DNA from: Pelecanus crispus
Lineage: Eukaryota > Chordata > Aves > Pelecaniformes > Pelecanidae
DNA: 64,000 nucleotides
Direction of reading: 5' to 3'
Assembly (NCBI RefSeq): GCF_030463565.1
Contig: NC_134660.1
Location: 751,501-815,500 of the forward strand
Under the pieces are notes generated by a model, which did no database searches, was not told where the DNA came from, and saw only the letters and a program-made list of their open reading frames with translations. The translations under genes and the position numbers were made by a program. Below, piece after piece: positions 1-64,000 of this stretch (its first letter is position 1; each line of letters opens with the position of its first letter).

Positions 1-108
1 AGGACTGTGAATGGGCAGTAGTTGATCACTTATTCTTAGGACTCTACCACCAGTCTCTAAACCAGTGAATGCTGTGATTATTCTCAGCCATGTTTCTCAT
101 CACTTCAG
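1..108 (+). other. FAM117A: FAM117A intron (3' part)
   Basis: This is the end of an intron of FAM117A, ending in a pyrimidine stretch and the acceptor AG at 107-108. The upstream coding exons lie off the left edge. Nothing else is seen here. Confidence 0.8.
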
Positions 109-3402
<3,294 letters not shown>

Positions 3403-4680
3403 AGCCTGTGGGAAAGATAGCCAGCGACAGCAGCTCTGGCTCCTCAGCATGTCTGTGCCAGCCTGTGGAGACTGGTGCCTTGAAGGTGGGACGTGACAGC
3501 CAAGAGGCAGCCCTGGGACTGAGAAGCACGGTGGGCTTCCTGCGGGGAGGACAGGAACTGAAGTACAGTGTGCCACGGGACTTCTCGCTGCTGGAGAGGC
3601 TTGTCTCGCCAAGCCTCCCCTGTTCAAAGCACTTTCCTGTGTTGAATTGTCTTTGTTTCCCGTGTGATTGTTTTGCTGGTGAAGGGCAGCCGGGCACTGC
3701 TGCGGGGAGCAGAGGCAAACTCGTGCTCCATGGCTCTGAACAAGGCTGAGCTGGGAGAATTCAGGCAGGGCTTCCTAGCACCCCTCACCCCTGCGGCCGC
3801 CTGGGATTGCTGAACCCTGGGGAGTGGGAATGGGGGAGAAGGGGCCTGTGGGAGGGCTGCCCTTGGGTGTATGACGCAGAAAATGTTGTGTGTCTGCACT
3901 ATTGAGACAGCTCGCCTTCATCGGAGCACGGGGCGGGCTGGAGAGCAGTGGATCCCTGGCTGTGCCTCCCCCGGCCACCTTCACCCCTCGAAACAAGCCC
4001 GGAGCTTTAAGAATGCCGTGCTGAACGGGGACGAGTGTGGGTGACTGAACACGGGCTTCCACGGCTCTGTGCACCTGAGAGCTTGCGGGACCAGGGGTGA
4101 AGGAGGCATCCAAGGCGTGCACTGCCCACCGGGCTTCTGCAGGTGGGCAGGGGTCTTCCCGGTGCCCTGGCTGTGCTGCAGGAAGGGAGTGAAAATGGGC
4201 AGTGCCCGGAGGTCCCTGCTCCGGGGGTGTTGCTGCTGTAGAGAAGCTACCCGCTGCTTTCCACCCTGCGGCCCGGCTGGGGGGGCCAGGACCCCCCTGC
4301 CTCGCTGGGGGCCAGGCTGGGCGCCCGGCGGAGCTGTCCCAGTGCCATGGCCTAGGAGGTGAAGCGATAACACGGGAACATTGATCGTAAAGCCTCTTGG
4401 CAACAAAAGTGTTTGGTTGTTTGGTTTTGTGTTCTGTTGCGAAGGCTCTGGGTTGTATTGAAGAAGCCCGTTTTCTTGTATCTGATGTAGAAACTCTATT
4501 TTCTTCCAAAGACACTATTTTTGCAGCTGTTTGAAGTCTATTTTATGTATGTATTACAAAGCTTAAAGGAGGAATGTTTGCTTTGGAGTTCTTGTCTTGT
4601 GTTTAGAGGGCTCTCTCGCAGATGCTGGTGTTGCCAGTTAAAAGGAAACGAAATAAATATTTCAGGCATTCACACTGCTG
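3403..4680 (+). other. FAM117A: FAM117A 3' UTR
   Basis: About 1.27 kb lies between the FAM117A stop and its polyadenylation signal. It is fairly GC-rich up to about 4370 and T-rich near the end. Open frames on both strands here are GC-driven and have no recognised content. The exact cleavage point was not determined. Confidence 0.75.
4652..4657 (+). terminator. FAM117A: FAM117A polyadenylation signal AATAAA
   Basis: A canonical AATAAA lies about 1.25 kb after the FAM117A stop. It is followed about 25-40 nt later by a G/T-rich stretch (tgctgctttggggttttaat). The CpG island of the next gene begins almost immediately afterwards. Confidence 0.8.
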
Positions 4681-5125
4681 CTTTGGGGTTTTAATACAGC
4701 CTTCGGCGGGCCGCCGTTGGAGCCCGCTTCTGCTGGAGCGGTGCCGGCGGCTGCCGGGCGGCTCTGCCGGGGCTCGCTGCTGCCCCGCTGGAGCCCCGGT
4801 GGCACCGCGCCTCGAAGCTCGCTCCCGTGGGGGAGCGGGGCTCGGCTGAGCAGCGCGAATGCGGCGCCTGCGCTCGGCCGTGGGAAACGGCTGCGGGCCG
4901 CGGGACCCTCGGCGGGGCAGGGCCGCGCATGGCGGGGGCAGCCCCCTCTCGCCGGGCGGGAGCAGCTGTTCACGGTCAGGTTTATTTTAGGCGCTCGCAG
5001 CCCCGGCTCCTGCTCCCGAGAGGGGCCCCGGGGGCTCTGGCTCCGGCTCCCTGGGGCCTGGCGCGGGCGGGCGGGCGGCGGGACCTGCGCGGCGCTGTCG
5101 GGGCGGGTGGGGGAACACACGACAC

Positions 5126-5137
5126 TGCGCATGCGTG
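5126..5137 (+). promoter_or_regulatory. NRF1-like site in SLC35B1 promoter
   Basis: TGCGCATGCGTG matches the NRF1 consensus YGCGCAYGCGCR except at one position. It lies about 90 bp upstream of the CCAAT box. Confidence 0.5.
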
Positions 5138-5215
5138 CAACCCGCCCGAATCGCTCGGGCGGCGGCGGGAAGGCCAACAGGGTATCGCCTGTTAGCTCCG
5201 CCCCTGGCCGTGCGA

Positions 5216-5234
5216 CCAATCCCCGCGCTCCACG
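5216..5234 (+). promoter_or_regulatory. ER-stress response element (CCAAT-N9-CCACG)
   Basis: CCAAT at 5216-5220, exactly nine bases (CCCCGCGCT), then CCACG at 5230-5234. This is the full ERSE pattern on the coding strand, about 375 bp before the SLC35B1 start codon. In ERSEs, NF-Y binds CCAAT and ATF6 or XBP1 binds CCACG. The spacing and both half sites are seen directly; function is inferred. Confidence 0.7.
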
Positions 5235-5237
5235 TCT

Positions 5238-5246
5238 ATTGCGTCA
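5238..5246 (+). promoter_or_regulatory. C/EBP-ATF composite site
   Basis: ATTGCGTCA reads TGACGCAAT on the other strand. That is a chimeric CRE-C/EBP sequence of the kind bound by ATF4-C/EBP dimers. It starts four bases after the ERSE. Confidence 0.5.
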
Positions 5247-5606
5247 CCTCCAGGGCCGCGCTCGGCGAAGGGCCCCGGGCTGGGGCTGCCCCGGGCGCTG
5301 CCTGCCCCGAGGGGCGCCCGGCCGCCGGCAGCGGGGCCCGGCCGCGGCGGGGGCGGCTCCGGAACGGCCACGGGGGGTCTGGGCGCACCCCTCCCGGCCG
5401 GGCCCGCCCGGTGTCCCGGGCTGCCGCCCCCCCCTCCGCCCCGCCCCGGGCCCGGCAGCGCGGCGGGCGGGCGCGGCCGTGCCGGGCGGGCCCTGGCTGG
5501 CGGGCGGGCGCAGGCCGGGCGTATGAGGCAGCCCGCTCCGCCGCCGGCCGCGCCGCGGGATGTGGCGCTGGACCTGGCCCCGGCGCTGAGCGGCCCCGCC
5601 GCCGCC

Positions 5607-8600
5607 ATGGGAGCGAGCGCCAACGGCGCCGGCCTGCCCGAGCGCCTGCGGCTGCCCGTCTGCTTCCTGGGCGTCTTCGCCTGCTACTTCTACTACGGCA
5701 TCCTGCAGGAGAGCATGTGAGCGCGGCCGGGGCCGGGGGAGGCCGCCCTCGCTGCGGGCCCCGGTGCCGTCACGGCCCGGGGAGCCTCCTCCGGGCTGGG
5801 TCCCGCCCGGCGTCCCCCCGTGCCCCGGGGAGGGGAGGGAGGGGAGGCTGCCCTGGCCCCGGCGCTGTCTCACCGCGTCCTCGAGGAGGGGAGGGGAGGG
5901 GAGGGGAGGGGAGGGGAGGGGAGGGGAGAGGAAGGGGAGGCTGCCCCGGGCCGGGCCCCGGCTCACCGTGTCCCGCTCTTGCAGCACGCGGGGCCGGTAC
6001 GGCGAAGGTGCGAAGCAGGAGAAGTTCAAGTACGCCCTGACCCTGGTGTTCATCCAGTGCGTGATCAACGCCGCCTTCGCCAAGTTCCGTAAGTTGAGTC
6101 TCGGCCGCTGCCGGCTGGCTCTGGGCGCCCAGGGGCTCCGCTGCTCGGGAAGCTCAGCCACGAGTCGCCAGCCGGGGTTTTGCCCATTTGCTGCTGCTCC
6201 TGCGGCAGGGCACCGGCGTTGCTTGTCCCTCACATTTCTGGTGACGTTCTTGAGGCGCTTCACGATGGCGGCAGCTGCTCGCAACTCTCCTGACTTTCCT
6301 CTTCTTTGTCATCCTTTCAGTGATCCAGTTTTTTGACGCCGTCAAAGCGGATCGCACCCGCAGCTGGCTGTACGCCGCCTGCTCGCTCTCCTACCTGGGC
6401 GCCATGGTTTCCAGCAACTCGGCTCTGCAGTTCGTCAGCTACCCGACGCAGGTGGAGCGGGGCAGACGCCGCGGGGCACGAGGGGAGGCGGCGTTAGCGC
6501 ACGGCCTGGCGCGCTGATACGCCCCAGCGCGTGGGGTAACCCAGAACGGGCTCTGTGCTGGGGAAGCGAATGTTGGGGAAGAACCAGCTGGTGAAATGAC
6601 GTGGAGGGAAATGTGACTTTGACACTTGTTTTTCTGTAACAGCTTTTGTAGGGCTGTATTGCTGTGTTTCAGTCAGCACTGGGTGTGTAGAGAGGGGTTA
6701 AGAAAGCTCAGCCTGTCCCAGAAAAGGAAGAGCAATCCCTAGAAATTATGGGAATCTGCTAATTGGGAGTCGGTGCTAATGTTGGAGGGCTTGAGATGAT
6801 TTCTGAAACCTTCACCACTAATTTAGTAGTTGCCCTCTTCTTTTGAGGTATCTGGCACATTTTACTGGAGGGGTGTGGGGCATCGGGGTGCTCTGATCGC
6901 GGGCGGCCGCCCTTGCATTGCCGTGATCTCTCGTTGCGGGCGGGTGACGGTATGCAGACAGCTAATACAACCTTTCTTTTATAGGTCCTGGGCAAATCCT
7001 GTAAGCCCATTCCAGGTAAGGAAATTTCACATTTCTTCTTGTGTTTGTGTGGATTCCTGGTGCGCTCAAGGAGGAGCCCCACTGTCAAAACAGCACCTCT
7101 CCCCTCCTACCCGCTCCGCCGCGGGAAGTGCAGGCGGTGGTTCACCTGTGTGGTGTTCTGTGGGCTGAGTGGAGATCTCACCAGGGGGTCTGGGAGCGGT
7201 TTGTGATGTTGCTTCTTTACAGTCATGCTCTTAGGAGTGACTTTGCTGCGGAAGAAGTATCCCCCGGCCAAGTATCTCTGCGTCCTCTTGATAGTCGCAG
7301 GCGTGGCCCTGTTTCTGTACAAACCGAAGAAAGGGGCCGGGAGCGATGACCACGTCTTTGGCTACGGAGAACTCCTTCTGGTGAGTGCTGCCAGCGCACC
7401 AATAACCCCGGCAGGGGCAAGGAGCAGCAGTTACAGCGCAGATAAGGCCGCATCCTTTGTACCTCAAGCGTATCCTAAAGCTGGTGTGTAAGCGCTTCCG
7501 CAGGAGGAGACCTGGGCTTGAGGGGTGTGCTGGTGGTACGAGATCAGCACGTGAGTACGCGCGCATCCCTCTCAGCCTGGGTTTTGAGGCCGTGTACTTG
7601 CTGTTGAATAGGCGATTGGGATGTGAAAAAAGGGGGGGAATGCTTGAGATTTTCCCCATAGAGAAGAAATAAAGAACGAAGGTTTCCTTTGCTTTCCCTC
7701 ACCTCGGCCTCTTCTTTTCTTAGCTGCTGTCACTGACCTTGGATGGGCTGACGGGTGTATCTCAGGACCACATGAGAGCTCACTACCAGACAGGTTCCAA
7801 TCACATGATGCTGAACGTTAACCTGTGGTCCACCTTGTTCCTGGGGGCTGGTAAGGAACACCCTGCAAAAACTACAGCTGCCACCCGTGGGACACCCCGT
7901 GGGATGGGACCTTGAGTCCTGCTCCGAAAAAGGGCCTAGAATGCTTTTTGCAAAACAACTTTGTTTTGTTTTGGGGTTTTTTTTGGTCTGTTTGTATATA
8001 AAAAGTCGGGGTCGGTCAGTGCAGCTCTCCTCCTGCCCGCTAGAGGACACGGCGCCGCGCAGAGCGGCTGCCCAAGGCTCGGCCACCTCGGAGAAGGCTT
8101 CTCCGCCGGCCAGCGCGGTGCTCCAGCCCGGACCCGGGGGTTCCTGCCCAAGGGCTCTCTTGCGCCGGCAGAGAAGCAAACCGTATCCGCGTCGCTTGCT
8201 GCTCCGCTTAGGGAGTAGCGCTTCTAATTAATTGCTAGGGACCGTTCTGTCAGAATTGGATCTGCAGTTAATGATCGCTTCTTTCATTAACTGACTGGGA
8301 AGGCGATCGCTCTTTCTCCTGTCCTCTTTGTTTTCCGCTGTGTGGAGTTTAGTCTTTGCTGTTAGTAGCTCCTGTGGGGCTACGAGCGTAAACTGAAATG
8401 ATGCTACGTAGGCAGCGGCTGCTCGGGCTGCCTCTGGGCTCGTAATTCATGCTTTGCACCTCGATCTTTCTTCCAGGGATACTCTTCACTGGAGAGCTCT
8501 GGGAGTTCCTGAGTTTTACGGAACGCTACCCCAGCATCGTTTACAACATCCTACTGTTTGGCCTGACGAGCGCGCTGGGTCAGGTAAATACGCCTCCCTT

Positions 8601-9424
8601 GTTCTGCAGCCTTCACGGGGATGTGTTTGCCCAGCTGGGAGACGGCAAAGTAAGGCCGCTTCACTTTCCATTGCTTTGGTGGTTGCTGGCTTTCTGTACA
8701 GGCTACCTTCAGAGCAAAACTGGTGGAAGTTTGCATGCAAATGATCAGGATTTGAAATAAGATTCTTTCAGCTCGGGCTTGATGGGCTTTCACCTAAGAA
8801 TACGATCCGTGTTGCACTTTTTCCAGTCAGAGTGACAAAAGGCGTCCATTTGTTTTCTACAGAGTTTTATTTTCATGACTGTGGTATACTTCGGACCGCT
8901 GACTTGTTCCATCATCACCACAACCCGCAAGTTCTTCACCATTTTAGCCTCCGTCATTCTATTTGCCAATCCCATCAGTACAATGCAGTGGGTGGGAACA
9001 GTCCTGGTGTTCTTGGGTAAGTCTGGGAAGCAAACACTGGAGGTCTTTCCCCTGTTAACTTAAATAGAGATGATGTGTAGTGAGGGGAGAGCTAGCAGAA
9101 GATCCTGGTCAAAAAAAATCTAATTGTGTGGCACCACTCTCGATGGAAGAGCGTGTTAGTAGCCTCACCGGTGCAGGAAAAGAGGAACCAAGTTCCAGCA
9201 GATCTGTTTGGTCTTTGGTTTTTCCCCCACACCGGGTAAGTCACTGCCTCTGAGTGACCATTAGTAAGTTGGTGCCGATAAGCTGATTTTTCACAAAGTT
9301 CCTTGTGTTATGTTTGTTTGAAGAACGTGAAGCAATTTTCTATGCACATGGATTATTTTATCTCTTTGCAGGCCTTGGACTTGATGCCAAATTTGGAAAG
9401 GGAGTAAAGAAGACATCGCATTGA
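5607..9424 (+). CDS. SLC35B1: SLC35B1 (AXER), ER-membrane ATP/ADP exchanger, complete
   Basis: Nine coding exons: 5607-5716, 5985-6088, 6321-6451, 6985-7015, 7223-7380, 7724-7850, 8477-8583, 8863-9016 and 9372-9424. They total 975 nt, or 324 residues (human about 322), all with GT-AG introns. Conserved blocks include [101 protein letters not shown] and [20 protein letters not shown]. It is a multi-pass nucleotide-sugar-transporter-family protein, expected to have about ten helices. The C-terminus KKTSH has the dilysine ER-retrieval type. Family knowledge: SLC35B1 brings ATP into the ER lumen in exchange for ADP. The start at 5607 sits in an ideal GCCGCCGCCATGG context. An in-frame ATG at 5523 has a poor context and would add 28 residues. 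Exon 4 is a 31-nt microexon. The upstream ERSE suggests stress induction. Confidence 0.97.
5884..5940 (+). repeat. (GGGGA)n tandem repeat in SLC35B1 intron 1
   Basis: About eight near-perfect GGGGA units lie on the coding strand in the first intron, with a related GGGAGGGGA stretch at 5828-5846. The repeated G-runs could form G-quadruplexes. Confidence 0.85.
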
Positions 9425-9730
9425 GGAAACAGTTGATCTCTGCAGTTGGAATGAACTTTTAATTTATTGTCTTGTACCTCAAAATCTGTTATGAAACTGG
9501 ACTCAGGATAGGTAATCAGAAGGAGAGTGTTTGGATTTTTTTGTTATAGTTTTTTAATTCTAAATTGTCTTAAAAGTGTAATACTTTAGTTTTAACTGTA
9601 ATTAAGCTTTTTTTTTTTTTTTTTTTTTCTGTAATCAAAGCTGTATTACTAGATCCTAGCAGCAGGATGAAATTCTTGCCTTAACAGGAAAAAAACTTCA
9701 TATCTTTATTAAAGAAAAAGAGACAACAGC
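9425..9730 (+). other. SLC35B1: SLC35B1 3' UTR
   Basis: AT-rich UTR of about 300 nt with a T-run of roughly 21 at 9609-9629. It ends after the ATTAAA signal at 9708. Use of a more distal site is possible: AATAAA also occurs at 12328. Confidence 0.7.
9708..9713 (+). terminator. SLC35B1: SLC35B1 polyadenylation signal ATTAAA
   Basis: ATTAAA, the commonest variant signal, lies about 285 nt after the stop codon. It is the first signal-like hexamer after the stop. Confidence 0.6.
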
Positions 9731-12700
9731 CACTTTTCCAGAACTTTAATTTCAGTATCGTTGGCTGATCTTGGGGACAAATAGCACACGCCTCTCCAAG
9801 GAGAGGACTAGTCTTGGAATGCTGTTAGTCCTTTGGTGTGGCCTGGAAAGATCCCTGGATTAAAGGCCTGTGTTGAAGACAACCCCCTCTTCTGCTCGAC
9901 TGTATGATTTTTCCATAACTGAGTTGGTGGAGCAGCCGGTTGGACACTCTTCCGTTAAGATAATACGTGTAAACATTGAGAAGCATTATACCCTTTGCCC
10001 GAGCCCTTCCAAAACAGAAGCAATTCTTGGCATATGTAAAAGTTCACAGGAAACCTGTTTAACCAGTGGGGCCCAAATTAATGCTTTTCATCCCCCCTGC
10101 TGATGAAGGAACAGGACCCTCTGCTGCTAAAACCGTGCCAAGGTTGTGTGACAACGGCTTCTAAATGTTGAAAGGGCCCTCGTTAATTAACTGCCATCGC
10201 GGTGAGCTTTTGAACACCCGCTCCCCAGCACAGGCTCGCTCCCTGGTATTGTATGGGGAGGAGTTGTTATCCTAATGATGCCTTCAGAGTTGGAGAGCAA
10301 AATTCTCCAAAGAGCAAACTTTACACATGAAAGCATGTTTCTGCCAGCTGCCACTTGGTCTCCATCTGTTCTGTGGCTTTGGCCTTTTGCCCCTCCAGAT
10401 GGGATCCTGATCTCTTTCCTGGGCGGCTGTTGTCAGCCTCTCGCTGTCCATCCCCTGCTTCCCCCCCACCCCTCCAGTGCTTCTTACAACTGTTTTGGCC
10501 TCAGATTTGGTTTTTGTTTAATCTGTCTCGCTATCCTGTAGTTCTACTCAAACAACACGTTTCTTGCAAAATTAAACCCTAGGCTATTAAAGGGTTTTCC
10601 TCTGTCACCTTCACCTCTTTGCTAACTTACATTGTCTTAAAGGTCAAGCGATAAGTAGCAAACACGCTCCCAGTAGTAGAGAATCCTGAAGTAAAAGCTT
10701 CTGTGACTTAACTCCATGAATACTGCCTGATGAACGCCATGTGCTGCCATCTGCTACTGTACGGTGATTCTGGCTTCCCTGAAGACAGTCGTGCTTCCCA
10801 ATATCTCTAAGGTAATGAATACTATTTCCATTTTATGAAAGGGAGCAGAGAAATTGCATGACTTGTTCATGAACACTGTGGCAGAGATAAGAATTAATTA
10901 TCTTTTGTGTGTCTTAACCATAAAACTATCTTTTCTCTGTGTTTATAGGACTTGCGCTCCTCTATCTCTTAGCACTATCTTAAATTTAACCAATTCTCAA
11001 ACTCAGCAACCAAAAGCAGCAAAAAGATTCAAGGTGAGCTCTCAATTCTATTAGTTTTGCAGGCTGGTTTTTCCTTCTATTAAATTAGTAATGCAATGTA
11101 GGAATAGACCCAGCTCCCCTGTCACTGGGCAAACACAAACACCTGCAAATGCATTATAAATCACTTACTCCCTCAACCATCCGCTTCCTCGTGATAATCT
11201 TGGAATTTCTGTTCAAACATGTCGCCTGTTAAGGATATTTGAGTCGTTGCTGTTACCAACCGCTACTCTATTCTAGAGCGTGTGCTGCAGATCAAAGGGG
11301 AATCACTCTTACTTTCCACAGAAGCAGAATTGCTTATTGGCCATAACTCTATACTGACTAAAGCTCTTGAGAAAGTGTATGATCAGGAATGCAGGGAGTG
11401 AGACAGCAGCAGCCTTTCTGCACTGTGCTGTCAGTCTGTTATCGGCAATCTCCTTTTTCTTTACAGCTTTGCAAGCCAAACTGCTGCTTCTGCGTATGTG
11501 CTAGGAAGACTGCTCTTCCTGAACCCTTCTCCCCCTTTCGCCCCGAGTCTAGATGTAGCTCTAGGAGACACGGTGTCTTAAAAATGAAACAGAGATGTCG
11601 TGTTAATTTTTTCCTTGGCCATTGAAAAGAAGCCACCGTAGTTTCAAGGGAACTTTTGCTCAAACCCACAGGTCTGTCCCCTTCCCCACGCTGCAGCAGC
11701 CTAGACGACCAGCAGAAAGAACGAAGCGGGGAGTTTCCTAGGGTCTATTTTCTAAGCCAAGATCTGTCTTTACCAATATCTTCAACTTGTCTGTATTCAG
11801 AGCACAGATTTAAAGATCAGTCTGCCAAGAAGAAAGAAAATAAAGGAGATTTTCTCTCTCCTGATTGCTGCAGGCTCCCTTGACCCACTTTAGCTCTAAA
11901 GCCTGTTCCTGGTATTGCTCCAGCTTGGTTCTTGCTGCACCTCCGACTCTTAGTCAATAAGAATTTCTTCAAACAAAGGCAGCTCTTGTACCTACCTGAG
12001 TCTGAATCCTTTGGATTTCCTTGGACAGCTTGCTGTCTTCTCTCCAGACCTCACGTACTGCACGATCCCAGAGGAGGCTACAAAAGCAATTCGAGAAGCT
12101 ATTTTCAAATCAGCACTGGCTTTTCTTCTTGGACAGTTGTAACAACACTGCCACAAAACAGGTCCCCAGCTTTGAGCTGCCAGGAGGATTGCTGTAACGC
12201 CTCTCCCCCACGACACACTGGTTACCACGTTTTGAGAAGCCTGCCTGGTGGCTTTTGGGGTATGTTCCTGCTTGAGTTCAGCTGTCTCTTTAAATAAAGA
12301 CAGGTAAACTCCAGTGGGTTAGGATCCAATAAAGTTTTCATCCTTCATGTTACTTTTTCCTATTAGAAATAGTAGCTCCTCTTCGAGGCACCTTGTGCAG
12401 AGGGAGAGTGATGTTTAATGGTTTTTTTGGCTTTGTTCTTTTTTTATAAACAGCGCAAGTGTCTTCAGAGGCAATGCTTGAATTTCTGGTGAAGTGTCAG
12501 GAAAGGCTTTCTGTCTTCAAGTAAGAGATCAGTAATGTACAAAGTGGTGGCCGAACTTACTCTAGTTTATCGAGATACTGCATAACATCTAGGGTATGGT
12601 TGTGCAAAGGAATCTTTAACTACTGCTGGCAAGTTTTATTTTGCTTATTCAAAGAAGGAAGCCTTCTGTGGTGGCATGTGCACCTATAAGCAGTTCAGAG

Positions 12701-13287
12701 GTTTCAAGGAATTAAAGCACAGTGCCCAGGTTCTCTACCAACAATCTGGGCTTTGCCAGTTCTGCTATGACTCGGTTTGTCTCTCTGCTTTTTTTAGTCA
12801 TTCTCCAGTTTATTAGAAGGGTGCAAACCTAGTTAAATAAAGACAACTACCTTGTTCTTTTTAGTCCTGTGTGCTTGATCTGTCTGTCGTTCTGCAGCTG
12901 TAAGCAAGCAGTAGTTTCGTGTCATGACATATTTTTCCAAAATGAAAAGTTTTTGTAAAGTGTAAAACATCACCCTTTGCAGCCAAGATGGTAGGTGCTT
13001 GGAACACCCACTGCGTAATGTTTTGCGTTTGGGCTGACTCGCCAAGGAGTTACTGAAGGGAACGCTTGCGGTTTGCTCCTTCCTTAGCAGACTGTCTTTC
13101 TCTGAGTAGAAGAGGAAGGGAAATCAGTTGAGTAGGAGATTAATTTATTAAGTGCCTTAGACAAAGCCCTGCAAGTGCAAAACATGAAGGTCAGGCTGAG
13201 AAGTTATGAAAGGATTCAATCTTCTCTCTTCTACTTCTGTTGGCTCCAGCATCCCAACCCCGGCTCCCTTTATGACTCGGGCAGTTA

Positions 13288-13299
13288 CCAGCAGGGGGA
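13288..13299 (+). promoter_or_regulatory. Candidate CTCF motif
   Basis: CCAGCAGGGGGA matches the CTCF core CCASYAGRKGGC at all but the last base. It lies in the intergenic space between SLC35B1 and SPOP. Confidence 0.25.
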
Positions 13300-15381
13300 A
13301 CTCTTCTTTTGATCAGCTTCAAGAAATGCAAGGAGAAAACCAACAAAAAAGCAGTTCCTCTTTAATTAGCGGTGTAACTGTACTCCTCGAGTCGTTGTGC
13401 TTACAGTAAAAACATAATGTGGAAATCAAGGTCTTCCTCCATTTCTTATTCTGCTTAATTCTTTTTGGCCATCAGCAGAGACTACATTGGAGCTAAGTTG
13501 TTAGGAGCTTTAAGACAATGACCGTCTCTTCTGCAGAATGGCCCTCATTACAGGTATCATGGGTATAATGAGCGTGTGCCCACCTGCGTGTCCTCTTGCC
13601 CTCACGTAACACAAACAGCTGGCTTCCTGCACGGCAGCACTGTGGGCATCGCAGTCAGTGTTTTTAAAAACATTTCTGCCAGAATTCTCCTAGGAACCTT
13701 GTCAGTTCTTGGAGGTTCCGAGGAGATGAGAAGAGTCACGCACGTACTGAGAATAAACAGCAGATTACATTGCTGCCGTGTTTGTGCCTGTTGTCCCTCC
13801 AGGAGGAACTCGTTGATGTGCCGGCTAAGAAAGGTGAAGTTTTATTTCATAGCTAACAGAGACGTGGCATCCGCAGGGGAAAGCTTAGCAGCTGTGTTCC
13901 TTTTCCTTTCGTCTTCCTTGGTTTTAGGAGCTCCTTCTGCAACTCCATCAGCAGATGTTTAAAACACCCCAAGTGTTTAGAGAGCGCATAGAATAAGGTA
14001 GATGATACTGTACGTGCGTATATTTTGTAGAGGTGGATATAATTGTATAACGCTGGTAATTTTCTGGTCACAGGACAGTAAAGACTCATGCTCAAATTAC
14101 AACAGTTTAAGAGATAACAAAGTTGTCATTACTGCTTTGAAATCAATGAATTGCCAATCTTGAAGATACCGCTTAAAAAAACCCCAACCCTAATGGTCAT
14201 TCTTCAGAACCAACCAGGATTTGTGCTGTGCCACTCAGTTAAGAGTCGGTGATTATGTGAGCTTATCCTGCAGGATTCCACACACTCTTGCGAAGGAAAT
14301 GGGAATTTCTGTCAGATTTCACAGGCCGAAAATCGCATAAGAATCAAAATTGCACGCACTGGGGAAAACAGATGCTAGCTTTAGAGTCCCACTTTAGCGT
14401 GTGGTAAATTTATGCTGACTAGTAGTAGGAAGAAGTTTGTAAGGCCGATAGGGATGGGATATGCATTTAAAATATATACTCTTATAATAAAAAACAGTTT
14501 CATACTTAGATTTACAGTTCATAACTAATAGAATTTCAGGAACAGTGAGCCAGGGATGCATGTAGAGAACAGGAAAAACAATAATTGCCTCAGACTGAAA
14601 CCAAGACAGCTGGATGTCAGACTGGAATGAGGTATTTAAGGTTTTAAATATTCTAAGGAAAAAATGAAGATGAAAAGTGAATTTAAGGCTTCAGAATTAA
14701 TTTTGCAAGAATGGTCATATGGCTTTTTTTCCTTTCTCTTGCTACGCTTTTCTGCAGTGCTTGCAATGTCACTTTCATTCTTTTTGTATATTTACGCACA
14801 TGTAGGATCCTGAACGCTTTTAATACCTCCTTCATCATCACCATTCAGTTGCGTTAGTAAGCTCACAGCCTATTTCCAAAGTTTTCATGAGCAATTAACC
14901 TGTTTTAAAGAAAAAAAGAAAAAAAAAAAAAAAGACTGCCGGAGGCAGGGACGGCGGTGTGTTTTTTTCCTGGAGGTAGGTGCAGGTCCTTTAGCGGGTC
15001 TGCAGTCACTCCGAGAGCTGCACGAATGTGCAGCCTTGGGCATTCCCAAGAGCAGCTCTGTTGGCACAGCCCAGATGCTGAAGAAAGTTAAAATCCAGCC
15101 GGGTCAGTCACAGAAACCTTCCATCACTTGGATGAGGACTAAGTCTTTTGTTTGACTGAAACTTGAGACTGGTAATGAAGTGAAATATTTCAGTAGACAC
15201 ACATAACTTTGGGGACAGCAAGGAAAGATTTCCGTAGTGGTTCTTGTACACAGTGATTTGCTTTTCTGCAGGCGGGACGAGCACCCCACGCTTTTTAATC
15301 AACTGTTGTTGTAATTTCCCCTGTATAATAGCCGCTATTTAAAGACAACGCTCAGAAATCGTGCAGCGGCCCTGGAACGTG

Positions 15382-15393
15382 ACTAGAGGGCAC
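15382..15393 (+). promoter_or_regulatory. Candidate CTCF motif
   Basis: ACTAGAGGGCAC fits the inner CTCF core (ASYAGRKGGCRS) exactly but lacks the two leading C residues. It has the same orientation as the motif at 13288. Confidence 0.25.
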
Positions 15394-18300
15394 GCTGGGC
15401 ACATCTGTAAGGGCCTCTTCCCACTGGCAGCAGAAAGCTCTCCTCCGCGGGACTGCTTCCCACCTGAAATGAAACATTGCAAGGCAGTAAAAGCCTCAGC
15501 CCTCTCAAGTATACTCAAACAGCAGGGATCATTGTTTCCAGTGTCTGTGGTAGTGGAAAAAGTAGACAGTTGAGTTTGTGTCCTCTGGCAGCGTGATTGC
15601 TCGACATCGATTAGCTAAACTTCTAAAAATCGCTTCTCAGAACAGTGCAAACGGCTTTCCAGGCAGAGGCGGCCTCCCGTCCCTTATCAGCTTTGAGGAG
15701 CTGAGTCTGCTTTCCAGACAAATTTGCAGCCTGTTCTGATTTAGTTTATTCTCAGAACTGTAGTGTCACTTTCTCCCGAGGTCTTGAGAGATCTCATTCA
15801 GTGCATGTGAGAGGCTTAATTTGTTAATTAGTTTTACAATGAATGTAGCAAGAAAAACAAAATCCTGGTGTCGGGGCTAAGAAACACCACCAGTGTGGAT
15901 TAGCAGATCTGCCCCTGCCTTAGGACCTGTGTGGCAAGCCCATAACCTGAAGTGTTTAACTGATTACGAAATTTTTTTATTTTTGTATGAGCAGCTGGGC
16001 TCAATCTGCAAAAAGGGAGTGTTCGCACCCGGAGAGATGTAAAACTCTGACCTGACCACACAAAGCACAACTGAATTAGCACCTTCTCTGAATAACGAGG
16101 CCTGAGATGTATCAAGTTGGGCACTTTAAATTAGTGCACAGTTTTGACATAAACTTTATTTTCTCTGGTTTCATAAATTCTAAGATATCTTTTTTCCCCT
16201 CTGTCTATATTGCATGAAGTCTATTATCACTTAAAATCACACAGGTGCTGGTTAAGATAGCTTCATTAATATTTCTAAGCAGCAAGACATCATTACCTGA
16301 TAACTGAGGAAATGCCCAGGAAGAAATTAATTATTTTTGCAGTCAGTAAATATTTTAGGAAGTGTGAGTTCCATACATCTTGGGGACCCATACAGGATGC
16401 AACATTTCCTTTCATTATCTATAAGCTTACCCAGTCACAGAAAGGGATAGCACAGTCCAGTGAAAGAAGCAGTTCTGTAAATGCTGGAATTAGCAACCCC
16501 TACTTGGATGCAATGGTCTTCGAGGCCCCTACTTCTTTTTTTTTAACTTGGTTGGAAAACACTGCTGAATTAGAAGTTATTGAGGGATGGGGTAAGAAGA
16601 TAGGAACATCAAACAACATAAGCTTTGCCTCCTTAGGAAATCAGGTTAAAGATAATGGGATTGTACAATTAAAGGCTACAGCATACAGATCTCTACAACA
16701 GGACCAAAATAGGGCATGGGCAGCCTTACTTCTGGTTGGTCTTCATGGCTTCTGAATGCTTGGGTTTGAAATCACTGTTCTAGAAAACAGTTTTCTATGC
16801 AATAACTGAGTGCACCTTCAGGTGAAATTAAACATCTGAATCCTCATTACTGCCATCTTGGTTGCAGGAACTTAATGCCGTAATAGTCATTGCAGGACAC
16901 TGCTACTGAGAAGGCAAAACCAAAGAAGTGGTTAGCTCCGCATTAAGCAGTTCAGTTCTGTAAGAATGTTCTAGAGAGCAATATTTAAGTCACAAATTGC
17001 TAGAATTTGTACAATGAAGTACATATTGACAGCTAATATTAATCTTTATCATTGTATCGAAAGCAGAAATTTAGAGTGCTCTCCTCTTTTCCACCAGCAT
17101 GAAAAAATAGAAGACTAAACTGTCATCTAGGTATGAGTTCTGATGCTATGTAATTAAAAAAGTTCTTAGTTTGTGGATACCTTAAAAATCCTGCCTTTTC
17201 CTTAACTGTTGTTATTCCCCGCAAGGTCCAGACTGCACATGCAGTTTTACATTTTCCCTTTACTACATGGCTTTGCTTCATTGTTCCCTACTTTTTTCTT
17301 ATTGGATTTACTACTTCGGGTTTTTTTCCCCAGCTGTTTGAGCCTTTATGCTCATTCATACTTTCGTGCTATACAGAGTGAATCTTATCCCCGATTTTCA
17401 TGTCTTTTGTCCCATTATCTCTCTGTACCTGTAGAAGGGGAAAACAGCAGTGATAGAAACCTTCAGACTCCGCTGCAGTCCATTCCCACTTCTCCACTAA
17501 GGAAGATGGCTGTGATAACGTTGAAGGTTAATTCTTGTTTGTGGAGGAAAGCTGGTTTGAATAAATGAGAGGACTTTTGACAATGTTCTGAGTTCCTCTA
17601 CTCTGCAGGTGCCAGCAGAGTTAACAGTGTCTTGGAGAAAGGAAAATAATTTCACAGACCATTAGGGCTGGTGGGAAGCAGCAGGATCAGGTTTTAATGA
17701 ATACAGGATCAAAAGCATCTTAAAGCAAACCAGCACTGAAAACAAGAGCAGGCTCATCAGGGAAGACTGGAGATGCTTCTAACGAGAAACAAAGCACCAG
17801 CTCAGAGACATTAGGGAGTCACTTTCTCACAATAGTGCATTTTGAAGTGTAATTTCCTCTTCTAAAAAATTAGCTTTGATACTTTTCCAATACATGTAAA
17901 AATAGCACTATGAACAGATTCCCTGCAATTAAAATCTCCAAGTCAGAGTTTTTCTAAAGGAGGTCAAGATTTTTTAAACAATGATTGTTTTCTCACAACT
18001 AAAAGTAGTTTTTAACCACAGCAGCGACGCCTAAGTTAAGTTATCTTACAGTATTCTGAAGTCAGGAAACCAAATTCTGACACGAAATATGCATAGCAGT
18101 AAACTCAGACCCGAGAATGGTTTGTAGGTGAAACAGGAGACTATCCCACCACTGCCAGCATTTCTCATAGAAGTGCCGCTCGCCGGTGTGTTCTGTGCTG
18201 AATTTAAGGCTGCGTGCATGTGGCTGTGCTAGAGCAGACGTATCCTTTCGTGCTCTGAGGTACATAGGGGCTGCTGGACCCAAATGTAATGAGAGTAGGA

Positions 18301-21127
18301 GGTAACTGCTTATGCGCTCGGGCAGCGAGGGCTGAGCACGTGCTTAACCAGGAACTGGCTACACTTAGTGAACTTGCAGGTCAGAAAGGGCAGTACCTGA
18401 AAAATTTAGGTACCTGTAATTTTATACATCTGTTGAAAGAGAATTGTTTTCAGTCATAGTTTTCAATCTAGATGCCTAAAACCCACCTAATTCTTACATT
18501 CTTCTGGATTTCTGCTTTGAAACCAGAAGCAACCAGTTTCCCAATTTTGGGGTGGGTTTTTTTTTTTTTTTGGTATATAAATAAGCTACTTCTCTACACT
18601 TTTAAAAATTTTAAAAGATGGGTAATATTCAACTTACCCTCCTACTCCATGTAATACTGAAGATTAGTTAATTTATAGTGAAGGAAAAGTGGGGATACTG
18701 GACTCTATCTAGCTCAGCACTTGCTATTCTGTCACAAATTAAATTTTGAGGAAAAGGGCTGCAAAAGAAAAAGCTCACCAGTTTCCTTTCCCTGGAGGAT
18801 CCTCAGGCTCACATAGTTCAAAGAAGCCAGTATCTCAGAGACTTTTCCTTTCATCACAAACCATATCAGCACTTACTGTCCTCTAGTGTGCTCTGCTAGT
18901 GCCAAAGCTTGGACTCCTTTGACAAGATAAATAATAATGTAGGCTTTGTGTGGGGCTAGGCAAGAGCGTGACATTTTCAAGAGGATGGAGATACCCTAGC
19001 AGAAGTCAGCCTGGAAGGATAACCTGTTAGGTACTAGATTTTTAATTGGCCATGCCACAAATACTACGATTTCACAATGAAACCATAAAAGCCTGTAATA
19101 TCAAGATTCTTTTTATGTCTTAAATTTACAGTTACTGTATCCTAAACCAAGCAATGATTCCCTGTTTGTGGATATACCACACCATTCCTTTTCATTACGT
19201 ATGGAAAAGGAGTTACATAGATGTATCGCTGGTATAAGCAGAGGTGAATCAAGTAACTTGCAACATTTGTGTGACTCTTGCATACATAAAAGCCTCATTA
19301 AGTCTCCCCAGTGATTGGAGGTGGGTTTTGTTTAGAACGGTCTGTTTGATTTTGTAACAAAGATAGCAAATACAGGAAATAATTAAATAACTGTGTTTTC
19401 ATACTCCCGATCATCAGGAGCCTATATGAGATTTTAATTAGTGCTGCATTTTCAATAACTCTGTATCCGTACGTGTTGCAGATTCTTTCCTGGATAACAG
19501 GGAGATAATTATGAGAATCCTGTTTTTCAGTCTCTCACTAAAGGGATGGCTGATATATTTAATCATGATGTAGAAATGCTGGCAGCTTTCTCTGAGCTCA
19601 GCCTCTCTCTAATTACATTTCTAGATTTTTAGTAAATTGAAAGGGAAAACGTAGGAACAAAATAATTAAAACCAAAGAGGAAGTGAATATTAAAAAGCAG
19701 GAGCTACTTAAAATTCTTGCACACAACCCTTTCACGGACATCAGTTTAATCAGCTTCACGTAAAAATCAAACTTAAATACACGCAAAAGTAACACCTCCA
19801 AACATACACGTACAGCAGCATTTACTGGTTCTTTTCATGCAGAAAAAACAATCCATCTTGTATCGTTCAGATGATACTGAGAATTATAGCCAAAGTGAAC
19901 GCATTTGATAATTTGGTACTCTCACGTGCACACTGGTGTCAAAACACACACACCCCAGCATATCCCCACGCAGATTTTCAAGGTTCAAGCGGTACCTGCA
20001 GCTGGGCATTGTCCAGTCACTTTATTACAGAATTGTATTAAAGACAAAAGGTAGGGTTTGTGAAGAGTAAGTGACAGTATTTCACTACTCTCTGCCACCA
20101 AGGAGGACAGAATTGACTCTAAATAACTTTTTCATATGGAAGAGAGGTGAAATTCGATCTTCATTTTCACAGATACCCAATTTAATTTTCCACCTCCTGG
20201 GAACAAGAGAATTTTGATCAGGAGAACGTCATCAACTGCAAAAGAGGTTGACCTCCCTACTGCTAAGCGACACATGGCCAGTGTTGAATTAAAGGAGACA
20301 TTTCTCTTTTTTCTATCTAGAAACCCTTGCATCCAGGCTCCGCAGCCTAAGCTCTCTAATGCAGGAGGGGAGGGGGGAAATCTCTTTGTTTTCTCTAAAA
20401 CTGGTGCTGTAATTTCCTTTTGTACTTCAACTATAAGAGAATAAATACATCAGTAAAAAGCCACAGTTTATATTGGGAATATAAAATCCAGGATAATGGG
20501 TAGGGTATGAAAATAAGTTTCTAGGAGAGATGTGTAGCCAGAATAGGAATGCTAATACCAATTCTGTACTTCCCAAGAGGCAGTTTTATGGCATTTCTTC
20601 ATTACAATGCAGCATTACCTGCTGTTTTGTCACCATGGGCAGCAGTTTGTGAAATGAAGGAATGAAGCAGGGTCCAAGAATTGGTCAGGATTTGGATGAG
20701 ATACTTGCCAAGAAAACCCAGGACACGGCAGAAACTGTTAGCAACAAAACAGGCAATATTCTCTGAGTCAGTAGTGGACAAACGTGGCAGCCCTGCGTAC
20801 AGGAGCAGTGGTGCTATGAGAAGCAGCATTTTTCATCTGAGAGAATGGTATATGAGAGAAAAAGATTTTGGATCTTGCATTTAAACAAGTGTAGCCTGGT
20901 TGCATAATACATATCACAGCTAATTTGGTTATTGGGGTGCTTTGCGTGTAATCATATCAATTCACCATGAGACTGAAACTGGCAGGGAAGAGAGGGTAGC
21001 TCTGGATAAACTTCTCTACAGACATCTATGTAATTAAGGACTACTAACAATCAAAATTTTGCTTCCTCCGTTTGCAAACCATTACAAATTAGAACAAGAG
21101 AAGACCCATATATAGAAGAGATGTTAG

Positions 21128-21440
21128 GATCACAGGATCATTTGGGTGGAAGGGACTTGAGGACGTCATCTGGTCCAAAGCAGGGTCACTTAGGAGATCT
21201 GACAAGGCTGCTCAGGGCTTTATTTAATCAGGCCTTGAAACCTCCAACAGAGACTGCAGAGTCTCTCTGGGCAACCTGTCCAAATGCTCATCTATGGTCA
21301 CAATGAAAAAATGTCTTATATCCTGTCTAAATCTCTTGGGTTTTACTTTTGTTTCTCGTCCTCCTGCCACATACCACATGCAATAAACCCCTCGTAGGTA
21401 TGGGAAGGTCTCCCTTAAGCTCTTGATCTAGACCCCTGAA
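21128..21440 (-). mobile_element. CR1 LINE 3' fragment, reverse orientation
   Basis: The text reads as a diverged reverse complement of the avian CR1 3' end. It runs through tcatttgggtggaagggac, gtcatctggtcca, aggccttgaaacctccaa and ctctgggcaacctgtccaa. The order and spacing match the familiar CR1 tail, with the 3' end at the left. The fragment is 5'-truncated and old, judging by the many differences. The right boundary is approximate. Confidence 0.8.
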
Positions 21441-21671
21441 TGACAGGCATAAAGCATGTTTGCTTTATAATCCTTTTCTTAAAAGGTTAAAATAAATGCT
21501 GCCTGCACCTTGGGAAAAAAACCTCACCAATCATCCTCAAACCTGGCAGGAAATTCTCATTGTGCACAGCGCAGGGAACTGCTCTTCACAAGCACTGGTG
21601 ACCCACGCAAACGGCCCGCGATCCGGCCTGAAGCGAGAGAAGGGGGAGGACGGTTTGTGTTTGTCCCGAGT

Positions 21672-21745
21672 GTCCCTGCCCACTGCAGGGCGGGTGGGCT
21701 ACGGCCTCTAAGGTCCCTTCCAACCCAAAGCATTCCATGGTTCTG
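21672..21745 (+). mobile_element. CR1 LINE 3' fragment, forward orientation
   Basis: A short CR1 tail contains ccctgcccactgcaggg and then aggtcccttccaacccaaag, ending in cattccatggttctg, which resembles the ATTCTATG terminal repeat. It is opposite in orientation to the fragment at 21128 and abuts the SPOP CpG island. Confidence 0.75.
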
Positions 21746-22019
21746 TTTTCACTACCCAACGCTACGCCCAACCCTCGAATGAACGGGCAGGAAAGGCGAA
21801 AGCAGGCCTCCCAACAGCAGGGCAGACGTCCGCCCTCCCGCCTCCCCCAAGGCTTCCTCCCCGGCTGATTGTCAGTGAGCCCCTGCACCGGCTCCGGGCG
21901 GGGCGCCCAGCCCGCACGCCCCACCAGGAGAGGCCTCCGAGGCCGGGAGCGGTGCGCCGGCGCCTCGGGCCGCCGGTTCCTCACAGAGGTGCGAGGAAAG
22001 GGCCGACGCCCTTCCCGCC

Positions 22020-22031
22020 TTTTTTCCCGCC
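22020..22031 (+). promoter_or_regulatory. E2F-like site
   Basis: TTTTTTCCCGCC matches the classical E2F consensus TTTSSCGC. It lies at the 5' side of the SPOP CpG island. Confidence 0.4.
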
Positions 22032-22367
22032 TTGCCCCGCCCCGCGCGCGCGCAGAGCGCCGCCCCCGCCCCCGGCCGTGTCGGTGTGGGGCGGCGCGAG
22101 GAGGCGGCGGGGGCCCCGCCGGCAGCCGCGTCCCGCTCAGGTGAGGTGGGAGGGGGAGAAGCAGCACGAGGACTCGGGCGAGGACTGGAGACCTCCACAG
22201 GGCCGGGGGAAGGTGGCGTCGTCCCCCCAGCGCTTGCCTCTGCGAGGTGTACGGGGGGCAGACCTGTTCCTGCGGCGGCCCGGCCGCACGGCTGCGGTGC
22301 GAGACCCGCAGGGGCCTGCCCGCCTCCTCCGCCGGCCGGTGCGATGGCGCTGCGACGGGAGCGGCTC

Positions 22368-22800
22368 CCTGCCAAATAGCGAGCCGCCGCCCTGAGCGGC
22401 CCCCGCGGCGCACGGCGCATGCGCCCCCGCGCTGCCAGAAGTGAGTCCCCGGGGGTGGGGCAAGGCGGGCGGGGCGCGCATGCGCAGTGGAGGGGCGTGT
22501 TGGAAGGAGGCGGCGCATGCGCGGGGGGGGGGGCTGGGCTGGCGGCGCAGGCGCAGGGGGTGGGCTGTGGGGGGGGACTGTGCGCATGCGCAGTAGGTAT
22601 GAGCGGGGGGGCGCCGGGGAGGCGGTGTTGTTCGTGCCCGCGCATGCGCGGGCGGAGGGGGGCGCTGGGAGCAGCCATATCCTGCCTGGCCGCCGCTGGC
22701 GCATGCGCAGGAGGCGGCTGCGGGCACCTGCGGAATAGTGAGCCGCGGCGGCTGCGGGGGGACCTGGCGGAGGCAGACATGCTGCCAAATAGTGAGCCCC
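22368..22800 (+). repeat. Dispersed repeat of a CTGCCAAATAGTGAGCC-like motif
   Basis: Four related copies are seen: CCAAATAGCGAGCC (22372), CCAGAAGTGAGTCC (22435, overlapping a splice donor), GGAATAGTGAGCCG (22732) and CCAAATAGTGAGCC (22785). They flank and interleave with the NRF1 array. I do not recognise the factor that would bind this. Confidence 0.55.
22415..22708 (+). promoter_or_regulatory. Cluster of six NRF1 palindromes
   Basis: Exact GCGCATGCGC occurs at 22415, 22476, 22513, 22582, 22640 and 22699. A one-mismatch copy, GCGCAGGCGC, is at 22545. NRF1 recognises YGCGCAYGCGCR. Start-to-start spacings are 61, 37, 32, 37, 58 and 59, so the block looks like a degenerate tandem array with a period near 30-37 or 60 bp. 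Confidence 0.8.
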
Positions 22801-25020
22801 GGCTGCTGGTGTTCTCCTAGGGGGGCCGGCCGCCGAGAGCGGGGCAGAGTCCGGGGCGCCATCCCCACCCGCCGCACCTGCCCGGGACAGCGCTCCTCGG
22901 CCTTCCCCGCCTGCCTCGGAGCGCGGCGTCCTCCGGCGGTGGGAGCCGCTCGTAGGGCCGGGAGGTGAGAGCCGTGGGGAAGGGGCAGGAGTTGAGAGGA
23001 GAGCGGGGTCGGTGGCTCGGCTGGGGAGAGCGGGGGAGCAGGGCCCGCGGCGGGGAGCGGTGCGGCCGGGAGGGTCGGGGGGAGGCCTGGGAGGGAGATC
23101 CCTCGAGATCCCGGGGCGGGGGTGGAGGTTCGGTGGGCTGCCAGGACCTGCGTAAGGAAACACGAGTGGGAGAAAGGAAATAGGGGCTGGAGTGGAAAAA
23201 CTGAGGTGACTAACAGCGTAACCGAGTAAGGGATGACAGGTCACGGCTTTGCCACCCAGGGCTGTGAGGCACGTTTCCAAATCAGGATGGAACTTGGTTG
23301 TCCTATGAATTAGACCTCGGGGGGGCTGGGATCAGTACTGGTATTTCTGAGCTGTGTCTCAGGCCTGTGGTGGTGTTTAAAGGAAATGGTGCATTATCAT
23401 GCAGTATGGAAAGGCAAAAGAATTCCCTTTCGCAGTTAAATGTGTCGCTAATACGATTTGATAGCCGAGTGCTAATGCTTGTAGCAAGCGCTGTCTTGAT
23501 TAGTGATAGGTGGGATTATAAAGGTAAAATATTATTATAGTATTTGCAAAGCTGCCTGTGAGACAGAATTGCCTTTTTCTGACAGGAGTTTTTTTGGGAG
23601 AGAAAAATACGGAATGTAATGTTATTTGTTGTCATTTTTCTGTAACTCGGCATTATTAGATGTGTTTACATTTCTGATTGTAGAGCATTGTTGTGATATA
23701 ATGAAAAGGAATCCTTTTTTGTGACTTTCTTTTTTTTCGTTGCCTTTAGAGTTCTAAATGGTTATGTCTGGGGTGGCTTGGTGTGAAGCCCTATAAAAGT
23801 CTGAAGAATTTCACTATTATTTATGCTTTCTAAAATAGAACTCTTTGGTTATTAAAAAAACCCCCTACATTCGTTAAGTAAAACGTGTAACTGGCTTGCT
23901 TCTTTTTCAGTGACATTTTCTAACCAGATGCCCAGAATGATTTGGTTTCATTATGTCACTTGTTTCATTGCGATTTTTTTTTTTTTCCCCCTTAATGGTA
24001 CTTTGTCATGGGTGTGTATCGAGATCAAGACAACATGATAGCAGAGTACATCGCAAGCTGTCATCCTGTCACTGTATCAGTAGAGGACAGTAATACAAAA
24101 CTGTACCTACCCTAAGATCGGAGAAACTACTGTCAGATCTGATATCCTGATTTACCTGAGTGTAGTTACCACTGTTAGAACACTAATTGTGTTTCCTCCC
24201 CAAAACCTCCAGGATCCGCGCATGGATACAGGTCAGGGAGGGAGCTGGAATGGAAGGGGTTTTGTTTTGACACATGGTCTCAGGGAGCAGTACCATCCCT
24301 GATTGCACAGATCGCAGTGGAGTGCTTAAAAAATACCATTTCCTGTGTAATTGATTTTACAGTTTGCTCGTGTTTTAACACGGAGAAGGTACCAGTACTG
24401 GCAACAGCATTGGGTTGATTAGACCTGATAAATGTTAAAAACAATTCCATTCACCAGAGTCTTCTCTCAGTTTCCACTGAGCCAGCTTGACCAGTGTGGG
24501 GGGAGGTTTAGGGTTAATCTCTGAACTGCAGCTCAGCCTCTAGATGGGCCTAGTGTTAGTACGTACCATGAACGGAGTTTGTTGCCGTGTGATTTTTCTA
24601 GATACCAATCCAGTTTACAATAAGAGGGACTTACCAGCTTTGTTCTTGGCACACCCTTCTGTTCAGCGTTTTACTCGTGGGGCTTGCTGTTCCACTGCCT
24701 GGCTCACTGTAGACCTGTAAACTTGAAATCATCTGCTTCATTTCTTCCTGGACATTATTTCTGCAAAATTGGGCATAAAGCTGGGAAAGATATCTATTTC
24801 TTGTGTGATCAGGAGCTATTGCTGTGGTATTGATTGCATTCATAGTTCCACCCTTGGAAATACCCACTGTAATTTTGCAAAATTCCTTCTCTCCTCCCAG
24901 CTTTGGCTTGATTTTCTGCACGATTGGACTATTATGTAAGATCTTGCTGTATTCCTCCAACCTCTGACTGCTGGTGTTTCCTTCTCAGCACAGGGAGGAA
25001 ATACAACAAAAATACGTTTT

Positions 25021-25076
25021 TAAAAAAAAACCCCAAACCAAACCCAACCAAACAAAAAACCTCCAACCAAAAAACC
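25021..25076. repeat. A/C-rich low-complexity tract
   Basis: About 56 bp of AAACC and AACCC type text lies in SPOP intron 1. It is simple low-complexity sequence with no further content visible. Confidence 0.6.
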
Positions 25077-28000
25077 TTTATTGAGAGTGTTGCTGCTTGA
25101 TTCTCAGTTGATAAGCTGCTACTGCATTCTGTCTCGTACTCTGTACTTGAGAGACCTCTTAAATAAAGCATGTGTCCCAAGTTCTAGAAACACATGATGG
25201 TACAGGAAACTAGCATGAGATTAAAGTATTCGTACCCCTGAGGAGGCAAAGAAGCTGTTGTTTTTCAGAAACTGTATCCGTAAATGTATTAGAACTTCTC
25301 TTCCTGGTTTCAAGTTGTTAAGTGTCCCTTTACGGAACTCTAGCAGTGTTTTGGAAGGAAGGAGTTGGGTGATTCTGGAAGTCTCTTCCTTTTTGCTGAT
25401 GTGCATAGCTGAGAATTCAAGACAACATGTAGCACACATGAAATGTAATTTGTGGGTTTTTTGTTTGTTTGTTTGTTTTTTCTCCACATTTTTAGGACCA
25501 AAAAGATGCAGAACCACTGACTGTGTAGCAAATGCCTGGAAAAGACTTGGGAGTTCGTTTTTGTACTGTGAGTAAATTCTTTGGCTACAAGCAGGAGTTG
25601 CACTGTTGCATTCTGTGAGGTGTAGCTGGCCTTGCTACTCCATGGATTTTTAGACATCTGTAGAGGTTATTAAGTCAAGAGCATGGGAGGGATTAAACAC
25701 TCCAACACTAAATTCGTAACTGGATGGTACTGTTCTGGCTGTTGATCTAGTAGAAGCCAGTAGGACACTGGTGACTTTAGACTGGAGAAAACAGTATTAA
25801 AATTTTCATGTTGAGATCTTGGTTCAGCTTTTCTTAGCCTGTGTTGTAGGTCTTCCTCAATAGGTTATATTGTATGACTGTGGACTTTAAAAATGGCTTT
25901 CGCTAGAAATGTGGCGTCTATGTTGTGCATTTTAAATTGGGTCTGATGTAATACTTGGGCTGTGAATCATATACAGTAATGTTAATGCTTTTAAAAAATT
26001 GATCCAACTCCTGATAACAGAAATAATTTTCCAGCAAAAAAGGATGTCCTTGTGCACACCTTTAAGAGACTTGCATACAGAAGAAGTCAGAATATTCATT
26101 TGAAAATATGCTAATTTTTAAGCATTTTAAATATCTAGGAATAAGTTCAGTAATACTGTTTCTGAAAATATAGTGGAAGATTTAGGACTCTAAACACTTA
26201 AATTTATTACATACTCAGAAACATTTCATGTCGCATGACATGTAAACTTATATAGGGTATAGTTGGACACTAGGATACTTAAATTGCTGACTGATGGTTC
26301 AAGTTACTCGGAATCGCTCCTTTTTCTCTGGAGTTAACATGCCACCCTTTGAGTTAATAGAGGGACGGTTGGAACACTTTGGTATGTGTGACATCAGCCA
26401 TGCCAGTGACATCTACACAGCATCAATCTGAAAAGACTGATGTGGTGTTCTAAAAATGGGAACTGTATCTTCTGATGTCAATCAGAATTTAAAGAATTAA
26501 CACTTTTTTAACTATGAATATTCAGGAATGGTACTTGTAGATGTTCACAAAATGGTATGTGGGACTTGAACAGCCACGCGTAGTTGTTCGGGCTTTTTTC
26601 CTCCTTTCCATGAAGTCTCGGTCCTCATATTTACCAGTAAACAGTTATCTCCAAAATGAGTGTAATGTGAATATCTCTCAGGGCTGTGACAAGAACTGAT
26701 ACTTAAGCAAAATTGCATGGGCAGAGAAGATGGTCTAGAAAAACTTACTGATTTTAGAGCCAAACAAGAAGTGGAAGTTTGCTTACAGGACTTGATCAGA
26801 TGAAGAAGTAATTTAATTGAAGTGTTGTTCTGCCTACATTCTTTGCTCACTGCTGCAGAAATTTGTTAACAAATCATAAATCAGATCGCAATTGTATACA
26901 GCAACTTTTCTCTTATTGCAGTGGTTTACTAGTGACTAGTAGTTTGCTACGAGACTTCCCAAGATTATTAAGTTTTATTTCTTCAGCTTAGACTTCAAAG
27001 CTAGTGAGGCCTCGCTTATCTTCTCTTAATAAGTAATCCTTTTTAATTTTTATTTTTTTTTATTTGAAACAGTGGATTTGCCTTTGTGTCAGAAAGAAAA
27101 GCTCAAATGGCAGCCCTGGTTTTAGAGACATGCTTACAGCAGTGAGCCTGGAGAGCAGGTGGAGACAAATACACTAAGTCGTCGGGAGCTGCTGTATAGC
27201 AATGCAGAGAAGCTGCCTGGCTGCCTCCCAAGTGCTGCTGCATAAAGAGGCTAGAACAGACGCTGACTGCGTCGATGGAAAAGTTTTCAGTTAACATGGC
27301 TAGAATCGTGCCTCCAGATAAACTCTGTTGACTGTTAAAGAATCTTGTCATACCCCCCCCGGCCGAAGAATCCATTATCTTAGGGCGAAGACATCCAGTA
27401 CCTTCCTCGGATGCGTTGAAGGCAGGCTGTTGTAGGCTGGGTATCCTGACCTGACAGATCTGCCTTTGTCATTTCAAAATCGTATTAAATGACACCACTA
27501 TATTGGTGCCTTCATTTCCTCAGCTGCTTTTTTGTAGAAGTGTGCAACCTCAACAAGTTGTGCTTAGAAACCACATGTATCAGTTTGATTAACTTCTTAG
27601 AAGCACTTGTGGGCAGTAGGTGAAATTCAGAGAACAGTATTTCACTACTGCCTTTGAGAGACAGACGATTTTCTTCAGGTTTCCTGTTAGCTTGCAATTT
27701 TGTTCATACTTGTTCCCGGAGAGAAGAACAGTGTGTTGGTGTGGGTGTTTGAGTCCAGAAGTTTTGAAAATTGCCATCACGTGTCGTGTTCTGCCTCACA
27801 GACCTCTGCTTTCTAGCAAGTAAGATTACAGTGAAATGACTGTCGTTTAAATTTTATATAATATAATTTTAATTAGGGAGTGCAAGCACAAACATTATAG
27901 TAGATTATATTCAGCTGTATTGTGGAAATGTTCTGCAACATCCTTCCTTTAGGTTCGTGCCAACCTTACCAAACCTGCAAGTGTGATAAAAGTCCTAGTG

Positions 28001-30863
28001 TTACTCGGTAGTAAAAATTATAACTTGTGTGATTTAGAGCTGCTTCTTGGCTAGCAGATAATTGATATTTCCCTTTAGATAAGCCCAGTAGCTTATCGAG
28101 TTTTACTATTGATGGGGAAAATAGTAGGAAGACTTTATAAAGTGGTTTTATAGGAATGGAAGGGGTAACAGGAAGAAAACAAAAGCAACGAGAACTGGTT
28201 TCTTCTTTGAGCTGGACACAGTTTATGGAGGTGGCTTGTTGGTGTAAAAAGGGAAATAAATGTAGGTATCTCCTGGGAATTTATTTTCATGTACTTTTAC
28301 ATCTCCCTCTGTTTGTTAAAAATTTAATAAATGGCTTACGCCAACAACAGCTTTGAATGTATAATTGAAAGTCAGCCAGTCAGCTCCCTGTGTCCAAGAT
28401 ACTTCCTTTGGGATTTTTTTCACTTTTAGCACAAATTACAACATTAATGCTGAAAGCAGTGAAAAGAACGCACCTTGCTGCCCTGCTTCCGAAGTGTCAC
28501 TAACATAAATTGACATATAATAATGCCTCTGGCCCAATTTTTCCTATTGACAAAAAACATGAAATACAGAATATCTGAGCCACCAAAATTTTTCTTTGCT
28601 CTTTGTCTTATTAACTAGATAATCTTGGTCTTGAATGGTTAGGATATTCAAGTATGGGTGCTGGCGAATGCCATAATTGTGTTGTTTTCAGAGTGTGATT
28701 TATGGTACGATGTGATTTTTTTTTTTCCCCTTTAGTATTAATGTGAGTAAGATTATTAAAATTATGCTAGCAAAACCATCACACCTTATTGAAGTTGGTG
28801 CGATATGTTCTATAGAAAACACGGCTGCTGATTTTTGAGGAAAACATAGATGGTTTGGAAATGGAAGTTGGTTGGAATTTGATTGCCATCTCCGTCCTCT
28901 CCTTATTCCTTCTCGTGTTGATGTCCGATAAGGTCAGAGAAAAGGCTAAGCGAAGTAACTTTGAAAATTAAGGACTCTTCCTGCCTATAAGCCCACAAAT
29001 GTTGGAGAAGCATTACCTGGTAGAATAGGCTGCAAACAGTCTTTTTGAGTGCTTGTAATTGCTATTTATTATCTGTTAGAAAGTCCTGGAGTGAGCTTTC
29101 TGTTGGAATGAAGCAAGCGGTTGATTTCTTTTCATGCTTTTCCAAAAACCCGGGTTTGCATGCTGATTCGAAGAGTGCTTTTATTTGGCAATCTCACGAT
29201 CTTTACATTTAGCAGGTTAAAATAATTCTCATAACCATTTTGAAGTCATGCTGCAATTGCAAGTAGGTGAAAGAATCCAGTAGTTTGATGTCTAGTTTTG
29301 GCCACGCATTGTAATCTCTAAATTCATTATTTGAAAGCTTAATTTCCAGACTAATAATGGCAGAAACTGTATTTCGGCACAAGTTGGTTTTGATAAGCTC
29401 TTAGAAATATTAATGCAAGATGGCAACTGGAAAATGTTATGTGAGGCCTACCAGATGTTTGTGTTCCTGGGAAGTCGATATAAATAAAAGGTTCCAGGGG
29501 GATTATCATCTCGGCGGCTTGCTAGAGGTCAGATCTGCGATCCCGTGTGAGTGCTTTAGCGGGGTTTGGTACCAGGCCTCAGCGCGGCAGACGGAAAAAT
29601 GCAGTCCTGCTTAATTTTAAGTTGTTGTTTGTTCTCTGATTAGACATTATACCACTTAGGCAGTTTCTTCCAGTTATTTTCAGCTCCCCAGGAATCCGCT
29701 AGGATTTTAGAGGTGTGAGGTTTTCCTAGCGGCGTGTCACTCTTTCACGCGAAGAACAATCTACGGAGGGGAGAAAACCCTGCTGCTGCCGGCCTGCTCT
29801 CAGAGCAAGAGGCTTCCCTGGCATGTTAGGACGTTTTCTGGGAACGAGTAGTTTTCATGGCTCTATCTTTCAATTTGGAAGATGACTTACATGCTATGAA
29901 AATGCAGATGTTTTACTTTTAAAAAAATTTGCTAAAATGGCAGCTGAGTTACTTGACAAATGACAGGTAACAATTTACCCTGCAAGTGGAAACTGAAGCT
30001 GTAAAATACTTTTTATGATTTGCCTATGAGGGAGAAGCTAAAATGAAAGCGTTCGCGGGCAATAACAAAACCCTTCTTTTCAAAAATAAGATCAGGTTTC
30101 TTATTGAAGACAGAAGTCTGCTCAGGCTGATTGTTTCTGTACGACCTAAGCTGGTGTGTTCAAATAACATTTTTCCTTGCGAGGGGAGAGAAATGAGCAG
30201 GAACGGATTGGCAGGAGTGAAGAGAAAAGAAGTGAAAAGGAGAATTTGGAGAAAAAGAAGAGATTTATTTCTTTTTAATATGCTTATGATCTGGATTAAA
30301 AAATTATGAGGAAGATTAACTTCTGAGGAAAAACGGTTTTGAAGATTTAAGCTTTAAGCATCCTAGGACGTACCTCAAGGGGATTAAAGATGGAAGTAGA
30401 AAGAGTTAAAGAAGAGGCAAACATCTGGTCAAAATAGGTGTGGTGACTTAAATGCAACAGTAACTCTAAAATAAAAGTTTTGTTTGCTTTTAAGAATTTG
30501 ATTACTTTTTATATTTACTGGTGTGGATGTAACTCTAATATACTTTGGGTAATTTATAGTTAGGGTTGGTTGTGATTAAAGGGGATACAATTTTCTGCAT
30601 CTGTTCAAACACCGGCATGAAGCAGTCTTAGAAAAATGTCAAAAATACGACTTGATTTAATGACTGAAGAGCAGAAGTTTTCGGTGGAGGATTTGTTTAT
30701 AAAAGCAGAACGTTATTTAGAGAACTTTAGAGAACTCTCGGCTGCCTCTTACCACCAACTTCCTCTCCCTTTCCTTGGTTCAGTTTTAGCTGTTTGCTGG
30801 TTTATCTGGTGGTAGTTGGGGAGGAGGTGGAAGGGATGGTAGGTGGTCTACAGCTAAAGAACG

Positions 30864-30903
30864 ATGGTGTTTCTTTTCTTACGAAAAAGAAAAGAAACAC
30901 CAT
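30864..30903. repeat. Perfect 17-bp inverted repeat (hairpin)
   Basis: The left arm ATGGTGTTTCTTTTCTT (30864-30880), a six-base loop ACGAAA, and the exact reverse complement (30887-30903). The right arm abuts a TC microsatellite. Confidence 0.9.
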
Positions 30904-30904
30904 A

Positions 30905-30929
30905 TCTCTCTCTCTCTCTCTCTCTCTCT
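30905..30929. repeat. (TC)n microsatellite
   Basis: About 12 uninterrupted TC units immediately follow the hairpin in SPOP intron 1. Confidence 0.9.
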
Positions 30930-33900
30930 GTATGTGTCTGCCTTAATTAAAATCCTCATTTTATGCAGTGTTCAGAGGGCCCTGTTGTGACCTCAGGAAT
31001 TTGGCCTTCTCTGTACTCTGCAGCTTCGGGGTGTAATGAAAAGAAGGTACCCATCCAAGCTCCTGAATGCTACTGATAGTATAATGGGGACAACTTACAA
31101 ACTGGATTCGGACTGATATGTAGTGCCGTGGAATCAAGAGAAAAGCACGATCATTTGCACTGTATTTTAAGGAAACCAGGTTATCTCTATTGTTGCGGTC
31201 TCCCAAATGAGAAGTTGTAGGTCCTTTAGCCTGGTATGCATCTTCCACTGGATGCCAGTTCATTCCTTTTATCTCTCTGCTATGATTGTGTTGATTTTCC
31301 GGTCTGTTCTCTTATGACTGAAGGTTGTAAATGAAACCCCATGTGTCATTTGGAGCTCAGCAGTTTTCGTGGCACTCAACAGGGTACTGGTTAGGGAAGA
31401 TCTGGTTTGGGATTTAAGAGCACAGAAGGTGGAGGAAGGTGTAATGCACATGCTCCCGGGTTTTAGAAAGTGTTCAAGCTTAATTCACCAACCACTTTTT
31501 TTGGCATCGATTATTCTTCCCTCTGATTCAGGTACAGTTAAGCCTGTGTATATCCCATTCAGGTGACTCCTTTGTAGTTTGTTTTTTCCAGGTGGCGATT
31601 GGCTGCTTCTTGTAGAACTGTTTGCGTTCCTTTGTTCCAAAAAGATAAGCCTCTCCCTTGTGTAAACCAGGCTTCCTTTCAAGACGTAGCTTTGTGGTAT
31701 GGCTCACTTTCATCTTTCTTAAGTGTTGATTTCTAATCTTAAGTCTATTTTTATTGGTACAGGTTCTTTGCTACCTTGGTGCAGCCTCTTCCACACCGCC
31801 ATGTTAATAATTAGGCAACTTTGTGTAACCTCTGGAATTCATTGTGCCTGACTTTCAGCCTGCGTTTGGAGCTCGGCAAGATTTCCTGCCACACAGGAGA
31901 GGTTGCAATCAGGATCACTTGGCAGTCGTTAGCACGGGCTACGTGAACGCTTTGCCCATCGTTGCTTTCTTTTGTGGTATGCCAAGCAGGAAGAGTGGTA
32001 TGACGCCCTGTTTACTGTATACATTAAAATCTGAAAACTTACTCATTTTATTCATCCACTAGTTAGATAGCTTTGCAGCCCACTTTGCTCTTTCAGGTAA
32101 CTTGCCGGGGTTTTTTTTTCTTTTCTTTTTCTTTCTTTATGGCAGCAAATTCAGACCTTGCATTGTCCTTTCCAAGGCTTTGAAGAATGCAGGAAGATAA
32201 TGGTCTTTTCCTGTGCTTCCATATCTCATCCCCTTGTTTTATTGCTCCAATTATCTTTGCCCTGGTCCTTTTCTCTGCACTTTGTGCTGTTCTTGGATAG
32301 TCTTTGATACATAGCTGGTCCAAGAAGCAACCACCCCAGTTTTTGAAACACTTAATTAAAAATATACTTCTTTTACAGAGTTTTGTAAGTTACCTTTTGC
32401 TGAATAAAACTTACTGAAAACGAATATACTTGGAAATTTCTGGTGTAAACTACTGGTTTCTTAAAAGGTGGTTGGTTTGTCTTGCAGAAGTGGAAATGGA
32501 CAGGCTGTTGAGCGAAAGCCTAGTAACTAATTTTGAGGCCTCTTCTAGAAATATTTGTTGAGTCGAGGTTTCCCCACCTCTCTCGGGTCAAGTCTGATGC
32601 TCACAGAATAGTTTTGACTGTTGATTCCTACAGTAGGTGAAGTTTTGAGCCGAGATGGCTGGGTACAGCTGCTCAGTCAGGAGGTGATTATGAGGACAGG
32701 GTGGCAAGGGAACGTTTCCTGTGCTTCAGAAAGGTCTGGTCTGGCTCTGGTTCTTAGATAAAATGTCTTCATTTGGAAGTCGTCGTGAATGAGGTGGGAA
32801 TTACTTTTTTTCTTAACTGCAATATGAATTATGTCCAGAGACAACTGCTGTTTGTTGTTTATATCCAAGGAAGAGACTCGCAGACTGTACACGGGCTCGC
32901 AGTGGTCCGTAAGATAGTATTTTGTGGTTTGTTTCCTGTGACTTGATATTTATGCCTGTACCTTCAAGTTTGTCCCTGCCTCTCCTGGCCAGAAAGAATT
33001 TTGATACCCAAACTATTTACAACATGTTTTCCTAAAACCTCTGCCTGCAGCGCTTTTTAATTCACTCCTGGTTCAGAGGTGCCAGCGCTGTTAGTGAAGA
33101 GGTGTGAACTGGTGAAGTATTAAGTGTTCATGGGCCTATAAACACCGGCAGTGCCCTGCTGGTTTCAGAAATTTAACTTTACCTTCAGTCAGCTGTTGTT
33201 CCTTTGAAAATGCATTTAATGCTGGCCCATGCCAAAAGAGCGATTCGGCATTTGAAGGTGGAAGAACACATGGCAGGTTCTACGGCACACTTCTTGGGGT
33301 ACATTTCAGTGACTTTTTGTGTGCTTCCTAAGCAGGACAAGTGGCAAGTTTTTCCTTACTGGTAGTTTTTGCAAAAGACAGTGATGGATATTACCTGTTT
33401 ATTCCCATTATTACTTGCTGCAGCAGAAAAAGGACCAGTGATGTCATTTGATGCCAGGTATTTGATGGTTGATTGTCGTATTGAGCTAGGGGTATGCTGG
33501 AGTTTAACGTCTTTAACTGCATTAAACTGCCTTGCAAAGCATCTGTAGAAAGCTTTGACATACTAGACTGAAAGTATTTTCCGAAAATCTTTAAAATCTA
33601 GAACCTTTGGGCCATTTTAAGAGCATAACAAATGACGCGCTGGCATGCAGCAATTCTATTAGCACGTTGTCATAACTTTTATTACCACCTGCCTATCCAA
33701 GCCATCTGGGAGGAAAGGATATAAGATATAAAAGTGACAGTTACTCAGAGGAAATTAAATAGTCCTGTGTATCTCAAGCTCATATATTTGTCCTGCCTTT
33801 AGACCACAGAAGCTTTCTAAAACTTCTTTGCATATGTAAGATGGAGGTAATATTTAGGTACACCTTAAAATCCTGTTGCAATACAGAAAGTAGCTGTTAA

Positions 33901-36900
33901 AGATTCAATTTTTGCATCACACGATTATCTCTTTCCTTCCCCAATTATGGTTGATGGGTACAGTCTTTTGGAGTTTGCTTCTTGGAGACCAGTGAAAGGT
34001 ACAGGAATTCAGGATTAACTTCTGCCCTCCATCCAGGAAGCCCTTCCACTCCTCTGTGTTCCAGCAGGCTTGATGAATGTGCCATTGTAACATAAACAGT
34101 TGTTGTTGTCTCCTCTTTCCCTCCTCATTAATCCCTCATTCTCATGCCATAAAGGGAGGTGTTGCCACTAAATTTACCGATTTGTTTTTGAGAAGGACCC
34201 ACTGGAGTCTTTTACTGTGTAATTACCTTTCCTGTTAAGCCACATCTCTAATGTGTGTGTAGAGATACTTAATTGCTTCAGTTTACCTGGAAGTAGAAGT
34301 TGTCTTACAGAAAACTGCTTATTGTTGATAAATACCTTATGTGGAAATTGGTTCCTTATCCGAACTGTTCTGGGATCTGTTCCTTGTAATTACTCTGGAG
34401 CCAGGCAAGAACCGCACTGCAGCCTCACGGAGCACCGGGAGGATGCTGGTGGACGCTGCTGCTGCCGCCCCGGCCATTCCTCGCCTGGAGCTTTAGGGTG
34501 TCCCGCAGCGACGGGCTGTGCCCAAAACCCCTGTTGGGGGGGTGGTTGTGGCTTGAGGTTTAATTCACACCTCTGTGCTGGCCAGGTATATGGGGAGAGG
34601 TATGGAGGGCCATAGTGTCGTCGTTTCAGAGATTTCAAAAGCTATTTTAAGCTAGGTTATTTTCCCGTCTTTTCTTCACCTCTCTAATGCTTCTTAAACG
34701 AAAGTTGCATTAGTTCTCACTCTGCATAAGGAAATATTTTAAAAGAGACCTGAATGCTTCTGTGTTGCAAGTAGCTTGAGTAAAAAGATGTTAGCTAAAA
34801 ACTAGAATCAGTGAAACTAACTACAGTTTTAACAAAAAAAAAAAAAAGGTAATTTCACATACCACTCTTGTGTTTTATTTATTCGTTGTGCTTTCTTCTG
34901 GTTGAACCTTTTCATTAGGCTTAGCATCTTGCTGCTGGGTGTGCAGACAGGTTGCCATCAGCGAGGAGGTGAGCTAAGAAACTTCATCCTTTCCCTGGCT
35001 GCTTATTATCCTCTCAGGAGTTTGTGTCCCTGTCGTTTGTGCCTGTGCTATAAAACAGATCCCTAGAACAATGTAGATTAAAAATAGCTGTGAACAGAAC
35101 AAATGTAACAGCCTGGGTGGAGTTGAGCAGTGCTGCTGCGAACCCCGAGGGGAAGGAAGAAACTTGGGTCTCTCCTGCCCGTGGACTGAAACCAGCAGAA
35201 AGGCATCCCTTCCCCAGCTGGGTGGGGACAGGGGGCTTCTGGCTGCTTGTGCTGGAATTTCAGGTTTTATCTGTCCCCCAAAGACTTGGGCCTGCAGACA
35301 GTGAATGAAGCGATGATGTCCTGGGAGGCGAGACTGAATGTTGCCCATGGAAGGGCAGTTAGCTAAGTATTCAAAACTAGTGTCTGCTAATTTTGGCTTA
35401 ATTTGAATGACACAGAGTGGTTTAATTCAATTTCTTTGGAGGAATTGTGGTAATTTTAAGTTTAATGTAATAAAGCCTGCAGCAAGTACCTGAAGTGCAT
35501 ATTGATGTCCCTTTCTTTTTAAAGTGTTCATTTTTAAATCAACACTTCAATTTTTTCTTTTTCCTCATTCCGCATGCACAGCACAAATTGCAAATTTAAG
35601 AAGTTTGTAAAGCAGTTTGATCGGAGAGCACTCGGTTTTACATTAGCGCGAGTTGTCTGCAGTTCAGATTTTACAGAGTTAGTTGTTTGCCCCTGAGCTT
35701 TGCTCTGGGAAAACTTCCATCGTGTGTGCATCTCTGCAGGGTTCAGTACTTCTTAGCTCCTGGTAGCCAGTATCTCTTTTTCAGTGTTTACATGAGCTCA
35801 CTTGGGCTTTTTTAAAGGAAATTAAACCTGGAAAAAACCCCACTCCTGTTTCACTATTAGATGATGCCTGTGTAGCAGTATTTCCAGGTCCCTTCTGAAG
35901 ATGCACGGAAGTCAAAGCCCGAGTACGCAGCCGTGAACTGGAGCGGAGGCTGATGCGAGCTTGCTTGGGAGAGGTCTGGTCTGCAGCTGGCGCCTGCGCT
36001 CCACTCCAGACCTGCCCTGCAACTGCACTCAAAACTCCAGATTATGTTGATAGCAGTTTGGAGGGACTTATGTGCATTTATGTTTATGTTCTTACTGTGA
36101 ATATTCTCTTGTTGCTTTGAGGTGTGGGATTTTTAGGTACGTATTCTCTATGCTTTCCACCATTTCCTTTCAACAACTAACGACTTGGCTTTCCTCAAGA
36201 GCATGAGCCTGCGCTTTACCTTTCTCCCCCAATGAACCTCAGCGTCAGCCTTTGTATTTAAAGCAATTCGTATCACAAGATAACAATTTTAAGTCTTTTA
36301 CTCACCCTTTTTTTTTTTTTTTTAATCCTTTTGAGGACAAAACTAACAGCAATGGTGTTCTTGTGGTTCACGGGCTGTCCTGCTCAGTAAGAGGAAGGCA
36401 GATAAATACCACCTGTGAAACAGAAAGCGTTTAGCAGAAGGCTAAACTGAAAAGCATGTGATGCTTTTATATCTGCCAAAGTCATGAATCCTGGTTTCTG
36501 AGCTCATCTTTGAAGGCGCTTTGTGTATCTGCCTTAGGGATCAGGACTCAGGAGTCAGAGATGGGTTGATTATTCTATTCTGTTTCTGGAAACTAGATGC
36601 CTGTTTTATGGGTTGTGCCTGTGTATTCATTCAGGTGTCTTGCAGTGGTTTTAACCCCATATGTTCCTGCAGATGACAATTTGACTTGGCACTTAGAAGT
36701 TGTGAACTTCACTAGCATATAAAGGCAATGAGAATTTCCCTCTGGCCAAAGGGATTCGGTTTGAAGTAGAGAAATCGTTACCAACACCTTCCCTAATAGT
36801 AAGGCTTCAGGAGAAGGTTTAAGCTATAGGAAGTTATTCTGTTGATGTTACCGGAGTCACTCTGAACCTAGGGGTTTGTTTTGCTCTTGAGTTTGGGTTG

Positions 36901-37371
36901 CATGTTGCTACCTGTAGCTTTTTCAGATTTAAGAGCTTCATTTGTCACATCTGATCTCTAATAGTCTGAGACTCAAAATGAAAATAGGGAGTATGTAGTG
37001 AGTTGAAATGGTGGCCTCAGGGTAAAGTAGTAAATCCCAAGTCAAGTGGGGAGTCTCCTGTTTGAGTCTTGGACTCCTTAAAGGAAATTGTATGCTGGGC
37101 TTATTCCTATAAGGAGCTGCATATTGAAAGAATGAGTGGAGGTGGTATATCCCCTCTTCAGAAAACATGTGGTAACACTTTAAAACGTTTAAATGTAACA
37201 TCGTATTTTGAAGGTGTAAGGGGGGAGGGAGAAAGCATGATGGCTTTCACTTGTGTCCCATGAGATTTAACAACACTCCTGAAGTCTTTTTTTCCTTCGT
37301 TCTTAGTTTTGTTTTATTTCTCTTTTTGGGGACTGACAGGGTGAAGATCAATTATAAATTTCTTCTGCTGA

Positions 37372-49632
<12,261 letters not shown>

Positions 49633-50249
49633 AGTCCTGTCTGTCACACCACCCCATGTTTTTTTCTGGAAGCAGCATCAGCTGTTGCTGCTGTAACCTT
49701 GACCACCAGGTAGACAGCGAAATCTGTGGAGCTTTTACTCTGTTGTTGGGGGGAAGAGACTGCTTCGTGACACCCAGACTTTTTAAAACAGCACCAAGTA
49801 ACTTGGGGAGAGGGGGGAGGGTGGGCCTGGGGCTCTGGGGCTGTTCAACCTAATGAATCCCTGTCGCTGCATCGTCTGTGTGTTCCCTTCAACTTGGCTG
49901 AGTCAATTAAGTTACAGGGTTCGGTTTAGGTACCGACCCAAGTCGGAATAACCCAGCAGTGGTACTGGGGAAAACAACGTCTCTGCGTCTGGCAGCACAG
50001 AACAAATCGTCAGATGCCTGGAGCAAGAGGACATTTTAGCTTTGGAGAGTGTTGGAGGGTTAAAAAGAATTTCCAGTGAGGTTCTGGAAAGAAGGTACCT
50101 GATGGGAGCTCCAGTAGTATTTATATCAAAAAAAGAGAATTTTAAGTCCTTCCAGCTGAGCTAAAAACTGGACGTTTGTGTAACTCCTTATTGCCATCCA
50201 GCAACAAGAAGATCAGTTTCTCTGTTAGTAGCACTTGTATGTTAATTGC

Positions 50250-50299
50250 AAAAAAAAAAAAAAAAAAAAAAAGAAAAAAAAAGAAAAAAAAAAAGAAAA
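50250..50299. repeat. A-rich tract in SPOP 3' UTR
   Basis: About 50 bp made almost only of A with a few single G interruptions. No target-site duplication or attached retroelement body is evident. Confidence 0.85.
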
Positions 50300-50740
50300 C
50301 CCCCACCTTTTATAAAATGACAGGTTGAAGTGAAAGGGGACAGTGAAAGGCTGTGTGTTCTGGAGGGTGTGAATAGACTGAAGGCAGCCTTTGGCAAGTC
50401 TGTATTGGTTTTGAAAGGACTAGAAAATCCTTGATCTGGAGTGTGCTGTCTGACAAGAACAACGGTTACTGTTTTTAGATATTGTGGGAAATGTTTTTGG
50501 CATTTTTCCCTGCTTTATTTCCCTCCTCCCCCTTTTTTAAAAAAAAAAAAAAAAGAAATTTTATTGTTCATGAACGCTGCGTCAAAAGTCCCTGTCCTGA
50601 GTTGCTAAATGATTCTTAACAACTGTTTGTACCTGACTTGCCGACTGTATAGGAGCCAGTCCTGTTCCTTTCTATTAGTCACTCTTCTTACAGGGAAGAA
50701 GTTTCAAAATAGCTGGTAACTTTTTTTTTTCCTTTTTGAA

Positions 50741-50748
50741 AATATAAA
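50741..50748 (+). terminator. SPOP: Likely SPOP polyadenylation signal, noncanonical (AATATA/TATAAA)
   Basis: AATATAAA contains two known single-base variants of AATAAA. It is followed about 15-45 nt later by tgtgtggtatctgttgtc and a T-run, a strong GU/U-rich downstream element. No canonical hexamer was seen between the stop codon and here. Confidence 0.55.
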
Positions 50749-50770
50749 TAATTACTATTTTGTACTGTGT

Positions 50771-53700
50771 GGTATCTGTTGTCTTTTTTTTTGTTGTTTC
50801 ATTTTTAAGACTTCCCAGTTTAAAACCAGCTCCCAAAAGGTTCGGTTGAGTCTGCTGCCATATACCGATAGTGCCATGCTGTTCCTGGAACTCAGGTGGG
50901 ATTTATTAAGGAACATTGCACACAAAATTGCAAGGCAAGTCATTCCTCATAGCAGGTATTGCCAAAATACTGGAGAGCATTGGTTTTAATAATAGCTGTG
51001 TGAAGCTGACCTGTGGTCCTTTCTTTTACCTGTGCCTGTTTAGACGCGGGAAGGGAGAACAGCATAATCAGCCATCTGGTTTATAACATTAAGGTGCAAG
51101 GCAGGACGTCTGGGTAGGATAGACACCATCCATTTATGTCATCATTAGCCCCAAATCTCCAGAGAGGTTAGCTTGAAGTACGCAGTGCCAGGGCAGTGGC
51201 AAATTGATCTGACCTTAAGATGGTCAGGTAGGGCGTGTAATGGATTAGGGAGAATAACTCTGTTTTGTCTAGAAAATAGATTAGGGATCTGTTGTCTCTG
51301 ATTTTTCATTCTGTGATCATACTTGCTCTCACAGCCTCTTGTCCCTTGTGTGAAGGAGAATTCCATTCGTACGCTCGTGTGTTTAATCTAGCTGCTGTCT
51401 ATTTTTATCAAATGGTGACTCACGAGAGGGCCCCTGCCCCTTTTTGTGCTCCCCCCCGAGGCTCTCATCATAAACACACAACCGTCTGTATAGTGAAGCC
51501 TTCCTTTTACGTGCTTCACAAATTCCCATATTACATCTATTGCTCGAAGGCCACTAATTCCTTCTATATTGGATTTAGCGTGCGTTTCCTTTTAGGTAAG
51601 CAAAGCCTTTAGTCATAACGAGATTCTCCCCACTACCCTGTCAGAGCTCAAACCCGGCATTTCGAGCTTATCATTGCAAACGGACGTGAAAAGTTCATTG
51701 CCAGGTAATTGCAGAAGTTGTCTGTGTGGCACAGGGATGTCTGATCATGCTGCAGTAACTGCATAGTTTACTGAAACACTCAGACCTGGAGGAGACCCTT
51801 TGTCCTTGCCACGTTAGTGACCGGCTGCCCGAGGAGTGTCCCTGCCTCAGCCTTGCCCTGGGAAGCAGCCGTGCCTGGGAGAAGGTAAACGGGTGTGCAC
51901 GGTGCCTGTCCTCAGCCTTTTGTGGGGAGGTATTTACAGGAAAGCGATACGGATTTGGCAGCCTCCTTCCCCGGAGGATGGGGAGATACCTGCAGGAAAA
52001 TAATCTGCTCTGGGGCTCGTCCGTCCCAGCCCGTCCTGCGGAGCCAGGCGCAGTTGCAGAATACGCTGCCATGGAAGGTCTGAAATGAGATCCATGAAGG
52101 AGGCGACTTGTTCAGATTGTTCCAGTTGCAGGTGAATTAATGATTTATTTGTCAACTTCACTTTTTTTTTGTTTGTTTTTTATTGTAAATGATACAGCTG
52201 AAGCCATCTGGTTATAACAACATCAGAGCTAGAGCATACTGTTCATAAACCTCCCACTGACATCCTCCCCTCCCCAGATTTGAAATGTAATTCAAGTTAA
52301 CTCACAATCTGTGGCATGTGTTGTTACTGCAGAGATGTCCATGCCAGTTGAACAGTTGGAGATTTGAATTCCACAAGGAGATGGCATATTTATCAAAACA
52401 ATATTTCAGAGAGGCATTTTTACCGGGTCTTCTGAACCGCAGCGTAGCTACCACAGGTCCGGATTCAGAATTTAGGTTGGACCCTGCGCTCGTGCTTTTA
52501 ATTCCTTCTTTTCCCCCTCCTCCGAGGTGTTACAGAGAGACATTTCATCCCTGTGTGCAGCCTTTCATGTGCTTCCTTCTCCCTATTATCTCCTTGCTCC
52601 TGCTTCCTCCGCTCGCTTTTGTGCTGACCTGCGAGGGTTGCAGCCTTCATCTGGCTGTGGGGAGGAGAGGCGGAACGAGGAAGACCTCGGAGAATCCCCT
52701 GACCTCCTCGGCAGCGGTGGCATGGATGGGTGGATGCCCGACGCCCAGAAGCAGTCGGCTCTCTCTGAGCATCCGAATACCAAATATTTTTTGCTGGCCA
52801 AAAGATTTCTTTCTGGCTGCCCCTTGGGCTTTGTTATTACAGACTCAGATTCTATTGAGGTATTTTTCTTATTGTGTGAGTTTTTCCAGATGAAAGGAAA
52901 CAGCTTGTCTGCTTATGAGCAGAACAAACAGCAGAGTGGGGAGAGCTGCTGTGCTTTGAAACTCTCTCTGGCTTTGTTCTGGTTCTCAAACTGCTGTTAA
53001 GGACACAATACCGTCTCTCTCTTTCTTTTTTTTCTCTTTTTTTTTTTTCTTTTTTTTTTCCCCCCTCCTCTTCCTTGAAGGAGCCAAAGATTTTTTTTTT
53101 TTAAGAACTTCATTTCAGAAGGTTTCTCAACTTCCGTGCAATTTATTTTGCAAAAGGCTTTGCTAAAATAATTATCTTGTTCAGTCAGCTTGGGCCATGC
53201 AGTTTTTCTTTCTCTCATGACTGCCATTTAACTTGTGTTGCAGAATTGCTTAACTCATTTATTTCTAATGACTTTTTTTGGTTAATCTAATATGAAGACA
53301 TTTAATTATAGAGGGTGTATTTTTTTTTTTTCCTGACCTGCTGCCCACTTAGATCTTTGGCTGCAATTCCAGACACATGCTGCAGCAAATTTTGCCTTGG
53401 CAGTTCCAGTTTCTTGTGTATGTTACATTTAAAGTTAACTTTAGAACTGCTGGGGGGGGGTACAGCAGGCAAGTGCCAGCTTGAACCACACAGGAAGACA
53501 GTGGGCAAAAGAAACTGTGAGACACCAGGAAAAAAATGACAGCCCATGAAATAGTTGGGGAAATAAATTGCAGTGACCTGGAAGGCTTTTGGAAAATACA
53601 TAAGATAAATAAAGGAGGAGTGGTTTGGCGTAGGAGGTGGCCTTTTAACCCAGCTGAAGTTTGTTGGGCAGAGTGCAGGCAAGAAAAATCAGCTGAGTTT

Positions 53701-54370
53701 TGGGTTAAGTTTGGGTTTGGATTTTGCGTCTTGCTCCTACTTGATACATTAGACTTTGTCTCTGAGACTGAATTATTAAAATCACTTGAGGAAATGTGTT
53801 AATTGATGGGGTAAATTGGGGAGGGATGGAGAGAGGATTGCAATTATTCCATCAAATTACGAAAAATCACAGGCAGAAGAGGTATAAAATGTAGGGCTCC
53901 TCTTTGAATAATTGAAAAGCATCAATGGCAAAAAAAAAAAAAATAGTAGTTAATCGAGGTGGTGGATGATAAACGGGATGGGAACTGGAACACTTCCCCC
54001 AGCCCTCCAGAAGAGAAATGATGTCCTGTGTTACGCTGGAGTATTTTTTTTCTAATCCGAATGCAGGAACATTACTTTGAGCTCTGCCGTCGGGAAACGG
54101 AGCGGGGCTTGAAGAGAAAATCGTTGACTCTTGCCACTGGGGAGCAGTGTTGAGGACAAGAACTCTTCATATGTTTGTACCGAGCTGCTAATGAAGCTTT
54201 CTGAGCCTTGAAATAGGCAGAGGTTGCGCATCGAGGAGTAATGGGATGAAAACGAACAAATGAAAACCATTTTCAAACTCTCGTTCCGCTCCTTCTGGAA
54301 GGCTCCTGGCAGGCGGGGAGGTTATCCCGGAGCGTTTTGAGTCATTGAAAACCTACTAGAGAAACACTTC
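50771..54370. other. Downstream flank of SPOP, no gene recognised
   Basis: About 3.6 kb. It includes chance ORFs (the longest 191 codons at 52318-52893), a long polypyrimidine tract at 53009-53075, and an A-run near 53930-53942. I see no splice-consistent coding sequence on either strand. Confidence 0.55.
53009..53075. repeat. Polypyrimidine tract of about 65 bp
   Basis: Nearly uninterrupted T and C on the plus strand: CTCTCTCTTTC, then T-runs with single C, then a C-run and CTCCTCTTCC. Such a strand-asymmetric tract can form triplex DNA. Confidence 0.8.
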
Positions 54371-55440
54371 GTCACACGGGGATCTTGTTCGGACGCGGGG
54401 GAGGTGGGTGCGCTGGTCCTCGATAGTTGATAGCGCGGCGTCCTGGACAGCGGCGTCTGCGTGGATGTCTGCGAACCTGTTCCTCGCTGCCGCCTCCGAT
54501 GCGGTAGCTGCAGCGCTTTTTATCTGCTTTTTTGTCTTGGCGTGGTGAGATGAAGCGGTGTAAGTGTTCGCTCCTACAATTGTTGCATCTCATAGCTGGG
54601 GTGGGTCCGTTTTTCCTGTTCACGCCTACTTGCTTCAGTCTTCACGGTAGGACTGCAAGGTTCTCGTTGCTTTTTTATTTTGCGTTGGGAGAAGAGTTTC
54701 CCACTGTTGATTCCGGTTGCTGCATTGCAGTTTGTCTGCATTCCCTTTCTTTCCCGCTAACTTTTTTCACTCCTCTAGGCAGGTGGCGTTGGCAAAATTA
54801 TTGCTTATTACTGAATTTTTGCCAGACAACAAAACACTCGACAAAAATAGCTCAACAGGATGCTGGGTTGTTAGTCCGTGGCCAGGTTACGGCTCGCGGC
54901 CAGCTCCGGCGGCTGCTGGAGGCTCGTCGGGGCTTTCACCCCGCTGCAAGGACGACTGGCTGGCGCTTCCTGTGGCCAGCGATGAGAGCTGGCGGGCCGG
55001 CAGCTTCCTCTTCCCGTAGCCTGTGCTTGCAGATTTGGGGAGATCGCCTTCTGCCCCGCGTGTGTGCGGCAAGGAGACGGCAGACTCGGGCGAGGTCGTT
55101 ACCGTGCCGTGCTCAATTGAAACGGCGGCGTTGTGCAGCGGCGCGTTCGCCCCACAGCAGCCTCGGCGCTGCTCTGGCTTGGGGCAGGGTAGAGCGGAGC
55201 GGAGCGGAGCGTTCTCGGTTGGAAGGGACCTGCCACGATCGTCCAGCCCAGCTGCCGGTATCTTTGTGAAGCCAAGATAGCAGCGATGCGTGGCACGCGT
55301 GCCGCAGCGTGCGGGCTGCCGGGCAATGGTTCCTCGTCTGTCCGCGCCCTTTGCGGTGGCTCTGCCCAGGGGCAGGCGGTGACTCCATCGCCCGCAGTCA
55401 CCGCTTGCGACTGTAAAACGTTTCGACACGAATGAGCAGG
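54371..55440. other. GC-rich, CpG-containing block
   Basis: CpG density is raised in parts, mainly 54395-54500 and 54880-55400. It may be a weak CpG island, but no transcript structure is visible. Open frames of 245 and 180 codons on opposite strands overlap here and are most likely composition artefacts. It contains a short GAGCG repeat (55193-55211) and a CR1 remnant. Confidence 0.45.
55210..55270 (-). mobile_element. Short CR1 LINE 3' remnant
   Basis: tcggttggaagggacctg followed by ccacgatcgtccagccc matches the reverse complement of the CR1 tail, as at 21140. Only about 60 bp is recognisable. Confidence 0.55.
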
Positions 55441-58400
55441 AGATACTCGGATGGGTTGTGATAATTTCTCTCTCTAGAGGTTGTGAAAATAAAATGCGTT
55501 TTCTTTATTCTCCTCTGCCCAGCGTGATGTCACTCCTAACTCAGATCCTCCTGAATTTAAAAAAAAAAAAGAAAAAAAGAAATAATAAAAAACAAAGCAC
55601 CTTGCAGATTTGATTTCTAATGTGATGTGCCAGATGGTAAAACCTGAATTAGGTAGCAGGCATTACTTAGCTGGGGCCTGTAAACAAAACTGAACTATGA
55701 AATACTCTTTAATGAGCCAGATTTATTTCTAGGTGCTGAAGCCTCAAAAGGCAAGGGAAAAGGAGAGGCATTTCACATACGGTAAATGTTTAAATAAGCC
55801 TTTTCCTTCCTTTCAGCACCACAGCAATAACTCCATTCCGTCCCAGGGCTGCTGGGACTTCTAAAATGCATAATTCTGTGAGGTTATAATTATTGTGGGT
55901 GCTTTAGCACGGCGTGGGGCTGGGCTGTAGGATGTAAGTGGTGTTTTTGTTATATTGATGAGTGGTTTGCTTTTTAAATCTTGTCTAGATATTCTTTGAC
56001 AGCGTGGTTCTCCAAATTTAAATGGAGCAAATGCCTTTTACCTGCTGCCCCTGAACCGGCGCCGCTCCTCTCGGGCTGCGGCGCTGCAGGGCGAGCGGCG
56101 GGCGCGGGCAGATTGCGCGGCGGCGGTTCAGCAGCGCCTGGCGGGCAGCGTCGCGGGGATGAAACGCTGTGGATTCAGCAGCCGCGGCTGTGCTGACCGG
56201 TGGCTCCGTTCACGTTTCCCCTCCTGCCCCCAGCACTGGCACCTCGTGCTGCTCGGCACTGCTCTCTCGGCACGCGGAGAGGAACTGCGTGAGGTTTTGA
56301 TGTAAGCAGACTTCTCCTGTCGGTGAACAGTCACTAGATATTTAAAATATGTGTTATTACCTTCCCCCTAATATTTGAAACCTCTGGCTATGGATTGGCG
56401 CTATACAAAAAGCGTGTGGGTGTTTGCTTCTGTAAAATGGCAAAGTACGGAGGAGAGAATAGGCTTTAGAAACAGCGGGAGGAGAGCTCGATGCGTCGGA
56501 AAATAGGTAGGCTGTGTTTAAGTACAGATAATGCGTACAATAATACTTTATTTTTCAAAGATCTTCAGTTGTTTTAGAAAAACAACAACAAACCAGCCCA
56601 GAACTTCAAACCTTTGCTATCTTTTGGCTCTCGGTACCCTACCAGAAATGCTTTTCTTTGGCAGACAGAGGTCTGTTGCAGACGGGGGCTCGAGCACGGT
56701 CAGTTTTGACATTCACAGGTCCCACCGCGGGCGGTCTCGGCGGAAAGCTGTGCCTAGACTGCGTCCTTGTGTTTATTCCCCATTTGTTAGCATGGGACGT
56801 TCGGGGATGCTTGCATTGCCACTCCCTCTGCTCATGCTGTTCTTGGCAATGGGTGCACGGCTAGAGAGCTGCCAAGAAAAATTGGGCCAGTACCTTGTTT
56901 TCAAAGGTTTATTGGATGTTGCAAGCATGCTGTAATGTCACATCTTGTGGTCAAAGAGTTTTAAGCAATTTTAAGCGCTGCTTCCACCTGTTTTCCAAGC
57001 TTCATTCCCAAAATAGAAATAAAAAAATCACGAGAGTGCCAAGCCCACCCTTTTGCTCATAAAAATGTAAATGGGAAGTTGTGTCTTCCGAGACCTGCTT
57101 ATGCTCTTTTGGTGCTCTGGGGATGAAGTAGCCCTCTTCCAACCAGATGAAGAGGGATGTTTTTCCAAAATTCAGTTCCATCCCTAGACACAAACAACCC
57201 TGTGTATTAGAAACAGACCTCAAAATGAGGCGTTTTCACAACAGAGTTGCTGTGGGGAGGTTTCTTCCATCAGCACCTATTAACCACGAGTTTGTCCCTG
57301 TTGTCTGAGCAGCCGTAGAGACTCCTTACAACGGACCCCAACTACGATTTATTTCTGTAGAGCTTTTCTTAGGGAATAATTTTAAGAGACCAGAAGAAAT
57401 GATCTGGTGCATCCTTGTGTCCCAAGGCAAGGTTATTTTTAAATGGGGTTCAGACCTCTTTACTGGCATTAACTGGCAGATTATAACCCGTAAAGCAAAA
57501 ATACGTGGATCTCCTTCAGGTTACTGGCTGTAGCTTGAGACGTCGGCAGGATGCGTTAACACCCAGGCGTCCCGTTTTGCAGCCGATTGACTTGTGTGTG
57601 TTGCTGCTTCAGAGCTTGCTTCTGTTTATTTTCAATACGTAAGGGGAGAGATCAGGCAAAATTTCCAAAACTGTAGATAGAATTCAGCCGATTTCAGGGG
57701 TGAGGAAGAGGAGTGGTAGGAAGAAACCACTGAACAGCATTTACTGCTTATCATTGATAAGTATACGATACGATTGATAGCTGCTCAGAAAACCTTTCAC
57801 TCGTGTCCATTTATTTCAAGTCCTACTATAATAGGTAATTAAAGTATACTAATTGAATTAAGATCCCATCTGTCTGAGTTCAGCAAGCCAACAAGTCCCT
57901 TAATTAAGATACCATGTTTGCTATAACAGAGGCTGCAAACACAGAGCTGGCCACCAATGCTGTAAGCAAATATCTGTCTTCCCATGACAGAGTGCCAAAG
58001 CACCCGCTGGGCTGAGAGATCAAAATAAAACCTGCAAGGTGAGCAGCACTTGCTCGTGGGATAACAATAAATACAAGAATAGTTACGCTTCCTCTGATAG
58101 CTGAGAAGAATGCTGATTTGAGCTGGGTGCAAACGCTTCCAAGCACTCGGAGGTAGACGGCAGCAGTAGTAACTGGAAGGCTCTGTATTGGGTATCGGCG
58201 TCTGATCACCGTCTCAGTGGGACGATGTCTAATATTGGAGGCGAGAAGAGAGAACATAGTAGTTAAAATCAGTGTCTTCAGGCTGCAATTCCAAAAGGTT
58301 TATAAAGCACCAGTGTATCCTCAAAGTGATTTGCAGACGCGGTAGGCTCCTGGGCGGCTCCACCGTGGGCTGGCTTCACTTTATTTAACCATCAGCCCCA

Positions 58401-58660
58401 CAAGCGTGCGTGGAGCCCACTGAGGAATCTCCTTTCAGATGCCGTATCTTCACTGGTTTTGTGCCTGGGATTGTGGTTTTCTGAACAAGACATAAACATT
58501 TCAGAGCCCCTGTGCCTGAAACTAAGGATTTCCCTCTAGTTTGGGCTGCTGTGCCATAGCACTGGTCTCTGAACGGGACCCTTCCCAGGAGATGGTTTCA
58601 GCCAAGGAACCTGCTGAAAGTCTCATTTAGTTATAATTGTCTTTCTGCACTTCCTCCAGG
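55441..58660. other. Intergenic DNA, no gene recognised
   Basis: Mostly AT-rich, with an A-rich tract (55559-55594) and a small GC-rich patch (56040-56290). The palindrome CTTATCATTGATAAG lies at 57747-57761. No coding pattern was seen. Confidence 0.5.
57747..57761. promoter_or_regulatory. Palindromic double GATA motif
   Basis: CTTATCA-T-TGATAAG is a perfect 7-1-7 inverted repeat. It places two GATA-factor core sites (WGATAR) back to back. Confidence 0.3.
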
Positions 58661-61260
58661 AGCTTCAGTCTCATGAAACCTTGTTAGGATGCTTTAAAAT
58701 TCTGGAGGAGAAATGTGCATGTGAATGTAGGTGCCTCTTTGCAACTGGGGGACGAGCCCGTGTCAGCGGTGACCGAGCCAGCTGCATCCCACCCGCGGCG
58801 ACTTGCGCCTGCCCGTTTGTCCCCCAATATGTTTCGGAGCAAGAAAACTGGATTTTTCGCTGCTCGTAAAGCAATTTGTCTTGATGGAGGGGTTGGGAGG
58901 TGGCGTAGCAGGTGGCACGTGTCCCTGCTGGGCGCACGGGGAGCCTTCAGGAGGAGCGTGCGCCGCGGGGGATCACCCCATGGTCGTCGCAGGGCGGGCG
59001 CGAGGCCGTCGGTCGTGCAGAAGGGTCGGCAGGCGTGGGGGGAGCAGGAGGGCTGCCGGGCCGGGGTAACGTCCTAGACGCGTCACGAAAATGCAGGCAT
59101 GCGTCCTTGACGGCGCGATGCTTTGATTAGACCGCAGCAGATAATTTTTTTTTTCTCCCCTTATGGGAAGATTTCCCAATGAGGAGGCTAGATGAAAGCG
59201 GACGCTTCTTGACGCAGTTTGAAAGCGGAGAGACATCTGCCACAGATCAGAAAAGCCTGGCAGGTGGAAAACACACCAGCCCTCCCTTCTCCCTGCCTTT
59301 ATCCTGTACGTGGCACATCTCTATTCCCCGTGTGTCGCAGCCACCGCGCTGACGTGGGCTCCGCGCCGCTCGGCAAAGAGCAGCGGCGCCAGAAATCGGG
59401 GTTTGCTCTCCCAGAGCGTGGCGGTGGGGCGAGGCACCGACCTCCCCTCCCTCGATCCCAGCCCGCTCGTACCTTCCCCCTAAAATACCGCACAAAGCCA
59501 CAGGAGCCGGGAGGATTCTGCAGCTCGAGAGCACACGAGTAAAAATGAATTATTTAGCATATTCTTTTAGTGCAAGCAGGTGTGGGGTTTGAAGCGGTTT
59601 GAGTTGGGAATTCTCTGCAGAGGAGTTAGGGTCTGGTGGGATTTGAAAGAGCTGGACAAGTTTTCCATTCCCGTCCTCTTCTTGCTGCCTCTTGACAGCC
59701 TTTCCTTTTTTTTAGGTCTGAATTCTTGTTCTCTTTCTTGTGCTTTCCATCCCCCATAACTTCTCCCTCTCCCTTCATTTCGCCGCTTCACCTGCTGCAG
59801 CGCCTGTGGCCGCCGCCGTAACGATCTATTGAGCGCTGACAGCGCGCTCGACGCCGCGCACTGGCACGCTCGGCGATGTGGCCCCTCGTCCCGGGGGACG
59901 CGGCGCTCTGCAGGCACTGACAGCGCGGTTCGGAGCGTCGCGAGCCGCCAGATGCTAGTTCAGCTGGAAACGGAGCCGCCGAGGCTCACCGAAAGGCTTG
60001 GCAGCAGGCGAGGGCTGGCGTGGAGGTGGCTGTGTTAGGGGCTGGGCGAGGTTGCTGTCTGCCTGTGTGGGTTCTGGTGCGTTGATTCAGGGTATTTTAT
60101 TTTATTTTATTGTTTTTAGAAGGCGGGGGGGTGGTTGGCAAAGCTGTGTGAGCACTGAAGCAGCGTGCCCTTCGTTCTGAGGGGAGAGGACAGGGACAGA
60201 AACGCGCAGGTGGCTGGGGCAGCTCCGCTGTGAACCGCGTCCGAGTGGGTTTTGGACCAACATTCCCCTAAAATCTCTTCCTCCTCCCATCCGTTTTGTT
60301 CAGGCGTTTGGGACCGTCTGTGTGCGAGCATCAGACAGACGCTGTTCTCCTCCACGATCTGCTCAACTCCGTCTCGCCCAGATCTTTCCTGCAGCCTTTG
60401 GTGCTGGTTAATCCCCCGCTCCGCTCGCAGGGAGGGCTGCGGTGTGCAGCGGCTCGCGGCTGCGACGCCAACTGGCCCAGCTCTGCCTGTCCCCGGGGGC
60501 ACAGGGAAGGGCTCTGTGGGCAACAAATGCTCGGGCAACCCCGCTCCTGTGCGCGCACGGAGCTCAGCGCTGCGATTGCAGCCACCCTCGCACCCCAACG
60601 CTCTTGGATAGTTTTGTGCAACCCAAGTAAGTCTGAATTATCCATACAGCACTTAGATGGGAGTATTTCTATTTTTACAAAAAATCGCTATTCCTGTACT
60701 CGGCTCTTCTTGTCTCTTTGTTTGCAATCTAACAAGACCCGAGAGGAAACGCTCACCACGATCTGGATGGTAAGAGATACGCTCCAGCACAGCGAGCGGC
60801 AACGCTGAGCGGTGACCTTAGGGGCCCGGAGGAGAAGGGGTTACTGCATCACATCTCCCTCCTACTCTGGGCACAAGCCTTTAGGAAGCGACATTTGGGT
60901 AGCAGATGGGTGCTCTGGTAGGTCTGGAAACCTCTCAGGCAAAAGTAAATCCTTCCTTCCCACCAGGAGCTTCAGGCCCTATCTGCAGAACAGCACGTAC
61001 GGCTGAGCTCCCCGAGGGAGCAGATTGCCCTATTCCTCCGGCGCCTGGCTGGATGCCGCGCTGCCACCGGTGCACGGAGCGGCAGAGCAGCCCGGCCGCT
61101 CAGCCCGCGAGCCCCGTCCCTCCAGCCGAAGCCGTGTTTGACGCTCTCAGGTAGGTGAGGGTTTGGGGGGGGACGCCAAGGGTGCTTCTCTCCCCCACCC
61201 GCTCGGCACGGCTCCCTCGCGGGCAGGGAAAAGCCGCTGATGGGCGAGCGGTTGCTGCCA
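58661..61260. other. Mixed GC-rich intergenic region
   Basis: GC- and CpG-rich patches occur at about 58740-59100, 59330-59500, 59800-60010, 60400-60600 and 61000-61240, separated by AT-rich text. Two copies of CTGACAGCGCG lie at 59836 and 59917. No gene could be assembled on either strand. Confidence 0.45.
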
Positions 61261-64000
61261 TGATGTGGCATTACACGCTGCAGCTTCTTTCTGGGAGAGC
61301 AGTGCACTCTGCCATTAATTGGAGGGAAAACAATCAGAGACCTGCTGCTTTTGGAGTTTGTTGAAAGCACAGGAAGATGGGGAAATGTTGGTGTTTATGA
61401 AACGGCAGCTGGTGCTAAGCTCTGGCAGGGGAGCGGGAGGAGGAGGAGGGAAGCGGTTGTATTTGGGTTCTGGGTCTAATTGGCAAAACTGTAATAATTC
61501 TTAGATCAAATACACGATGCATTCAGCCCACTTGCATTTTTAGTCTACTGCGTGTAATAACAAGTCATAACACTGGGGATTTCATGAATAATCATTTCTG
61601 CTTGCCTCCCCTTTCAGTGGAGGGTTTCCAGAGTGCTTGATGATCGTGCAGTCTCACTCCATCCCCAGAAGGCAAATGAATATTATCTTTATAAAGAGAG
61701 ATAAGGCAGGCTAGACAAAGGCCTGGAGTAACTTGGTTAAGTTTATCAGAAAAAGCCAATAGCACGATCAGGATTTATGCCCAGGAATTAAGATTCTCGA
61801 ACTGCTTGGAGAACGAGATGTCTGTCCGTAGCACAGCTTGCGTTGGCACCGTGCAACGTGGTCTGTGAAGAGGAGGATCTTCCCTTAGAAAAGAAGAGAA
61901 GGCACAGAGCGGCAGTGAAGAGACTTCGGGAGGGCTGGAGAGTGCAGCGGCTCCCCGGGGGAGGCGGGGGCCGTGGGCTGGGGCGGCACCCCGGGTACCC
62001 GTGCTGCCCCGGCTCTGCTGCCTGACCCATCCCAAAACCTCCGGCCAGTGCCGTCGCTCTGTGTTCAGCGTGACGCTGGCCTGGCACCAGCCGTAACAAC
62101 AAAATCAGACCTGAAGGTGCTTTAATGCACCCAGAAGAGCAGGAGAACCAGCAACGTAATGCCTCCAGGAGCTACCTATGGCTATTGGAATGGGGGATTA
62201 CAGGCATAAGGGCTTGGCTGGCTCGCTAGTCCTCATTAAAGTCTAATAATCTCTATAAAGATGCGGCGTTGCACATGCACAGCAGCCCTGGCCCCTCTGA
62301 GCTACGGCTCGGCGAAGGCTCTATTAGCCATTTGATAGTTTGGGCATGAAACCGTAAAATGTGTGTGTTTGTGTTGTGAAAGAACTTGGGTCAGGATTCC
62401 CTCTGTGAGCCTCAACCTCGGCAGCTTGGCTTAGGAACAGAGGGGCCAGGCTTGTCCCGCAAGCGATGTTAGGGAGCTGCGACGCCGCCGGCAAGCAAGA
62501 CTTGGGGGGTTGCAAAAAGCAGGAGCAACAAAAATGTAAATGCTTTGAGCTTCCAGTGTCCTCCAAGCAAAGCGTTATACGCCCGCCCAGCTGCAGGAGC
62601 TTCAGTATCGCCAGCCTAAAAACTTGGTAAAAGGAAACCCGAGATGGACCGTAAAGTGAGCTTGATGGAGAAATGGTGAAATCTAACACAAATGGACGTT
62701 TGTATTAGCATTGTGACATCTAAGCCTCTAGAAATCCCATTTTCTTGGGTTTTTTTGTGATTAGGCCAATTGTTTTTCTGGAAGCTGAAGTTCTTGAGTA
62801 ACCAAGTGGCTCTGATAGCCACTGCTCTGGGAACTGCTCCAAATATTGCCAAATTCTGGTGAAAACCTCAAAGGTTGGCACCTCCGCAATGTTGATGCCT
62901 TCAAAGAAGCAAGGCTTTTAATGAACAGACTTCCTTCTTCGAGGTCTCAGCATCTGGCTGGAACCTGCTAAAAATGTTTGTGCTTGGAAAAAACCTGACT
63001 GACCCTGAGTTGAGGAAAATCAATGCCTTGAAGCTGTCGTGGTGGTGACAAGGGTCCGGCTGTGCCACCCTTGCATTAACTCGTCGGTCCTTTCTGAAAT
63101 CCTGGAGTAACGCGTTGGCACGCTTTGGAGGCGATAGCTGGCCGCGAGTCTCATTTGAATCTGAGGCCACTGCTGGGTTTTTTGGATATGGTAAATAGGA
63201 AACGGTAGGAAGACAAAGTCTGACTGGAAGATTACAAAGGGAGAAGAGGTCCCACTAACCGACTTAAACAGCATTTTAAGGAAGATGGGGGGAGTCCCAT
63301 CACGTCACTCCTTAAAACCAGAGGGGGCAGAAGCGATGGGATCCACCACCCTGGGACGGAGAGCGGCGTCAGGACTGGGGAGGTGCTGGGCCGGTTGTAT
63401 TCCTGCAGCAAACGCATCGGCTCCTGACTTTTTCCTGACTCATCTAATCCTGGTGCTGGGGAGCCTGGATCAACTGGTCCCCACCAGCCGTAATGAGTGC
63501 AATTACTGGCCGGGGGCTGCTGATTGACTTTGGTGGGAGGGTGGAGCAGGCTGAAGCCGGGTTCTAAATGTGCAGAAGCACAGGTTAGCTCGGCTGGGAG
63601 ACTCATGAAATTTAAATTAGGAGGATTTTGTGGGGAAGAGGAAAAAGTATTAACAAACTAAAGAGAGCTAATTACTGGCGATGGAGAACATTCACTGTGT
63701 AGTTGCAGATGACAGCGGTAAGTAGTTCCCATCAGGGCTTTTCCTGCTTTGGAGACAGAGAGGTTGGCCGTCCACCGAGTTACCAAAGATGATAAGGGGC
63801 TGCATTTTATAAATGGAGGTAGGCTCTAATTGCAGAAATGCCTGCAAATACTTCTGTGGCACTTTGCTGAACCCTGGTGTCACGGAGGATTTTTGAAGTC
63901 TGCTTTCCACAGTCATTACGCGCAGCTTCATTTGTAATGAAGTTTGCAACTCGTGGAACTTCATTTGGATAAATTTTAGCTCCCCCCACCCCGAAACCTA
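61261..64000. other. Intergenic DNA at right edge
   Basis: About 2.7 kb without a recognised gene. The stretches at 61500-61760 and 63600-63980 are rich in homeobox-, POU- and GATA-like words. Nothing matching NXPH3, the expected neighbour, was seen on the minus strand. Confidence 0.5.

Follow-up and report, generated by a model that had tools for sequence, protein, structure and literature searches.

A perfect ER-stress element beside a CRE-C/EBP hybrid site in the putative promoter of SLC35B1 in Pelecanus crispus

We conclude that positions 5216–5234 of the window (the whole 64-kb stretch of DNA analysed here) are likely to be a working ERSE-I of the SLC35B1 promoter, at which ATF6 or XBP1s would act together with NF-Y. 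The exact nine-base spacing of the element, its position in a CpG-island promoter, the function of the downstream gene, the small within-genome calibration described below and the published rise of SLC35B1 expression under ER stress together indicate that the ERSE most likely works. The features of the window on which this conclusion draws are as follows.

1–4670 (end approximate), + strand: FAM117-family gene, 3' part (Pfam FAM117, E 3.6e-14 and 3.9e-24)
4501–6800, no strand: CpG island over the SLC35B1 promoter and first exons (GC > 0.55 and CpG o/e > 0.65 in 500-bp bins)
5127–5135, + strand: GCGCATGCG, NRF1-like site 5' of the ERSE (motif match)
5198–5203, + strand: CCGCCC, GC-box-like site just 5' of the ERSE, one among many in the island
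5216–5234, + strand: ERSE-I, CCAAT-N9-CCACG, with a putative NF-Y half at 5216–5220 and a putative ATF6/XBP1 half at 5230–5234, the latter within CCACGTC
5238–5246, − strand: CRE-C/EBP hybrid site TGACGCAAT (ATTGCGTCA on the + strand), site class from excerpts of PMC5349851 and PMC4501333
5523–9424, + strand: SLC35B1/AXER coding region in nine exons, stop included (PDB match, Pfam match, open frame)

A preliminary description of this DNA had reported CCAAT, exactly nine bases and CCACG on the coding strand, with a CRE-C/EBP hybrid four bases further on, and we confirmed that both motifs are present as described. The sequence CCAATCCCCGCGCTCCACG is an exact match to ERSE-I and the sole perfect ERSE-I in the window; it is also the sole CCAAT-Nk-CCACG pair on either strand for any spacing from 0 to 40 bases, and the same 19 bases occur nowhere else in the genome (1.31 Gb, 310 contigs). 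The hybrid site likewise has a single occurrence in the window, and is separated from the ERSE by TCT (5235–5237), such that it begins on the fourth base. In shuffled versions of the window, a perfect ERSE-I occurred on average 0.07 times (at least one in 7 of 100 shuffles) and ATTGCGTCA 0.25 times (present in 24 of 100), and an order-1 Markov model of positions 4700–5720 gave an expectation of 0.001 for each motif, figures that exaggerate the surprise because the first scan took in 64 kb for any motif.

The gene downstream of the ERSE is, judged from its predicted product, an intact SLC35B1, orthologous over its length. Its exons (5523–5716, 5985–6088, 6321–6451, 6985–7015, 7223–7380, 7724–7850, 8477–8583, 8863–9016 and 9372–9424) splice into a frame free of internal stops, encoding 352 residues if read from the first ATG (5523) and 324 if read from the second (5607). 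A PDB search, for which the query was the form from the second ATG only, matched human SLC35B1 (chain 9grz) over residues 7–324 with an E value of 8.5e-190, and Pfam assigned the protein to the UAA transporter family (4.4e-53). The nine-exon open frame and the 9grz match thus bear out the earlier naming of the gene as SLC35B1. Initiation at the in-frame ATG at 5523 would add 28 residues (MRQPAPPP...; 5523–5606) to the N terminus. The first intron contains 11 tandem copies of a GGAGG-type repeat (5885–5940).

The first base of the ERSE lies 307 bases from the ATG at 5523 and 391 bases from the ATG at 5607, inside the CpG island. Upstream of it within the island are the CCGCCC site, at which the factor is presumably Sp1, and GCGCATGCG, at which we take the factor to be NRF1; the pattern TATA[AT]A has no match in 4600–5720. 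The FAM117-family gene further upstream, which we take by synteny to be FAM117A, includes a frame at 2944–3402, with its coding end at 3402 and an AATAAA at 4652. Since this gene is on the same strand and ends 5' of SLC35B1 with its own AATAAA, the two do not share a head-to-head promoter. Other CpG-island-like stretches are found in the window at 21501–23500, 54601–56500 and 58601–61500, and are perhaps promoters of other genes.

The size of the genome and its presumed CR1-like repeat frames both fit a bird. A genome-wide scan yielded 386 perfect ERSE-I sites, of which 191 are on the forward strand and 195 on the reverse. We examined the surroundings of 80 of these, drawn from 100 sites on two contigs, and scored them as CpG-island-like if GC was over 0.55 and the CpG ratio over 0.65. 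Eight of the 80 sites, at seven places, were CpG-island-like (six among the first 30 and two among the other 50). One place is the GRP94 promoter, recognised by a PDB search with the endoplasmin exon; it has two ERSEs (L026 and L027; G000:C1:63277022-63277153), both perfect, in opposite orientation and 113 bases apart. Their first bases lie 324 and 211 bases from the ATG, with the start codon placed by what we take to be the signal peptide. Two further places are presumably CRELD2/ALG12 and DNAJC3, judged by their sequences; Pfam searches with short pieces of ALG12, CRELD2 and DNAJC3 returned no family. The perfect ERSE-I at the presumed DNAJC3 (L075; G000:C1:168333065-168333083) is 107 bases before the ATG. 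Gene starts could therefore be named at three of the seven CpG-island-like places (GRP94 and, presumably, CRELD2/ALG12 and DNAJC3), and all three are classical stress-response genes.

No gene start could be named at the other four CpG-island-like places (L002, L003, L008 and L088). The perfect ERSE-I at L002 (G000:C1:744012-744030) lies within a CCCACGTCCCCAT-type tandem repeat, and this repeat is a chance source of ERSE-like sites. L003 and L008 have retroelement-like frames nearby, and L088 was examined over 601 bases only. What we take to be reverse-transcriptase fragments of retroelement type (L035 and L037; near 0.80 Mb and 16.93 Mb of G000:C1) are located close to two of these unnamed CpG-rich places. 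About 2 ERSEs per Mb are expected in island-like random DNA, indicating that some promoter ERSEs arise by chance. Small as it is, with three named genes, this calibration lends credence to an ERSE in an ER-gene promoter. We discarded a comparison of the 386 ERSE-I sites with 1379 matches to the reversed pattern as a measure of ERSE excess, since the reversed pattern lacks the CpG of the ERSE.

In its layout, the SLC35B1 element resembles the ERSE-I promoters of ER chaperone genes (GRP94, CRELD2/ALG12 and DNAJC3 in this genome), with CCAAT-N9-CCACG lying 5' of the ATG, in a CpG island, at an ER-folding gene. It differs from them in that SLC35B1 is a nucleotide exchanger, and has one perfect ERSE where GRP94 has two. 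HERPUD1 and DDIT3/CHOP have dual-element stress promoters, in which an ERSE-type element is combined with a C/EBP-ATF site. The two adjoining stress elements at SLC35B1 recall these promoters, with ATF4 input being putative here; unlike HERPUD1 and DDIT3/CHOP, however, SLC35B1 has a hybrid site with a TGAC (CRE) half rather than TGAT. The ERSE-I consensus that we used is as given in PMC5890977, and the GRP and calreticulin genes are published ERSE-I promoters. Among more distant relatives of SLC35B1, plant AtUTr1 is induced by ER stress according to the title of a cited work, and the same is stated for C. elegans hut-1 (excerpt of PMC9286291); the likeness of both to SLC35B1 lies in the induction.

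Consistent with a functional ERSE, SLC35B1 was identified as the ER ATP exchanger through its co-expression with BiP (excerpt of PMC6113206, in which the word "promoter" has 0 occurrences). According to PMC9286291, ER stress raises its expression in C. elegans (citing Shen 2005, ref. 55), in mouse fibroblasts (citing ref. 32) and in human cells (citing Murray 2004, ref. 56). SLC35B1 is also listed at 1.6-fold in bilirubin-treated SH-SY5Y cells (excerpt of PMC2789749). In zebrafish liver, slc35b1 is down jointly with pdia4, hyou1 and hsp90b1, and hence moves together with them; the decrease was taken by the authors as a sign of ER stress, and its direction counts against the ERSE reading (excerpt of PMC4705469). 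ER-stress induction of SLC35B1 is thus already in print, and the surprise of finding an ERSE is modest. Our literature search, which covered few subscription papers, found no paper linking SLC35B1 with an ERSE, and the parts of the SLC35B1 ER-stress literature that it reached describe no promoter element for the gene. The 134 human genes tabulated as having an ERSE-I in PMC5890977 include HSP90B1, CANX and FICD, but not SLC35B1, HSPA5, CRELD2 or DNAJC3. We set this table aside as a test of conservation, since HSPA5, CRELD2 and DNAJC3 are missing from it too, and the absence of SLC35B1 accordingly says little.

CRE-like sites are common near CpG-island starts, which counts for a reading of the hybrid site as a constitutive CRE-like or other bZIP site (for CREB/ATF1, FOS-CEBPG or others) that supplies basal activity, with the stress response passing through the ERSE only. 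We give this reading slightly less than an even chance. In its favour, FOS-CEBPG prefers TGACGCAA in vitro; against it, ATF4-CEBPG prefers the same site class, with the in vitro seed ATGACGCAAT (both from an excerpt of PMC5349851). The site TGACGCAAT has the core of that seed and agrees with it at 9 of 10 bases, the flanking base being G rather than A. This agreement favours a reading of dual control, in which the ERSE responds to ATF6/XBP1s and the hybrid site to PERK-ATF4 through an ATF4-C/EBP heterodimer, such that ER ATP import would be increased by every arm of the stress response. Also on the side of dual control, many stress targets carry both an ERSE and C/EBP-ATF type elements (reviewed in PMC12346540). 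By contrast, C/EBPbeta-ATF4 is reportedly confined to TTRSATCA (PMC4501333), and TTGCGTCA falls outside this preference, with G in place of A. The pattern RTTKCATCA is absent from the window. Moreover, the value given for Slc35b1 in a table on amino-acid starvation in the mouse is −0.3 (excerpt of PMC5292668), contrary to ATF4 input.

The pairing of the two elements was also assessed across the genome. A single ERSE, that of SLC35B1, has TTGCGTCA in the 30 bases downstream of it, and the reversed control gave 0, which speaks for dual control. For island-like random DNA, the probability of TTGCGTCA in either orientation at 31 positions next to a given ERSE is about 0.0007, or about 0.002 for the degenerate form, values that must be read in light of the hybrid motif class having been picked after the sequence was seen. 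With the degenerate pattern TTRYRTCA, by contrast, there were 2 matches genome-wide as against 8 for the reversed pattern. Because it lacks the CpG of the ERSE, the reversed pattern is about 3.6 times commoner (1379 vs 386), and this scales the 8 matches to about 2; the expectation with equal base frequencies is about 1.5 (386 sites, 31 positions, 1 in 8192). The observed number of 2 is therefore no enrichment of the ERSE-hybrid pairing, and we dropped this line of argument for joint control.

On balance, we regard dual control as possible but rather unlikely, and extend the same tentative standing to the fuller proposal that the SLC35B1 promoter is an integrated 31-base module, with ATF6/XBP1s acting via the ERSE and ATF4 via the hybrid site, in which case ER ATP import would be set by all three stress arms and would also respond to amino-acid or heme stress that involves no ER damage. 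The joint control by ATF6/XBP1 and PERK-ATF4 put forward in the preliminary description is therefore upheld for its ERSE half, by sequence, context and literature, while its PERK-ATF4 half is left as a possibility, given pairing at the chance level and a negative starvation value. We consider it improbable that both motifs are chance matches at a plain housekeeping CpG-island gene, because the open-ended 64-kb search, the roughly 2 ERSEs per Mb expected in island-like DNA and the absence of SLC35B1 from the human table are set against an N9 pair that is unique in the window, a gene that supports ER folding and is stated to rise under ER stress (excerpt of PMC9286291), and stress-response genes at all three of the sampled CpG-island ERSE places to which a name could be given.

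In the mechanism that we favour, the ERSE would confer the stress response of SLC35B1. NF-Y would be bound to CCAAT constitutively, and cleaved ATF6, as well as XBP1s, would bind CCACG alongside NF-Y once the ER is stressed. Transcription of SLC35B1, the ER ATP/ADP exchanger, would thereby be raised alongside that of the ATP-using chaperones. From the sequence of the element and its location in the CpG island, both of which were observed directly, we infer factor binding at the ERSE, induction of SLC35B1 and the position of the start site. For the adjacent TGACGCAAT, the likeliest role is that of a bZIP site adding basal or stress input, with ATF4 as one of several candidate factors. Regulation may also be partly post-transcriptional, as Slc35b1 is alternatively spliced in mouse enteroids exposed to thapsigargin (excerpt of PMC5000506). 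The 31-base stretch at 5216–5246 offers a defined target for mutation, and the ERSE within it is a direct cis element that could account for the co-expression of the ER ATP exchanger with BiP.
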